NCBI RefSeq assembly: GCF_000766795.1
Contig: NZ_JPDS01000003.1
Span: forward strand, 558,001 to 622,000
From: Polaribacter sp. Hel1_85
GTDB lineage: Bacteria > Bacteroidota > Bacteroidia > Flavobacteriales > Flavobacteriaceae
DNA: 64,000 nt
Direction: 5' to 3'
The notes under the pieces are model-generated. The model was not told the DNA's origin, did no database searches, and worked only from the letters and a program-made list of their open reading frames with translations. Made by a program: the position numbers and the translations under genes. Numbering within the stretch: position 1 is the first letter of the stretch; the number at the start of each line of letters is the position of its first letter. Of this stretch, positions 1 through 64,000 are shown in pieces.

Positions 1-170
1 CATTTATTCAAATTTACTTAGATTATAAAAAAGGTGTTTTTCCTGTATAATTATCATGGTTTACACTGATGTATTACTGAAGAAAAATGATGATTTTTGT
101 AGTATACAATTAAGAAAAAGTATTCTGGGGAAATTGCACAAAACACCAAAGTAAAAAGGTGTTTTAATAA
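1..170. other. Gene-free window edge with a hairpin
   Basis: I see no credible reading frame here. A hairpin lies at 140-165, with arms AAAACACC (140-147) and GGTGTTTT (158-165). A second copy of the right arm (ggtgtttt) occurs at 33-40. It may be the terminator of a gene to the left of the window. Confidence 0.5.
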
Positions 171-204
171 AAAAGTCTCAAAACATAAATGTTTTGAGAC
201 TTTT
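171..204. terminator. Intrinsic terminator after atpC
   Basis: Perfect 16-bp stem (171-186 with 189-204) and a 2-nt loop. On the minus strand the stem is followed by a T run. It lies about 25 bp past the atpC stop, so it should end the atpD-atpC transcript. It could also act on plus-strand transcripts. Confidence 0.9.
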
Positions 205-228
205 AATTTTATAAATTATTTTAAGAAT

Positions 229-522
229 TTAATCAGCTAAAATAATCGCTTTATTATCATTTAATTCTAAAGTTCCTGAATTAATAAGTAGTGTTAAAAT
301 TTTGTCATCAGCAGCATCTGCAACCAATTTCCCACTTAAATCATCTAAGTCTATATTAGTCTGAGAATGAATATGAATTTTAATTGTTCCTTCTTTTAAA
401 TTAGAAACAACAGGTGCGTGATTATTTAACATTTGAAACTCTCCATTAACTCCAGGAACTGATAATGAATCAATTTCTGATGAAAATAATATAGCTTCTG
501 GTGTTACAATTTCTAAATACAT
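229..522 (-). CDS. atpC: F1-ATPase epsilon subunit (short form)
   Basis: Epsilon subunit of the ATP synthase F1 sector, part of the rotating central stalk on the cytoplasmic face of the inner membrane. The 97 residues match only the N-terminal beta-sandwich: the start MYLEIVTPEA and the motif GEFQMLNNHAPVVS (about residues 27-40) are typical. The C-terminal two-helix domain, which inhibits ATP hydrolysis in E. coli-type epsilon of about 135-140 residues, is absent. Short epsilon subunits are usual in Bacteroidota as far as I recall. It lies 70 bp downstream of atpD and is probably co-transcribed; the spacer holds a CAGT-type hairpin repeat. The other ATP synthase genes are not in the window. 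Confidence 0.93.
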   Translation of the reverse strand: MYLEIVTPEAILFSSEIDSLSVPGVNGEFQMLNNHAPVVSNLKEGTIKIHIHSQTNIDLDDLSGKLVADAADDKILTLLINSGTLELNDNKAIILAD

Positions 523-592
523 ATATCTATAGTTTGCAGTCCGCAGTTTTCAGTTTACAGTCTCACTGAAGACTGAATACTGTTGACTAAAT
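523..592. repeat. CAGT-type hairpin repeat in atpD-atpC spacer
   Basis: Built from short words such as CAGTTTTCAGT and ACTGAATACTG. Arms 544-561 and 565-582 (18 nt each) pair with three mismatches around a 3-nt loop. The same word family fills the thrA-thrB spacer (45304-45451). It lies inside a presumed operon between two translated genes. Confidence 0.7.
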
Positions 593-2146
<1,554 letters not shown>

Positions 2147-2160
2147 TCATTTTCAGGTTG

Positions 2161-2168
2161 CAAAGGTA
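2161..2168 (-). promoter_or_regulatory. Probable atpD promoter -7 box
   Basis: The minus strand reads TACCTTTG, an exact match to the Bacteroidota TAnnTTTG box, about 60 nt upstream of the atpD ATG. I do not see a clear -33 TTTG at the right spacing. A small hairpin (2133-2138 with 2145-2150) lies in the resulting leader. Confidence 0.5.
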
Positions 2169-2226
2169 ATTTTTTTGATTGAAACTAAAAAGTTTTTTTA
2201 ACCTAAAACAACAATTAAGAATATAA

Positions 2227-2255
2227 AAAAGCCTCATCGAATTGATGAGGCTTTT
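2227..2255. terminator. Intrinsic terminator after ompA-like gene
   Basis: Stem of 12 bp (2227-2238 with 2244-2255), GC-rich core GCCTCATC, 5-nt loop, T runs on both strands. It lies about 22 bp past the stop of the minus-strand OmpA-type gene. Confidence 0.9.
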
Positions 2256-2276
2256 AAATTTTATTGAAAAATGATA

Positions 2277-3632
2277 CTAGTTAGTAACTTTAATTTCAAC
2301 TCTTCTATTATTAGCTTTACCAGCTCTAGTTTTATTAGAATCAACTGGAAGTGTTTCACCATATCCTTTAGCCTCTAATCTACTTGCATCAACTCCTTTT
2401 TTCACTAAGTAGTTTTTAACAGTATTTGCTCTTTTACCAGATAAACTTAAGTTAGTAGAAGCAGGACCGCTACTATCTGTATGACCACCAATTGCAAAAG
2501 TTGCTTTTGGATATTTATTCATTACTTCAACTATAGCATTTAATTGTTTAGTAACTCCAGGCTTAAATGAAGATCTACCACTATTAAATAATATAGATTT
2601 AGCTGTAAAAGCAATCGCTTCAGTAGCTTCTTTAGTAATTACTGGCGCAGGACAACCTCTTTCTGAAGCAACACCTGCAACTGAAGGACATTTGTCATCT
2701 TTATCTAAAACTCCATCACCATCAGTATCTGGCCAAGGACAACCTGCGTTAGCAGCTGGTCCAGCTACAGAAGCACATTTATCATCTTTATCAACAACAC
2801 CATCACCATCAGTATCAGGACAACCTTTGTTCGCTTTAGTTCCTTTAGAATTAGGACACATATCATCTTTATCAGCTACTCCGTCTCCATCAGAATCAGG
2901 ACAACCATTCATAGCTGCTAAACCTGCAACATTAGGACAAGCATCATCAGAATCTTTTACTCCATCTCCATCAGCATCAGGACAACCATTGAATTCTTTT
3001 AAACCTGCAACCTCTGGACAAGCATCATCTTTATCATAAACGCCGTCTCCATCAGAATCTTTTCCTCCAAATTTAATTACTAAACCTAAAGCAGTTTGAT
3101 AATGAGATTTCACGTTATCAGAAAAACCTTTTTTAGTACCTGTTTGGAAATTCACACCTAGGTTTTCATTAAACCAAGCATTAAAACCAACACCACCATT
3201 AATCATTCCTTCACCACTTGAATCAACTGAAGTATAACCTCCACCTAAATAAACATAAGGATCAAACCAAGAAGTATCACCAACTAAATTATTTAAGTCA
3301 TACTTAACAATCGCATCTAAAGCCCAGTAAAGAAAATCAGAATCATCTTTTGCATTTAGAGTTTCTATTTTATTTATAGAACCAGCTAACTGTAAAGAAA
3401 AACCTTTGTCTAAATATTTTTCAGCAGATATTCTAGAAATAGAAGGAAGTATATTCCAATCTTTGCTACCAAATAAATCTTTAATTTGGTCAGTAAAATT
3501 GTCTCCGTTATAAAAGTCTACAACATTTACACCAAAACCAACAGCCCATGGGTTGTTTTCATCTTGTGCGTTTACGTTACCAACTGTTACCAACGTAAAC
3601 AAAGCTATCACAGCTAATTTTAATCGTTTCAT
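2277..3632 (-). CDS. OmpA family protein with TSP3 repeats
   Basis: Outer-membrane protein linking the membrane to peptidoglycan. Order of parts: signal peptide ending near NVNAQ; an N-terminal beta-barrel of about 170 residues; five thrombospondin type 3 calcium-binding repeats of the form DxDGDGVxDxDDxC...GCP (about 192-330); then a C-terminal OmpA domain with [11 protein letters not shown] and GHTDSSG...[13 protein letters not shown] plus NRRVEIKV, which bind diaminopimelate. I choose ATG at 3632 ([12 protein letters not shown]), because the longer frame would need a TTG two codons upstream. A strong promoter lies at 3672-3702. It is an abundant type of surface protein in this family. Its barrel resembles the small protein at 12127-12681. 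Confidence 0.93.
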
Positions 3633-3671
3633 TATCAAATTTTTAAATTAAAAGTTCATTATTATAATACG

Positions 3672-3702
3672 CAAAAGTAAACTCTTAAAACGTATCTACA
3701 AA
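3672..3702 (-). promoter_or_regulatory. Promoter of the ompA-like gene
   Basis: The minus strand reads TTTG (3702-3699), a 19-nt spacer, then TACTTTTG (3679-3672). This is an exact fit to the Bacteroidota sigma-A consensus TTTG-N19-TAnnTTTG, about 40 nt before the start codon. Confidence 0.8.
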
Positions 3703-3747
3703 GACAAATCTACAAAATATTAATAAAACTTCAAGTTTTTCTCAATA

Positions 3748-4941
3748 TTAAATAACATTTAACTCTTTACCTACCTCCATAAAAGCAGAAATTGCTTTAT
3801 TTAGATGTTCTATATTATGTGCTGCAGATAACTGCACTCTTATCCTTGCTTTTTCTTTAGGAACAACAGGAAAAAAGAAACCAATAACATAAATTCCTTT
3901 TTCTAATAACTTGTTTGCCATTACTTGAGATAATTTCGCATCATATAACATAACAGGAACAATTGCTGCATCTGCACCAACTAAATCAAAACCAGCTTTT
4001 TCCATTTCTGTTCTAAAATAATTGGTATTCCATTCTAATTTATCTCTAAGAGAAGTATCATTAGAAATTAGATCGAATACCTTTAAAGACGCACCAACAA
4101 TTGCCGGTGCTAAGGAATTAGAAAATAAATAGGGTCTAGAACGCTGACGTAAAATTTCAATAATTTCTTTTTTACCTGTTGTATAACCTCCCATTGCACC
4201 TCCTAGAGCTTTCCCTAAAGTCCCTGTAACTATATCAACTCTATCCATTACATCCTTTAATTCAACAGTTCCTCTTCCTGTTTTACCAATAAAACCTGTA
4301 GCATGACATTCATCAACCATAACCAAAGCATCATACTTATCAGCTAAATCACAAATTTCATCGAGTTTTGCTACAATACCATCCATAGAAAAAACACCAT
4401 CAGTAACAATAATTTTAAAACGATGATTTTGTTTATTCGCTTCAATTAATTGTTCTTCAAGAGAATTCATGTCATTATTATCATAACGATAACGAGCTGC
4501 TTTACACAAACGAACGCCATCTATAATAGAAGCATGATTTAAACTATCAGAAATAATTGCATCTTCTTTTGACAAAAGAGGTTCGAAAACACCACCATTT
4601 GCATCAAAAGCTGCAGCATACAATATAGTGTCTTCTGTTGTATAGAAATCTGCAATCTTTTTTTCTAATTGTTTGTGAATATCTTGAGTTCCGCAAATAA
4701 AACGTACTGAAGACATTCCAAAACCATGAGTATCCATAGTATCTTTAGCTGCTTGAATTACTACTGGATGATTAGACAAACCTAAATAATTATTTGCACA
4801 AAAGTTAATTACTTCTTCACCTGTAGAAATTTTTATAACTGCATCTTGAGAAGAAGTTATGATTCTTTCAGACTTATATAAACCAGCATCTTTTATTTCT
4901 TGAATCTCCTTTTTTAGAGTATCTTTAATTTTACCGTACAT
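3748..4941 (-). CDS. kbl: Glycine C-acetyltransferase (2-amino-3-ketobutyrate CoA ligase)
   Basis: PLP enzyme of the alpha-oxoamine synthase family. It cleaves 2-amino-3-oxobutanoate with CoA to glycine and acetyl-CoA, the second step of threonine degradation through threonine dehydrogenase. At 397 residues it has the usual length. Visible motifs are [13 protein letters not shown] (about 47-59), the cofactor-ring region [16 protein letters not shown] (about 209-224) and the Schiff-base lysine in [14 protein letters not shown] (about 240-253). No threonine dehydrogenase is adjacent. A -7-like TAACTTTG lies at 4970-4963 on the minus strand. KBL is preferred to serine palmitoyltransferase or AONS because of close overall similarity to Kbl, but the family is hard to split by eye. 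Confidence 0.9.
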
Positions 4942-4989
4942 TTTTTATTAATTTGATAAATACAAAGTTACAAAGTTTATTTTTTATGA

Positions 4990-7900
4990 TTATACTTCAA
5001 CAATATGAATTTCTTGATTTATATAAATAAGTAATTTTTTATCAACTTTAAAATTCATCGATTTTAACACTCTTTCATATTTCAATAATTGCTGATGATG
5101 TTCTGCTGAAGGGTTTCCCGTCTTATAATCAATAATTACAACTTTGTTTTTATCAGTAAAAACTAACCTATCTGGAATAATTACTTGATTATCTACATCT
5201 ACAATTTCTCTTTCGTTAAAAACAGTAACGTCCTTAGAAAAATATTTCGATAATTCTGGATGATTTACAACACTATATATACTTTCTTTAATAAATTTAG
5301 TTTGATCTTCATCTAAAATTCCTTGTTGATTATACTGAGAAACAACAATATCAATATCCTTTTTTATGATAATTTTAGCAAAAATTTCGTGGAATAGATT
5401 TCCAAAATTAATTGCCTCACCTTGTTCTGTATTCCATAATTTAGAAGAATTTGCCAATAATATTATATTATGCTCTTGCCAAGGGATTGAAATAAATTTC
5501 TCATGAATATCTGTAACAGAACTTTCTTTTTCCTTTTTACTTACTCTATTTTCATCACCAAAAGAATATTCTAAAACAGCATCATTCCAAAGGTTTTGTT
5601 GTTTTAAGTAATTGATGAAAATCCCTGAATAAAAATTTATATTTTCATCTCCTTTTGATGATATTTTATACTCTGTTATTACATGTAATTGCTCCACAGA
5701 TCTAGTTAATGCAACGTATAATAAATTAAAATTATCTAACTCTAATTCTTCTCTTTGCTGATTGTAAATTTGCTTTCCTCTATCACTAACAATGCTCAAA
5801 CTTTTACTATAATCTACTAATAACTCATTAAAACCATCATAAGATTCTGGCAATTCGTTTAACCAAGATTTAGGTTTAATTTGTCTGTAAATATCAACAT
5901 CACAAGGAAAAATAACCACAGGAAATTCTAATCCTTTAGATTTATGAATCGTCATAATTTGAACAGCACTTGCACTTTCTGGAGCAACAATACTTAATTT
6001 ATCTTTTTTCAATTCCCAAAATTCTAAAAACTCACCAATATCAGTTCCATTTCTTTGTCGCTCTAAAACGACATCTAAGAAAAACTGAATATAAGCATCA
6101 GAAGAATTTACCAAATGAAAGCTTCTGATAATTTTTTCTATTTTTTCATAAAAAGGAAGCTCATGAAATTCTGAAATATCAAAAGAAATTCCATAACTTA
6201 TTAATGCCTCTAAAATTATTTGATTCTCAGATTTTGCAAACTCACTTAAAAATAGATGTTTCGGTTTTTTAACCTTTAAATGATCGTATAAAAAATACAG
6301 AAATTCAAAACGAGTTTCTTCATCACTTGGGTTTTGTAATATTTTTAAAACATTAATTAAAAAAGTAACTTTTGCATTATTTTTTAACAGCAAAGTTTCT
6401 GATGAAATAATATTTATTCCTTTTTCTGATAAATAATTAGCAACTGCAACACCATCTTTTCGAGTTCTTGTTAAAACACAAATTTCATTCAGTGAAAAAT
6501 CTTCTTTAAGTTGATTAATCTTTTCTAAAACTCTTTGTGGATACTTTACTTTTTCTAGCTCTTTATCTTCATTTTTATCAAAAAAATTTAAAGAAACAAA
6601 ACCTCCTTTTTTATTATTTTCGAATTGTTTATTCCCTTCTTCAAAAAGATTTTTATAAGATTCATTTTGGATGAAATTAGCAGTATGCTGAAAAAACGAA
6701 TTATTAAAATTGATGACTTCTGAATAACTTCTAAAATTTGTTTCTAAATTTTTGATTTCTTTTTCAACATGAAAAGGGTTTTCTACATCAGAACCTAATT
6801 GAATAAACTGTTCTGCTTTTCCTCCACGCCATCTGTAAATTGCTTGTTTTCCATCTCCAACCAACAATAAATTACTATTTTCTTGAGCTAAAGCATTATC
6901 AATTAAAGGAATTAAATTCTGCCATTGCAACACAGATGTATCTTGCATTTCATCTATAAAATAATTTTGAAAACGTTGCCCAATTCTTTCATAAATAAAA
7001 GGAGCAGGTTGGTCTTTTATATTATCAGAAATTAATTGATTAAACTCTGCATTTAACCTAATATTATTATCTTCTTTTATAGTTTCTAACTCTGAATTGA
7101 TATTATTTAAAACCGCTAAAGGAATAATACTTTTTAGCGCTAATTTATTCATTGAAAATTGCTGATAAATTAATTCTGACTCTTTAAATAATCGAATAAT
7201 ATCTGGAACTATTTGCTCTATCGAACCAGCGACAGAGTCTAAGGTAGATTTTGAGTAATACTGATTGTTTTCTATCGCTTTTTTTATCGTTTCACTTCGT
7301 TTTATAAAATCGATATTTACAGATTTAGTACTCAAATCTGCAAAAAATTTAGGAATTGTTCCGCGCATAAAATCTTTATGCTCTAAATCGTTGTTTTCTA
7401 TCAATTGAAGACACTCTTTACCAACTTTAATGATCGATTCTTTTAATTCCTTTTGCTGATTATATAACTTTGCTTTTAAGTTTGTAAAATCTTCTAATTT
7501 TTTATCTGCAAGACTTCTAAAATGTTTTACATCATCTTCATTTAATAAGATTCTTGCAAACTCACTTAAATCTCTAGAAATATCCCAAGATTTATCATCA
7601 TCTGTTTTGTCTAATGAATAATCTATTAAAAGATTTGTAAGTTTTTTATCTATTCCAATTTTAGAAATTAAAACATCAACAGCTTCATTCAATAAAGAAA
7701 CAGCATCCATTTCTACTTCAAAATTAAGCGACAAACCTAAATCGAAAGCGAAGTTTTTAATGATTTTATGAGTAAAACTATCAATTGTGGTAATTGAAAA
7801 AGCTGAGTAATTTTGTAAAATTGCATCTAGAATTTTCTTACTTCTTTCCTGTATAGTTGGTTTATCAACAGCAACTTCTTCAATAATAATTTTGAATAAA

Positions 7901-8145
7901 TCATTCTCTTTTCCATCAGCAAAATCTTCTAGACTAGAAAGTACACGTTCTTTCATTTCACCAGCAGCTTTGTTGGTAAACGTAATTGCTAAAATTTTCT
8001 GAAACGTAAATATATCTTCAGAATTTAACAAAACTTTTAAGTATTCTTTTACAAGTGTATAGGTTTTTCCACTTCCTGCAGAAGCATTATAAACCTGAAA
8101 TGTAGATGGATTTTGCACAGAACTATTTTTTACTGCAAAATACAA
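4990..8145 (-). CDS. AddA/RecB-like UvrD helicase with C-terminal nuclease
   Basis: Superfamily 1A helicase joined to a RecB-type nuclease, as in the AddAB/RecBCD class that processes double-strand breaks. Walker A is NASAGSGKTYTLVKEYL (about 19-35), motif II is DEMQDTS (about 396-402), and RWRGG belongs to motif III. The SF1 C-terminal motif TIHKSKGLEFPVV and the VALTRS segment are present. The nuclease triad region is VVIIDYKTGNPS near the C-terminus. At 1051 residues it is somewhat short for AddA. The start is uncertain: TTG at 8145 lies inside the terminator stem of the previous gene, and GTG at 8118 is the alternative. No AddB partner is nearby. UvrD-helicase domain-containing protein is the cautious name. 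Confidence 0.88.
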   Translation of the reverse strand: MYFAVKNSSVQNPSTFQVYNASAGSGKTYTLVKEYLKVLLNSEDIFTFQKILAITFTNKAAGEMKERVLSSLEDFADGKENDLFKIIIEEVAVDKPTIQERSKKILDAILQNYSAFSITTIDSFTHKIIKNFAFDLGLSLNFEVEMDAVSLLNEAVDVLISKIGIDKKLTNLLIDYSLDKTDDDKSWDISRDLSEFARILLNEDDVKHFRSLADKKLEDFTNLKAKLYNQQKELKESIIKVGKECLQLIENNDLEHKDFMRGTIPKFFADLSTKSVNIDFIKRSETIKKAIENNQYYSKSTLDSVAGSIEQIVPDIIRLFKESELIYQQFSMNKLALKSIIPLAVLNNINSELETIKEDNNIRLNAEFNQLISDNIKDQPAPFIYERIGQRFQNYFIDEMQDTSVLQWQNLIPLIDNALAQENSNLLLVGDGKQAIYRWRGGKAEQFIQLGSDVENPFHVEKEIKNLETNFRSYSEVINFNNSFFQHTANFIQNESYKNLFEEGNKQFENNKKGGFVSLNFFDKNEDKELEKVKYPQRVLEKINQLKEDFSLNEICVLTRTRKDGVAVANYLSEKGINIISSETLLLKNNAKVTFLINVLKILQNPSDEETRFEFLYFLYDHLKVKKPKHLFLSEFAKSENQIILEALISYGISFDISEFHELPFYEKIEKIIRSFHLVNSSDAYIQFFLDVVLERQRNGTDIGEFLEFWELKKDKLSIVAPESASAVQIMTIHKSKGLEFPVVIFPCDVDIYRQIKPKSWLNELPESYDGFNELLVDYSKSLSIVSDRGKQIYNQQREELELDNFNLLYVALTRSVEQLHVITEYKISSKGDENINFYSGIFINYLKQQNLWNDAVLEYSFGDENRVSKKEKESSVTDIHEKFISIPWQEHNIILLANSSKLWNTEQGEAINFGNLFHEIFAKIIIKKDIDIVVSQYNQQGILDEDQTKFIKESIYSVVNHPELSKYFSKDVTVFNEREIVDVDNQVIIPDRLVFTDKNKVVIIDYKTGNPSAEHHQQLLKYERVLKSMNFKVDKKLLIYINQEIHIVEV

Positions 8146-8174
8146 AAAGCCAAACAGTTATTGTTTGGCTTTTT
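8144..8174. terminator. Intrinsic terminator after the ZIP gene
   Basis: Perfect 13-bp stem (8144-8156 with 8162-8174), 5-nt loop, core GCCAAACA, T runs on both strands. It separates the ZIP transporter from the helicase gene and overlaps the first codons of the longest helicase frame. Confidence 0.88.
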
Positions 8175-8195
8175 AATTATATTTTTTATTGATTC

Positions 8196-9032
8196 CTAAC
8201 CTAAACCAACATCTAAAGACATCATCACAATAAAACCACCAATAAATCCAAGAGTTGCAATATCTGTGTATTTATCTCTTTGTGTTTCTGGTATTACTTC
8301 TTCTACCACAACAAAAATCATTGCTCCTGCTGCAAAAGCTAAAGCATAAGGTAAAATTGGTGTGAAAAAAGAAACTGCTAAAGCTCCTAAAACAGCAGCA
8401 ACTGGTTCTACAACAGCAGATAATTGTCCATACCAAAAACTTTTTAATCTACTAACACCCTGTCTTCTTAATGGCATTGCAACCGCAAAACCTTCTGGAA
8501 AATTCTGAATTCCGATACCAATTGCTAATGAAATTGCAGCGATTATCATTTCTGTTTGCTCCACTCCAACTAAAGTTGATGCTGCTCCAAACAAAACTCC
8601 AACTGCCAAACCTTCTGGAATATTATGTAATGTTATTGCTAAAACCAGTAAAGTAGATCTATGTAATTCTGTTTTAACACCTTCCGCTTCATTTTCTTTA
8701 AAATTGATATGTAAGTGTGGTAAAATTTTATCCATTCCAAAAAGAGATAAAGCCCCTAAAGCAAACCCAATTGCAGCAGGTAAAACTTTTACAAAACCCT
8801 CTCCAGGACTGTTGTCTATTGCTGGTGATAATAAACTCCAAAAACTCGCAGCCACCATTACACCTCCTGTAAAACCTAACATTCCGTCTAAAACTGCTCG
8901 ATTTAATTTTTTAAAAAAGAATACTAATGCTGCTCCTGCAGCTGTTAATCCCCAAGTAAAAAGAGATGCGTATAATGCTGCTTGAATTGGATGTTCTTTT
9001 CCAAATGCAACTAATTGATCAAATGTGTTCAT
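8196..9032 (-). CDS. ZIP family divalent metal transporter (GufA-like)
   Basis: Inner-membrane importer of the ZIP superfamily, which moves zinc, iron or manganese into the cytoplasm. It has 278 residues with about eight hydrophobic segments. The metal-site motifs of helices IV and V are visible as TLHNIPEGLAVGV (about 134-146) and QNFPEGFAVAMPLR (about 176-189). The second lacks the histidine seen in some ZIPs but keeps the glutamate, as in GufA-type members. Its ATG shares a base with the stop codon of the upstream dtxR-type gene (TAATG), which indicates translational coupling. Together with the regulator and the divergent TonB receptor this suggests an Mn/Fe/Zn acquisition locus. The metal is not decided by sequence. 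Confidence 0.92.
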   Translation of the reverse strand: MNTFDQLVAFGKEHPIQAALYASLFTWGLTAAGAALVFFFKKLNRAVLDGMLGFTGGVMVAASFWSLLSPAIDNSPGEGFVKVLPAAIGFALGALSLFGMDKILPHLHINFKENEAEGVKTELHRSTLLVLAITLHNIPEGLAVGVLFGAASTLVGVEQTEMIIAAISLAIGIGIQNFPEGFAVAMPLRRQGVSRLKSFWYGQLSAVVEPVAAVLGALAVSFFTPILPYALAFAAGAMIFVVVEEVIPETQRDKYTDIATLGFIGGFIVMMSLDVGLG

Positions 9033-9685
9033 TACTTTTGTATATATAAATTATTTGCTATTTTATTTGAAATTGATAATTTTTCTCCATCAATTAATAT
9101 TGATAAAGAACCATCAAAATCTTCTTTCTCTAAGACTGTCAATTGTTTTCCTAGTGTTATTCCTTTTTTATCTAAAAATTTTAAAAACTCTGATGAAGAA
9201 TCATTTACACCTACACAAATTCCGCTTTCATTTTTTAATAAAGTTGATAATAAACTTTTTTCAATCGTTTTTAAATTTCCATCTTTATCTGGAATTGGAT
9301 CTCCATGAGGATCATGAGTAGGAAAACCTAAAAAAGCATCTATCTGGTCTATTAACTTAGGCGATTTTATATGTTCTAATTGCTCTGCAACATCATGCAC
9401 TTCATCCCAAGAAAAATTTAATTTTTCGACTAAAAAAACTTCCCACAATCTGTGTTTACGAACAATATTAGCTGCCGTTTTTTTTCCAAGTTCAGTTAAC
9501 GTTACTCCTTTATACTTTTTATAAACAACAACCTCTTTATCAGATAGTTTTTTAATCATATCAGTAACAGAAGAAGCTTTTGTCTCTAGCTTTTTAGCAA
9601 TAGCGTTTGTACTTATTCCTTTATCAGCATCTAATTCTAAATGATAAATTGTTTTTAAATAATTTTCTTCAGAAAGTGTAAACAT
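9032..9685 (-). CDS. DtxR/MntR family metal-dependent repressor
   Basis: Metal-responsive transcription factor of 217 residues. An N-terminal winged helix (TLSEENYLKTIYHLE, then AIAKKLETKASSVTDMIKKL) leads to the dimerization and metal domain (NIVRKHRLWEVFLVEKL, HDVAEQLEHI, LIDQIDAFLGFPTHDPHGDPIP). A C-terminal FeoA/SH3-like region begins near LGKQLTVLEKEDF. Such proteins bind DNA when loaded with Fe(II) or Mn(II). It is translationally coupled to the ZIP gene. A palindrome in the divergent promoter region (9735-9756) is its likely operator. A TATATTTG -7 box (9710-9703, minus strand) lies 18 nt before the ATG. Whether it senses Fe or Mn cannot be read by eye. Confidence 0.92.
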   Translation of the reverse strand: MFTLSEENYLKTIYHLELDADKGISTNAIAKKLETKASSVTDMIKKLSDKEVVVYKKYKGVTLTELGKKTAANIVRKHRLWEVFLVEKLNFSWDEVHDVAEQLEHIKSPKLIDQIDAFLGFPTHDPHGDPIPDKDGNLKTIEKSLLSTLLKNESGICVGVNDSSSEFLKFLDKKGITLGKQLTVLEKEDFDGSLSILIDGEKLSISNKIANNLYIQK

Positions 9686-9702
9686 CTATAAAGTTTAGAC
9701 TA

Positions 9703-9710
9703 CAAATATA
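9703..9710 (-). promoter_or_regulatory. dtxR-ZIP promoter -7 box
   Basis: The minus strand reads TATATTTG, an exact TAnnTTTG match. The transcript would start close to 9696, giving a leader of about 11 nt. A weaker TTTAG...CTAcAAA half-palindrome overlaps it. Confidence 0.65.
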
Positions 9711-9734
9711 TACTTTTTATTTTTATTAAAATAT

Positions 9735-9756
9735 ATTTTTAGACAAGACTAAAAAT
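9735..9756. promoter_or_regulatory. Candidate DtxR/MntR operator
   Basis: Perfect 8-bp inverted repeat ATTTTTAG-ACAAGA-CTAAAAAT between the divergent regulator and TonB receptor genes. Its left arm covers the position of the -33 element (TTAG at 9739-9742, 19 nt before the receptor -7 box). Binding there would block receptor transcription and sit next to the regulator promoter. The link to the adjacent DtxR-type protein is inferred from position and symmetry. Confidence 0.6.
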
Positions 9757-9761
9757 TATTT

Positions 9762-9769
9762 TATATTTG
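9762..9769 (+). promoter_or_regulatory. TonB receptor promoter -7 box
   Basis: TATATTTG, an exact match to TAnnTTTG, 34 nt upstream of the receptor ATG. The -33 position reads TTAG, inside the palindrome at 9735-9756. Confidence 0.65.
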
Positions 9770-9803
9770 CATAAATAAAATTTTATAAAACTAAAGATAA
9801 AAG

Positions 9804-12098
9804 ATGAAAAGTTATATTACACTTATAATTTTATTGATAACCACTACTTTAAATAGCCAAACAATAAAAGGAAAAATAACTACAACAAAAGGAGAAGTAT
9901 TACCATTTGCAACGGTATTGATTAAAGGAACACAAATAGGAACAACTACTGATGAAAATGGATTTTATAAATTAAAGAGTAGTAAAAATAAAATTGTTTT
10001 AGTAGCATCATTTACTGGTTTTGTTACAGAAAGAAGAATAATTACTTTAAACTCATCAGAAGAAAACATCATCAATTTTGAGTTAACAGAACATTCTGAA
10101 ATGTTAGATCAAATTACTGTAACAGGAACAAGAACTGATAAAAGAAGAACTAATAGCCCTGTAATTGTAAATGTAATTAATAGCGCTACTCTAAACAATG
10201 TACAAGCGTGTAATTTATCTGAAGGATTAAAATTTCAGACAGGTTTACGTGTTGAAACCGATTGCCAAACCTGTAATTATACACAATTAAGAATGAATGG
10301 TTTAGCAGGTGGATATTCTCAAATATTAATTAATGGTCGCCCAATATTTAGCCCGCTAACTGGGTTGTATGGTTTAGAACAGATACCTACAAACATGATT
10401 GACAGAATTGAAGTTGTTCGTGGTGGTGGCTCTGCTTTATATGGCTCTAGTGCTATTGGTGGAACTGTAAATGTAATTACTAAAATACCTAAAAGAAACA
10501 ATTATTCCATTGGATATACTTATCAAAACATAAATGGAACTGCTGATAATATTATTACTGGAAATGCCACTGTAGTAAATGAAAATAGAAATGCAGGAGC
10601 ATCTTTTTTTATCAACAATAGAACAAGAGGTTTGTATGATGCAAATGGAGATAATTTTTCTGAATTACCAGAATTAAAAAATAATTCTTTTGGTACAAAT
10701 ATTTTCTTTTTACCAACGGATGATCAAAAATTGGAAATTAATTTTAGTAAAATGAATGAATACAGATATGGTGGAGAAATGGTAAATACAGCTCCTCATT
10801 TTGCCTTGCAATCTGAAGAAAGAACACATGATGTATATGTTGGTAATATAGATTATCAAATTAACTTTAATGATGATAAAAGCTCAATAATCACTTATTT
10901 TGCTACTCAATATACAGGTAGAGATCATTATACTGGAATTCGTCCAGATATTGGCACTCAAGAAGATACAAGTCATTTAACAAATCCTCCTTATGGAAAT
11001 TCTGAAACAACAACTTACCAAGGTGGTGTTCAATACAATCATAAATTTGATGAATTTTTAAAAGGAAACAACGTATTTACAATCGGAACTGAATTTGTAC
11101 AGGATGATGTTTTTGATGAAATTCCTACTTATAATTATGAAGTAGATCAATTAACAAAAAACTACGGGTTCTTTTTTCAGAGTGATTGGGAAATCACAGA
11201 AAAAATAAATTTATTAACAGGAATTCGATTAGATAAACATAATTTAGTTAACAAAGTAATTGCAAGTCCAAGGATTTCTTTTTTAGCAAAACCTTTTGAA
11301 AACGGTCAAATTAGAGCAACTTATGGTACAGGTTTTAGAGCTCCACAAGCTTTTGACACCGATTTACATCTTGCTTTTGCTGGTGGAGGAATATCCAGAA
11401 TATCTTTAGCAGACAATTTAAAAGAAGAAAGATCTAAAAGTTATAATGTTTCTTTTAATTTTGATAAACCTACAGAACATTATATCTATGGTTTTACAAT
11501 TGAAAGCTTTTACACAAAGCTAAATGATGCTTTTACACAAGTAAATATTGGAAGTGATTCTTTTGGTGAGTTATTTGAAAAACAAAACGGAGATGGAGCA
11601 ACAGTAAAAGGTATTACATTGGAAACTCGTTTAAATTATGATGGAATTTTTCAAATAGATGCAGGTTTTACATTTCAATCTAGTGAATTTGATGTTGCTG
11701 TAGAAAATTCTGATGTTTTAGCCTCAAAAAAAGAATTTTTAAGAACACCTAATAATTATGGGTATGCAACTTTAACTTATACACCAAATCAAAAATTTAA
11801 AACATCTGTAAACCTGGTTTATACAGGTAAAATGGATATTCTTCACTTAGCTTCTCCACAAAATTTAATTACAGATGAATATTTCACGTCACCAACTTTT
11901 ACAGAAATAGGTTTTAAATCTAGTTATACTTTTACTATTGAAAAATTAAAGACCAACATTGAAATATTTGCTGGAGCGAAGAACCTTTTTGATGCATATC
12001 AAACTAGTTTCGATATTGGTAAAGAAAGAGATAGTAATTTTATTTATGGCCCTGCAACACCCAGAACAGTATTTGTTGGTTTAAAATTTGGTAATTAA
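9804..12098 (+). CDS. TonB-dependent outer-membrane receptor, probably metal-linked
   Basis: Outer-membrane receptor for energy-dependent uptake (764 residues). A signal peptide ends near TTLNSQ. A carboxypeptidase-D regulatory-like domain follows (about 20-105), then the TonB box region ITVTGTRTDKRR. The plug (about 115-225) contains DCQTCNYTQLRMNGL with a CxxC, then VVRGGGSALYGSSAIGGTVNVIT. A 22-strand type barrel ends in FVGLKFGN. The CQTCNYTQ plug type is recurrent in Bacteroidota receptors. Divergence from a DtxR-type repressor and ZIP transporter suggests an iron or manganese ligand. A shared operator (9735-9756) predicts repression when metal is plentiful. The exact ligand is unknown. 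Confidence 0.92.
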   Translation: MKSYITLIILLITTTLNSQTIKGKITTTKGEVLPFATVLIKGTQIGTTTDENGFYKLKSSKNKIVLVASFTGFVTERRIITLNSSEENIINFELTEHSEMLDQITVTGTRTDKRRTNSPVIVNVINSATLNNVQACNLSEGLKFQTGLRVETDCQTCNYTQLRMNGLAGGYSQILINGRPIFSPLTGLYGLEQIPTNMIDRIEVVRGGGSALYGSSAIGGTVNVITKIPKRNNYSIGYTYQNINGTADNIITGNATVVNENRNAGASFFINNRTRGLYDANGDNFSELPELKNNSFGTNIFFLPTDDQKLEINFSKMNEYRYGGEMVNTAPHFALQSEERTHDVYVGNIDYQINFNDDKSSIITYFATQYTGRDHYTGIRPDIGTQEDTSHLTNPPYGNSETTTYQGGVQYNHKFDEFLKGNNVFTIGTEFVQDDVFDEIPTYNYEVDQLTKNYGFFFQSDWEITEKINLLTGIRLDKHNLVNKVIASPRISFLAKPFENGQIRATYGTGFRAPQAFDTDLHLAFAGGGISRISLADNLKEERSKSYNVSFNFDKPTEHYIYGFTIESFYTKLNDAFTQVNIGSDSFGELFEKQNGDGATVKGITLETRLNYDGIFQIDAGFTFQSSEFDVAVENSDVLASKKEFLRTPNNYGYATLTYTPNQKFKTSVNLVYTGKMDILHLASPQNLITDEYFTSPTFTEIGFKSSYTFTIEKLKTNIEIFAGAKNLFDAYQTSFDIGKERDSNFIYGPATPRTVFVGLKFGN

Positions 12099-12126
12099 TT
12101 ATTTATCTTCACAAGAAAAGGAAAAA

Positions 12127-12675
12127 CTAATGTTTACTACTCCAAAGCCTTGGGTTTAAAGAACGTTTTCCAAAACTATAAACCAATCCTATTGAAGTCA
12201 TAAAATGAGGTTTTTGGCTTGAAAATTTATCTTCAGAAAACTTATACATCATCTGAAGGTTTAATCCGTATTTATCAGAAAACCAAAAAGTATTACCAGC
12301 TCCAAAGTTGGCTGTTGGTGTTAAAACTGCTGCTTTAATAAAACTCCCACCAATAAAAACATATGGTACAACATTGTTTTGAGAAGTTCCAAAATCATAA
12401 CGTACCAAACCATCAAAGGTTGTATATTTTTGAGTATCACCAATAGCTGTTGAAAAAGAACCAACAAAAGTTATATTATAAAACATATACTTTGCTAAAG
12501 AAATTCTAGGTGACTGATTAATAAAGCTTCCACCAATAGTTTTTCCATCTGCATCAGAATATTTAACAGAGGCTAAATCTAAACCAAAAGTCCATTTATT
12601 ATCTTCATTCTGACTAAAAATTGACATAGTCATTAACAAAAAAACTACAGTAATGTAATTATATTTATTTTTCAT
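12127..12675 (-). CDS. Small OmpA-like beta-barrel protein without OmpA domain
   Basis: Predicted outer-membrane barrel of about 182 residues with signal peptide MKNKYNYITVVFLLMTMSIFSQ. The mature part resembles the N-terminal barrel of the OmpA-type protein at 2277-3632: the pattern xNxWxxGxxL, ISLAKYM, VRYDF, VPYVFIGGSF, FGAGNTFWFSDKYGLNLQ and MTSIGLVYSFG lines up with [46 protein letters not shown] and [11 protein letters not shown]. It has no calcium repeats and no peptidoglycan-binding domain, so it looks like a barrel-only paralogue. ATG at 12675 or 12681 could start it. It is convergent with the TonB receptor, 28 bp away. Function unknown. Confidence 0.8.
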   Translation of the reverse strand: MKNKYNYITVVFLLMTMSIFSQNEDNKWTFGLDLASVKYSDADGKTIGGSFINQSPRISLAKYMFYNITFVGSFSTAIGDTQKYTTFDGLVRYDFGTSQNNVVPYVFIGGSFIKAAVLTPTANFGAGNTFWFSDKYGLNLQMMYKFSEDKFSSQKPHFMTSIGLVYSFGKRSLNPRLWSSKH

Positions 12676-12781
12676 TTGCATTAAGGGGATTTATTTAACA
12701 GAAAATAAACTGTTTAAAGACAAATATATTGTATTCTACAAGAAAACAAAATAGTTATATACTTTTTTAAATGTTAAGATT

Positions 12782-12789
12782 TACATTTG
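12782..12789 (+). promoter_or_regulatory. mfd promoter -7 box
   Basis: TACATTTG matches TAnnTTTG exactly and lies 17 nt before the TTG start of mfd, implying a very short leader. Confidence 0.55.
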
Positions 12790-12806
12790 CATAAAATATT
12801 ATTAAG

Positions 12807-15800
12807 TTGAGCAAGCAGAACATCGTTAATCAATATCAAAAATCTGTGAATATTTCGCAGATAATTACACAGCTTCAACAAGACAAAAACCATTTTCAAA
12901 TATCGAATTTGGTTGGATCTTCGTTGTCTTTTGTTATTTCTGAAACTTTTAAAAAAGCTGACAAACCTTTTCTTTTAATTTTTAATGACAAAGAAGAAGC
13001 CGCTTATTACTTAAATGATTTAGAACAATTATTAGGCGAAAAAAACGTGCTTTTTTATCCTGGATCTTACAGAAGACCTTATCAAATAGAAGAAACAGAC
13101 AATGCTAATGTTTTATTACGTTCTGAAGTTTTAAATAGAATAAACTCACGTAAAAAACCAGCTGTAATTGTCACGTATCCAACTGCTTTATTTGAAAAAG
13201 TTGTCACTAAAAAGGAATTAGAAAAAAGTACCTTAAAAGTAAATGTTGGTGAAGATTTATCATTAGATTTTGTAAATGAAGTTTTATTCGAATACAAATT
13301 TAAACGTGTAGATTTTGTTACAGAACCTGGAGATTTTTCTGTAAGAGGTGGAATTATAGATGTATTTTCTTTTTCTAATGATGAACCTTATAGAATAGAA
13401 TTTTTTGGTGATGAAATAGATAGCATTAGAACTTTTGATGTAGAAACGCAACTATCTAAAGAGAAACTGAAAAAAGTTTCTATAATGCCAAATGTAGAAA
13501 ACAAAACATTAGAAGAAAATAGAGAGAGTTTCTTAAAGTACATTTCTTCTAAAACAATCATTTTTGCAAAAAACATAGATTTATTAGTTGGTAATCTTGA
13601 TAGATTCTTTTCAAAAGCAGAAGAAGCATTCTTAGATTTATCAAAAGAAATAAATCACTCAAAACCATCAGAATTATTTTGTGATGGAACTTTTATAAAA
13701 AATCAACTACAAGAATTTACACTAGTTAATTTCGGAACACAAAAACTAGAAATTCCACAAATTGAATTCAACACAATTGCACAACCTTCGTTTAATAAAC
13801 AATTCAATTTATTAATTGATAACTTAGAAGAATATCACAAAGGAAAATTTACCAATTACATTTTTTGTGCAAATGATCAGCAAGCAAAACGTTTTCATGA
13901 TATTTTTGATGATTCTGATAAAGAAGTACATTATGAAACCGTGGTTTTTCCATTATATAAAGGTTTTGTAGATGTAGACAATAAACTAGTTTGCTATACA
14001 GATCACGAAATTTTTGAACGTTATCATAAATTCAGATTAAAAAATGGATACGCTAAAAAGCAAGCCATTACACTTCAAGAATTAAATAAACTAGAAATTG
14101 GCGATTATGTAACACACATGGATCATGGAATTGGAAAATTTGGTGGTTTACAAAAAATTGATGTTCAAGGCAAAAAACAAGAAGCAATTAAACTTGTTTA
14201 CGGAGAAAGAGACATTTTATATGTTAGTATTCACTCTTTACACAAAATTTCTAAGTTTAATGGAAAAGACGGTAAAGCACCTAAAATATACAAATTAGGT
14301 TCTGGTGCTTGGAAAAAAGTAAAACAAAAAACCAAAGCAAGAGTTAAACATATTGCATTTAATTTAATTCAATTATATGCCAAAAGAAAACTACAAAAAG
14401 GGTTTGCTTTTGGACCTGATACTCATATTCAGCATGAGTTAGAAGGTAGTTTTATGTATGAAGATACTCCAGATCAATTTACAGCGACACAAGATGTAAA
14501 AAATGATATGGAAAAAGAGCAACCCATGGACAGATTGGTTTGTGGTGATGTTGGTTTTGGTAAAACAGAAGTTGCAGTAAGAGCTGCTTTTAAAGCAGTA
14601 GATAATGGCAAACAGGTTGCCATTTTAGTTCCAACTACAATATTAGCATTTCAACATTATAAAACCTTTTCAGAAAGACTAAAAGACTTTCCTATTAAAA
14701 TTGATTATTTAAATAGATTTAGAACTGCAAAACAAAAAACCACAGCAATTGATGGAGTAAATGATGGTTCTGTTGATATTATTATTGGAACTCATCAACT
14801 TACAAATCAAAGAATAAAATTTAAAGATTTAGGTTTATTAATCATTGATGAAGAACAAAAATTTGGTGTTGCTGTAAAAGACAAATTAAAAACTTTAAAA
14901 GAAAATGTAGATACATTAACCTTAACTGCAACTCCAATTCCTAGAACGTTACAATTTAGTTTAATGGCGGCAAGAGATTTATCTGTTATAAAAACGCCAC
15001 CACCAAATAGACATCCAATTGAGAGTAATGTTATTCGTTTTTCTGAAGAAACCATTAGAGATGCAATTTCTTATGAAATTTCTAGAGGTGGACAAGTTTT
15101 CTTTATTCATAATAGAATAGAAAACATCAAAGAAGTTGCTGGTTTATTACAAAGGTTGGTTCCTTCTGCAAAAATAGGAATTGGTCATGGACAAATGGAA
15201 GGTAAAAAACTAGAACAATTAATGCTCGGTTTTATGAGTGGAGATTTTGATGTTTTAGTTTCTACAACTATTGTAGAAAGCGGTTTAGATGTACCAAATG
15301 CAAATACCATTTTTATAAATAATGCCAACAATTTTGGATTGAGTGATTTACACCAAATGCGTGGTAGAGTTGGTCGTTCTAACAAAAAAGCATTCTGTTA
15401 TTTTATAACGCCTCCTTATCATATGATGACAGATGATGCCAGAAAACGTATTGAAGCACTCGTTTTATTTTCTGATTTAGGAAGCGGAATTAATATTGCC
15501 ATGAAAGATTTAGAAATTCGTGGAGCAGGAGATTTATTAGGTGGAGAACAAAGCGGATTTATAAACGACATTGGTTTTGATACCTATCAAAAAATACTAC
15601 AAGAAGCCATTGAAGAATTAAAGGAAAATGAGTTTAAAGAATTGTATCCAACAGACAATTCTAAACCAAAAGAGTTTGTAAAAGAAGTACAGATTGATAC
15701 AGATTTCGAGATTTTATTTCCAGATGATTATATCAATTCTATTACAGAAAGATTGGCTTTATACACCAAATTGGGAGATTTAACCGATGAAAGCGAATTA

Positions 15801-16136
15801 CAAACTTTCGAAACTGAAATTATAGATCGTTTTGGAGAAATACCAACTCAGGTAGAAGATCTCTTAGATTCTGTTCGTATAAAATGGTTGGCAAAAGCAT
15901 TAGGTTTAGAAAAGATTATTCTGAAACAAAAAAGAATGATTGGGTACTTTGTGTCTAACCAACAGAGCGATTTTTATCAAACAGAAGCTTTTACAAGAAT
16001 GCTAAAATACGTGCAACAAAACAGTAAAAGTTGTGTAATGAAAGAGAAAGAAACCAAAAACGGATTGCGTTTATTAATTACTTTTATCAGAATTGATAGC
16101 GTTAAAACTGCTTTAAGTATTTTGCAAAAAGTATAA
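12807..16136 (+). CDS. mfd: Transcription-repair coupling factor
   Basis: Mfd displaces RNA polymerase stalled at DNA lesions and recruits UvrA for nucleotide excision repair. It has 1109 residues, close to the 1148 of E. coli. Order: UvrB-like N-terminal module (DKEEAAYYLNDLEQLL, PGSYRRPYQ, FSVRGGIIDVFSF); RNA polymerase interaction domain (IGDYVTHMDHGIGKFGG, about 430-447); RecG-like translocase with Walker A VCGDVGFGKTEVAVRA (about 579-594), DEEQ box IIDEEQKFG, TATPIPRTLQFS, and motif VI HQMRGRVGRSNKKAFCY; and the C-terminal TRCF domain. The start is TTG at 12807; it gives a normal N-terminus and lies just after a good -7 box. Confidence 0.97.
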   Translation: MSKQNIVNQYQKSVNISQIITQLQQDKNHFQISNLVGSSLSFVISETFKKADKPFLLIFNDKEEAAYYLNDLEQLLGEKNVLFYPGSYRRPYQIEETDNANVLLRSEVLNRINSRKKPAVIVTYPTALFEKVVTKKELEKSTLKVNVGEDLSLDFVNEVLFEYKFKRVDFVTEPGDFSVRGGIIDVFSFSNDEPYRIEFFGDEIDSIRTFDVETQLSKEKLKKVSIMPNVENKTLEENRESFLKYISSKTIIFAKNIDLLVGNLDRFFSKAEEAFLDLSKEINHSKPSELFCDGTFIKNQLQEFTLVNFGTQKLEIPQIEFNTIAQPSFNKQFNLLIDNLEEYHKGKFTNYIFCANDQQAKRFHDIFDDSDKEVHYETVVFPLYKGFVDVDNKLVCYTDHEIFERYHKFRLKNGYAKKQAITLQELNKLEIGDYVTHMDHGIGKFGGLQKIDVQGKKQEAIKLVYGERDILYVSIHSLHKISKFNGKDGKAPKIYKLGSGAWKKVKQKTKARVKHIAFNLIQLYAKRKLQKGFAFGPDTHIQHELEGSFMYEDTPDQFTATQDVKNDMEKEQPMDRLVCGDVGFGKTEVAVRAAFKAVDNGKQVAILVPTTILAFQHYKTFSERLKDFPIKIDYLNRFRTAKQKTTAIDGVNDGSVDIIIGTHQLTNQRIKFKDLGLLIIDEEQKFGVAVKDKLKTLKENVDTLTLTATPIPRTLQFSLMAARDLSVIKTPPPNRHPIESNVIRFSEETIRDAISYEISRGGQVFFIHNRIENIKEVAGLLQRLVPSAKIGIGHGQMEGKKLEQLMLGFMSGDFDVLVSTTIVESGLDVPNANTIFINNANNFGLSDLHQMRGRVGRSNKKAFCYFITPPYHMMTDDARKRIEALVLFSDLGSGINIAMKDLEIRGAGDLLGGEQSGFINDIGFDTYQKILQEAIEELKENEFKELYPTDNSKPKEFVKEVQIDTDFEILFPDDYINSITERLALYTKLGDLTDESELQTFETEIIDRFGEIPTQVEDLLDSVRIKWLAKALGLEKIILKQKRMIGYFVSNQQSDFYQTEAFTRMLKYVQQNSKSCVMKEKETKNGLRLLITFIRIDSVKTALSILQKV

Positions 16137-16144
16137 ATTTATTT

Positions 16145-16250
16145 TTAGAAGCTATTTCCTGCTTTCGCTACTCGCTTTTTTTTGAAAAAACAAAAAAAGA
16201 GCTCAAACAAGTCGCTCAATCAGGGCTAGACTTGTTTGCTAACTATTAGT
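16145..16250. repeat. Structured intergenic element between convergent genes
   Basis: Between mfd and the MutS-like gene. It starts with GAAGCTATTTCCTGCTTTCG, holds a T8/A7 foldback (16176-16198), then a perfect 10-bp stem (16204-16213 with 16229-16238) around the loop GCTCAATCAGGGCTA. From memory, the words GCTATTTCCTGCTTTC and CAATCAGGGCTA recur between genes in many Flavobacteriaceae genomes; I could not check this. It may act as a bidirectional terminator. Confidence 0.6.
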
Positions 16251-16252
16251 CT

Positions 16253-18022
16253 CTAAACAATTTCCATCTTTTTTAACAAGAAAGAAGCATTCATATTTTT
16301 ACAAATTCCGTTTTTTAAAGTATAATCGAAACTCAATTCGTTGTTACTTATTTCTGCATCAAAAAAGTAGTTTTTAATATCTTTAAATTCGTTTTCTAAC
16401 TCACACAAACTCACATCATGAGTGGCAATGATTCCTGTAGATTTCGATTTTGTAAGTTTTTCTACAAACTTTTTTGAACCAATCGCCTTGTCTTTACTAT
16501 TGGTTCCTTTTAAAATTTCATCTAAAATGATAAAATAATCTGTGGTTTTAATTTGGTCTACAATAAATTTTAAACGCTTTAATTCAGAATAAAAATACGA
16601 TTCATCTTCGGTTAAAGAATCTGTAGTTCTCATACTTGTAATCAGTTTTATTGGCGCATAATTAAAGTTTTCTGCACAAACAGGCAAACCACAATTCGCC
16701 ATAACAATAGAGAGAGAAATAGTTCTTAAAAAAGTACTTTTACCAGCCATATTTGCTCCTGTAACAATAAAAAACTCTTCTTTATTTATTAAAAAATCAT
16801 TGTCAATTCTTTTGGAAGCATCTAATAATGGATGTCCTAAATTGGTAGCTTTTATAACTTCTTTTTCTGTTGTAATTGTTGGAAAAACAAACTTTGTATG
16901 ATTAAAATGAAAGTTAGCCAACGAATTTTGAGCATCAAAAAAAGCAACCACTTCAAACCATTTATCTACGGTATGTTTGTAATTAGAAATCCACTTTTCT
17001 ACATTTAGAGAAGTCCTAATTTCTGTTAGAAAAAGTCCGTTACCAAAAACAGCAATTACAATATTGTTACGCTGATCAAAAGCATCTAAAACCCTAGAAA
17101 ATTCTTTAAATATTGTTGAAGCTTTTTTAGTTTCTGAATTGATTATTTCTTGTTTACCTTTTAAAATTGTTGATGAGAAAGTTTCGTTTTCAATTTCATT
17201 TAACAATACATGATATTGCTTAAATGTTTCTCTTACTTTATCTGTTTCTGTATATAAATTACTCGTTTTCTTTAAAAACCTACCTGTTATAAATAGACCA
17301 ATAAAAAACCAAATTAATAAATAAGAAAATGATACAATTCCGGATGAAACCAAACCTATTAAAACAACTGAAATTATAGAAAACACTATTTGAATTTTAT
17401 TAAGAAACATAGGTAAAACAGTATCGTAATCTTTTATCCAAGAAACAATTGAGTTTGAAGTATTTTTTGTGGTAACTAAACTAGCTAAAGCAGAAAAATG
17501 TTGTCTCCATTTTACTTTTATTGCCAATTCTTTAATGGTATTTTGTTTTTCAACAATTCCGCCTATAACATTCTCTGTAAACGTATTTGCTAGTATCTTT
17601 TTCCCTTCAGTTGTAACAGTTCTGTTTATGTATTGAAAAAAAGAACCAACACCAAACAAGTCGATATCATTACTATAAAAATGAGTTGGACTTACAAACT
17701 CATCTCCTGCATCTAAATGATGAAATTTTCTATTTAAAACTTCTATTTCTGTTTTATTGATTTTAATTTTTGCGTTTACAATCGCTCTTTTTCTTTGTAA
17801 ATCGACATGTTTTACAACTAAAAAACTAAACAATAAAACGCCTAAAAAAGCAATTATAAAAACATCTGGATATTTACCAAATGTTAGGTAAACTAAGAAA
17901 CAAGTTGTTAAAAAAACAACAAATCTAAACACACTCATGTTTACAGATTTCTTTTTTAAAGAAGCTGCTTCTATTTCTAAATTAGACTTTTGTTGGCTAT
18001 AAAAATCGAAAGGTTTATTCAT
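16253..18022 (-). CDS. Membrane-anchored MutS-like ATPase
   Basis: MutS-family ATPase of 589 residues that lacks the N-terminal mismatch-recognition and connector domains. Two hydrophobic segments near the N-terminus (about 30-70) and two more near 210-250 suggest anchoring in the inner membrane. The C-terminal ATPase has Walker A TGANMAGKSTFLRTISLS (about 417-434), the DESYFYSELKRLK segment, Walker B YFIILDEILKGTNSKDK and the signature histidine region IIATHDVSLCEL. Proteins of this layout are common in Bacteroidota and usually named MutS-related; I know of no established role in mismatch repair. It lies 8 bp downstream of the moeB-like gene and should be co-transcribed with it. Confidence 0.87.
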   Translation of the reverse strand: MNKPFDFYSQQKSNLEIEAASLKKKSVNMSVFRFVVFLTTCFLVYLTFGKYPDVFIIAFLGVLLFSFLVVKHVDLQRKRAIVNAKIKINKTEIEVLNRKFHHLDAGDEFVSPTHFYSNDIDLFGVGSFFQYINRTVTTEGKKILANTFTENVIGGIVEKQNTIKELAIKVKWRQHFSALASLVTTKNTSNSIVSWIKDYDTVLPMFLNKIQIVFSIISVVLIGLVSSGIVSFSYLLIWFFIGLFITGRFLKKTSNLYTETDKVRETFKQYHVLLNEIENETFSSTILKGKQEIINSETKKASTIFKEFSRVLDAFDQRNNIVIAVFGNGLFLTEIRTSLNVEKWISNYKHTVDKWFEVVAFFDAQNSLANFHFNHTKFVFPTITTEKEVIKATNLGHPLLDASKRIDNDFLINKEEFFIVTGANMAGKSTFLRTISLSIVMANCGLPVCAENFNYAPIKLITSMRTTDSLTEDESYFYSELKRLKFIVDQIKTTDYFIILDEILKGTNSKDKAIGSKKFVEKLTKSKSTGIIATHDVSLCELENEFKDIKNYFFDAEISNNELSFDYTLKNGICKNMNASFLLKKMEIV

Positions 18023-18030
18023 TTAAAATT

Positions 18031-19125
18031 CTAATTATTATAACTAGATATTCCACCAGTTAAGTTTAAAACATTTAATGTAGGGTATTTCTCTTTCAAC
18101 ATTTTTGTTGCCTTAAAACTATTAAAGCCTCTTTGACAAACCATAATATAAGTTTTATCAAAATCGATTTCAATTTTTTCTACATCAAATTCTTGAATAG
18201 GAATTGTTTGATGAACAGTAAAAGGCAATTTTAGATTTGGTAAAACTGCAATCAACTCTAAACTTCTAGACTGTGATTGAAGTGACAATTGTTCTTTTAA
18301 TTCTTTTGATGAAATTTGCCAATCAGAATTTTGAGTAGCACATGCAATATCAAAATAGGTTTGTATTTTAAATAATTTAGCTATCTGTTCTTTTAAAACT
18401 GTTGGTTTTAGCTTCATTTTAAATTGCGTATTTTGAAGTGAATTGTAAATCAGCAACTCGTTTATTAAAGGTTTTCCTGTTTCTGTAATCAATTTTAAAA
18501 CTTCATTTACTTGTTGAGTTGCAATTAAACTTACAATAGAATTTAAGGTTCCTGCTTCTTCACAATTAGGAATATCTGTTGCCATTTTTGGAAAAGCATC
18601 TCTTAAATTTGATGAATAACTTCCGTCTTTTTGTAAAACATTAAAACTAGCTACATAACCATCAAACTTATATAAAGAACCATAAACCAAAGGTTTGTTT
18701 GTTATAACACATGCATCATTTAACAAGTATTTGGTTGGTAAAGAATCTGTGCCATCTACAATAATATCAAAATCTGAAATCTGCTCAAAAACATTTTCTT
18801 TTGTAATTGGTTTATTGGTGAAACTAACTTCTGTAAAAGGCGCTCTCTTTTTTATAAATTCTGATAAAACTGCTGCTTTTGGTTGATCTACATCATCTAA
18901 AGTATAAAAAACTTGTCTGTGTAAGTTGGTAACATCAACTGTATCAAAATCTACCAAATGAATTTTTCCAATTCCACTAGAAGCTAACAAAACAGCAATC
19001 GGACTTCCTAAACCTCCACATCCAACCACTAAAACAGCCGCTTTTTGGAGTTTTTGTTGACCAACTTCACCAATTTCTGATAAAGTTATCTGACGCTTAA
19101 AAAGTTGATTTTTTGTTACATTCAT
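18031..19125 (-). CDS. ThiF/MoeB-type adenylyltransferase fused to rhodanese
   Basis: E1-like enzyme that adenylates the C-terminal glycine of a sulfur-carrier protein (ThiS or MoaD type), with a rhodanese domain to supply sulfur. The ATP-binding motif is VVGCGGLGSPIAVLLASSGIG (in part, about 33-53), then DFDTVDVTNLHRQ. The conserved cysteine region reads PNCEEAGTLNS. The C-terminal rhodanese loop is VCQRGFNSFKA with a cysteine nucleophile. The zinc CxxC pairs usual in MoeB are not visible. I start it at ATG 19125 (MNVTKNQLFKRQ), because the longer frame would read back into the terminator at 19150-19180. No thi or moa genes are adjacent, so thiamine versus molybdopterin is open. Confidence 0.87.
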   Translation of the reverse strand: MNVTKNQLFKRQITLSEIGEVGQQKLQKAAVLVVGCGGLGSPIAVLLASSGIGKIHLVDFDTVDVTNLHRQVFYTLDDVDQPKAAVLSEFIKKRAPFTEVSFTNKPITKENVFEQISDFDIIVDGTDSLPTKYLLNDACVITNKPLVYGSLYKFDGYVASFNVLQKDGSYSSNLRDAFPKMATDIPNCEEAGTLNSIVSLIATQQVNEVLKLITETGKPLINELLIYNSLQNTQFKMKLKPTVLKEQIAKLFKIQTYFDIACATQNSDWQISSKELKEQLSLQSQSRSLELIAVLPNLKLPFTVHQTIPIQEFDVEKIEIDFDKTYIMVCQRGFNSFKATKMLKEKYPTLNVLNLTGGISSYNN

Positions 19126-19149
19126 TGAGCAGACAAGATAGTTAAATAA

Positions 19150-19180
19150 AAAAGTCACTACAATATTTGTAGTGACTTTT
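19150..19180. terminator. Intrinsic terminator after the SemiSWEET gene
   Basis: Perfect 14-bp stem (19150-19163 with 19167-19180), 3-nt loop, T runs on both strands. It lies between the SemiSWEET stop and the moeB-like start and argues for the shorter moeB-like frame. Confidence 0.9.
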
Positions 19181-19202
19181 AATTCTATCTAAAATGTTTT
19201 TT

Positions 19203-19523
19203 TTATTTATATTTTAGCTTCAGAAAAATTAAATATAAAGCTAAAATTGCAGTAATAGAATTCGCTAAAATTACTGATAAACTATTTATATAAATTCCAT
19301 AAACTGACCACAAAACAACTCCTGTAAAAAAGACAATATACATGGTTAAAGAAAGACCAGATGTATCTTTTGTTTTATATGTTTTAAATACTTGTGGCAA
19401 AAATGATGCTGTTGTAAATACAGCTGCAACTAAACCAATAATTTCATGAAGATCAATCACTCTTTTACCTTTTTTTGAATGAAATGTTTTGTGATTTTTG
19501 TATTTACAAGAATCACAAAACAT
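19203..19523 (-). CDS. SemiSWEET family sugar transporter
   Basis: Small inner-membrane transporter made of one triple-helix bundle that dimerizes to move sugars. The motif LHEIIGLVAAVFTTASFLPQVFKTYKTKDTSGLSLTMY holds the PQ pair (FLPQ) and the SxxxSLxMY pattern; three hydrophobic helices follow one another. From ATG 19523 it has 106 residues, with an unusual basic, cysteine-bearing N-terminus (MFCDSCKYKNHK). A GTG at codon 22 (VIDLHEIIG) would give about 85 residues, the usual length for the family, so the true start is uncertain. It lies 25 bp downstream of leuS and is probably read with it. Confidence 0.87.
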   Translation of the reverse strand: MFCDSCKYKNHKTFHSKKGKRVIDLHEIIGLVAAVFTTASFLPQVFKTYKTKDTSGLSLTMYIVFFTGVVLWSVYGIYINSLSVILANSITAILALYLIFLKLKYK

Positions 19524-19548
19524 CTATAAAAATGAAAAGACTTAATAT

Positions 19549-22500
19549 TTAGCCTACTATGTTTACAATTTTACCAGGAACAATAATTACTTTTTTAGGT
19601 GTTCTACCATCTAATTGAGCTATTGTTTTTTCATTTTCCATAACTGCTTTTTCTATTTCATCTTTAGACATATCTAAAGGAAGTTCTAGCGTAAAGCGCA
19701 TTTTTCCGTTAAAAGAAATTGGGTAATTCTTAGCGCTTTCAACTAAATGTTTTGGCTCAAATACTGGAAAATCTGCTGTAGAAATTGATTCTTTTTTTCC
19801 TAATAAACTCCATAATTCTTCTGCTATATGAGGTGCATAAGGAGAAACTAAAACTGTTAAAGGTTCTAAAATTGCACGCTTATTACATTTTAAAGCAGTT
19901 AACTCGTTTACAGCAATCATAAATGTAGAAACAGATGTATTAAAAGAGAAATTCTCTATATCATCTTCTACTTTTTTAATTGTTTTGTGTAATGTTTTTA
20001 ACTCGTCTTTTGTTGGTTCTGCATCAGAAACTTCTAATATTTCACCATTAAAATATAATTTCCATAATTTTTTTAAGAAAGATGAAACTCCAGAAATACC
20101 TGACGTTTTCCATGGTTTAGCTTGTTCTAAAGGTCCTAAAAACATTTCGAATAAACGTAAGCTATCTGCTCCATATTCTTCACAAATAGCATCTGGGTTT
20201 ACAACATTGTATTTAGACTTAGACATTTTTTCAACCTCACGTCCAACTTTATAAACACCTTCTTCTAAAACGAATTCAGCATTTTTGTAATCTGCATTTA
20301 AAGGATGATTTTTAAATCCATCAACATCTAATTCATCAGAAGCGTTTACTAAAGAAACATCAGAATGAATCGCAGTTTTAGTAATCATCACTAAATCTGC
20401 AAAATTAGGATCTAAAAACTTATTATCTAGTAAGTAATTTTTTACAACAGTTTCAAACTCATCATCAGAATTAAATAAATTTTTAGAAACAATTACTGTA
20501 GGTATCTTTTCTAAAACATCATCTAAAGATTTTTCATCTGCACAACCACAACCATTTTTAACAAAAGCAGTTGATCTGTATACAAAAGCACTCGTCCCCA
20601 AAATCATTCCTTGATTAATCAGTTTTTTTGCAAACTCATCTACAGGAACAATTCCTTTATCGAACAAGAATTTTTGCCAAAAACGCGCGTATAATAAATG
20701 TCCTGTTGCATGTTCAGATCCACCAATATATAAATCTACTTCTTTCCAATATTCTAAAGATTCTTTACTTGCAAATTCAGTAGAATTTGTAGCATCCATA
20801 TATCTATTAAAATACCAAGAACTTCCTGCCCAACCAGGCATTGTGTTTAATTCTAAAGGATAAACCGTTTTATTTTTTAACTTTTCGTTAGAAACAACTT
20901 TCTTTCCACGAGAATCCCAAGCCCATTCTGTTGCATTTCCTAAAGGTGGTTTTCCATCTTCAGTTGGCAAGTATTTTTCAACTTCTGGCAACACAATTGG
21001 CAAATGTTCTGCATCAATCATTTGTGGCATTCCATCTTTATAATACACTGGGAAAGGTTCTCCCCAATAACGTTGTCTACTAAAAACTGCATCACGTAAT
21101 CTATAGTTTATTTTACCGTAACCAAAACCACGTTTTTCCATTTCATAAATGGCTAATTTTAATGCTTTCTTATATTTTAATCCTGATAAAAAATCTGAAT
21201 TAGCAATTACAGTTCCGTCTTTATCTGCATGAGCAGCTTCAGAAATATCTACACCTTCAAAAATATTAGGAATTGGAATGTTAAAGTGTTTTGCAAAGTC
21301 ATAATCACGTTGATCTCCACAAGGAACTGCCATAACTGCTCCTGTACCATAACTTGCTAACACGTAATCTCCAATCCAAATTTGAACTTTTTCACCAGAA
21401 AAAGGATGAATTGCATAAGCACCTGTAAAAGCACCAGAAATGGTTTTTACATCTGCCATTCTATCTCTTTCAGAACGTTTTGCTGTAGCTGTAACGTAAG
21501 CCTCAACTTCTGCCTTTTGAGCATCTGTTGTTATCTTAGAAACCAAGTCGTGCTCTGGAGCTAAAGTCATAAAACTTACTCCGTAAATTGTATCTGGTCT
21601 TGTTGTAAAAACATCAATTTTATATGACTTCTCGACTTCGCTCGAAGTGACATTTTTATTACTTTCAGTTTTATCAACTTTTGGAAATTGAATCGCAAAA
21701 TTAATTTCTGAAACTACTTTTACTACATTTTGTAAAACTTCTTCATTCGTAAAACGAATTACATTAAAACCTTCTTTATGAAAAAATGCGGTTCTTTCTT
21801 CTTCATCTTCTTTACCAACAAATTCAACAATTAAGTTCTTAGCAACACACACATAATCTACCATAAAAGTACCAATAGTGTACTTTTTTCTAAATTTTGA
21901 TGCTCCTTTTTTATTCTTAATTTCATTCCAAAGCGTAGTTTCTGCTTTCGATAAATTTTGACGTAATTCTTTTAATGCTTCTAATTCTTTATAAGATAAC
22001 TTTACTTCAGAATTTGATTTTGTAGTATTTTCTTCTACTTTAAAAGTTACCATTGCTCCTTGAGAACGCCCAATCCAATTGGTTTGAGAATCTTTTAAAG
22101 GTTGTGGCCAATCAATTTTTTCTAATCCATCTAACAAACGTTGTGCGTATGCAGAAATTCTCATAGACCATTGTGTCATCTTTTTACGAACAACAGGATG
22201 ACTTCCACGTTCTGAAACTCCGTTTACAATTTCATCATTTGCCAAAACGGTACCTAAAGCAGGACACCAGTTTACTTCTGTATCTGATAAAAATGTTAAA
22301 CGATATTGTAATAATAATTCTTCTTGTTCTGTTTTAGAAAATGCTTTCCATTCATCTGAAGAAAATGACTTTATTTCTTCATCTGAAACTGCATTTACTG
22401 TTGCATTTCCTTCTTTTTTAAAGATTTTTTCTAAAGTAGAAATATCTTCTGCTTTGTCGGAATCTTTATTATACCATGAATTGAAAAGTTGGATAAAAAT

Positions 22501-22911
22501 CCACTGTGTCCATTTATAATATTCAGGATTTGAAGTTCTTACTTCTCTGCTCCAATCAAAAGAAAAACCAATATTATCTAATTGTCTTCTATAAGTTGCA
22601 ACGTTTTCTTCTGTGGTTTTTGCTGGATGCTGACCAGTTTGTATTGCATACTGTTCTGCAGGTAAACCAAAAGAATCATATCCCTGAGGATGTAATACGT
22701 TAAAACCTTTATGACGTTTATAACGTGCATAAATATCACTTGCAATATATCCTAAAGGATGCCCAACATGTAAACCTGCTCCTGAAGGATAAGGAAACAT
22801 ATCTAACACATAATATTTAGGTTTATCCGATTCATTACTGGCTTTAAAAGTTTGGTTTTCTGCCCAAAATTTTTGCCATTTCTTTTCTATCTCTAAGTGA
22901 TTGTATTGCAT
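19549..22911 (-). CDS. leuS: Leucyl-tRNA synthetase with inserted DUF559 domain
   Basis: Class I aminoacyl-tRNA synthetase charging tRNA-Leu. The ATP motifs are PYPSGAGLHVGHPLGY (about 41-56) and KMSKSKYNVVNPD. The editing (CP1) domain has NWIGRSQGAMVTFKV (about 278-292) and the threonine-rich motif VFTTRPDT (about 434-441). Between those two, residues 294-430 form a 137-residue block not found in ordinary LeuS. Most of it is a DUF559/Vsr-like nuclease domain: LSKAETTLWNEIKNKKGASK, FRKKYTIGTFMVDY, LIVEFVGKED, GFNVIRFTNEEVL. The total of 1120 residues compares with 860 in E. coli, part of the difference being other family-typical insertions. The gene is intact and should be functional. A -7-like TAAATTTG lies at 22941-22934. 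Confidence 0.97.
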   Translation of the reverse strand: MQYNHLEIEKKWQKFWAENQTFKASNESDKPKYYVLDMFPYPSGAGLHVGHPLGYIASDIYARYKRHKGFNVLHPQGYDSFGLPAEQYAIQTGQHPAKTTEENVATYRRQLDNIGFSFDWSREVRTSNPEYYKWTQWIFIQLFNSWYNKDSDKAEDISTLEKIFKKEGNATVNAVSDEEIKSFSSDEWKAFSKTEQEELLLQYRLTFLSDTEVNWCPALGTVLANDEIVNGVSERGSHPVVRKKMTQWSMRISAYAQRLLDGLEKIDWPQPLKDSQTNWIGRSQGAMVTFKVEENTTKSNSEVKLSYKELEALKELRQNLSKAETTLWNEIKNKKGASKFRKKYTIGTFMVDYVCVAKNLIVEFVGKEDEEERTAFFHKEGFNVIRFTNEEVLQNVVKVVSEINFAIQFPKVDKTESNKNVTSSEVEKSYKIDVFTTRPDTIYGVSFMTLAPEHDLVSKITTDAQKAEVEAYVTATAKRSERDRMADVKTISGAFTGAYAIHPFSGEKVQIWIGDYVLASYGTGAVMAVPCGDQRDYDFAKHFNIPIPNIFEGVDISEAAHADKDGTVIANSDFLSGLKYKKALKLAIYEMEKRGFGYGKINYRLRDAVFSRQRYWGEPFPVYYKDGMPQMIDAEHLPIVLPEVEKYLPTEDGKPPLGNATEWAWDSRGKKVVSNEKLKNKTVYPLELNTMPGWAGSSWYFNRYMDATNSTEFASKESLEYWKEVDLYIGGSEHATGHLLYARFWQKFLFDKGIVPVDEFAKKLINQGMILGTSAFVYRSTAFVKNGCGCADEKSLDDVLEKIPTVIVSKNLFNSDDEFETVVKNYLLDNKFLDPNFADLVMITKTAIHSDVSLVNASDELDVDGFKNHPLNADYKNAEFVLEEGVYKVGREVEKMSKSKYNVVNPDAICEEYGADSLRLFEMFLGPLEQAKPWKTSGISGVSSFLKKLWKLYFNGEILEVSDAEPTKDELKTLHKTIKKVEDDIENFSFNTSVSTFMIAVNELTALKCNKRAILEPLTVLVSPYAPHIAEELWSLLGKKESISTADFPVFEPKHLVESAKNYPISFNGKMRFTLELPLDMSKDEIEKAVMENEKTIAQLDGRTPKKVIIVPGKIVNIVG
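21620..22032 (-). mobile_element. In-frame DUF559 insertion within leuS
   Basis: Codes residues 294-430 of LeuS. Family hallmarks of DUF559 are seen: LRxxLSxAExxLW, KFRxxYxIGxFxVDY (D352), IVE (E363) and GFxVIRFTNEEVL. The usual ExDG...H reads EFVG with no histidine, and the following loop is shortened, so nuclease activity is probably lost. The 5-prime flank on the plus strand holds a REP-like palindrome (21631-21652). The insertion sits in a loop between two editing-domain strands. Calling it mobile is inference from its sporadic-looking placement and the adjoining repeat. Confidence 0.7.
21631..21652. repeat. REP-like palindrome inside leuS
   Basis: Reads CTCGACTTCGCTCGAAGTGA followed by CA, with a perfect 6-bp stem ACTTCG/CGAAGT (21635-21640, 21643-21648). 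It shares TCTCGACT-N2-GCTCGA-N3-GACA with two copies at 46376-46436. In leuS it is translated as VTSSEVEKS at the end of the DUF559 insertion. Confidence 0.75.
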
Positions 22912-23013
22912 TTGATTCTTTTATTAAAGTGTGCAAATTTACGTTTATTCTTTAGAAGATTAAAGTAAAAACGAACTTGCTTAAATTGATGTTATTTAAG
23001 AAAGTGAAAACTA

Positions 23014-23046
23014 AAAAGCCTCTTCCTTTAAAAAGAAGAGGCTTTT
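23014..23046. terminator. Intrinsic terminator after the porin-like gene
   Basis: Perfect 12-bp stem (23014-23025 with 23035-23046), core GCCTCTTC, 9-nt loop, flanking A and T runs. It is placed 19 bp past the stop of the minus-strand gene. Confidence 0.9.
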
Positions 23047-23064
23047 AATTTATTGTTATTTAGT

Positions 23065-23628
23065 TTAGAATTGAAATCCCAATGTCATTTGAAAAACACC
23101 ATTTTTAATATCTGGATTTTCACTAATTGCAATCAACCCTAAATTATATCTTGTTTGAACAAATATTCCACTTTCAAACTGATATCCTAAACCTAGATTT
23201 GCAGCAAGATCAAAATTTTCTGCATCAGTATTTTCTTTTGTTGCTCCACTATATTGATCAACTGGCACTAATTGATCTTTAATTAAAAAAGAAAATTGTG
23301 GACCTGCTTCTACATTAAACTCTTTGGTAATATAATATTTTGCCATAATAGGAAGTGAAACATAATTTAAATCATATTTAAAATTATCCTTTTGCTGTGC
23401 ACCTTGAGCAGAATATAATAATTCTGGCTGAATGGAGAATTTTTCTGTAAACGAAACTTCAGCTGTAGCTCCAAAAACAAATCCTGTTCTTGAATCAAGG
23501 TTATTAGCACTACTCCCATTCACAGAAGCAATATTCATTCCTAGTTTAATCCCTAATTTAACATCTTGTGCATATACTGTTCCTGTAAAAGCAATTACAA
23601 TACAAGCAATCCATAGTTTTTTAATCAT
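23065..23628 (-). CDS. Outer-membrane beta-barrel (PorT-like) protein
   Basis: Predicted 8-stranded outer-membrane barrel of 187 residues. The signal peptide MIKKLWIACIVIAFTGTVYAQ is followed by VKLGIKLGMNIASVNG, FSIQPELLYSAQGAQQ, YVSLPIMAKYYITKEFNVEAGPQFSFLI and a terminal strand MTLGFQF. These are hallmarks of the porin-family/outer membrane beta-barrel domain (OMP_b-brl_2) of Bacteroidota. No enzymatic motif is visible. It is a single gene between leuS and infB with its own terminator. Function unknown; such proteins are often abundant in the envelope. Confidence 0.85.
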   Translation of the reverse strand: MIKKLWIACIVIAFTGTVYAQDVKLGIKLGMNIASVNGSSANNLDSRTGFVFGATAEVSFTEKFSIQPELLYSAQGAQQKDNFKYDLNYVSLPIMAKYYITKEFNVEAGPQFSFLIKDQLVPVDQYSGATKENTDAENFDLAANLGLGYQFESGIFVQTRYNLGLIAISENPDIKNGVFQMTLGFQF

Positions 23629-23736
23629 AATTTTGGTTTTTAATTACATCTCTAAGACAAATGTTATGCCATATTTAAAAGTGTATCAAAAAAACTATAC
23701 AATAACCAACTTAAATAAAGAATAATAGCATAAAAA

Positions 23737-23761
23737 AAAGCCACATAAAAAATGTGGCTTT
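23737..23761. terminator. Intrinsic terminator after infB
   Basis: Perfect 10-bp stem (23737-23746 with 23752-23761), core GCCACAT, 5-nt loop. On the minus strand it is followed by a T run. It should end the rimP-nusA-infB transcript. Confidence 0.9.
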
Positions 23762-23784
23762 AATAAATATATGTTCAGAAATTA

Positions 23785-26649
23785 TTATTTCAATTTCTTT
23801 TTAACTGCTACTTCTGTATAAGCTTCAATTATATCACCTTGAACAATATCATTATAGTTCTTGATTTGAATACCACAATCGAATCCTTTTTTAACTTCCC
23901 TAACATCATCTTTAAAACGTTTTAGAGCTGTTAAAGTTCCATCATGAACTACAATACCATCTCTAATAATTCTAATTTTAGAATCTCTTTGAATTTTACC
24001 AGACATCACCATACAACCTGCAATGTTTCCAACTTTAGAAATTTTATAAATTTCTCTAATTTCTACATTACCAGTAACTTCTTCTTTCATTTCTGGAGAT
24101 AACATTCCTTCCATGGCGTCTTTAAGATCGTTAATGGCGTCATAAATAATAGAATATGTTCTAATATCTACTTCTTCTTTGTCTGCTATTGTTCTAGCGT
24201 TTCCTTGAGGACGCACATTAAATCCAACAATAATTGCATCTGATGCTGTTGCTAATAAAACATCACTTTCTGTAATAGCTCCAACACCTTTATGTAAAAT
24301 ATTTACTTGAATTTCTTCTGTAGATAATTTCTGGAATGAATTTGTTAATGCCTCAACAGAACCATCAACATCTCCTTTAAGGATAATATTTAATTCTTTA
24401 AAGTCTCCTAAAGCAATTCTACGTCCAATTTCATCTAACGTTAATGTTTTCTGAGTTCTTACAGATTGCTCACGTTGTAATTGAGATCTCTTAGATGCAA
24501 TTTGTTTTGCTTCTCTTTCATCATCAAATACATTAAATTTATCTCCTGCTTGTGGTGCTCCGTCTAAACCTAAAATTGATACTGGAGTTGATGGTCCAGC
24601 TTCTTTTAAGTTGTTTCCTTTGTCATCAAACATGGCTCTAACTTTACCACTGTTTTTTCCTGCAAGAATATAATCACCAATTTTTAAAGTACCTGCTTGT
24701 ACCATAATTGTAGATACATAACCTCTTCCTTTATCTAAAAGAGCTTCTACAACTGTACCAACTGCATTTTTATTAGGGTTCGCTTTTAATTCTAAAATTT
24801 CGGCCTCTAATAAAACTTTCTCTAATAACTCATCAATTCCTTGACCGGTTTTTGCTGAAATATCTTGAGATTGAATGCTACCTCCCCATTCTTCAATCAA
24901 TAAATTCATTGCAGATAATTGAGTTTTTACATTATCTGGATTGGCGTTTGGCTTATCAATTTTATTAATTGCAAATATAATTGGCACTCCTGCTGCTTGT
25001 GCATGAGAAATTGCTTCCTTAGTTTGTGGCATTACATCATCATCTGCTGCTGCAACAATAATTACTAAATCTGTAACTTGAGCTCCACGTGCACGCATTG
25101 CTGTAAAGGCTTCGTGACCTGGTGTATCTAAAAATGCTATTTTTTGATCTCCTACATTTACAGAATATGCACCAATATGTTGTGTAATTCCTCCACTTTC
25201 ACCTTCTACAATATTAGCTTTTCTAATATAATCTAATAACGAAGTTTTACCATGATCTACGTGACCCATTACTGTAATAATTGGCGCACGACTTACTAAA
25301 TCTTCTGGTTTGTCAATTACTTCTTCAATAGACTCCTCTACTTCAGCACCAATAAACTCTACTTTATGATTAAATTCTTCTGCAACAATAACTAATGTTT
25401 CTGCATCTAAACGCTGATTCATTGTTACCATCATTCCTAACATCATACAAGATGAAATAATGTTAGTTACAGGAACATTCATCATTGTAGCAACCTCACT
25501 TACCGTAACAAATTCTGTTACTTTTAAGATCTTGTTATCTAATGCTTGAGCTTCTTGTTCAGCATCAGAATGCTCTCTATGTGCTTCCCTTTTACTTCTT
25601 CTGTATTTCGCTCCTTTTCCTTTCGAAGATTTTCCTTGCAATTTCTCTAGCGTTTCTCTTACTTGCTTTTGAATTTCTGCTTCTGTTGGCTCTTCTTTCT
25701 TAACTGCTGCTGGTCTTGAGTTTCCTCTTCCTCCTCTATTAAATGGAGGTCTACTACCACCTCTATTACCTTGACCTGGCTTATTAGGTCTAGCTGTAGC
25801 AGAACCTGGTGCTCCGGCTTTAGTTACAATACGTTTACGCTTCTTTTTCGCGTCTGCATTTGAAGCTTTTTTAACTTCTGGTTTCTTTTTCTTAGGTCTT
25901 TCAAATTGTTTTAAGTCAATTTTTTTACCTGTAAAATTAGGACCATCTAACTTTTTATACTGAGTTTTGATAGCTTCTGCATTTTCAGCAGTAACATCTT
26001 CAGCTTTTTCTTCAGCTTTTGCAGCTTCCTTTTTAGTCTTAGGTTTTTCAACAACTTTAGAAACTTCTTTTTCTATTTCAGAAACAGTCTTTTTAGCATC
26101 TGGCTTTACAGTCTTAGGTTTTTCAACTACTGGAGTTTCATCAACTTTAGGCTCTTCTGCTTTTGGTTTTTCAACTACTGGAGTTTCCTCAACCGGTTTT
26201 TCAACTTTAGGCTCTTCCACTTTTGGTTCAACAACAATCTCTTCAGGTGTTGCTTTCACCTCTTCAACTTTGTCCGCAGGTTTTTTACCGATATTATCAA
26301 TATCAATTTTACCAACAGTTTTAAATTCTAATTTATCTGCTTTGGCCTTTAAAACCTCTTCCTTCTTTACCTCTTCCGCTCTTTTTTTCTCTAATTTAGC
26401 TTCTAGTTCTAAACGAATTGCTTCTTTCTCCTTACGTTTTTCTTCACCAACTTCTTTAGATGCTGCTTTCTTATTAGCATCTGTTTCAAAGCCATCAAGT
26501 AAAACTTGATAGACATCACCCGTAATTTTAGTGGTAGGTCTCGCTTCTATTTCGTGACCTTTATCCGCTAAATATTCGACTGCTCTATCTAGAGAAATGT
26601 TTAATTCTCTTAAAACTTTATTAAGCCTCATTGTTTTGCCTACAGACAT
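23785..26649 (-). CDS. infB: Translation initiation factor IF-2
   Basis: GTPase that brings initiator tRNA to the 30S subunit (954 residues). N-terminal helical module [21 protein letters not shown]; then a long low-complexity linker (about 100-290) made of repeats such as VEEPKVE, PVVEKPK and TVKPD, rich in Lys, Glu, Pro and Val, followed by a basic Arg/Gly/Asn-rich stretch near 275-315. The G domain has [12 protein letters not shown] (about 457-468), DTPGHEAF and NKIDK. Domains II, III and IV follow to the C-terminus. Last gene of rimP-nusA-infB, 66 bp downstream of nusA, with its own terminator. The linker is the variable part of the family and varies widely between species. Confidence 0.97.
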
Positions 26650-26715
26650 ATATTCTTTTTAACTTTATAATTGTAAAAATATACTTTTTACTTTACTTCT
26701 ATACTATAACGATAC

Positions 26716-27972
26716 TTAGTCCTCGAATTCCTCTTTCAAAATTCTTTGAACGTCCATAATTGTTTCTTCTTCTAAATCGGTTCTTTTTACCAATTCTGCT
26801 ACACTAGTTTCTAATACGCTTCTTGCAGTATCTAAACCAATCTTTTTGAATTCAGTAATCACCCAATCTTCAATTTCATCTACAAATTCTGTTAACTCAA
26901 CATCTTCTTCTTCTAAACCTTCTCTTTGAACGTCTATTTCGTAACCTGTTAACTCACTTGCTAAACGAATATTTACACCACCTCTACCAATTGCTTTAGA
27001 AACTTCTTCTGGTTTTAAAAGAACTTTTACACGTCCTTTTTTACCATTTTTTTCTTCTTCATACATTTCAATTTCCATTGATGTCACTTTAGCAGGACTC
27101 AATGCTCTTGAAATGAATAATTGCTCATTTTTGGTATAGTTAATAACATCTATATTCTCATTTCCTAACTCACGAACAATACCGTGAATTCTTGATCCTT
27201 TTACACCTACACAAGCTCCAACAGGATCTATTCTATCATCATAAGAATCTACAGCTACTTTTGCTTTTTCACCAGGTATTCTTGCAACTCCTTCTACAGT
27301 AATTAAACCATCAAAAACTTCAGGTATTTCTTGTTCGAATAATTTATTTAAGAATAATGGAGAAGTTCTAGACAATATAATTGCTGGTTTATTCCCTCTT
27401 AATTCTACTGTTTTTATAACTCCTCTAACAGAATCTCCTTTTCTAAAAAAGTCTGAACGAATTTGCTCACTTTTTGGCAATACAATTTCATTTCCATCAT
27501 CATCTAATAAAATAATTGCATTGTGACGAATATGATGTACTTCTGCACTGTATAAATCGCCTTCTAACTCTTTAAAATGCTTAAAGATATTAGTACTATC
27601 GTGCTCGTAAATTTTAGATATTAAGTTCTGACGTAATGCTAAAATAGCTCTTCTTCCTAAATCTATTAATTTTACTTCTTCAGATACATCTTCACCAATT
27701 TCAAAATCTGGCTCAATTAATCTTGCTTCAGCTAATTCAATCTCTTCATTATCATCTTCAGAAAAACCATCTGCAACTACAATTCTATTTCTCCAAATTT
27801 CTAAATCTCCTTTATCTGGATTAATGATGATATCAAAATTATCATCAGAACCAAATTTACGTTTTAAGGCAGCTCTAAAAACCTCTTCTAAAATAGACAT
27901 TAATGTTACTCTGTCTATACTCTTATTATCTTTAAATTCTGAAAACGAATCAATTAATGCTATATTCTCCAT
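26716..27972 (-). CDS. nusA: Transcription elongation/termination factor NusA
   Basis: RNA polymerase-binding factor acting in pausing, termination and antitermination. It has 418 residues: an N-terminal polymerase-binding domain (IALIDSFSEFKDNKSIDR, LEEVFRAALKRKFG), an S1 domain (about 135-200), and two KH domains (PGEKAKVAVDSYDDRIDPVGACVGVKGSRI and KGRVKVLLKPEEVSKAIGRGGVNIRLASELTG). It ends with a short acidic tail and lacks the two C-terminal acidic repeats of E. coli NusA, as is normal in most phyla. It follows rimP by 12 bp. Since NusA acts on hairpins, the terminator-like structure upstream of rimP may be its own control site; that is inference. Confidence 0.97.
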   Translation of the reverse strand: MENIALIDSFSEFKDNKSIDRVTLMSILEEVFRAALKRKFGSDDNFDIIINPDKGDLEIWRNRIVVADGFSEDDNEEIELAEARLIEPDFEIGEDVSEEVKLIDLGRRAILALRQNLISKIYEHDSTNIFKHFKELEGDLYSAEVHHIRHNAIILLDDDGNEIVLPKSEQIRSDFFRKGDSVRGVIKTVELRGNKPAIILSRTSPLFLNKLFEQEIPEVFDGLITVEGVARIPGEKAKVAVDSYDDRIDPVGACVGVKGSRIHGIVRELGNENIDVINYTKNEQLFISRALSPAKVTSMEIEMYEEEKNGKKGRVKVLLKPEEVSKAIGRGGVNIRLASELTGYEIDVQREGLEEEDVELTEFVDEIEDWVITEFKKIGLDTARSVLETSVAELVKRTDLEEETIMDVQRILKEEFED

Positions 27973-27984
27973 TACATTTTTTGC

Positions 27985-28446
27985 TTAAAATACAATCTTC
28001 ACTTTTGCTTCTTTAATATCTTTATAGGCTAAAGTTGCTGTTTTTTGTACAGTAACTTTTCCTTTACCAATTGGCTTTGGCTCTCTTGCTTTCCAATTTA
28101 AAACAATTTTATCTTCATCTGCTTCAACCAAAGTTCCTTCAAATTCTTTTTCTGAAGTTTTTACTTTTAGTATTCTGTTGATGTTTTTAATATATTGTCT
28201 ATTTACTTTTAGTGGATGAGCAATATCTGGTGTAGTAACTTCTAAAGAGAAATCTTCTTCTTCTCTATCAAAATTATCATTTACACTTCTACTAATTCTT
28301 ATACACTCACTTAATGGAACTCCATTATCACCATCTATTGTAATCTGAATTTTATTATTTACTGATATTTCTAATTCTATCAAATACAATGATTCATTCA
28401 GCGATAGCGCTTCATCTACTAAATCTCTTACCTTGGTTTGGTCCAT
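27985..28446 (-). CDS. rimP: Ribosome maturation factor RimP
   Basis: Needed for late steps of 30S subunit assembly (153 residues, normal size). The N-terminal alpha/beta domain shows GDNGVPLSECIRISRSVND (in part, about 40-57) and FSLEVTTPDIAHPLK; the C-terminal SH3-like barrel includes FEGTLVEADEDKIVLNWKAREPKP. First gene of rimP-nusA-infB, an order conserved across bacteria. The promoter at 28523-28553 and a GC-rich hairpin with a T-rich tail at 28475-28493 lie just upstream. Confidence 0.96.
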   Translation of the reverse strand: MDQTKVRDLVDEALSLNESLYLIELEISVNNKIQITIDGDNGVPLSECIRISRSVNDNFDREEEDFSLEVTTPDIAHPLKVNRQYIKNINRILKVKTSEKEFEGTLVEADEDKIVLNWKAREPKPIGKGKVTVQKTATLAYKDIKEAKVKIVF

Positions 28447-28474
28447 TTTAACTCTTAAAATAAAGTATAAAAAG

Positions 28475-28493
28475 AGGGGACTCTTAGTCCCCT
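28475..28493 (-). terminator. Terminator-like hairpin in the rimP leader (putative attenuator)
   Basis: Stem AGGGGACT/AGTCCCCT (28475-28482 with 28486-28493), 3-nt loop, followed on the minus strand by CTCTTTTTATACTTT. It lies between the rimP promoter and the rimP ATG, with no minus-strand gene upstream that it could terminate. It therefore looks like a premature terminator controlling rimP-nusA-infB. Confidence 0.65.
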
Positions 28494-28522
28494 TCCTTCT
28501 TCATTTACTGTAAATTTCGGTG

Positions 28523-28553
28523 CAAATATACGAATTGTTTATGATTTACCAAA
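28523..28553 (-). promoter_or_regulatory. Promoter of rimP-nusA-infB
   Basis: The minus strand reads TTTG (28553-28550), a 19-nt spacer, then TATATTTG (28530-28523): an exact Bacteroidota consensus. Transcription should start near 28516, giving a leader of about 70 nt. Confidence 0.8.
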
Positions 28554-28620
28554 CTAAGTTTAAGTCAATTATTTTTCGTAACTTTAGATATATTGATATT
28601 AACCTTTTAATTTTTGTAAG

Positions 28621-29448
28621 ATGAAAAAAATTTTGGTTCCTATAGATTTTTCAAAAACATCTGAATATGCTTCTAAAGTAGCAGCAAGAATTGCAAAAAA
28701 AACAAACGCAACAGTTTACCTTATTCATTTAATTGAACTTCCAAAGGGCGTAATAGACATGGCTGCTAGTAGTAAATTTAGCATTCCTGAAAGCATGTTA
28801 TATTTAAGGAAAATTAGAGAAAAAGTATTAAGATTTAAAGAAAATCTATTTAGCGAAGATATAAATGTTGAATACTTTATAAAATTAAATAATCCCTATG
28901 AAGGTATACAAAAATATGCTGATAAAATTAATGCCGATATAATAATAATGGGATCTAAAGGTCATTCTGAACTTGAAGAAATGATTATTGGCTCTAACAC
29001 AGAAAAAGTAGTAAGAAACTCTAAAAGACCCGTTATTGTTGTCAAAAAAGATAGTAAAAAATTTAAATTAAAAAACCTTGTGTTCGCTTCTAACTTTAAG
29101 GAAGAAAACAAAGAAGTGTTTGGTAAGTTTGTCGACTTTGCAAAAACTTTTGACAGTAAAATTCATTTATTAAAAGTAAATACACCTGCACATTTTCAAG
29201 CCACGTCTGAAACTAAAAAGAATGTTAAAGAATTTATTACTGATTTTAATTTACCTAGACACAAAATAAACGTGTATAGCGATATCTCTGTAGAGAAAGG
29301 TATCCTAAATTTCTCTGAAGATATTAATGCCGATTTAATTGCCTTAAGTACTCATGGTAGAAGTGGTTTAGCGCATTTATTTACAGGTAGCGTTACTAAA
29401 AACCTCTCTAAAAACGCATTAAAACCTATGTTTACAATTAAAGTCTAA
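28621..29448 (+). CDS. Tandem universal stress protein (UspA family)
   Basis: Cytoplasmic stress protein of 275 residues with two Usp domains. Domain 1 starts KKILVPIDFSKTSEYA and has the ATP-binding signature GSKGHSELEEMIIGSNTEKVVRNSKRPVIVV (in part, about 117-147). Domain 2 starts FKLKNLVFASNF, with the related signature STHGRSGLAHLFTGSVTKNL near the end. The G-2x-G-9x-G-(S/T) pattern in both copies suggests nucleotide binding. It is monocistronic, divergent from rimP and convergent with the gapN-type gene. The stress that induces it is not evident. Confidence 0.92.
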   Translation: MKKILVPIDFSKTSEYASKVAARIAKKTNATVYLIHLIELPKGVIDMAASSKFSIPESMLYLRKIREKVLRFKENLFSEDINVEYFIKLNNPYEGIQKYADKINADIIIMGSKGHSELEEMIIGSNTEKVVRNSKRPVIVVKKDSKKFKLKNLVFASNFKEENKEVFGKFVDFAKTFDSKIHLLKVNTPAHFQATSETKKNVKEFITDFNLPRHKINVYSDISVEKGILNFSEDINADLIALSTHGRSGLAHLFTGSVTKNLSKNALKPMFTIKV

Positions 29449-29485
29449 ATTTTGATAACTTATAAAATAAAAATTAAATTACAAT

Positions 29486-29512
29486 AAAAAACCTCCCAAA
29501 AGGAGGTTTTTT
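29486..29512. terminator. Bidirectional terminator between uspA-like and gapN-like genes
   Basis: Perfect 11-bp stem (29486-29496 with 29502-29512), core ACCTCC, 5-nt loop, A run before and T run after, located between two convergent genes. Confidence 0.93.
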
Positions 29513-29536
29513 AATTTATATAAATTTCTAATTTTC

Positions 29537-31129
29537 TTACAATAGATAATCTGTATTGATAAAGTTAGAAGCTTTTTTATCTAATAATTCTTCTAAAATA
29601 GCATTATTATAAGGAGTGTCTTTAGAAGCCACAAAAGTTCTAATAGAAAAAGAACGTAACGCATCATGCACACTTAAAGTTGCAACTGCAGAATCTTTTC
29701 TTCCTGTAAAAGGATATACATCTGGTCCTCTTTGAGCTGCACTATTTAAATTTACTCTACAAACTAAATTCACTAACGTATCAATTAAAGGCGCTAAAGT
29801 TTTTACTTCACTACCAAAAACGCTTACCTGTTGCCCATAATTAGATTCTGCCATATCATCTAAAGGTTCTTGAATATTCTTAAAAGAAACAATTGGTGTG
29901 ACTGGGCCAAATTGTTCTTCTTGAAACACCCTCATATCTTTAGAAACAGGATATAAAACTGCTGGAAAAATATAATTATCAGAAGTTGCTCCTCCTTTTT
30001 TATTAATCACTTTCGCTCCTTTTGCAGTAGCATCATCAATTAATTCTTGAATATAACCTGGTTTTCCTGGTTCTGGCAAAGGCGTTAATTTTACACCATC
30101 TTCCCAAGGATTTCCAAATTTTAAAGCATCTATTCTTTCTGCAAATCGTTTGTTAAATTTATCTACAATATGCTCATGAACATATAATATTTTTAAGGCA
30201 GTACAACGTTGTCCGTTAAATGAAGTTGCCCCAGAAAGACACTCATTTATTGCCAAATCTAAATCTGCATCTGGTAAAACAATTCCAGGGTTTTTAGCTT
30301 CTAATCCTAATACTAAACGCAATCTATTTTTAAAAGGATGATTTGCCTGAATCGCATTTGCAGATTTACTGTTACCAATTAAAGCTAACACATCTACTTT
30401 ACCTGTTTTCATAATAGGAGTTGCCAAAACACGACCTCTACCATAAATTACATTTACAACTCCTTCTGGAAAACTATTTTGAAAAGCTTCCATTAATGGA
30501 GATAATAAAAGAACTCCATGTTTAGCTGGCTTAAAAATAGCTGTATTTCCCATAATTAAAGCAGGAATCAACAATGCAAAAGTTTCGTTTAAAGGATAAT
30601 TATAAGGTCCTAAACACAAAACAACACCTAATGGCCCACGTCTAATATGTGCATGAACTCCGCTGTTTTTTTCAAACTTAGCAGAATTTCTATCCATTTG
30701 TTTGTAATCTTCAATGGTGTCATAAATATACTCTACAGTTCTATCAAATTCTTTTTCAGAATCTGGTAAAGACTTTCCAATTTCCCACATTAATAATTTT
30801 ACAACCTCATCACGTTTGGTTTTCATTTGCTCTGCAAACTCTTCCATACATTCAATTCTATCTACAACTCTCATGGTTGGCCACAAACCTTGCCCTTTAT
30901 CATAAGCTCTGTAAGCAGAATTCAAAGCCTCTAAAGCTTCATTCTCACCTAAATTTGGCACAGTTCCTAATAAAGTCGGTTTATATTCTTTTGTTGATGA
31001 AATTGTCGAATAAACCTCAGCAACATCACCTTTCCACTCTTTTAATTCACCACTTACTAAATATGTTTTTTGGTGTAAAAGTGAATTAATTCTATACGCT
31101 TCAGGAATCTCTTTAAATTGTTTCTTCAT
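29537..31129 (-). CDS. NADP-dependent glyceraldehyde-3-phosphate dehydrogenase (GapN-type)
   Basis: Aldehyde dehydrogenase superfamily, 530 residues. GapN-type enzymes oxidize glyceraldehyde-3-phosphate to 3-phosphoglycerate with NADP and skip ATP formation. Visible are the cofactor segment [10 protein letters not shown] (about 174-183), the glycine motif ALIGNSKSA, the general base glutamate in [14 protein letters not shown] and the catalytic cysteine in [12 protein letters not shown] (about 299-310). The extended C-terminus ([20 protein letters not shown]) is typical of the Bacteroidota GapN-like group. The product name rests on overall resemblance; a different aldehyde substrate cannot be excluded. 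Monocistronic, convergent with the stress-protein gene. Confidence 0.82.
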
Positions 31130-31312
31130 AATTTATTTTTAAAATCACAACTCTAGTATTCTGAGTTTGATTATTTAATTTCACTCAAATTACTAAGTCC
31201 AAATTAACGAAAAATAACACTAAATTACCTCTCTAATTAGAATTAAATGGTCATTTATTCACGAAAAGGATTTCGAGGTTTTCGTTATTTTTGATGAAGA
31301 AATAAAAGAATA

Positions 31313-32575
31313 TTACACTAAAAACTGAAACAAATCTGGCTTATCATTTAGGTAATCTCCAAAGAAATTACTGTCTTTCATTCTTTTTATTAATGGCTCT
31401 AAATCTCGAGAAGATTTTAGCTCTAAACCAACAACAGCAGATCCATTTGTTCTATTATTTTTCTTAGTATATTCAAAATGAGTAATATCATCATTTGGCC
31501 CTAAGATTTCAGCCACAAATTCTTTTAAAGCTCCAGCTCTTTGGGGAAACTTCACAATAAAATAGTGTTTTAAATTTGCATGCAATAAAGCTCGCTCTTT
31601 AATCTCTGCCGTTCTTGTAATATCATTATTACTTCCACTTACAATACAAACAACATTTTTTCCTTTAATTTCTTCAGAATATTGATCTAAAACAGCAATA
31701 CTTAAAGCACCTGCAGGTTCAACCACAATAGCATCTTTGTTATACAAATCTAAAATTGTCTGACAAATTTTTCCTTCAGACACTGTAATTACTTCAGCTA
31801 AATTTTGTTGACAAATAGCAAAGTTTAAATCACCTACTTTTTTTACTGCGGCTCCATCAACAAAAGCATCAATTTTATCTAAAGAAGTGTTTTTATTTTT
31901 TCTGATGGATGTTTGCATAGAGGGCGCTCCTTCTGGCTCAACACCTATTATTTTTGTTTCTGGTGATAGGTATTTAAAAACTGATGATAACCCTGATGAT
32001 AATCCTCCACCTCCAATTGGCACAAAAACATAATCAATTTTTTCTTTAGTTTGATGCAGTATTTCTAAACCAACAGTTGCTTGCCCTTCTATTACTTTTT
32101 CATCATCAAAAGGATGAATAAAGGTTTTATTCTTTGAATCACATTCTAATTTTGCAGCATCAGAAGCATCATCAAAAGTATCACCTTCAATTACAATTTC
32201 AATAAAATCCTCACCAAACATTTTTACTTGGTTAATTTTTTGATTTGGAGTTGGAGAAGGCATAAAAATTGTACCTTTTATCTGCAATAATTTACAAGAC
32301 AAAGCAACACCTTGTGCATGATTTCCTGCACTTGCACAAACAATTCCTCTTTGTTTTTCATCATCGCTTAATGAAGACATTTTATTGTAAGCTCCTCTAA
32401 TTTTATAAGAACGAACCACTTGTAAATCTTCTCTTTTAAAGAGAATAGTAGCTTTCAATTCTTTTGAAAGATTAAAATTTTTACTCAATGGTGTTTCAGA
32501 AATAACTCCTTTTAAGTTTTTAGCAGCTACTTTTATATCTTCTAAACTTGGGTAATATATTTGCTTTTTTTGCAT
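31313..32575 (-). CDS. ilvA: Threonine ammonia-lyase, biosynthetic
   Basis: PLP enzyme that deaminates threonine to 2-oxobutanoate, the first committed step to isoleucine. The Schiff-base lysine lies in FKREDLQVVRSYKIRGAYN (about 46-64). The phosphate-binding loop reads PIGGGGLSSGLSS. A single C-terminal ACT-like regulatory domain (YFIVKFPQRAGALKEFV...) is present, so Ile feedback is likely. The start is ATG 32575 (MQKKQIYYPS): the longer frame would run through a terminator hairpin at 32593-32626. Last gene of ilvDBNCA; the hairpin before it may reduce its expression relative to ilvC. Confidence 0.95.
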   Translation of the reverse strand: MQKKQIYYPSLEDIKVAAKNLKGVISETPLSKNFNLSKELKATILFKREDLQVVRSYKIRGAYNKMSSLSDDEKQRGIVCASAGNHAQGVALSCKLLQIKGTIFMPSPTPNQKINQVKMFGEDFIEIVIEGDTFDDASDAAKLECDSKNKTFIHPFDDEKVIEGQATVGLEILHQTKEKIDYVFVPIGGGGLSSGLSSVFKYLSPETKIIGVEPEGAPSMQTSIRKNKNTSLDKIDAFVDGAAVKKVGDLNFAICQQNLAEVITVSEGKICQTILDLYNKDAIVVEPAGALSIAVLDQYSEEIKGKNVVCIVSGSNNDITRTAEIKERALLHANLKHYFIVKFPQRAGALKEFVAEILGPNDDITHFEYTKKNNRTNGSAVVGLELKSSRDLEPLIKRMKDSNFFGDYLNDKPDLFQFLV

Positions 32576-32592
32576 GGATCGAATATAAAAAG

Positions 32593-32626
32593 AAAACCTG
32601 TCAGATTTTGATATCAGACAGGTTTT
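32593..32626 (-). terminator. Internal terminator between ilvC and ilvA
   Basis: Perfect 10-bp stem AAAACCTGTC/GACAGGTTTT (32593-32602 with 32617-32626), 14-nt loop, followed on the minus strand by TTCTTTTTATAT. It falls between the ilvC stop and the chosen ilvA start and probably makes a partial stop inside the operon. Confidence 0.75.
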
Positions 32627-32651
32627 TATCAAATTTAAAAACTTACTTCAC

Positions 32652-34127
32652 TTAAGCAGTTTTTACAACTTTCATTGCTGTCATCGCTGTTCTTAATTTT
32701 GTACCAACAATTTCTACTGGATGATTTCTAATAATCGCGTTAATTTTAATCAACTCTTGGTTATCAACTCCGTTTTCTGTACTGAATTGCTTACCAATAA
32801 CATTTGTAGAAACTGTTTTCATAAAATCAGTTAATAAAGGTTTACAAGCATGATCAAATAAATAACAACCATATTCTGCAGTATCAGAAATTACACGGTT
32901 CATTTCTGCTAATTTCATTCTTGCAATTGTGTTTGCAATTAATGGCGTTTCGTGTAAAGATTCATAGTATGCAGAAGCATCAATAATTCCAGATTCTGTC
33001 ATTGCTTCAAAAGCCAATTCTACACCAGCTCTTACAAAAGCTACTAATAAAGTTCCATGATCAAAATATTCTTGTTCTGGAATTTCATCTGTAGTAATTA
33101 CTTGTTTTTCAAAAGCAGTTTCGCCTGTTGCAGCCCTCCAAGTTAATAAGTTTTTATCATCATTAGCCCAGTCTTCCATCATTGTTTGTGAGAAATGACC
33201 TGTCATAATATCATCCATATGTTTTTGAAACAATGGACGCATAATATCTTTTAATTCTTCAGACAATCTAAAAGCTTCAATTTTTGCAGGATTAGATAAT
33301 CTGTCCATCATGTTAGTGATTCCTCCATGCTTTAAAGCTTCAGTTACAGTTTCCCAACCATATTGAATTAATTTTGCAGCATAACCAGCTTCAATTCCTT
33401 CTTCAACCATTTTATCAAAAGATAAAATTGCTCCTGTTTGTAACAAACCACATAAAATAGTTTGTTCTCCCATTAAATCAGACTTTACCTCAGCAACAAA
33501 AGAAGATTCTAAAACTCCTGCTCTGTTTCCTCCAGTTCCAACTGCATAGGCTTTCGCTTCTGCCCAACCTTTTCCTTGTGGGTCATTTTCTGGGTGAACC
33601 GCAATTAATGTTGGTACACCAAATCCTCTTTTATATTCTTCCCTAACTTCAGATCCTGGAGACTTTGGCGCCACCATGATTACCGTTAAATCTTCACGAA
33701 CTTTCATTCCTTCTTCTACGATATTAAAACCATGAGAATAAGATAAAGTTGCTCCTTTTTTCATTAAAGGCATTACTGCATTTACAACATTTGTATGTTG
33801 CTTATCTGGAGTTAAATTGATTACCACATCTGCACTTGGTAACATTTCTTCATAACTACCAACTTCAAAATTATTTGAAGATGCATTGATGAAAGACTGT
33901 CTCTTTTGATCGATAGCAGCTTGTCTTAAAGTATAAGAAATATCTAAACCAGATTCTCTCATATTTAAACCTTGGTTTAAACCTTGTGCTCCACAACCTA
34001 CAATAACAATTTTCTTCCCTACTAATGCTTCTACTCCGTCTTCAAATTCTGAAGCGTCCATAAAACGACATTTTCCTAACTGCTCTAATTTTTCTCTTAA
34101 TGTTAATGTGTTAAAATAATTTGACAT
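32652..34127 (-). CDS. ilvC: Ketol-acid reductoisomerase, class II
   Basis: NADPH- and Mg-dependent enzyme that isomerizes and reduces 2-acetolactate and 2-aceto-2-hydroxybutanoate. With 491 residues it is the long class II form, as in E. coli, with a duplicated C-terminal domain. The nucleotide loop is [21 protein letters not shown] (in part, about 43-63), followed by [21 protein letters not shown]. Metal ligands lie in [12 protein letters not shown]. It is 10 bp downstream of ilvN. The cofactor loop with Arg ([15 protein letters not shown]) suggests NADPH preference. Confidence 0.97.
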
Positions 34128-34137
34128 TTTTATTTAT

Positions 34138-34668
34138 TTAGTTGTTGTATGTTTCTAGTAATGTTGATATTTTCATTTCTTCTTTGGTAATAGCAATTCT
34201 CCCTGAACGAGTGTACTGCATAATTCCAAATTCACTTAATTGATTATGTAATTCTACAATTTCTTCTTTTCTTCCTGATTTTTCAAGAACAAAAAAGTCT
34301 GTATTTACAGTTACAATTCTAGCGTTACTTTCTTTTATGATATTCTGAATCTGACGTTCTTCAAATAACAATTCTGATTTAATTTTAAACAAACCAGAAA
34401 TTTGATAAATTGTTTCATCATCATCATGATAATACGCTTTAATAACTTCTACTTGTTTTTCTATTTGGCCAATAATTTTCTTAATATTTACTTCTGTCAT
34501 GTTTACAACAATCGTAAATTTAGAAACGCCTTCTATTTCTGATGGAGATGTATTTATACTCTCTACATTTATATGTCTTCTTTGGAAAATTGCTGAAATT
34601 CTATTCAACAATCCAATATTGTTTTCAGTATAAATTGATACTGTAAATAGTTGTTTATCTGTACTCAT
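34138..34668 (-). CDS. ilvN: Acetolactate synthase small (regulatory) subunit
   Basis: Regulatory subunit of acetolactate synthase, carrying the valine-binding ACT domain (FTVSIYTENNIGLLNRISAIFQRRHINVESINTSPS, about 8-43) and a C-terminal ferredoxin-like domain, 176 residues in all. The ATG follows the ilvB stop by one base, so the two subunits are translated in close coupling. The name ilvH is also used for this family. Confidence 0.95.
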   Translation of the reverse strand: MSTDKQLFTVSIYTENNIGLLNRISAIFQRRHINVESINTSPSEIEGVSKFTIVVNMTEVNIKKIIGQIEKQVEVIKAYYHDDDETIYQISGLFKIKSELLFEERQIQNIIKESNARIVTVNTDFFVLEKSGRKEEIVELHNQLSEFGIMQYTRSGRIAITKEEMKISTLLETYNN

Positions 34669-34669
34669 A

Positions 34670-36403
34670 TTATTCTAATCTTATATCTGAAACACTTGCT
34701 CCTGTAGGAATCATAGGAAATACATTATCTTCTTTCTCTACACAAACTTCTAAAAAATAAGCTTCTTTACTTGCCATCATTTCTGCAACAGCATCTGCCA
34801 ATTCTTCTCTTTTTGTAACCTTTTTAGCTCTTATATAATATCCTTCTGCAATTGCAACAAAATTTGGATTAACCATTTCTGTTGATGCATAACGTTTGTC
34901 AAAAAATAATTGTTGCCATTGGCGTACCATTCCTAAAAAGTCGTTGTTTAAAACTACTACTTTTACTGCTGCTTTTTGCTGAAAAATGGTTCCTAATTCT
35001 TGAATTGTCATTTGGTAACCTCCATCACCAGAAATAGAAACAACTTCTCTATCTGGAGCTGCCATTTTTGCACCAATTGCTGCAGGTAAACCAAAGCCCA
35101 TTGTACCTAAACCACCAGAAGTAATATTACTTTTAGTCTTATTAAATTCGGCATATCTACAAGCAATCATTTGATGCTGACCAACATCACTTACAATTGC
35201 AGCATTTCCTTTACTTTGAATATTGATTTCTTTTAAAACCTCACCCATTGTAATTCCTTCTTTTGTAGGATATAAATCATTTTTAATTACTTTTTCGTAT
35301 TCAATATCATATAAATCAGCAAATTTCTGACGCCACTCTGGATGTTTATTTTCATTTAATAAAGGTAACAACAGCTCTAAACTTGCTTTTGCATCACCTA
35401 AAACAGCAATATCTGTTTTTACATTTTTATCTATTTCTGCAGGATCAATTTCAAAATGAATAACCTTAGCTTGTTTAGCATAAGTTGATAAACTACCTGT
35501 AACACGATCATCAAAACGCATTCCTATTGCAATTAAAACATCACATTCATTAGTTAACTTGTTTGGTGCATAATTACCATGCATACCAACCATACCTATA
35601 TTTAATGGATGAGAAGTAGGAATTGCAGAAGCTCCTAAAATGGTCCAAGCAGAAGGAATACCTGCCTTTTCAATTACTGCCTTAAACACTTCTTCTGCTT
35701 CACTTAAAATCACTCCTTGTCCCCAAACAATTAATGGTTTTTTTGCTCCATTAATTATTTTTGCAGCAGCTTCTAAGGAAGCTACATCTGTTTTGGGTAC
35801 TGGATTATAACTCCTTACTTTTGTACACTTCTCATAAGAAAAATCAAATTCTTCTATTTGTGCATCTTTTGTAATATCTATTAAAACAGGACCTGGCCTA
35901 CCACTTTTTGCAATATAAAAAGCTTTTGCTATTGCTTCTGGTATTTCTGAAGCTTTCGTTACTTGATAATTCCATTTTGTAACTGGTGTAGAGATACCAA
36001 CAATATCAGTTTCTTGAAAAGCATCACTCCCCAATAAATGAGAAAAAACTTGACCAGTAATACACACCATTGGTGTAGAATCTATCTGTGCATCTGCAAT
36101 ACCAGTAATTAAATTTGTTGCTCCTGGACCAGAAGTAGCTATTGCTACACCTACTTTTCCTGAAATTCTTGCAAATCCTTGTGCAGAATGTGTTGCTCCT
36201 TGTTCATGACGTGTTAAAACGTGATGAATTTTATCTTGATATTTGTATAATTCATCATAAACTGGCATAATTGCTCCACCAGGATAACCGTAAATTATAT
36301 TTACATCTTCTTCAATTAAGCATCTTACAATTGCTTCGCTACCAGAAATTTTTTCTGTAACTTTTGTTGAAGTTTCTTTGTTTTTTATGGTTTGTGTTTC
36401 CAT
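34670..36403 (-). CDS. ilvB: Acetolactate synthase large (catalytic) subunit
   Basis: ThDP-dependent enzyme joining pyruvate with pyruvate or 2-oxobutanoate, the common first step to Val/Leu and second step to Ile. It has 577 residues. The catalytic glutamate lies in HVLTRHEQGATHSAQGFAR (about 37-55); the FAD region GIGMRFDDRVTG and the ThDP-binding motif ISGDGGYQMTIQELGTI...NNDFLGMVRQWQ are present. Third in the leader-ilvD-ilvB order, 12 bp downstream of ilvD. Confidence 0.97.
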   Translation of the reverse strand: METQTIKNKETSTKVTEKISGSEAIVRCLIEEDVNIIYGYPGGAIMPVYDELYKYQDKIHHVLTRHEQGATHSAQGFARISGKVGVAIATSGPGATNLITGIADAQIDSTPMVCITGQVFSHLLGSDAFQETDIVGISTPVTKWNYQVTKASEIPEAIAKAFYIAKSGRPGPVLIDITKDAQIEEFDFSYEKCTKVRSYNPVPKTDVASLEAAAKIINGAKKPLIVWGQGVILSEAEEVFKAVIEKAGIPSAWTILGASAIPTSHPLNIGMVGMHGNYAPNKLTNECDVLIAIGMRFDDRVTGSLSTYAKQAKVIHFEIDPAEIDKNVKTDIAVLGDAKASLELLLPLLNENKHPEWRQKFADLYDIEYEKVIKNDLYPTKEGITMGEVLKEINIQSKGNAAIVSDVGQHQMIACRYAEFNKTKSNITSGGLGTMGFGLPAAIGAKMAAPDREVVSISGDGGYQMTIQELGTIFQQKAAVKVVVLNNDFLGMVRQWQQLFFDKRYASTEMVNPNFVAIAEGYYIRAKKVTKREELADAVAEMMASKEAYFLEVCVEKEDNVFPMIPTGASVSDIRLE

Positions 36404-36415
36404 ATTTATATATTA

Positions 36416-38092
36416 TTAAGCATCTGTAACACATCCTTTAGATGCTGATGCTACTGATTTTGCATATTTGTATAAAATTCCTTTTGTATGTTTTAATGCT
36501 GGTGCAACCCAATTTGCTTTTCTTGCTGCTAATTCTTCATCAGAAATTAAAACATTTATTGAATTGTCTTCTGCACTAATTCTAATTCTATCTCCTGTTT
36601 CTAAAAGCCCTATTGCTCCTCCAGATTGAGCTTCTGGTGTAATATGTCCAACCACAAAACCATGCGTTCCTCCAGAAAAACGACCATCTGTAATTAAAGC
36701 TACAGATTTCCCTAAACCTGCACCCATAATTAAAGAAGTTGGTTTTAACATTTCTGGCATTCCTGGTCCTCCTTTAGGTCCAACATACCTAATGACGACT
36801 ACATCTCCTCTTTCTACTTCTCCATTTGAAATACCTGTATTTGCAGCTTGTTCACCATCGTAAACCACTGCTTTTCCTTCAAAAAGTAAACCTTCATTTC
36901 CAGAAATTTTTGCTACAGCACCTTCTGTTGCAAGATTTCCATAAATTATTTGAATATTTCCTGAAGATTTTAATGCTTTATCTTTTGGATATATTACATC
37001 TTGATCATCAAACTCCATCGCTTCTACATCTGCTAAATTTTCAGCCAATGTTTTACCAGTAACAGTCATACAATCTCCATGTAAATAACCTTCTTGTAAT
37101 AAATATTTCATAATTGCAGGCGTACCTCCAACTCCATGAACATCTTCCATTAAGTATTTACCCGATGGTTTTAAATCTGCAATTAATGGAGTTCTATCAG
37201 AAACTTTTTGAAAATCTTCTAATGTAAACTCAATATCTGCAGCGTGTGCAATTGCTAAAAAGTGCAACACAGCATTTGTAGATCCTCCTAAAGCATTTAC
37301 TAATGCGATTGCATTTTCTAAAGATTTTTTAGAAATGATATCTAAAGGTTTTAAATCTAATTCTAATAAATTTTTAATTGCTAAAGCTGTTCTTTCTGCT
37401 TCTGATAATTTATTAGGATTTTCTGCAGGAATTGATGAATTATAAGGCAATGCAAATCCCATACATTCTATTGCTGAAGCCATTGTGTTTGCAGTATACA
37501 TACCTCCACACGCTCCAGCTCCTGGAATTGCTCTTTTTATAATTTCTCTATATTCATCTTCTTCTATTTCTCCCGCTACTTTTTGACCTAAAGCCTCAAA
37601 TGCAGAAACAATATTTAATTTTTTTCCTTTGTAATTTCCTGATGCAATTGTTCCTCCATACATCATAATTGATGGACGATTTAAACGTAACATTGCTATT
37701 ACTGCTCCAGGCATATTTTTATCACAACCAACAACAGAAACTAAAGCATCATAACTTTGAGCATTCATTACAGTTTCTATAGAATCTGCAATAATATCTC
37801 TTGAAGCTAATGAATAATTCATACCAGAAGTTCCCATAGAAATACCATCTGAAACTCCAATTGTATTGAATCCTAAACCGACTAAACCCGCAATTTTGCT
37901 TTCCACTTTGAGTTCTGCAGCCAAATTGTTTAAATGCATATTACAAGGGTTACCATCATAACCAGTACTTGCAATACCAACTTGTGCTTTTTGCATGTCT
38001 TCATCAGTTAAACCTACTGCATACAACATTGCTTGTGATGCTGGCTGAGATTCATCTTGTGTTAATCTGCTGCTGTGTTTGTTTAGTTTCAT
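36416..38092 (-). CDS. ilvD: Dihydroxy-acid dehydratase
   Basis: Fe-S dehydratase making the 2-oxo acids of Val and Ile, 558 residues. Cluster ligands are seen in [14 protein letters not shown] and [16 protein letters not shown], plus an early cysteine in [13 protein letters not shown]. Substrate/Mg motifs include [17 protein letters not shown]. First structural gene of the ilv operon; its 5-prime region (38093-38388) holds a leader peptide and attenuator. The spacing of about 176 nt between attenuator and ATG is long and shows no other reading frame. Confidence 0.97.
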
Positions 38093-38264
38093 CTACTATT
38101 TTGTTCTATTTGTTGACTAAATTACTATGTTTCTCTATTTTCATTGAATAAAACTCAATACTATTCTTTAAATTCAGGTGTTAAAAAAACAATTTATTTA
38201 ATTGATTTACAGTTACTTAAATTATTTTTATTATGACATTCAATCCCTAAAATAATTTCATAAA

Positions 38265-38292
38265 AAAACCCTCCAATTTACAGGAAGGTTTT
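38265..38292 (-). terminator. ilv attenuator terminator
   Basis: The minus strand reads AAAACCTTCC, loop of 8, GGAGGGTTTT, then TTTA. The stem has 10 pairs with one mismatch (38265-38274 with 38283-38292). The left arm CCTTCC can instead pair with GGGAAG (38323-38318), which follows the leader-peptide stop codon: an alternative antiterminator. Confidence 0.85.
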
Positions 38293-38325
38293 ATTTAAAA
38301 ATATATTATAAATATCACTTCCCTA

Positions 38326-38388
38326 TCATGCCGTAATAATTACGATGACTATGATAATAGAAATAATATTTAATAATTGATTGTTCAT
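38326..38388 (-). CDS. ilv operon leader peptide
   Basis: Twenty codons reading MNNQLLNIISIIIVIVIITA and then TGA. Eight are Ile, two Val, two Leu and one Thr, with a solid run of branched-chain codons at 11-18. It lies 57 nt past the leuB stop and about 34 nt before an intrinsic terminator that precedes ilvD. Its composition, position and the overlap of its stop with the antiterminator strand are the classical design of ribosome-mediated attenuation. Ribosome stalling on scarce Ile/Val/Leu-tRNA would leave GGGAAG free to pair with CCTTCC and keep the terminator open. Confidence 0.88.
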   Translation of the reverse strand: MNNQLLNIISIIIVIVIITA

Positions 38389-38444
38389 ATTCTCAACAAA
38401 TATTTAGAAAATAATTTTATTTATCCAAGTAAATTCTTACTTTT

Positions 38445-39566
38445 TTAAATTATAGTACTTTGCCCCATATAAATGTTTCTAAAATTCATATTGCTATCTT
38501 CTTGATTGGCAATATAATCTGCAATAAAATCACCCACTTTTGCAGTAGAAGCTGAGTACTGATTTTTACCTTTTAAATCTTGAGTTACAATACCTAAATC
38601 TAACGATTTTTCTACTGCTCTTTGTATTGCATCTGCTTCGTCGTGCAAGCCTAAATGTTCTAACATCATAGCTGCTGATAAAATGGATGCTAAAGGATTT
38701 GCAATGTCTTTTCCTGCTGCTTGAGGATAAGAACCGTGAATTGGCTCAAATAATGCGTTTTTTTCACCAATTGAACTTGATGCAAGTATTCCTATAGAAC
38801 CTCCGATTACGCAAGCTACATCAGAAATAACATCTCCAAAAAGGTTTTCTGTTAGAATAACATCAAACTGTTTAGGATTTAAAACAATTTGCATTGCTGC
38901 ATTGTCTACAAACATAAAATCTAACGTTACGTTTTTATATTGTTTTGCTATTTTTGCAACTGTTTTTCTCCATAAACGTGAAGTTTCTAAAACATTTGCT
39001 TTATCAATTAAAGTTACTTTTTTCTTTCTTTCTTGTGCTGCTTTAAAGGCTAAATGGGTTATTCTAGAAATTTCTTCTTCTGTATAAGAACACACATCAT
39101 AAGCAGATTTTCCATCTTTACTTAGTTCTTTTTTTCCAAAATAAATTCCTCCAGATAATTCTCTATAAATAGCAATATTTGTACCTGAAATGATTTCCTT
39201 TTTAAGCGGAGAGTTTTTTACTAATTTAGGATATGCCTTTACAGGTCTGATGTTACAAAATAATTCTAACTCTTGTCTTAAACGTAAAAGTCCTTGTTCT
39301 GGTCTTATTTTTAAAGTTGGATCGTTATCATATTTTAGTTCTCCAATTGCTCCGAATAAAATTGCATCTGCATTTTTACAAGTTTCAATGGTTTCTTTTG
39401 GTAAAGGATCTCCTGTTTGCTCAATTGCACAAGCTCCCATTTGAGCTTCTTTATATAAAAAAATATGATCATAAACTTCAGCAACAGCTTCTAACGCTTT
39501 TTTTGCTTGATTTGTTACTTCTGGTCCAATACCGTCTCCTGGAATAACTGCAATTGTGTACTTCAT
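38445..39566 (-). CDS. leuB: 3-isopropylmalate dehydrogenase
   Basis: NAD- and metal-dependent oxidative decarboxylase, third step of leucine synthesis, 373 residues. Visible: VIPGDGIGPEV (about 7-17), LRLRQELELFCNIRPVK (arginine contacts), the TEEEISRITHLAF segment, the metal-binding DVILTENLFGDVISDVA, and HGSYPQAAGKDIANP for NAD. The ATG at 39566 gives the normal N-terminus. It follows leuA by 110 bp. The leuC and leuD genes, expected between these steps, are not in the window. Confidence 0.96.
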   Translation of the reverse strand: MKYTIAVIPGDGIGPEVTNQAKKALEAVAEVYDHIFLYKEAQMGACAIEQTGDPLPKETIETCKNADAILFGAIGELKYDNDPTLKIRPEQGLLRLRQELELFCNIRPVKAYPKLVKNSPLKKEIISGTNIAIYRELSGGIYFGKKELSKDGKSAYDVCSYTEEEISRITHLAFKAAQERKKKVTLIDKANVLETSRLWRKTVAKIAKQYKNVTLDFMFVDNAAMQIVLNPKQFDVILTENLFGDVISDVACVIGGSIGILASSSIGEKNALFEPIHGSYPQAAGKDIANPLASILSAAMMLEHLGLHDEADAIQRAVEKSLDLGIVTQDLKGKNQYSASTAKVGDFIADYIANQEDSNMNFRNIYMGQSTII

Positions 39567-39676
39567 ACTAATATTATAAACTCAAACTTATTCTGTTATC
39601 AAAGGTAGTTGATTATTTTAAATAGTTGGCTTAAAATTCTCAACTACCATTGAAGACAAAGTTTGCTATATATTTT

Positions 39677-40852
39677 TTAAGACGTTGCTACTTTAGATGT
39701 TTTACTAACTTCCTTCATAATATTATGAATATCCTCGTCTTTAACCTCTTTTTGCTTATCTGCAGTTTCTAAGAAAGCATCATACGCAATATCTAATTGT
39801 ACTTTGGTTAATTCGTAACCTATCTTTTTTGCTCTGTAAGCTAATGCTGCTCTACCACTTCTTGCAGTTAAAACAATTGCACTTTCTGTAACACCAACAT
39901 CTTCAGGATCCATAATTTCGTATGTTTCTCTGTTTTTTATTACTCCATCTTGATGAATTCCAGAACTATGCGCAAAAGCATTTGCACCAACAATTGCTTT
40001 ATTTGGTTGTACAGGCATTCCCATACTTTCACGAACCATTATACTTGTATCGTATAATAGTTTTGTATTGATACTTGTTTCTAAATTTAAATACGGATGT
40101 TGTTTTAACACCATAACAACTTCTTCTAAAGCTGTGTTTCCTGCTCTTTCTCCAATACCATTAATAGTACACTCTATTTGACGCGCTCCATTAATTACAC
40201 CTGCAATTGAATTTGCAGTTGCCATTCCTAAATCGTTATGACAGTGACAAGAAAGAATTACATTTTCTATACCTTTTACGTTTTCACGTAAATATTTCAT
40301 TTTTGCTCCATATTCTTCTGGCAAACAATATCCTGTTGTATCTGGAATATTTAATACAGTTGCTCCTGCTTTTATAACAGCTTCGCAAACTCTTGCTAAA
40401 TATTCATTATCTGTTCTACCAGCATCTTCTGCATAAAACTCTACATCTTCTACAAAAGATTTTGCATAAGAAACTGCTTTTATAGCTCTTTCTATAACAG
40501 CTTCTCTAGACGAATTAAATTTGAATTTTATATGAGAATCACTTGTACCTATACCTGTATGGATTCTTGGATAATTTGCATATTTAAGTGCTTCTGCAGC
40601 AACTTTAATATCATTTTCTACAGCTCTAGTTAAACCACAAACTGTTGCATTTTTTACAATTTTTGATATTTGGGTAACTGAATTAAAATCACCAGGACTA
40701 GAAACCGGAAAACCTGCTTCAATTACATTTACACCTAATAAATCTAACCTTTCAGCAATTACTAGTTTCTGAGTTGTATCTAACTTACATCCAGGAACTT
40801 GTTCTCCATCTCTTAATGTCGTGTCAAAAATTTGAACTTTATTATCTTGCAT
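39677..40852 (-). CDS. leuA: 2-isopropylmalate synthase (short form)
   Basis: HMGL-like TIM-barrel enzyme condensing 2-oxoisovalerate and acetyl-CoA, first step of leucine synthesis. [16 protein letters not shown] (about 8-23) and the metal site [15 protein letters not shown] with [18 protein letters not shown] are clear, as is [13 protein letters not shown] of the linker subdomain. At 391 residues it ends after the linker and lacks the C-terminal leucine-binding regulatory domain of the 500+ residue enzymes. The start is ATG 40852 ([11 protein letters not shown]); a TTG 11 codons upstream is possible but less likely. Citramalate or homocitrate synthase is a less likely alternative, given leuB next door. 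Confidence 0.92.
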
Positions 40853-40983
40853 AATTTTTGTTAAGATTATCTTATTTAATCTCAAATGTATATATTGAAC
40901 TTAAAATAAATAGTTATTTTTACCAAACAGTACGATTCCTAATATCATTTACAAAAACATAAGTATTTAATTATCAGTTTTTT

Positions 40984-42543
40984 ATGAGCAAAAGTGTTAC
41001 ATCAGCCAATCAACAAAATGATGCTCTTTTTGTTTTAATTAAGTCATTAACTAAATCAGAAAAGAGACAATTTAATTTATATGTAGGTAGATTAGGTGGA
41101 AACATCGATGCTAAGTTTTTTTCTTTATTTAAATTTTTAGAAAAACTAAAAGTTTATGATGAAAAGGTAATTATTGGAAGTGGAATTGTTTCTAAACAAC
41201 AACTCTCAAATTTAAAAGCACATCTATACAAACAAATTTTAATTAGTTTACGATTGAATCCTGCACATAAAAATGTGCGAATTCAAATTAGAGAGCAATT
41301 AGATTTTGCAACTGTTTTATATCAAAAAGGATTATACAAACAAAGTTTAAAATTATTAGAAAAAGCTAAAAACATGGCTTTGGATAATGAAGAAAAAAAC
41401 ATTGCTTACGAAATTGTTGAGCTAGAAAAAGTAATTGAAACACAATACATTACAAGAAGCTTAAGCACCAGAGCAAATCAACTTTCTATTCAAGCAAAAG
41501 AATTAAGTCAAGACAATGTTATTGCTAGTAAACTTTCCAACTTATCTCTTCAACTATATAGTCACTTAATACAAAACGGCTATGTAAAAAATAAAGAAGA
41601 ACTTAAATTTGTTGACAAATACTTTAACGATAGAATGCCTAAATATGATTATAAAACTTTAGGTTTCAGAGAAAAATTATGGTTATTTAAGGCTCATTTA
41701 TGGCACAGTTTTTTAATACAAGATTTCTTATTAAGCTATAAATATGCTAAAAAATGTGTAGATTTATTTGATAGCCAAAAATTAATAAACATACATCCTG
41801 TTTTCTATTTAAAATCTAAAAATTACTTACTAGAAGCTTCTTTTTTAGTAAAAAAAGTTTCTACTTTTAAAGAGGAATTAAACTTTTTTGAGTCTGAAAT
41901 AGACAAAAAAGAAATACCAATGAATACCAATACAGAGTTATTGATATTCTTATACTTTTATTCTAACAAATTGCATTTACATTTCTTAGAAGGTTCTTTT
42001 GAAAAAGGTGAATATTTGGTTGATATTATCAATACTAAAATTGATAAATATAAAAACAGATTAGACAATCATTATATTGTCTTGTTATATTATAAGATTG
42101 CGTGTCTATATTTTGGAATGGGTAAAAACAAATTATGTATTGCCTATTTGCAAAAAATAATTCGCTCTAAAAACATAGGTTCTGCTGAGGATTTACAATG
42201 TTTTGCTCGAATTTTAAATTTAATTGCACATTATGAATGTGGTTTAGATTACGACTTAGAAAGACAGTTTGTAGACACCTACAAATTCTTACTAAAAATG
42301 GAAAACCTACAAGAAGTCCAAAAGGTTTTCTTAACTTCTATTAGAGACTTGAGTGATGTTTTTCCGCATGAAATTAAGAATGAATTCAAAAAAATTCATG
42401 CTAAATTAAAAGTATTCGAAAATCATCCGTATGAAAAAAGAGCTTTTTTATATTTAGATATTTTATCTTGGCTAGAGAGTAAAATTCAAAATAAACCTAT
42501 TGCTTTAATAATTAAAGAAAAGACAAATCAACTTGCTAAATAA
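40984..42543 (+). CDS. Conserved helical protein of unknown function
   Basis: I do not recognise a named domain. The 519 residues are almost entirely helical and rich in Lys, Leu, Phe and Tyr, with no signal peptide or membrane segment. Helix-pair features like LYQKGLYKQSLKLLEKAKNMA and LLYYKIACLYFGMGKNKLCIAYLQKII resemble tetratricopeptide-type repeats, so a scaffold or protein-protein role is plausible. The N-terminus (NDALFVLIKSLTKSEKRQFNLYV) looks distinctive. Similar unnamed proteins occur in Flavobacteriaceae, as far as I recall. It stands between the divergent leu operon and the thr operon and is followed by the thr leader, but a regulatory link is only a guess. Confidence 0.75.
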   Translation: MSKSVTSANQQNDALFVLIKSLTKSEKRQFNLYVGRLGGNIDAKFFSLFKFLEKLKVYDEKVIIGSGIVSKQQLSNLKAHLYKQILISLRLNPAHKNVRIQIREQLDFATVLYQKGLYKQSLKLLEKAKNMALDNEEKNIAYEIVELEKVIETQYITRSLSTRANQLSIQAKELSQDNVIASKLSNLSLQLYSHLIQNGYVKNKEELKFVDKYFNDRMPKYDYKTLGFREKLWLFKAHLWHSFLIQDFLLSYKYAKKCVDLFDSQKLINIHPVFYLKSKNYLLEASFLVKKVSTFKEELNFFESEIDKKEIPMNTNTELLIFLYFYSNKLHLHFLEGSFEKGEYLVDIINTKIDKYKNRLDNHYIVLLYYKIACLYFGMGKNKLCIAYLQKIIRSKNIGSAEDLQCFARILNLIAHYECGLDYDLERQFVDTYKFLLKMENLQEVQKVFLTSIRDLSDVFPHEIKNEFKKIHAKLKVFENHPYEKRAFLYLDILSWLESKIQNKPIALIIKEKTNQLAK

Positions 42544-42647
42544 TAGTAAAACAACATTTGAAATAGGATATTTTTAATAATTCTGCATAAATCAGTTAAA
42601 ATCACGAAATAATCACAATTGAAAGGCTAAAAATTAAATAATACTAC

Positions 42648-42655
42648 TATTTTTG
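42648..42655 (+). promoter_or_regulatory. Probable thr operon promoter -7 box
   Basis: TATTTTTG matches TAnnTTTG, about 65 nt before the thr leader peptide start. No TTTG at the right distance is seen for the -33 element, so this is tentative. Confidence 0.45.
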
Positions 42656-42719
42656 CTTTGTGAATGTATCTAATACACATATTAATTCTTCAAAAACTAC
42701 AAGTGTAGTTTGTACTTCT

Positions 42720-42761
42720 ATGCGCACAATTACTCGCACAATTACAACGATTACCCTTTAG
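42720..42761 (+). CDS. thr operon leader peptide
   Basis: Thirteen codons MRTITRTITTITL and TAG. Six are Thr and three Ile, the same logic as E. coli thrL. It lies about 100 nt before thrA. The frame stays open upstream to a GTG at 42660, but that lies at the probable transcription start. Downstream structures are a short palindrome around ACCTTAGGT (42783-42791) and a perfect 8-bp hairpin (42798-42805 with 42814-42821). Neither has a T run, so the attenuator hairpin is less clear than in the ilv leader. Confidence 0.8.
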   Translation: MRTITRTITTITL

Positions 42762-42797
42762 GGGTTCTGCTATATTCATATCACCTTAGGTTATATA

Positions 42798-42821
42798 TTG
42801 TTTCTAACAACACAGAAACAA
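42798..42821 (+). promoter_or_regulatory. Hairpin in thr leader
   Basis: Perfect stem TTGTTTCT/AGAAACAA with the loop AACAACAC, ending 40 nt before the thrA ATG. It has no T tail. It may be part of the attenuation switch or an mRNA-stabilizing structure. Confidence 0.5.
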
Positions 42822-42861
42822 ACTCAATAAAAAATTAAATTACACAAACTATTCATTCAAA

Positions 42862-45300
42862 ATGAAAGTATTAAAATTTGGCGGTTCATCTGTCGCAAGT
42901 TCAGAAAAAATACAAAAAGTCTTAGCAATTGTAGAGGCAGCGTCTAAAAATCAAAAAGTTGCAGTAGTCGTTTCTGCTTTTGGAAAAACGACTAACAATC
43001 TTTTAGCAGGTGCAAATGAAGCTTTAATAGATATTAATAAAGCAAAAGAAATTATTAAAAATATAAAAGAATTGCATTTTAATGTTATAGACGATTTAGT
43101 TGTTAAAAATAAACAAGAAGTTGCTGAAGAAGTTGCTGCTTTATTTGAGAGACTAATCTCTATATATGAAGGCATCTTTTTATTACAAGAATTATCAGAT
43201 AAAACCTTAGCAAAAGTTTCGAGTGTTGGAGAAAGACTTTCTTCATACATTATTGCTAATGCTGCAAAAGAATTGTTCGATGCTACTCATAAAGAAAGTA
43301 GAGACTTAATTATTACAAATAATGAGTATTTAAATGCTCAGGTAAATTTTAAAGCTACTAATAAAAATATCACTTCTTTTTTCGAAGAAAACAAACATCA
43401 AGTTACACTTTTAGGTGGATTTATTTCTTCTAATCTTGATAAAGAAACAACTACTCTTGGAAGAGGTGGATCTGATTTTACTGCTTCCATTTATGCTGCA
43501 GCTTTAAATGCTGATGAATTACAAATCTGGACAGACGTTAGTGGTATGTTTACTGCAAACCCAAGGGTTGTAAAACAAGCGTATCCTATTTCAGAAATTT
43601 CTTATGAAGAAGCAATGGAATTGTCTCATTTTGGAGCAAAAGTTTTGTATCCACCAACAATTCAACCTGCATTAAGAAAAGAAATACCAATCAGAATTAA
43701 AAATACTTTTGAGCCAAAAAGTGCTGGAACTTTAATCTGTAAGCATCCTAAAAACGGAAATGAAGTTAAAGGTATTTCTCACATAGAAGACATCAGCTTA
43801 ATTACTTTAGAAGGTGGAGGAATGATTGGAATTCCTGGTTTTTCTAAACGTTTGTTTGAAACACTTTCTGTAGCTAAAATAAATGTTGTTTTTATAACAC
43901 AGGCTTCATCAGAACATTCAATTTGTGTAGGTGTTTATGAAAATGATGCTTTAAAAGCAAAAGAGCTTTTAGACGAAACTTTTAACATAGAAATAGGCAA
44001 GAAAAAAATAAAGCCAATTATTATTGAAAGTGATTTAGCAATTATTGCTGTTGTTGGCGAAAGCATGAAAAACTACCAAGGTTTAAGCGGACAAATGTTT
44101 GCTGCTTTAGGTAGAAATAATGTAAATGTTAGAGCAATTGCACAAGGTTCATCAGAAAAAAACATTTCTGCTGTTATCAATAAATATGATGCAAAAAAAG
44201 CTTTAAATATTTTACACGAGCAGTTTTTTGAAGAAAGAAAAAAACAGTTAAATTTATTTGTAACTGGTGTTGGTAATGTTGGTGAGCGATTTTTAGCGCA
44301 ACTACAACAACAAAAGGAATTCTTAAAAGAAAACCTAAAATTAAAAATTAGAGTTATTGGAATTGCGAACTCTAGAAAAATGGCTTTTAATAACAGTGGA
44401 ATCGACTTAGATAACTGGAAAGAAGCATTAGAAAACGGAGAACCAACAACTTTAGATAGTTTTCACAAAAAAGTAAAAGAAGCAAATCATAGAAATAGTG
44501 TTTTTGTAGACAACACTGCAAATCAGCAAGTTTCTGAAATCTATGAAAAATATTTAAGAGATAGTATTTCTGTAGTAACTTGTAATAAAATTGCTTGTGC
44601 ATCTAGCTTTGATAATTATAAAACTTTAAAAGAAGTTTCTAGAAAATACAACGCTTCTTTCTTATTTGAAACTAATGTTGGTGCAGGTTTACCAATTATT
44701 GATACACTTAAAAACTTAATCAATTCTGGAGATAGAGTAAACAAAATTCAGGCTGTTTTGTCTGGGAGTTTAAATTTTGTTTTCAATAATTTTGATGAAG
44801 ATTCTACTTTTCATGATGTTGTTGCTGCAGCTCAAAAAGAAGGATATACAGAGCCAGATCCTAAAATTGATTTAAGTGGTGTTGATGTTGCTCGTAAAAT
44901 TTTAATTTTAGCCAGAGAAAGTGGTTATCAAATGGAATTAGAAGACATTGCTAACAATGCTTTTTTACCTGAAGACAGTTTAAAAACTGATAATAATGAT
45001 GATTTTTACGAATCCTTAACAAAAAACGAAGCTCATTTTCAACAAATATATAAAAAAGCTTATGACAAAGATTGTCGTTTAAAATATGTTGCAGAATTTA
45101 TTGATGGAAAAGCAAATGTTGGTTTACAACATATTCCTGCAGATCATCCTTTTTATAATTTAGAAGGAAGTGATAATATTGTATTGTTTTTTACAGATAG
45201 ATATCCAGAAAATCCTTTATTAATAAAAGGAGCTGGTGCTGGTGCAGATGTTACAGCTTCTGGTATTTTTGCGGATGTAATTAGAATTGCTAATCAATAA
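42862..45300 (+). CDS. thrA: Bifunctional aspartokinase/homoserine dehydrogenase I
   Basis: Catalyses the first and third steps from aspartate to threonine, in one 812-residue chain. The aspartokinase half starts KVLKFGGSSVAS and has TLGRGGSDFTAS and IWTDVSGMFTANPRVV. Two ACT domains follow (about 310-460: LITLEGGGMIGIPGFSKRLF, IAVVGESMKNYQGLSGQMFAAL). The homoserine dehydrogenase half has the NAD loop FVTGVGNVGERFL (about 465-477), VVTCNKIACA, SGSLNFVFN and KEGYTEPDPKIDLSGVDVARK. First gene of thrABC, preceded by a Thr/Ile-rich leader peptide. The presence of both ACT domains predicts Thr feedback. Confidence 0.97.
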   Translation: MKVLKFGGSSVASSEKIQKVLAIVEAASKNQKVAVVVSAFGKTTNNLLAGANEALIDINKAKEIIKNIKELHFNVIDDLVVKNKQEVAEEVAALFERLISIYEGIFLLQELSDKTLAKVSSVGERLSSYIIANAAKELFDATHKESRDLIITNNEYLNAQVNFKATNKNITSFFEENKHQVTLLGGFISSNLDKETTTLGRGGSDFTASIYAAALNADELQIWTDVSGMFTANPRVVKQAYPISEISYEEAMELSHFGAKVLYPPTIQPALRKEIPIRIKNTFEPKSAGTLICKHPKNGNEVKGISHIEDISLITLEGGGMIGIPGFSKRLFETLSVAKINVVFITQASSEHSICVGVYENDALKAKELLDETFNIEIGKKKIKPIIIESDLAIIAVVGESMKNYQGLSGQMFAALGRNNVNVRAIAQGSSEKNISAVINKYDAKKALNILHEQFFEERKKQLNLFVTGVGNVGERFLAQLQQQKEFLKENLKLKIRVIGIANSRKMAFNNSGIDLDNWKEALENGEPTTLDSFHKKVKEANHRNSVFVDNTANQQVSEIYEKYLRDSISVVTCNKIACASSFDNYKTLKEVSRKYNASFLFETNVGAGLPIIDTLKNLINSGDRVNKIQAVLSGSLNFVFNNFDEDSTFHDVVAAAQKEGYTEPDPKIDLSGVDVARKILILARESGYQMELEDIANNAFLPEDSLKTDNNDDFYESLTKNEAHFQQIYKKAYDKDCRLKYVAEFIDGKANVGLQHIPADHPFYNLEGSDNIVLFFTDRYPENPLLIKGAGAGADVTASGIFADVIRIANQ

Positions 45301-45303
45301 GGT

Positions 45304-45451
45304 GAGTATTCAGTTAGCAGTAGCAGTTTTCAGTAATTAACTGACTGAAAATTATTTCTGAAATTGATAAACTAAAAAAATAAATAAAATGAGTATTCAG
45401 TTTTCAGTTAACAACTGACTGCAAACTGAAACTGAATACTGCAAACTGAAA
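45304..45451. repeat. CAGT-type hairpin repeats in thrA-thrB spacer
   Basis: Two related units fill the whole 150-nt spacer. Both open with GAGTATTCAGTT. Unit 1 has an 8-bp stem (45327-45334 with 45344-45351). Unit 2 has an 18-nt arm (45392-45409) pairing with 45424-45440 with one bulge. The words match the atpD-atpC spacer repeat at 544-582. Confidence 0.8.
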
Positions 45452-45453
45452 TT

Positions 45454-46374
45454 ATGGATTATTTAAAAATATTTGCTCCTGCAACTGTTGCTAATGTTTC
45501 TTGTGGATTCGATTCTCTAGGTTTTGCTGTTGATGCGATTGGAGATGAAATGACGTTTACAAAAACAACTGAAAAGGGTGTTAAAATAACCAATATTACG
45601 GGTGCAGATTTAACATATGATGTTGATGAAAATGCAGCAAGTGCAGTTGTTAAAAAAATATTGAATGAAGCAAATGCTGATTTTGGTGTTGAACTTACAA
45701 TTCACAAGGGTTTTTCTCCAGGAAGTGGTTTAGGTAGTTCTGCTGCTAGTGCTGCAGGTGCTGCTTTTGGCGCAAACCAATTATTAGGAAATATTTATTC
45801 TGATTTAGAATTGACAAAATTTGCCATGTTTGGTGAAGAAGTAGCTTGTGGAACTCCGATTGCAGACAATGTTTCTGCTGCAGTTTATGGTGGTTTTGTT
45901 TTAGTAAGAAGTTACAATCCATTAGAAATTATAAAACTACCAATTCCTAGCGAATTAAGAGTTGTTGCAATTCATCCGCAAGTAGAAGTTAAAACAAAAG
46001 ATGCAAGAGAAGTTTTACCTACAGAAATTGCACTAAAAGATGCAGTTACTCAATGGGCAAATGTGGGGGGATTAATTGCTGGTTTATATGCTGGTAATTA
46101 CGAATTGATAAAAAATTCTTTAGTGGATATTATTGTAGAACCAGTTCGTAAAACATTAATTCCACACTTTGATGATGTAAAGAACGCTGCTACAAAAGCT
46201 GGAGCTTTAGGTGCAGGAATTAGTGGTTCTGGCCCAACAATTTTTGCACTTTGTAAAGGAGATGAAGTTGCAAATGAAGTATACAAAAGCATAGAAGAAA
46301 GTTATAAAAACACAGGAATTGATTTTGAAATGTTTATTTCGAAAGTGAATCACGAAGGAATAAAAATATTATAG
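45454..46374 (+). CDS. thrB: Homoserine kinase
   Basis: GHMP kinase that phosphorylates homoserine, 306 residues. The start MDYLKIFAPATVANVSCGFDSLGFAVD and the ATP loop FSPGSGLGSSAASAAGAAFGAN (in part, about 89-110) are typical, as is the C-terminal GALGAGISGSGPTIFAL. Second gene of thrABC. It is separated from thrA by the CAGT-type repeats and from thrC by a pair of REP-like palindromes, so its mRNA segment is flanked on both sides by strong hairpins. Confidence 0.96.
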   Translation: MDYLKIFAPATVANVSCGFDSLGFAVDAIGDEMTFTKTTEKGVKITNITGADLTYDVDENAASAVVKKILNEANADFGVELTIHKGFSPGSGLGSSAASAAGAAFGANQLLGNIYSDLELTKFAMFGEEVACGTPIADNVSAAVYGGFVLVRSYNPLEIIKLPIPSELRVVAIHPQVEVKTKDAREVLPTEIALKDAVTQWANVGGLIAGLYAGNYELIKNSLVDIIVEPVRKTLIPHFDDVKNAATKAGALGAGISGSGPTIFALCKGDEVANEVYKSIEESYKNTGIDFEMFISKVNHEGIKIL

Positions 46375-46375
46375 A

Positions 46376-46436
46376 ATGTCTCCTCGAGCGCAGTCGAGAG
46401 GTCTTATTTAGATCTCGACTGTGCTCGACCTGACAA
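46376..46436. repeat. Inverted pair of REP-like palindromes in thrB-thrC spacer
   Basis: Copy 1 (46376-46400, inverted) and copy 2 (46411-46435) share TCTCGACTG(C/T)GCTCGA and an adjacent GACA. They face each other, so the pair can fold into a long hairpin. A third copy lies inside leuS (21631-21652). This head-to-head arrangement is like BIME units built from REP sequences. Confidence 0.8.
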
Positions 46437-46453
46437 ACCAAAAACCAAAAAAA

Positions 46454-47737
46454 ATGAACTATTACAGTTTACATCATAAATCACCTAAATCAACTTTTAA
46501 AAACGCAGTTGTACAAGGTTTAGCTAAAGATAGAGGAATTTATTTTCCAGACAACATTCAGCAACTAACAAAAGAATTTATCGAAAATATTTCTGATTAT
46601 TCGAATCATGAAATTGCTTACGAAGTAATAAAACAATTTGTAGGAGATGAAATTCCTGCAGAAAAATTAAAAGAGATTGTTGCAAAAACAGTTTCTTTCG
46701 ATTTTCCTTTGGTAAAGGTTGATGACAATATTGCTTCTCTAGAATTGTTTCACGGACCAACAATGGCTTTTAAAGATGTTGGCGCAAAATTTATGGCACA
46801 ATGTTTAGAGTATTTCAATAAAGGTAATGATGATGAAGTTACAGTTTTAGTAGCAACTTCTGGAGATACAGGAGGAGCAGTAGCAAACGGATTTTTAGGT
46901 GCAAAAGGTGTAAATGTTGTTATTTTATATCCTTCAGGAAAAGTAAGTGATATTCAAGAAAAGCAATTAACAACTCTAGGACAAAATATTACTGCGCTAG
47001 AAGTTGATGGTGTTTTTGATGATTGCCAAGAAATGGTAAAAACTGCTTTTTTAGATGAAGAAATTACGAAAACATTAACCTCTGCAAATTCTATAAATGT
47101 TGCACGTTGGTTACCACAAATGTTCTACTTTTTCTTTGCCTATAAAGAATTACACAAAAAACATAAAGATTTAATTTTTTCTGTTCCTAGTGGAAACTTC
47201 GGAAATATTTGTGCAGGAATCATGGCACAAAAATTAGGTTTACCTATTAAACACTTTGTAGCATCTACAAATGTAAATGATACCGTTCCTAATTATTTAG
47301 TAGATGGAGTTTACAAACCAAAACCCTCTAAAGCAACCATTTCTAACGCAATGGATGTGGGTAACCCAAGTAATTTTATCAGAATACAAGAATTATTTAA
47401 TAATGATTTAGAAGCTCTTAAAAGCGCTTTTTCTTCTTATAGTTTTTCAGATGATGAAACTCGCGAAACAATGAAAGAAATCTACAATAACTCTGGTTAT
47501 ATCGCAGATCCTCATGGAGCTGTTGGTTATTTAGGTTTAAAAAAACATGGATTAAAAGAAAACGAATTTGGCGTTTTTCTAGAAACTGCACATCCAGTGA
47601 AGTTTTTAGATGTTGTAGAAGAAACTTTAACGGTAAAAGTTGAAATTCCAGCACAAATTAAAAAAGTAATCAATAATACTAAAGTAGCTTTTAAAGCTTC
47701 AACTTATGAAGATTTGAAAGCTTATTTGATGAAATAA
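46454..47737 (+). CDS. thrC: Threonine synthase
   Basis: PLP enzyme turning O-phosphohomoserine into threonine. Visible: HGPTMAFKDVGAKFMAQ with the Schiff-base lysine (about 106-122), SGDTGGAVANGF for phosphate, and SVPSGNFGNICAGIMAQKLGLP. ATG 46454 (MNYYSLHHKSPK) is the natural start; the GTG at 46421 would begin inside the REP-like palindrome. At 428 residues the length is normal. Last gene of the operon; a very long hairpin lies 200 bp downstream. Confidence 0.96.
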   Translation: MNYYSLHHKSPKSTFKNAVVQGLAKDRGIYFPDNIQQLTKEFIENISDYSNHEIAYEVIKQFVGDEIPAEKLKEIVAKTVSFDFPLVKVDDNIASLELFHGPTMAFKDVGAKFMAQCLEYFNKGNDDEVTVLVATSGDTGGAVANGFLGAKGVNVVILYPSGKVSDIQEKQLTTLGQNITALEVDGVFDDCQEMVKTAFLDEEITKTLTSANSINVARWLPQMFYFFFAYKELHKKHKDLIFSVPSGNFGNICAGIMAQKLGLPIKHFVASTNVNDTVPNYLVDGVYKPKPSKATISNAMDVGNPSNFIRIQELFNNDLEALKSAFSSYSFSDDETRETMKEIYNNSGYIADPHGAVGYLGLKKHGLKENEFGVFLETAHPVKFLDVVEETLTVKVEIPAQIKKVINNTKVAFKASTYEDLKAYLMK

Positions 47738-47943
47738 TAAAATAAGTTCCTTTTATAAAAGTAAGTGAAATTGAAAAATTAATGCTGCTTTAACAACAAA
47801 AAACTCAATTTAATCCATACATTTTTTTTGTATGACTTAATAGAATTTCATTTATACCGAACTTTTAATAAAAACACCTTTGATATGAAAAAACTATTTT
47901 TGCAATGGCAAAAAGCTTAACGTATCTATCAACTTCGAAAAGG
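47738..47943. other. Gene-free stretch downstream of thrC
   Basis: No gene seen. It contains a small CATACA/TGTATG foldback around a T run (47817-47836), possibly a weak terminator for thrC, and an 11-codon ATG frame that I do not believe. Confidence 0.5.
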
Positions 47944-47994
47944 AGACAAGTTAGCATCCGTAATTTGTGTAAAAATTAGGATACTAACTTGTCT
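47944..47994. terminator. Very long hairpin between thrC and the subtilase gene
   Basis: Sixteen-nt arms (47944-47959 with 47979-47994) pair with one mismatch, and the stem continues with TAATTT/AAATTA (47961-47966 with 47973-47978) to a 6-nt loop. It ends 6 bp from the stop of the convergent minus-strand gene. No long T run follows, so it may be a bidirectional terminator or a remnant of a repeat. Confidence 0.6.
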
Positions 47995-47999
47995 ATGTC

Positions 48000-49874
48000 T
48001 TAATTGATAAGAATCTTTTTAGAAGAAACAACATTACCTTTATCATCATGAATCTTTAATATATAAACTCCTTTTGAGAAAGAACTAACGTCTAATTCCA
48101 TAGTATTTTGATTATAAGATTTAGCTTCTATTTGTTTTTTTCCAAGAACATTATAAATACTAATTTTTATATCCTGAAACTTACTGGAGTCAAATTTAAT
48201 TTTCAATACGTCATTTACTGGGTTTGGAAAAATAAAAATATTTTCTTTTTCATTATCAAATTCTGAAATTGAAAGACTTTCTAATTTCACTCCATTAATA
48301 ACTAATGAAAAATCCTGTAAGCCATCTTTTAATGTCCCTTTATGACTAACGTTTACAGTATATTGTCCTGCATTAATATTTTTAACATTAATTATTTCGA
48401 CATTATCTCTATAATTATCACCTTTAGAAGCTTCATCAGTATAATTATTATGGTCGTTATTAGGCTGCATCATCCACGGATAATATGTTTCTGTATCTGA
48501 TACAACTCTTACATCTAGATCATTTATTAACATTGGAGTAGCATCGTTATAAAGCTCATCCTTTAGAGGCTCAGCCGCTGGATCATTCCAGCAAATAGCT
48601 ACCGATAATGGTTGTGTTCCATCTACATTTATTTTTACAGAGTAGGTATCATCTTGATTTAATGTTAATTCCGAAATTATTGCAGACGCACCGTTATTTG
48701 TAATCACCTCCGCAGCTTTAAAAGCATTAAACAATCCCCATCCGTTAGAAAAATCTGGACCATCGTATTCACCCGCTTCATCAGTAGTGCTTAAAATTAA
48801 AGCTTTAGCAGTTGTAGCTTTCATATAAACGGAGTTGCTATCATAATAATGTTGTTGCAATAATGCTAATCCACCAGAAACAATAGGTGCAGCAAATGAA
48901 CACCCATTTCCTGAACTATAATTTGAATCATTAGCTTCTCTTGTAGAATAAGATGAAACACCAACAGCAGTGATATCGGGTTTAATTCTCCAGTCATCAG
49001 TTGGTCCCCAACTCGTAAAATAAGCTTGTTCTACCGATTCTGGCCCTGTGTAATTTAATACATCTGAAGATGCCCCAACAACAATTGAATTTTTACCCAG
49101 CTTATTACTAGCAAGTAAATCATACCTAGAGCCTCCAGGATTATAGCCTTTATTACCGTTGTTTGATGCTCCTGTACACATAATTAAATAAGGTGCATTA
49201 TAAGAAATATCATCCCACCATTGTGAGTATTGGTTATAAATACCGTATTTCTCATAATTCGTACCAGGATTTGCTATAATATAGGAATGACTTGATATTA
49301 AACCTCCAGCGGCAGCCCAAGCTGGTACCTCAGAAATCCAATTTGTTGTATCATATGATTTAATAGTTGCTGAAGGTGCCATACCTTTGGATTCAGAAAC
49401 TACACCTGAAGCTATTAATATTCCTGCAATATGTGTTGCATGCGAAGCAATAGTTGTATTATCAACCACTGTAATATTGTTATTGAATTCTTGATGCGTA
49501 ATTCTTGGAGATCCCAAATCCCATAAGCCAAACTCAATACCGCTACCATTTAAATTTAATCCCGAACTACCCCCTGTTCTAATAAGATCAACTTTAGAAG
49601 ATTCTGCAGAACTTTCATTTTCTAAAGAATAATATACTGGACTTCCTGATTTATCAAAATGAGAAAAATAATTTTTAACTCCTTTATTAGTACTGATGAT
49701 TTGTTCTACTTTCTTATCCTTAAATTGATTTTGTATCTCTAAGAATTCTTTTGAAATCTGATTGAGCTTTTCAACATTTGTATGACTAATTATAATTTCT
49801 CTGTCTTTTTCATTCTGAGAAAACAGTTCTAATGATAAAAAAAAAGCAAGAACTAAGATGTTATTTTTTTTCAT
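48000..49874 (-). CDS. Secreted S8 (subtilisin-like) peptidase with T9SS sorting domain
   Basis: Extracellular serine protease of 624 residues. The signal peptide is followed by a short propeptide. The triad is in slightly unusual motifs: D119 in FGLWDLGSPR, H145 in SHATHIAG (usually HGTH) and S326 in GNGCSFAAP (usually GTSMAAP); N238 in GASNNG is the oxyanion residue. A P-domain-like beta region (about 400-530) precedes a C-terminal type A sorting domain (IFPNPVNDVLKIKF...GVYILKI...KKILIN) that directs export by the type IX system. It is the last gene of the minus-strand accessory locus; a 20-nt perfect palindrome lies just upstream. Confidence 0.93.
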   Translation of the reverse strand: MKKNNILVLAFFLSLELFSQNEKDREIIISHTNVEKLNQISKEFLEIQNQFKDKKVEQIISTNKGVKNYFSHFDKSGSPVYYSLENESSAESSKVDLIRTGGSSGLNLNGSGIEFGLWDLGSPRITHQEFNNNITVVDNTTIASHATHIAGILIASGVVSESKGMAPSATIKSYDTTNWISEVPAWAAAGGLISSHSYIIANPGTNYEKYGIYNQYSQWWDDISYNAPYLIMCTGASNNGNKGYNPGGSRYDLLASNKLGKNSIVVGASSDVLNYTGPESVEQAYFTSWGPTDDWRIKPDITAVGVSSYSTREANDSNYSSGNGCSFAAPIVSGGLALLQQHYYDSNSVYMKATTAKALILSTTDEAGEYDGPDFSNGWGLFNAFKAAEVITNNGASAIISELTLNQDDTYSVKINVDGTQPLSVAICWNDPAAEPLKDELYNDATPMLINDLDVRVVSDTETYYPWMMQPNNDHNNYTDEASKGDNYRDNVEIINVKNINAGQYTVNVSHKGTLKDGLQDFSLVINGVKLESLSISEFDNEKENIFIFPNPVNDVLKIKFDSSKFQDIKISIYNVLGKKQIEAKSYNQNTMELDVSSFSKGVYILKIHDDKGNVVSSKKILIN

Positions 49875-49914
49875 AAATATTTATAGTTTTAAATTATTTG
49901 TTAAAAGTATTTTT

Positions 49915-49934
49915 TTTATTGATTAATCAATAAA
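49915..49934. promoter_or_regulatory. 20-nt perfect palindrome upstream of the subtilase
   Basis: TTTATTGATTAATCAATAAA, 41-60 nt before the subtilase ATG. It could be an operator for a dimeric regulator. In AT-rich DNA it could also be a chance or promoter-associated foldback. Confidence 0.4.
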
Positions 49935-49977
49935 TTAGGGTTACACTTATACTACACTATCTGTTTTTAAGGTCATT

Positions 49978-51504
49978 TTACTTTTTAAACCAATTTTCAA
50001 TAATTTCTTTCTCTATGTTTTGTTTGTTTTTATGAATAAATTCATTTTTAAGAGCATTATATTCATAGTCATTAGTCCAAGTTGAAAAGTTCTTAGCTAC
50101 TTTTTTAATAGCCTCACAAATAAATTCAATTTCAGTATTGGTCATTGTGGGGTGAATAGACATACGTACCCAACCTGGACGTTCTATTAAACAACCTTCC
50201 AATATTTTTAATTCTAAAGATTTTGAAGTAAGTCGGTCTACATTCAACAAATAATGCCCATAGGTTCCAGCGCATGAACAACCTCCTCTAGTTTGTACAC
50301 CAAACTTATCGTTTAAGAGTTTTACTATCAAATTGTAATGGGCGTTTTCAATATAAAAAGAAAAAACACCCAAACGGTCTGTGTTCTTAGGTGCTAATAT
50401 GTTTAAATTTTTGATTTTTGATAATCTTTCAAATACAATAGCATTTAATTCGTGCTCTCTATCTAAAATATTTTGGATCCCCATTTTTTCTTTCAACTGT
50501 ATAGAAAGTGCAATTCTAATCGCTTGTAAAAACCCAGGTGTTCCTCCATCTTCACGAGATTCTATATCATCTATAAAGTCATGTTCTCCCCAAGGATTGG
50601 TATAACTCACAGTACCTCCTCCAGGGTTATCAGGAACTAAGTTTTTATAAAGTTTTTTATTAAAAATTAAAACCCCTGTTGTCCCTGGACCTCCTAAGAA
50701 CTTATGAGGTGAGAATGTGATAGCATCTAAATATTCTTCTGCATCAGCAGGATGCATATCTATTTGAACATAAGGTGCCGAACACGCAAAATCGACAAAG
50801 CACAAACCGTTATTTTTGTGCATTATTTTGGCAATTGCATGATAAGGTGTTCTAATCCCTGTAACATTAGAACAACCTGTAATTGCGGCTATTTTTATAG
50901 GAATTTCTTTATATTCTTGCAACAAGTTTTCGAGACTTATTAAACAAGGCAAACCTTCTGTATTTGAAGGAATCACTTTTACTCGTGCTATGGTTTCTAA
51001 CCAAGAAGTTTGATTCGAATGATGCTCCATATGTGAAACAAAAATGATAGGCCTTTTTTCTTCAGGAATATCAGTATGCGCTTTCAGGTTTTCGTTAATT
51101 TTGATTCCTAAAATACGTTGAAACTTATTAATAGCTCCTGTCATTCCAGTGCCTTCTGTCAATAACACATCATCACTAGATGCATTAACGTGTTTTTTAA
51201 TAATGGCTCTTGCATCAGAATAAGCATGTGTCATCACACTTCCTGTAATAGAGGTTTCTGTATGAGTATTTGCTACAAAAGGACCAATAACATTTATAAT
51301 TTGTTCTTCAATGGGTTTGTATAATCTTCCACTAGCAGTCCAATCAGCATAAATGATTTTTTTTTCTCCATAAGGAGAGACAAAGGTTTGGTTTACACCA
51401 ACTATATTTTTTCTAAATTCCGAAAAATACTGTTCTAAATTTGATTCTGATACCAATGATTTATTTGAATTAGAAATATCTTTTAAAAAATTTATAATAC
51501 TCAT
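49978..51504 (-). CDS. Class V aminotransferase-fold PLP enzyme (cysteine desulfurase-like)
   Basis: Cytoplasmic PLP enzyme of 508 residues related to SufS/NifS. The Schiff-base lysine is K268 in SPHKFLGGPGTTGVL; SHMEHHSNQTSW (about 157-168) holds the ring-stacking histidine. The active-site loop reads TRGGCSCAGTYGHYLL with C409 and C411, where desulfurases carry the catalytic cysteine. It is about 100 residues longer than SufS, with extensions at both ends. Co-location with DsbD, TlpA and two proteases suggests sulfur release from imported cysteine-containing compounds, but a lyase or epimerase acting on another amine is possible. No suf/isc or tRNA-thiolation genes are nearby. Confidence 0.82.
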   Translation of the reverse strand: MSIINFLKDISNSNKSLVSESNLEQYFSEFRKNIVGVNQTFVSPYGEKKIIYADWTASGRLYKPIEEQIINVIGPFVANTHTETSITGSVMTHAYSDARAIIKKHVNASSDDVLLTEGTGMTGAINKFQRILGIKINENLKAHTDIPEEKRPIIFVSHMEHHSNQTSWLETIARVKVIPSNTEGLPCLISLENLLQEYKEIPIKIAAITGCSNVTGIRTPYHAIAKIMHKNNGLCFVDFACSAPYVQIDMHPADAEEYLDAITFSPHKFLGGPGTTGVLIFNKKLYKNLVPDNPGGGTVSYTNPWGEHDFIDDIESREDGGTPGFLQAIRIALSIQLKEKMGIQNILDREHELNAIVFERLSKIKNLNILAPKNTDRLGVFSFYIENAHYNLIVKLLNDKFGVQTRGGCSCAGTYGHYLLNVDRLTSKSLELKILEGCLIERPGWVRMSIHPTMTNTEIEFICEAIKKVAKNFSTWTNDYEYNALKNEFIHKNKQNIEKEIIENWFKK

Positions 51505-51658
51505 TATTTTATATTTAAAACATTATTTTTGAAGTTTTCCTTTTTGAAACTATGTATAAACGTTTTCTACACTTTTTTCTATTGTTTTTCTAAAATTTTT
51601 TATCCTCAAAATAGCATTCAAAATCAACTTATCTTAGTGTCTACCGTAAATAGTTTTT

Positions 51659-52561
51659 TTACACTTTCTCTTTTATATACTTATTTAGCTGACTTACAGG
51701 TACAACTACTTTTATCAAAAGCTGTAAATCGCCTTTTTGTTTAGATCCTCCAGTATAATGTGCACGTGTAGCACTCACTACACCAACTAGTTGACCTGAG
51801 TCGTTAACTACAGGCCCACCACTAGCACCTAAACCAAATTCTGCTGTAATTGACATTCTAGGCTGTGCCTTTTTAGAACTTACATATTTTCTAGAAATAA
51901 TCCCTTTGGTCATAAAAAAAGTATTTTTAAATGGGTGCCCCATCATATATACATCTTCTCCAACAAGTTCATTTTCAGCCAATGTTAGCGCATTTAATTT
52001 CTTACCATTTGTTTCTACTTTCAGGATTGCTAAATCATTAGATTTACTTGCAGACAAAACTTCCGTCACCACATAAACAGTTCCTTCATGATCTACTGCA
52101 AAAAGACCATCATATTTAATACCATTTCTAGGCGCAATAACATGATAGTTGGTTACGATTACACCATCTTCGTGAATTACAAAACCTGATGCCGCACTTA
52201 AATGTACATTCGGACATTTATCACATAAATAAGATGAACCTATATATAATGTACTTTTCTGCAAGTGATAATACATTTGGTTCCCTGTTTTTTTACCTAG
52301 CTTAGTATGAGCTAACTCAACCCCTGAGTTTACTTCAAAGTTTTTAACTCTGTCATCCTTAAGTTTTTCAAAAGGCGTATGCTCATTAGCTGCCACTAAC
52401 CTATCTACCTCTTTACTTGCTGCTTTTACAAACTCTGAAGCATTTTCTGCTTTATCATCTACTATTTCAATTAATGCATCGTTATCTTCAGAAACACTTT
52501 TAGTTGAGTTACAACTGTTAAATACTACTATTAAAAGATATATGATATAATGTATTTTCAT
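51659..52561 (-). CDS. Trypsin-like serine protease lipoprotein
   Basis: Predicted lipoprotein (signal MKIHYIIYLLIVVFNSC, C17) with a chymotrypsin/DegP-fold protease of the S1C type. The triad is visible: H140 in IVTNYHVI, D176 in SNDLAILKV and S247 in GLGASGGPVV. A CxxC (C113/C116, YLCDKC) lies just before the protease core. No PDZ domain follows: the chain of 300 residues ends after the barrel, so it is not a full DegP. It stands between dsbD and the PLP enzyme. The spacing of 154-167 nt on both sides leaves it open whether it is co-transcribed. A role in cleaving peptides at the cell surface is inference. Confidence 0.83.
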   Translation of the reverse strand: MKIHYIIYLLIVVFNSCNSTKSVSEDNDALIEIVDDKAENASEFVKAASKEVDRLVAANEHTPFEKLKDDRVKNFEVNSGVELAHTKLGKKTGNQMYYHLQKSTLYIGSSYLCDKCPNVHLSAASGFVIHEDGVIVTNYHVIAPRNGIKYDGLFAVDHEGTVYVVTEVLSASKSNDLAILKVETNGKKLNALTLAENELVGEDVYMMGHPFKNTFFMTKGIISRKYVSSKKAQPRMSITAEFGLGASGGPVVNDSGQLVGVVSATRAHYTGGSKQKGDLQLLIKVVVPVSQLNKYIKEKV

Positions 52562-52728
52562 TTTATATTTGTTTTTATTTTTTTTATTTTGGATTATTTC
52601 TAATCACTTGTAACTCAATCTCACTAAAATTAACATCTTTCCCCCAAAACAGCACTGTACTTTTAAAGTGTGCTTAACATCTGTTTGATTTACAGATAAG
52701 AAATCTGTATCACTAAATACTTTCGTTT

Positions 52729-54699
52729 TTAGTATTTCGAAATTCCTGTTTTCAACCAAGTTTGATATTCTTTTACATCTGGAGTATAACCTAGAGGTTC
52801 AATAAGTTTATCTTCGTTATGATCTATCAAAACGTAAAAAGGTTGTGAGTTAGACTTATAATTTATGGTTTGCATTTCACTCCATTTTTGTCCGATATAC
52901 TTTAATTTTTTTCCTGGTTTTAATTGAGATTCTACCACCTCATCATCTTTAAGTTTTCGTTTATCATCAACATATAAAGATATTAATACAACATCTTCTT
53001 TTAAGATTTTTAAAACACTTGGGTTTGGCCAAATATTTTGTTCCATTTTTCTACAATTTACACAAGCCCAGCCTGTAAAATCTAACATTACTGGCTTACC
53101 TACTTGTTTAGCGTATGCTAAGCCTTTATTATAATCATTGAAAGCCATAACATCATGTGGCGCTAATAAATGGGCACCTTCTGGTAAATTGTCATGAGAT
53201 GAAGCATCCCCTCCTGATCCTAATTTAGAAAAACCTACCCCATAAGGTGATTCACTATAATCTTGTGGTGGTGGGAAAGCACTAATAATGTTTAAAGGTG
53301 CACCCCAGAGTCCAGGAATCATATAAATAGTGAAAGTTAAAACGATAAGCCCTAAACTTAATCGACCTACTGAGATATGTGGTAATGGTGAATCATGTGG
53401 TAATTTAATTTTACCGAATAAATAGAACGCTAAAGTTCCGAAAATGGCTATCCAAATCGCGATGAACACTTCACGTTCTAAAATATGAAGTTGTAAAACT
53501 AAATCTGCTTGACTTAAGAATTTGAACGCTAAAGCTAGTTCTAAAAACCCTAAAACCACTTTTACTGTATTTAACCATCCTCCTGATTTAGGCAGTGAAT
53601 TTAACCATCCTGGGAAAGCTGCAAATAAAGCAAAAGGCAAAGCTATTGCTAATGAAAATCCAAACATACCTATAACTGGTGCTAGCCCTCCTTTAGATGC
53701 TGCTTCAACTAATAAGGTTCCAACAATAGGACCTGTGCATGAAAAAGACACTATAGCCAAGGCTAATGCCATAAAAAATATCCCCACTAGTCCTCCTCTA
53801 TCAGCTTGAGAGTCTACTTTATTAGCCCATGAATTTGGTAACATAATCTCAAAAGCACCTAAAAAAGAAACTGCAAAAACGACTAAAAGAAAAAAGAAAA
53901 TAATATTAAACCATACATTGGTAGCGAGTGCGTTGAGAGCATCGGCACCAAAAATTCCGGTTACAGCGATACCTAATAGCAAATAAATAACGATGATACA
54001 AATACCATAAATGATGGCATTTTTTATACCTGTGACTTTGTTTTTACTTTGTTTGGTAAAAAAACTAACCGTCATAGGAATCATTGGGAACACACAAGGT
54101 GTTAACAAGGCTGCAAAACCTGATAAAAAAGCAATAAAAAAGATAGACCAAAGCCCTTTACTAGACGCTGAATCTTCAGTTTTTTTAACACTTTTTTTAA
54201 AGTTAACTTTTGACTTTACATCCATTTTAGTTTCAGTCGCTAAGACTTTTTTATTGCCAAGATGAAATTCTAAATCAATTTCCGTTGGTGATAAACAACG
54301 TGTATCGTCGCACACCATAAATTCTACAATTCCGTGAATTGATCTAGTAGCTTTTGAAACTTTTATTTTTTGAATAAATTTCACCTCCTCTTCAAAAAAT
54401 TTAATTTCCATTTCAAAAACAGGATCCTGAACCGTATGACCTTTACCTTCTTGTGTATTTCCGTTTAAAGTGAAATTTTTATTAGAATTATCATAGGTAA
54501 ATCTAGTAGGTATTGGCCCCCCATCTGGTACCGTTTGCGAATACAAGTGCCAACCTGCATCAATATTTGCAGTAGAGATTAAGTTATATTCTGTATCTGA
54601 TATTTTTTCTACAGAAGTAGTCCATTTTACAGGATCTAAGACTTGGCTATTTAGAAAACCAAATGTTAAGAAAGCGAGTGCTAATAATATATTTTTCAT
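52729..54699 (-). CDS. DsbD-type thiol:disulfide interchange protein
   Basis: Full-length DsbD layout, carrying electrons from cytoplasmic thioredoxin to the periplasm (656 residues). Signal peptide; N-terminal immunoglobulin-like domain with the redox pair C130/C135 (FMVCDDTRC); eight-helix membrane domain with C202 (TPCVFPMIP) and C321 ([10 protein letters not shown]); C-terminal thioredoxin domain with C546/C549 (WACVNC). All six cysteines are present. It follows the tlpA-type gene after a terminator-like hairpin (54819-54847), so it may have its own promoter. It would supply reducing power to the TlpA-type protein next door. Confidence 0.92.
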
Positions 54700-54818
54700 T
54701 AAATATGTGTTTTAATTATTGCTTTGTTTTAAAAACTAGACGATAGTATTATTAATAATAACAGAATATTTCATATATTTTATTTAAAAAAAAGGCATAG
54801 GTATCTTAAACAAATTTA

Positions 54819-54847
54819 AAAGGGTTACTTATTATAAATAACCCTTT
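54819..54847 (-). terminator. Terminator-like hairpin between tlpA and dsbD
   Basis: Perfect 9-bp stem AAAGGGTTA/TAACCCTTT (54819-54827 with 54839-54847). On the minus strand it follows the tlpA-type stop and is followed by TAAATTTGTTT. The TAAATTTG (54818-54811) is also a possible -7 box for dsbD. No gene is seen elsewhere in 54700-54965. Confidence 0.6.
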
Positions 54848-54965
54848 ATACCCTTTCTAAACTTTGATTATAATTAATTCAAATATTATGTAATAACAAA
54901 ACTATTAAGAAAGACCTATCTGTAAGTATATTTTAATTCAGTTAAAATTAATGATAATTAAATAT

Positions 54966-56342
54966 TTAGATATTTAGCTCGTTAAATAATGAAATTAATT
55001 TAGGAGATGATGGTCTAGGTGCATTTGCATCAACAATATTACCATCTGGGCCTATTAAAATAAAACGTGGTATACCGTTAATTTGATAATTTTTGATAAA
55101 TTCACTTTTCCAATCATTATCTGCAAGTAACTGAACACCACCAAGTTCTTTTTTTGTAACCATTTTCCTCCAAGAATCGTATGCCTTTTCTGCATCTATA
55201 GAAATACTAAGAAATTCAATATTTTTACTATGATATTGTTTTTCCACTTTTTTAAGTGAAGGTATTTCTTTTATACAGGGTGCGCACCAAGTTGCCCAAA
55301 CATCAATATATACATACTTTCCTTTAAAATCACTTAAAGAATTTGTTCCACCAGCATGATTGACATAATCTGTAAAAACTGGTGAAGGCTGTCCTTTAGC
55401 TAACTTCTTTACTTTTTCATATTTTTCTTTAATCTTTTCTTTATCTTTTGGTTCAGTAGAAACAGAAATGAACGTGTTATAATACTCATCTATTTTATCT
55501 GTATAGTTAATATCACGGTTGGCTGCTGAAATTAATAAACTATTCTTAATTTTATCAATAGGGATTGCTCCAAATACTTTTAATTTAGCAAAGTATTTAT
55601 CTATACCTTCTTTACCTGTTAACTCTTGAGCTTTACGATTAAAGTGCGACGCTACTAATTTCTTATAAGATGCACCACGGCTATAGTTAGCCTCATTTAG
55701 ATAATCTATAGATTCTAGTTTCTTATAGTAATCTGCTGAAACCTTAAAACCAGGGTTTTTAGTATACATTTTGTGCATACTCGGATATTTCGCTAAAGTT
55801 AAAAGGTGATAATGTTCTAATTCTTGACGTTCAGATTTTTCAAACGCTTTTGGTAAATTTGGAAAACTATCTAAATAACTAATATATTTTTTGTGAAGTT
55901 CTGCCTGTCTAACTAAAAAATCTGATTCATTTAAGGAATTAAACGTGATATAATTACCTCTTACTTTCTTTATATTATTTATTTTAGTGAATAGATAATT
56001 TGAGGCATTAACATCTGTTCCAGTTAATTTTGCCGTTTTCTTAAAATCTTTCAAATCTGCCGTTAAATTATATTCTCCTCCATTGGTAAAATAAAGGTCA
56101 AATCTATTTCTAGGGTCAAAAAAAATGTAACGGCCATCTCCTGAAGTTAAAGTATCTAAAAAGGATCCATTTTCATCTAACTCAAGATCTCTTGCCTTTA
56201 TATTATCACCACTAAGCATGAATTTTGTGGAAGAGGCGTTTTCAATGGTACCAGAAAATATTATATAATCTTTTGTTTGTTTTTTGTCTGAGCAAGACGT
56301 TAAAAATATCGTTAAAAGCAATAGAGTAATACTTGTTCTCAT
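54966..56342 (-). CDS. TlpA-family thioredoxin lipoprotein
   Basis: Membrane-anchored thiol reductant of 458 residues. Lipoprotein signal with C17 (IFLTSC); a DUF4369-like beta domain (about 25-110); a helical middle part (about 115-310); and a C-terminal TlpA/ResA thioredoxin domain with C353/C356 (DVWATWCAPCIKEIP) and the cis-proline segment NGIPRFILIG. Such proteins often accompany SusCD pairs in Bacteroidota. It follows the DUF4465 gene by 135 bp, with a weak hairpin between (56430-56453). It would act on disulfides at the outer face of the inner membrane or in the periplasm, probably recharged by the DsbD-type protein. Confidence 0.9.
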   Translation of the reverse strand: MRTSITLLLLTIFLTSCSDKKQTKDYIIFSGTIENASSTKFMLSGDNIKARDLELDENGSFLDTLTSGDGRYIFFDPRNRFDLYFTNGGEYNLTADLKDFKKTAKLTGTDVNASNYLFTKINNIKKVRGNYITFNSLNESDFLVRQAELHKKYISYLDSFPNLPKAFEKSERQELEHYHLLTLAKYPSMHKMYTKNPGFKVSADYYKKLESIDYLNEANYSRGASYKKLVASHFNRKAQELTGKEGIDKYFAKLKVFGAIPIDKIKNSLLISAANRDINYTDKIDEYYNTFISVSTEPKDKEKIKEKYEKVKKLAKGQPSPVFTDYVNHAGGTNSLSDFKGKYVYIDVWATWCAPCIKEIPSLKKVEKQYHSKNIEFLSISIDAEKAYDSWRKMVTKKELGGVQLLADNDWKSEFIKNYQINGIPRFILIGPDGNIVDANAPRPSSPKLISLFNELNI

Positions 56343-56477
56343 TTTATAAGTTTTAGAAATATCAATTGATTAAATATTGAAAGCTACAAACGGTAAAAAC
56401 GTTTCGTTAAATTTCAATACGAATTTTATAAACGGGAAAATTAATTCTCGTTTTGTTTATAATTATAATATCATTTT

Positions 56478-57539
56478 TTATTGAAGTCGAATTCCATCCA
56501 GACAAAATGTAGTTGGGTAGATCATTTTTCCCTGATCATCAACATAAGAAGACGCCATTTTGAATAATACTTTATCTACCTCGCCTAAAGGAGTTAAATC
56601 TACTTTTCTCCAATCGTTTAAAATAAAACTATAAGTAGGATTTTCTGGATCAACATCTGTTCTTACAGCTAAATAAAATTCTACATTTCCCGTAGTACTT
56701 CCATCTAAATATCCTTCAATAATTAATTTTACATAGCCAGTATTAAAAGCATCATAAGCATCGTCATAAGTATCGTCATAAGCATCTTCAGCTTCTGTTT
56801 CTGTACCTCCTGCATCTAAAACGGCTTGTTTAGCAATCTCTCCTGCTGCTCTCCCAGCCTCACGTTTAGCCAGTTCTCCGTGACCTCTTAATGATACTGC
56901 TTGCACACTATTAGGTGCAGGCAAATTAAATGCACTATACAAATCAATACTTGGATTTGCTATTTGGTGGTTTTGTATTGCTTCACCACTAAATAAATAT
57001 GCTTGCGTTTCAAAATCAGATGTACCAGAATAGATAGACCCAAAATTAGATAGAAGATAATTGTAAGATGTATTTGCTAGTAAAACATGCTCTACAATAC
57101 CAGGTTGTGCTAATGTAAAATAAGCATTATCTCCTGTTGTATTTCCCACAAGATAATTTTCTGTTCTATTTACCTCGTCTGTATAAACACTAAAAGCTGT
57201 TGAATCTATGGCTTGTTGTGTCTCACTAGCTGTAAGTCCATTTGCTGGAGCAAAATCTCTACTTAAACTCCAAGGATAAGAACGGAAGTTTTTATTAGAT
57301 AAAGCAAAACCACTAAAAGTGCCATTACCTGTATTTGATACATTTACTGTAACTACACCAGACTCATCATCTCCAACATTAAATGGAGCATCGTAAATTT
57401 CATACGAAAATCGGTCTAATGTTAATTCATTAAAGGTAATATCATTAGGGTATGGTATTTTAACCTCTAATTCATCATCGCAAGCATTAAACAAAGCTAT
57501 ACAAGCTATTGCAACGATATATTTTGGAATAAATTTCAT
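56478..57539 (-). CDS. DUF4465 family surface lipoprotein
   Basis: Lipoprotein (C20 in ALFNAC) of 353 residues. The core pattern FSGFALSN...VKLIIEGYLDGSTTGNVEFYLA...NDWRKVDLTPLGEVDKVLFKMASS...TFCLDGIRL matches DUF4465, a beta-sandwich family. I know of it beside TonB/SusC receptors in Bacteroidota, and it is thought to bind substrate at the surface. An Ala- and Asp/Tyr-rich block (about 217-269), coded in part by a 12-bp tandem repeat (56742-56789), interrupts the family pattern. It lies 14 bp downstream of susD in the same operon. Confidence 0.82.
   Translation of the reverse strand: MKFIPKYIVAIACIALFNACDDELEVKIPYPNDITFNELTLDRFSYEIYDAPFNVGDDESGVVTVNVSNTGNGTFSGFALSNKNFRSYPWSLSRDFAPANGLTASETQQAIDSTAFSVYTDEVNRTENYLVGNTTGDNAYFTLAQPGIVEHVLLANTSYNYLLSNFGSIYSGTSDFETQAYLFSGEAIQNHQIANPSIDLYSAFNLPAPNSVQAVSLRGHGELAKREAGRAAGEIAKQAVLDAGGTETEAEDAYDDTYDDAYDAFNTGYVKLIIEGYLDGSTTGNVEFYLAVRTDVDPENPTYSFILNDWRKVDLTPLGEVDKVLFKMASSYVDDQGKMIYPTTFCLDGIRLQ
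56742..56789. repeat. 12-bp tandem repeat in the DUF4465 gene
   Basis: About four imperfect copies of a 12-bp unit (ATCGTCATAAGC on the plus strand), coding repeated DAYD/DTYD peptides at residues 251-266. In-frame and likely variable in length between strains. Confidence 0.65.
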
Positions 57540-57553
57540 AAATATAAATTAAA

Positions 57554-59053
57554 TTATTGTAAATCAGTATTTTGCTCTATTAGCTTATTGTATTGCATTT
57601 CAACATTAGGAATAGGGTAGCATAAGTGATTTTCATCAATAGGTTCTCCTTTAATAGATTCCATCCAAAGCTTTCCAGAACTATCTTTAAATCGTAAAGA
57701 CGCAAAATATTCACTTCCGTTTTCTACAAAAGTTTCAAAAAAGTATTCTTTAAATATAGCATCCATCAATCCTTCTTGAGTTGTAGGGTTTATGCTATTT
57801 AAAACAGGATTTGTTCTTTTAGAACGCATCTCATTAATTGGAGCAATGGCATCTGAAATAGAAGCTCCAGTTCTTGCTAGTAACTCAGCTTTTAAAATAT
57901 ATAATTCTGGATACCTAAAGAAATACGTGTTATATTTAAGGTCTTGTGGACTAGCATTTTGCCCAGCATACTGACCCAACCTTGCTACCTTAGTAAAGGT
58001 AAATCTTGAGTCTGTATCCCACGCTATAGGAGCTCTAGCTTCACCTGTAACAATATCCCAACGTGGATCACCTTCAAACCAAGCCAAGCCAAAATTTAGT
58101 CCTGCATCTCGACTAGCATACCATGCAAGTGGTAAACGATTACCATAAGTCATAACCATTGTAAATGAATATGTATAACTAATGTTGTAAATTCTATCTC
58201 CATTATCAGATACATAACTACAAAATAAGTTTTCTTCAGAATCCCAAGAATCTTCATAAACCTTAGCTAAATCTCCTTGCATAGAAAAACCTGGAATACT
58301 TGTTTTCAACACTTCATTTATCAAGTTAAGCGCCTCATTTAGATTGGCTGTTCCATCATTATATCCATTTCTATAAAGTATTATTTTAGCTTTTAAAACT
58401 TTTGCAAATTCTTTAGACACATATCTATTATCTGTAAAACTTCCTAAATATTCAATAGCAAAATCAAGATCTTCATAGATTTTCTCATAACTTTCTCCTA
58501 CATTAAGTCGTCCTATTTCAATATCATCTATAGTAATTGCTTTATCACGAAATATTATACCATTAGGGTTATTATCGTCACTAGACCACCAATGTCCATA
58601 ATTCCAAAAAACAAAAATATTTGCAAATGCTCTTAAACATCTTGCTTCAGCCTCTAACATATTCTTTTCATCAAGGTCAATTTGTTCACTAGTCAATTTA
58701 TGAATATTGCTTATCGCAAAATTTGCCGTATTTAAGGTTTCATAATAAGCTAACCATCTGTTTGGAATATTTGAAGTTGTCTCATTAGATTGAGAATATT
58801 CCATCTTATAATCAGCACTAGACCATTTGACGAATCCTGCTTTAGAAGCCAAAGAAACAAAAAGCTTTCCAGAAAAATTATCTGAGTTTACTATGGTTTC
58901 GTATACTCCATTAACAGCAGCACGAGCATCAATTTCATTTTCAATTGCGTTTTTCTCATTTAAAGAATAGGTAGGTGTTAAATCTAAATTACTTTCACAA
59001 GAAATAACTCCGAGACTTATAATAATTAACGTGATGTAAAATATTTTCTTCAT
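57554..59053 (-). CDS. SusD/RagB-family substrate-binding lipoprotein
   Basis: Outer-surface lipoprotein of 499 residues that caps a SusC channel and binds the nutrient. Lipobox cysteine in LGVISCE (C19). The N-terminal SusD-like part has DARAAVNGVYETI and EARCLRAFANIFVFWNYG; the C-terminal RagB/SusD domain holds YNTYFFRYPELYILKAELLAR and the terminal CYPIPNVEMQYNKLIEQN. Paired with the susC gene 14 bp upstream. The sequence does not reveal whether it binds peptide, sugar or another ligand. The accompanying proteases and redox proteins favour a peptide-type nutrient over a polysaccharide, as no glycoside hydrolase is present. Confidence 0.93.
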   Translation of the reverse strand: MKKIFYITLIIISLGVISCESNLDLTPTYSLNEKNAIENEIDARAAVNGVYETIVNSDNFSGKLFVSLASKAGFVKWSSADYKMEYSQSNETTSNIPNRWLAYYETLNTANFAISNIHKLTSEQIDLDEKNMLEAEARCLRAFANIFVFWNYGHWWSSDDNNPNGIIFRDKAITIDDIEIGRLNVGESYEKIYEDLDFAIEYLGSFTDNRYVSKEFAKVLKAKIILYRNGYNDGTANLNEALNLINEVLKTSIPGFSMQGDLAKVYEDSWDSEENLFCSYVSDNGDRIYNISYTYSFTMVMTYGNRLPLAWYASRDAGLNFGLAWFEGDPRWDIVTGEARAPIAWDTDSRFTFTKVARLGQYAGQNASPQDLKYNTYFFRYPELYILKAELLARTGASISDAIAPINEMRSKRTNPVLNSINPTTQEGLMDAIFKEYFFETFVENGSEYFASLRFKDSSGKLWMESIKGEPIDENHLCYPIPNVEMQYNKLIEQNTDLQ

Positions 59054-59067
59054 GTGTTGTACTTTTT

Positions 59068-62000
59068 TTATTGTATTTTAAATTTAACTCCAAGACTATA
59101 AACTTGAGCAGATGGATATCTACTAGAATCAATTGACATACCAGAGCCAATAGCTGTACTAGACCAATTTCCCTGAGGATCAAACCCTGGATACTTTGTA
59201 ATTGTAAATAAATTTGTACCCTGTAACGTTAACTCTATACCATTTAATGCTGAATTAGAAAACATATAACTAGGCAACCTATAGCTAATATTTAGAGCAT
59301 TTAAGCGCACATAAGAAGCATCCTTTAAATAGAAATCAGAAAACTTATTATTAGACCCAACTCCTCCCGGAGCCATTCTTGGGTAAAGCGCATCATACGG
59401 ATTGTTTAAAATTGTACTTTGTCCTGCAATTAGATTACTTTGGTTATAATTTCGTGTATTAACAACATCAGTATATGGCATACTCCAAAATCTCTTATGT
59501 CCATAAGCATAAGTAAACGTTGTATTTAATCTAAAGCCTTTGTATTGATAAGTTAGACCAAAACCTCCAAAACCTAAAGGAGTTGAACTACCTATATTTA
59601 CTCGATCATCATTGGTTATTCTTCCATCTCCATCTTGATCAATAAAAATAAGGTCTCCAGTTGTTTCTGTAGAAGTATTTAAATATGTTGTTTGTCCAGT
59701 AGACGCAGAATTATCTACAATACCATACTTATCTTCTGCATTTACATAAAATCGACCAGCTGTTTCTAATCCATACCATTGACCAATCTCTCCTCCTTCC
59801 ACCAACCTAATATATGGTGTGGTACTTCCAGGATAATATATCTCATCTAGTGAGCCATTAATTTTTGTTACTTTGGTTATATTTTTAGAAAAATTAAAAT
59901 CAAAAGTTAATCGATGATCTGTTGATTGAATGATGTTGTATTTAATATCAAATTCAAAACCTTTATTACTTATTGTTGCTACGTTAGATGTAACATTCTT
60001 AAATGAGGAACTCCAAGCTATAGGTCTGTCATAAATTAAATCCTTACTTTTCTTTTCATATATACCAACAGAACCAGAGATTCGATGATCTAATAGTCCA
60101 AAATCTAAGCCTAAATCAAACATTTGCGTTTGTTCCCAACCTAAATTTGGGTTTCCAATGGTAGATGGTGATAACGCAGGGCTATCATTATAAACTGTAG
60201 AATCTATTATGGTTATCCAATCAAAATTTCCAAGATTTTGAGACCCCGTTACACCTAAAGATGCTCTAAATTTTAAATATGAAATATATTTTATAACTAG
60301 TTTCGATTTCATAAAATTTTCCTCTGAAATTAACCATGCTACAGCTCCCGAAGGGAAAACCCCAAAACGATTGTCTTCACCAAAACGAGAAGAACCATCA
60401 CGACGAACTGTTCCAGAAATAATATAACGGTCATCATATTTATAATGAACACGAGCAAATTGAGAAATCAACGCGTTCTCAGTTTTAGTCTCATCTACAT
60501 CAGTAATTTCTACTGCCGATCCAAAATTATTAAGAAGATCATCATCAGGAAAATCTTGGCCTTTTATATAATAATAACTTCTATTACTTCCCTCTGTAGA
60601 ATATCCAGCTAAAACTTTAATATTGTGTTTATTGTTTATTAATTTAGAGTAAGACAACGTACTTTCCATTACCTCAAACGATCTTTTAGTACTAGACCAA
60701 GTTCTATTATTAAAAGCATTATTGTCGCTACTACCCAATCGGTTATATCTTAATGACTCAGCATCTGAGTAATTACTTGTAAATGAGCTTCTTAATCTTA
60801 GGTTTTCCAATATTTTATAATCCAAATAAGCAGTTCCATTAAATGTAACCCCTTTTCCTGTATTTGTATTTTCTAGAGTAGTATAAGGGTTCTCTGTATA
60901 TATATCTTGTGTATAAATGGAGCCATCTGGATTAAATGGAGGAAGGTCTGGACGTGTATATTTCAAAGATGTTAACATACCATCCTTATCGTCAGCAGTA
61001 CGTGTACTGGCATTTAAGTTTAATCCAAATGTAATTTTATCACTAATTTTTGTATCAAAATTAAGACGACCACCGAATAGCTCACTTTGTCCAGATTTAA
61101 TAATTCCCTCTCTATCGTTATAATTGAACGATACAAAGTATGTATTTTCCTCTGATCCTCCACGAATAGAAAAATTATGTTGAACTACTAATGGGTTTTG
61201 TGTCATTTCATCTTGCCAATTGGTATTGGAATCATAAAAAGCATCCGATAACACTTTCAAATCAGAGGCATCATATTCACTAGTATTTAAATTAAAAAAA
61301 GCATTTTCATCTAAAAACGTTTCGGTATATGTATTAAAACTTCCATTACTAATAACCGACTCTCTACTGGCTGCTATGGTGAAATGTTTATACGCATCAG
61401 TATTAAATAATTGATAATCGTTAAAATCCATAGCAGTAAGCCCTACACGTGTTGATATTTCAAGCATCGGTTTCATATTATGTTTACCTCTTTTTGTTGT
61501 CACAAGCACCACTCCATTGGCAGCTCTAGACCCATAAACAGCTGTTGCTGATGCATCTTTTAATATATCAATACTTTTAACATCGTCAAGATTTAAATTA
61601 TATAAGGTATTAGCAATATTACCAGAAGTTGTCGCCGAATATTGTGGTACACCATCAATAACCCACAAAGGTTGGTTGTCACCTGAGAGTGATGATTGTC
61701 CTCTAATAATTACACTTATTGGAGATGTTGGTGAAGCTGATTGAACCTGAACACTCACCCCTGCTGCTTTACCTTGAAGTAAACTTTCAACAGTGGCTTC
61801 CATTGGCGCATTTTCAATATCCTTAGCTGTTACCCTAGAAATTACACCAGTAGCATCTTTTATTTTAGAAGTACCATATCCAATCACAACCACCTCATCT
61901 AAATTATCAAGGTTTGGAATCATTTTTATATTAACAACATCTTTAGAACCAATTACTGCCTCAATAGTTTCAAATCCCATATAACTAAAAACTAACACGG

Positions 62001-62553
62001 AATCTTCATTACCATTAACCAAAGTGATTGTAAATTTACCATCAAAATCTGTAAATACTCCCTTTTTTGTATTTTTTACCAACACAGCTACACTAGGTAA
62101 TGGCTCACCTCTTTCATCTACCACAGTACCTCTTATACTTTTTTGTAATACTTTAGTCTCTTCTATTATCAGCTCTTTTCTAGAAGCTTTCTTTTTAATA
62201 ACAATAGTATTTTTCTTCGAAAATTCATAAACAAATGCTCCTTTTGACAAGCTCATCTCCAAAAGTTTGTTTACTTTGAGTATTCCTTTTTTCAATGAAA
62301 TTTTTGGATAATTTTCAAACAAATTTGCACGATAAATAAAGGTGTAATCTGTTTGCCCTTTGATTAACTGAAATACTTCGTCAACTGAAATAATCTGATT
62401 GGCTTTAATTTCAATTTTGGCATTTTGGGAGAATCCATTTTTTGGAGTTAAACTAAAGACAGACATCGCAAAAAGAAAAATAAATGTTTTCATGATAATC
62501 GTTAAAAACCTTCTCTTCGAAAAGAGAAGTGGATTAGTAATGTTTTTTTTCAT
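59068..62553 (-). CDS. SusC/RagA TonB-linked outer-membrane channel with STN domain
   Basis: TonB-dependent transporter of about 1161 residues. After the signal sequence comes an STN (secretin/TonB short N-terminal) domain (IEIKANQIISVDEVFQLIKGQTDYTFIYR). A carboxypeptidase regulatory-like domain follows (SIRGTVVDERGEPLPSVAV), then the TonB box region EVVVIGYG and a plug with SLLQGKAAGVSVQ, IIRGQSSLSGDNQPLWVIDGVP and DASATAVYGSRAANGVVLVTTKRG. The large barrel ends VYSLGVKFKIQ. The STN domain fits control by the adjacent FecR. I choose ATG 62553 (MKKNITNPLL); the longer frame begins at TTG. Downstream susD is 14 bp away. Confidence 0.93.
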   Translation of the reverse strand: MKKNITNPLLFSKRRFLTIIMKTFIFLFAMSVFSLTPKNGFSQNAKIEIKANQIISVDEVFQLIKGQTDYTFIYRANLFENYPKISLKKGILKVNKLLEMSLSKGAFVYEFSKKNTIVIKKKASRKELIIEETKVLQKSIRGTVVDERGEPLPSVAVLVKNTKKGVFTDFDGKFTITLVNGNEDSVLVFSYMGFETIEAVIGSKDVVNIKMIPNLDNLDEVVVIGYGTSKIKDATGVISRVTAKDIENAPMEATVESLLQGKAAGVSVQVQSASPTSPISVIIRGQSSLSGDNQPLWVIDGVPQYSATTSGNIANTLYNLNLDDVKSIDILKDASATAVYGSRAANGVVLVTTKRGKHNMKPMLEISTRVGLTAMDFNDYQLFNTDAYKHFTIAASRESVISNGSFNTYTETFLDENAFFNLNTSEYDASDLKVLSDAFYDSNTNWQDEMTQNPLVVQHNFSIRGGSEENTYFVSFNYNDREGIIKSGQSELFGGRLNFDTKISDKITFGLNLNASTRTADDKDGMLTSLKYTRPDLPPFNPDGSIYTQDIYTENPYTTLENTNTGKGVTFNGTAYLDYKILENLRLRSSFTSNYSDAESLRYNRLGSSDNNAFNNRTWSSTKRSFEVMESTLSYSKLINNKHNIKVLAGYSTEGSNRSYYYIKGQDFPDDDLLNNFGSAVEITDVDETKTENALISQFARVHYKYDDRYIISGTVRRDGSSRFGEDNRFGVFPSGAVAWLISEENFMKSKLVIKYISYLKFRASLGVTGSQNLGNFDWITIIDSTVYNDSPALSPSTIGNPNLGWEQTQMFDLGLDFGLLDHRISGSVGIYEKKSKDLIYDRPIAWSSSFKNVTSNVATISNKGFEFDIKYNIIQSTDHRLTFDFNFSKNITKVTKINGSLDEIYYPGSTTPYIRLVEGGEIGQWYGLETAGRFYVNAEDKYGIVDNSASTGQTTYLNTSTETTGDLIFIDQDGDGRITNDDRVNIGSSTPLGFGGFGLTYQYKGFRLNTTFTYAYGHKRFWSMPYTDVVNTRNYNQSNLIAGQSTILNNPYDALYPRMAPGGVGSNNKFSDFYLKDASYVRLNALNISYRLPSYMFSNSALNGIELTLQGTNLFTITKYPGFDPQGNWSSTAIGSGMSIDSSRYPSAQVYSLGVKFKIQ

Positions 62554-62586
62554 AAATTTACATATTGGTTTATTAATCAATTCTTC

Positions 62587-62625
62587 AGGGATATTACTGG
62601 CGGTGAGATGTTTAGTTATATCCCT
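62587..62625. promoter_or_regulatory. Hairpin between fecR and susC
   Basis: Perfect 8-bp stem AGGGATAT/ATATCCCT (62587-62594 with 62618-62625) with a 23-nt loop, just upstream of susC. On the plus strand it is followed by T7. In the direction of the operon no T run follows, so a terminator of minus-strand transcripts is unlikely. Confidence 0.45.
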
Positions 62626-62629
62626 TTTT

Positions 62630-63781
62630 TTATTCTATTATTATATATCTATTATCAATTGTATAATTCATATTATTCGTGTTTTGTATAATTTCAAGTA
62701 TATATTCTAAAGACTGGTTTTTACTTATAACTCCCGTAAAACCAATATCTTCCATTTCTTCATTTTTTATTAGAATATCAACGTCATACCATCTTGACAA
62801 AACCTTCATTATTTCTTTTAACGATTTATTTGTAAAACTGAATTCACCATTACGCCAAGAAATAAACTCTTCTACCTCTACTGTAGAAATTTCAAAATCT
62901 TTTTTTGCTTCAGATAGCTTGGCTTGTTGTCCTGGCTTTAATATATTTTTGTTAATAGTATTACTGACCAACACACTTCCTTCAACCAAAGTGGTAACAA
63001 TTTCAGTTTCGTCTCTATAAGCTTTTACATTAAACATTGTTCCTAACACAGTAATGTCCTGTTCGTTCGTTTTTAAAACAAAGGCATCTCCATAATGTTT
63101 TGTGCTTTTTGACACTTCAAGATATGCCTCTCCGTAGACCAACTCTATTTCTCTTGGGTTACCTTTAATAAAATTCACAGGATATTTTAGTTGTGATTCT
63201 GAGTTTAACCAAACTTCTGTACCATCAGATAATTTTACATGATATTGCCCTCCTCTTGGTACGGTTAAATAGTTAAATTCTAATTCTCTATTGCCATTTT
63301 CTGCAATTTCATATATAATTTCCTTTCCGTTTCCATTCACGCTTTTACTTTGATAGACATTTGTACTATCTAATAATACTGTAGAACCGTTTGAAAGTGT
63401 CAATACTGCTTTATCAGTACCTGTTTCGATTTTGGTACTTACTAATACTGGTTCATTATTTCGTATATCAATTTTATTATATATAAATGTTAATGAAATA
63501 ATTAAGGCAATAGACGCTGCCACGGTATATTTAAAAATAGCTTTTTTATAAAGTGGAATCACTTTTACAGTATTCTCTTCTTGGATTGATTCCAAAATAT
63601 TAAGAAGCATTTTATTTTTTATCACATTTTCTGAACCTAACTCCTCAACCCATTCGTGTGATTCTTGAAAGCTTTCATAATAATTCACAAGCTTTTTAGC
63701 TTCTTCAATCGTAATTCTTCCATCGAGATATTTTTCAATCAGTGCTTGAAAATCTTGATTCATATTGTGACTGTCTTTCAT
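62630..63781 (-). CDS. FecR-type anti-sigma factor
   Basis: Inner-membrane regulator of 383 residues that senses an STN-bearing receptor and controls an ECF sigma factor. Cytoplasmic N-terminal part (LIEKYLDGRITIEEAKKLVNYY), one membrane segment near 82-102 (FKYTVAASIALIISLTFIY), periplasmic FecR domain (LTVPRGGQYHVKLSDGTEVWLNSESQLKYPV, EVYLEVSKS-like, FVLKTNEQDITVLGTMFNVKAY) and C-terminal DUF4974 (SLEYILEIIQNTNNMNYTID). The start may be ATG 63781 or 63763. The sigma factor gene is not in the window and is expected just to the right. It implies surface-signalled induction of susCD by its ligand. Confidence 0.92.
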   Translation of the reverse strand: MKDSHNMNQDFQALIEKYLDGRITIEEAKKLVNYYESFQESHEWVEELGSENVIKNKMLLNILESIQEENTVKVIPLYKKAIFKYTVAASIALIISLTFIYNKIDIRNNEPVLVSTKIETGTDKAVLTLSNGSTVLLDSTNVYQSKSVNGNGKEIIYEIAENGNRELEFNYLTVPRGGQYHVKLSDGTEVWLNSESQLKYPVNFIKGNPREIELVYGEAYLEVSKSTKHYGDAFVLKTNEQDITVLGTMFNVKAYRDETEIVTTLVEGSVLVSNTINKNILKPGQQAKLSEAKKDFEISTVEVEEFISWRNGEFSFTNKSLKEIMKVLSRWYDVDILIKNEEMEDIGFTGVISKNQSLEYILEIIQNTNNMNYTIDNRYIIIE

Positions 63782-64000
63782 AAATTCTAGTAATGCATTA
63801 AGTATATATTAAGTAAGTGTTTAAAAAGACGCTTACCCCCTAAAAAAAAATCAACTATCTTCTCTTTTCTCCGATAAAAATATCATAAAATTTAAAAAAT
63901 GATTCATCTGAATGAACAAATCGACCTAAACAATGCATAAAATACAATATTATTTTACTGTAAAACAGCCATAAAAATTTAAAAATTCAGAAAAAGAGCT
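63782..64000. other. Gene-free right edge upstream of fecR
   Basis: No reading frame is seen in 219 nt. On the minus strand, TTAGGGGGTAAGCGTCTTTT (63842-63823) stands out in AT-rich DNA and may belong to the leader or promoter of fecR. An ECF sigma gene may lie beyond the edge. Confidence 0.4.

Follow-up and report, generated by a model that had tools for sequence, protein, structure and literature searches.

Inteins that carry a homing endonuclease form one-gene, one-site families beside the motifs of conserved enzymes, with a patchy occurrence. The DUF559 inserts described here share with them the site-tied families, the conserved enzymes as hosts, the patchiness and the nuclease. Unlike inteins, however, they have neither a splicing domain nor splice-junction residues, and they appear to stay in the protein. 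According to one passage of PMC3943268, it is their association with self-splicing sequences that lets homing endonucleases enter highly conserved sequences, and another gives I-Bth0305I an extended DNA-binding region. This EDxHD homing endonuclease (PDB 3r3p) resembles our insert in profile (E 9.3e-6) and in fold (Z 11.2). It was deposited as a mobile intron protein, whereas the element in LeuS is a compact domain inside the host frame, where we found no intron or intein, and the copy in our window has lost DG..H.

The DUF559/PRK09767 endonuclease-like proteins (3hrl) and Caulobacter VsrA belong to the same Pfam family and have the same fold as the LeuS insert. They are free-standing, whereas most internal inserts belong to a lineage apart, in which a T(A/G) motif is often present at the N-terminal side. 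A section of PMC12907096 connects a DUF559 protein with an SOS response and suggests a Vsr-like role in repair. Among elements with in-frame palindromes, the nearest precedent is provided by the Rickettsia palindromic elements, which a portion of PMC10969869 describes as palindromes of about 150 bp with a conserved peptide, inserted in frame in unrelated genes. The DUF559 elements are likewise palindromic in-frame insertions in unrelated genes, but they hold a nuclease between two palindromes; the small palindromes of the VTSSEVEKS type found in Polaribacter are nearer to the Rickettsia elements.

We think it probable that the block found in LeuS is a resident copy of a non-splicing, homing-type nuclease lineage living as in-frame protein domains, and that the copy in our window is old, altered and perhaps domesticated. 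What would be new is the combination of homing-type nuclease elements without splicing and protein-coding palindromes. We found no description of such in-frame DUF559 elements in the open literature, a coverage that leaves aside most subscription papers.

The insert in leucyl-tRNA synthetase

The window, a stretch of 64,000 nucleotides from Polaribacter sp. Hel1_85, contains a leuS gene with the following features:

19549..22911, minus strand: leuS, leucyl-tRNA synthetase with insert, 1120 residues (ORF list; TIGR00396)
21619..22035, minus strand: foreign block, residues 293-431, replacing the six-residue turn (DGHDAK type) of empty LeuS (comparison with empty-site LeuS)
21691..21978, minus strand: DUF559 (Vsr-fold) domain, residues 312-407 (Pfam E 1.6e-20; AF2 model; structure matches)
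21799..21825, minus strand: altered active-site motif EFVGKEDEE, residues 363-371, which reads E(V/I)DGxxH in intact copies (residue tallies per column over LeuS inserts, 69 altered and 25 intact)
21628..21649, minus strand: small palindromic repeat CACTTCGAGCGAAGTCGAGAAG, translated in frame as part of VTSSEVEKS, on the linker that follows the DUF559 domain (genome repeat count)
21589..21606, minus strand: TTRPDT editing motif, residues 436-441, immediately following the insert (unchanged in all 43 aligned LeuS)

The product scores 873 bits against TIGR00396, the bacterial leucyl-tRNA synthetase family (cut-off 548). It is the sole LeuS above the family cut-off in its genome, so that the cell's LeuRS must either work with the block or remove it. 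The block lies in the CP1 hairpin between the strands MVTFKV and IDVFTTRPDT, where empty-site LeuS have a DGHDAK-type turn between MVSFxV and IxVFTTRPDT; TTRPDT and GTGAVMxVP are invariant across the 43 aligned LeuS, filled and empty. The preliminary description had reported an in-frame DUF559 insert at 21620-22032 in a gene that stays open throughout: the frame is indeed open for 1120 residues, and these bounds were correct to within three bases. Its view of the block as foreign to the LeuS family holds against empty-site LeuS, but other genomes carry the block too. The alignment it suggested, of LeuS from related Flavobacteriaceae, places the block at this site in 57 of the 74 named loci (from the best 80 matches), across many genera of the family, the closest named matches being from Polaribacter (93%). 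Together with the genus survey given below, this rules out an insertion private to the window genome.

Pfam recognises DUF559 (PF04480) in the window LeuS with 73.4 bits against a cut-off of 20.6, as the sole Pfam domain within the block. An AF2 model of the block, built from 56 LeuS inserts, has a mean pLDDT of 77.9, with about 90 in the core and low confidence at the block ends. The modelled core runs in the order two helices, three strands, helix, strand, helices. Its best match in the PDB is 3hrl (Z 14.9), followed by the I-Bth0305I catalytic domain (85 residues, rmsd 2.1). Vsr (1cw0) comes next with Z 9.6, on a level with mitoribosomal proteins (Z 9.0 and 8.8). Foldseek also retrieved 3hrl (E 3.1e-6) and I-Bth0305I (E 7.7e-4). 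The full-length LeuS model was poor (pTM 0.36) and says nothing about the placement of the domain. At E 0.01, a profile of the inserts matched exactly two solved sequences, 3hrl (5e-29) and I-Bth0305I. Profile and predicted fold thus confirm a DUF559/Vsr-fold domain in the block, as had been proposed, and on sequence comparison the LeuS inserts are relatives of a homing endonuclease. The link to mobile nucleases drawn in the preliminary description is borne out by the match to I-Bth0305I in both profile and fold, by intact and mostly palindrome-bounded copies in LeuS and RecG, and by in-frame copies in MetH and other genes.

Hosts and palindromic ends

In the GTDB genus, which is Polaribacter in a broad sense since sampled loci coincide with Tenacibaculum records, 93 of 146 genomes have a DUF559 match. 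Of the matches, 126 are strong (E 1.3e-16 or better); seven others, weaker than about 1e-8, were excluded. The hosts are LeuS (81), RecG (34), MetH (4) and HsdR (3), the last four matches being short frames of their own, three of which were classed as free-standing by frame length only. By coordinates and translation, then, 122 of the 126 lie in frame inside LeuS, RecG, MetH or HsdR; one carrier, the RecG of genome G129, is itself split into two frames. The LeuS inserts comprise 69 altered and 12 intact copies among 130 LeuS loci, from 144 genomes with a LeuS match. A second DUF559 copy, with its motif intact, sits in the RecG of the window genome. Beyond the genus, a DUF559 match is present in at least 143 of 299 genomes of the family and at least 170 of 296 of the phylum; among the phylum matches listed, many are short frames standing on their own.

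Pfam and NCBIfam identified further in-frame hosts: a UvrD-type helicase (L352, L354), nearest to RecB/AddA but below curated cut-offs; IcmF, the fused isobutyryl-CoA mutase (L353); a type ISP restriction enzyme (L272); HsdR (L007); and MetH (L350). LeuS has a second insertion site, in its catalytic domain (L358), and one MetH frame holds two DUF559 copies (L368). In other cases the domain is fused terminally, to HisD (L045), a PurQ/PurL-type amidotransferase (L286), HemD (L036) or HemF (L366). Hosts L003-L061 were initially named by eye from motifs, and names given by eye only are those of HsdM (L291), L273, L274, L046, L048, L054, L355, L359, L360, L364 and L367. If our reading is right, the LeuS, RecG and MetH genes of Bacteroidota may carry unrecognised nuclease domains.

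The window block has no match in PHROGs or PADLOC. The RecG insert matches four PHROGs families, the best being an HNH endonuclease (1.7e-6), and two PADLOC models, 'homing endonuclease' (1.3e-5) and a type II restriction model (1.4e-4). Two phage records match it at 32 and 35% identity, and the 35 plasmid records with a match are all below 60%.

An intact element consists of one stop-free frame encoding a Vsr-fold DUF559 domain, usually with G+C-rich palindromes at both ends. In the RecG insert of the window genome the ends read CCTTCCC-AAA-GGGAAGG and CCCTCCC-TTT-GGGAGGG, with a further C- or G-run outside. The palindromes are translated as linkers resembling SPSQPSQREG or SLPLGGQGWA. We scored end hairpins against single-base shuffles (20 per end). 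Among 25 intact LeuS copies, 20 have a left-end and 22 a right-end hairpin that scores above more than 99% of shuffles; the corresponding figures are 15 and 18 among 30 RecG copies, and one and none among 69 altered LeuS copies. These figures supersede an earlier count under a strict G+C limit that missed A+T-richer arms (16 left and 4 right of 25 intact; 2 and 0 of 69 altered). Palindromic ends of its own, as expected of a protein-coding palindromic element, are thus a property of most intact LeuS copies and about half of the RecG copies, and are absent from the altered clade as a group.

G+C-rich hairpins also occur beside free-standing DUF559 genes: 12 of 48 sides have one, whereas shuffling the same sides gave 9 in 960, and more distant pieces of the same loci gave 2 in 96. 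In an earlier count they marked 10 of 24 free-standing loci, compared with 1 of 320 pieces taken around leuS genes, a control unmatched in composition. Some of them depart from the CCC/GGG type (L057, L061). At the LeuS site itself, three loci have small palindromes without a nuclease (L166, L246, L264). The small palindrome in the linker of the window LeuS is unrelated to the ends of the insert: repeats of the CACTTCGAGCGAAGTCGAGAAG type occur at 15 genome sites with at most two mismatches, and at none with the reversed control.

Empty RecG genes share an identical five-codon linker in 17 of 19 cases. One of them (L348) contains the right-hand palindrome alone, in frame, and another (L347) ten codons, also in frame. 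Both look like scars of lost elements.

Descent, exchange and proposed homing

In a tree of 133 inserted domains, which leaves out L005, host labels change seven times, the least possible number. Altered LeuS, RecG, MetH, HsdR and HemD each form one clade, while intact LeuS takes two changes. Support for the altered LeuS form, which sits on a long branch, is 100. This clustering of inserts by host indicates that jumps between genes are rare.

We also built a wider tree of 64 domains, thinned to at most eight rows per host; a motif filter dropped HisD, HsdM and two methylase hosts. A branch with 100/94 support divides it. One side holds the residents of LeuS (both sites), RecG, MetH, AddA-like helicases, IcmF and the PurL-type host, plus one HsdR and one free-standing copy. 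The other holds 17 of the 18 free-standing copies, HemD, HemF, ISP and the other HsdR copies. The T(A/G) motif precedes the domain in 25 of 35 rows with LeuS, RecG, MetH, AddA-like, IcmF or PurL-type hosts, against 1 of 29 others. Host changes number 15 where 12 is the least possible, LeuS, the second LeuS site, AddA-like and HsdR accounting for two each. One AddA-like copy (L352) has a LeuS copy from Flavobacterium as its sister, with 99/95 support, within a weakly supported LeuS group (91/27). This pairing likely reflects a jump between genes, the direction of which is inferred.

Are the patchy inserts ancient residents or repeated arrivals? On a LeuS host tree with the insert removed (143 rows, 13 of them from other genera, picked by their DUF559 match and hence filled by selection), the filled and empty states change 11 times. 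With 52 rows that we chose (25 of 69 altered, 10 of 25 intact, and 17 of 49 empty or short), the host data reject one clade of altered LeuS (p 2.7e-4) and one clade of filled LeuS (p 5e-42). The RecG tree shows 15 changes in 49 rows, and shuffled labels gave as few in 235 of 500 trials; a single filled clade is rejected with p 2e-40, on a sample of 30 of the 34 filled loci and 19 empty ones taken from near the top of the ranking against the window RecG, a choice that favours mixing. Change counts and one-clade rejection read the same for gains as for losses, and one gain with many losses is possible for the filled alleles.

Synonymous divergence in RecG is about equal for insert and host (medians 0.61 and 0.60; r 0.69), with a similar correlation in altered LeuS (r 0.70); a pS of about 0.6 is near saturation. 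Because insert and host divergence are about equal and correlated, most copies seem to be of some age and to have come down by vertical inheritance, accompanied by loss or allele exchange. The uniform turn of empty alleles in mixed clades points to allele exchange over plain deletion, although ordinary recombination without the nuclease could suffice for such exchange.

Signals of homing are mixed. Trees of 100-codon windows gave 13 and 19 changes for the two windows next to the site and 11 to 18 for more distant ones, which is no clear co-conversion gradient, and nearest-neighbour counts in 60-codon windows rise slightly towards the site on the left flank only. Neither recent transposition nor a target-site duplication was seen at the inserts. 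Pairs in which insert pS is below 0.6 of host pS outnumber the reverse in RecG (5 against 0 of 435), altered LeuS (6 against 2 of 2346) and intact LeuS (1 against 0 of 66). The clearest oppose one RecG insert, L319, to L317, L318 and L320 (0.19 against 0.51-0.53). A LeuS pair, L116 and L136 (0.04 against 0.32), was not taken as a transfer, as a hypervariable stretch raises its host value. Homing is the likely mode of spread, although the divergence of insert and host mostly fits vertical descent.

A more general proposal, which we regard as close to an even prospect, is that a dedicated Bacteroidota lineage of the Vsr fold gave up splicing. With its stop-free, palindrome-bounded ends, it would have become a lasting domain of LeuS (two sites), RecG, MetH, AddA-like helicases, IcmF and HsdR; it would home between alleles, sometimes jump between genes, and sometimes be domesticated, as in the Polaribacter LeuRS. 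In the narrower reading that we prefer, as in this one, the element occupies a loop of a conserved gene and, judging by its sequence, is read through into the host protein. The nuclease would cut the empty allele, and repair would copy the element in; rare events would bring it to new genes. The element would persist because clean loss is difficult. In the LeuS clade, loss of the palindromes and of the motif D and H, with retention of the fold and three acidic residues, would mark an old and probably domesticated copy.

Alternatively, the inserts could be MITE- or REP-like palindromic insertions moved by another enzyme, with allele exchange reduced to ordinary recombination and the nuclease acting as a passenger or in defence or repair. 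Such passive spread would be in keeping with the lack of a clear co-conversion gradient, with the G+C-rich hairpins beside free-standing DUF559 genes and with the nuclease-free palindromes at the LeuS site. However, 24 of 30 RecG copies retain ExDG..H and the inserts evolve with a dN/dS or pN/pS of 0.2 to 0.3, which is unexpected of a mere passenger, and one of the only two solved relatives by sequence is a homing endonuclease. We therefore consider this explanation rather unlikely.

Could DUF559 instead have been gained once, in an ancestral flavobacterial LeuS, for a role in tRNA binding or editing, and then been inherited vertically with many losses, mobility playing no present part? The near equality of insert and host divergence, the grouping of the altered form in one strongly supported clade with a dN/dS of 0.23, its invariant acidic residues (see below) and its intact predicted fold would all fit such an accretion. 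On the other hand, rejection of filled LeuS as one clade would require many precise losses, and the uniform turn of empty LeuS could hardly be restored by plain deletion. Besides, the same lineage resides in RecG, MetH, AddA-like helicases, IcmF and the second LeuS site, hosts with no common function, and most intact copies are bounded by palindromes. We judge this history improbable.

An altered, probably old copy and its possible fate

The reading that we prefer, a resident of a non-splicing homing-type lineage, has to account for the state of the window copy. Where intact copies have E(V/I)DGxxH, it reads EFVGKEDE, so that the nuclease motif is worn, as the preliminary description had noted. 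The D and H are absent in all 69 members of the clade; the intact LeuS group was sorted by this motif, which is present in 25 of 25 by construction. Gone from the clade, besides the H and the D of DG, are the QH seen in intact copies and some six residues that follow the motif. Three acidic residues, E324, D352 and E363 (segment positions 47, 75 and 86), are nonetheless kept in 69 of 69 altered copies, though a named relative, P. irgensii, has D in place of E363. The core has 24 invariant columns in this clade, these three acidic nuclease-core positions among them, and the linkers vary freely. In altered LeuS the insert has a median dN/dS of about 0.23 and the host gene one of 0.11, over 820 pairs that share 69 sequences and are thus non-independent. 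It is 0.20 in intact LeuS inserts (15 pairs); in RecG, pN/pS is 0.28 for the insert and 0.14 for the host (43 pairs). The LeuS insert is constrained, then, although selection against misfolding of LeuRS may account for part of this.

The suggestion of a fossil, a dead insert merely undeleted, draws on the clade-wide loss of DG..H and on the free variation of the linkers. Such neutral decay is not favoured, and we give it a low probability, in view of the invariant columns, with their three acidic core positions, and of a dN/dS of about 0.23, even if the pairs are non-independent and selection against misfolding may contribute. Nor does a recent arrival, also raised at first, agree with an altered form that makes up one clade of 69 LeuS copies. 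The window copy is probably an old, altered and domesticated LeuS element.

What would the altered domain do? In an excerpt of PMC11879112, the RAP domain of FASTKD4 has a cavity like those of Vsr and I-Bth0305I, binds RNA and is judged to be without nuclease activity. This precedent makes a tRNA-related role of the altered LeuS domain thinkable, and the domain is perhaps a nucleic-acid-binding module. FASTKD4, unlike the LeuS domain, belongs to a eukaryotic mitochondrial protein, and RNA binding by the latter is only a guess.

Does the block stay in the protein at all? In 130 of 130 genus LeuS loci, 81 of them filled, the two flanks share a single open frame, and these loci were selected by LeuS match regardless of frame. 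No stops occur inside the insert among the listed genus LeuS and RecG matches. An insert length in multiples of three carries no weight, the segments having been cut from one frame. The Pfam matches of the window LeuS include no intein (Hint-type) domain, and Rfam gives no RNA family up to E 1, neither a group I intron nor another known element. The block starts with E293 and ends with SYK before I432, and thus lacks the terminal His-Asn of an intein junction. From Pfam, Rfam and the junction residues we reject an intein, an intron or a known RNA element, in keeping with the idea of a passenger without splicing. Of the 25 intact LeuS copies, 17 have an in-frame Met ahead of the domain, from which a separately translated nuclease may also arise. 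As far as can be told from the gene sequences, which show no trace of splicing, the intact element is translated together with its host protein. Hidden removal of the block, as protein, as RNA or through ribosomal bypassing over the palindromes, might be entertained for inserts that adjoin active-site motifs of essential enzymes and whose hairpins, in intact copies, could fold in mRNA, but it is very improbable given the junctions, the open frames and the empty Pfam and Rfam searches, and skipping is unlikely at least in the altered clade, which keeps its insert with neither hairpins nor a splicing device.

A relative of a homing endonuclease, sitting in the loops of conserved enzymes without a splicing device, thus seems to have become a lasting part of these enzymes. 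If this is true, it would open a route from selfish DNA to protein domains, of which a single genus displays the empty, intact, altered and scarred states, and the step from parasite to domesticated domain would be directly testable.

Short inserts and variation in LeuS

The linker of the window's LeuS contains a small palindrome whose family is unrelated to the end palindromes of the DUF559 element:

Window 21628-21649: small palindrome CACTTCGAGCGNAGTCGAGAAG, read in frame within the LeuS linker

Allowing up to two mismatches, this family has 15 sites in the genome, 13 of them on one strand. Short palindrome-type inserts free of any nuclease (VTSSAVEKP, VIASETKQS) are present at the same LeuS turn, the six-residue turn before TTRPDT, in four loci from other genomes (L166, L246, L263 and L264); L174, a close relative of L166, is empty at this turn.

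Elsewhere, in the right part of LeuS, one stretch is hypervariable between the close relatives L116 and L136, with DNA identity of about 37-61%, versus about 95% in many surrounding windows. The nuclease motif is changed differently in the Flavobacterium LeuS inserts of L231 and L271 (VDGGILYT, VDVDTHD), apparently by independent decay.

DUF559 domains in other enzymes

Six loci have DUF559 joined in frame to the N-terminal end of HemD or HemF, both enzymes of haem synthesis, with hosts assigned by Pfam (L036, L366) or by eye (L046, L048, L054, L367). One methionine synthase frame bears two such domains:

L368, 1086-4562, minus strand: methionine synthase frame in which DUF559 occurs twice, at separate positions

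Motif changes in RecG copies

One insert-bearing RecG is split, either by a genuine interruption of the gene or through an error in sequencing:

G129:C67:8361-11056: insert-bearing RecG in two separate frames of 404 and 478 aa

The ExDG..H motif is changed in six of the 30 RecG copies (L303, L314, L315, L325, L328 and L329), several of which also have eroded end palindromes. These motif-changed copies parallel what is seen in the altered LeuS clade, the 69 LeuS inserts that include the window copy.
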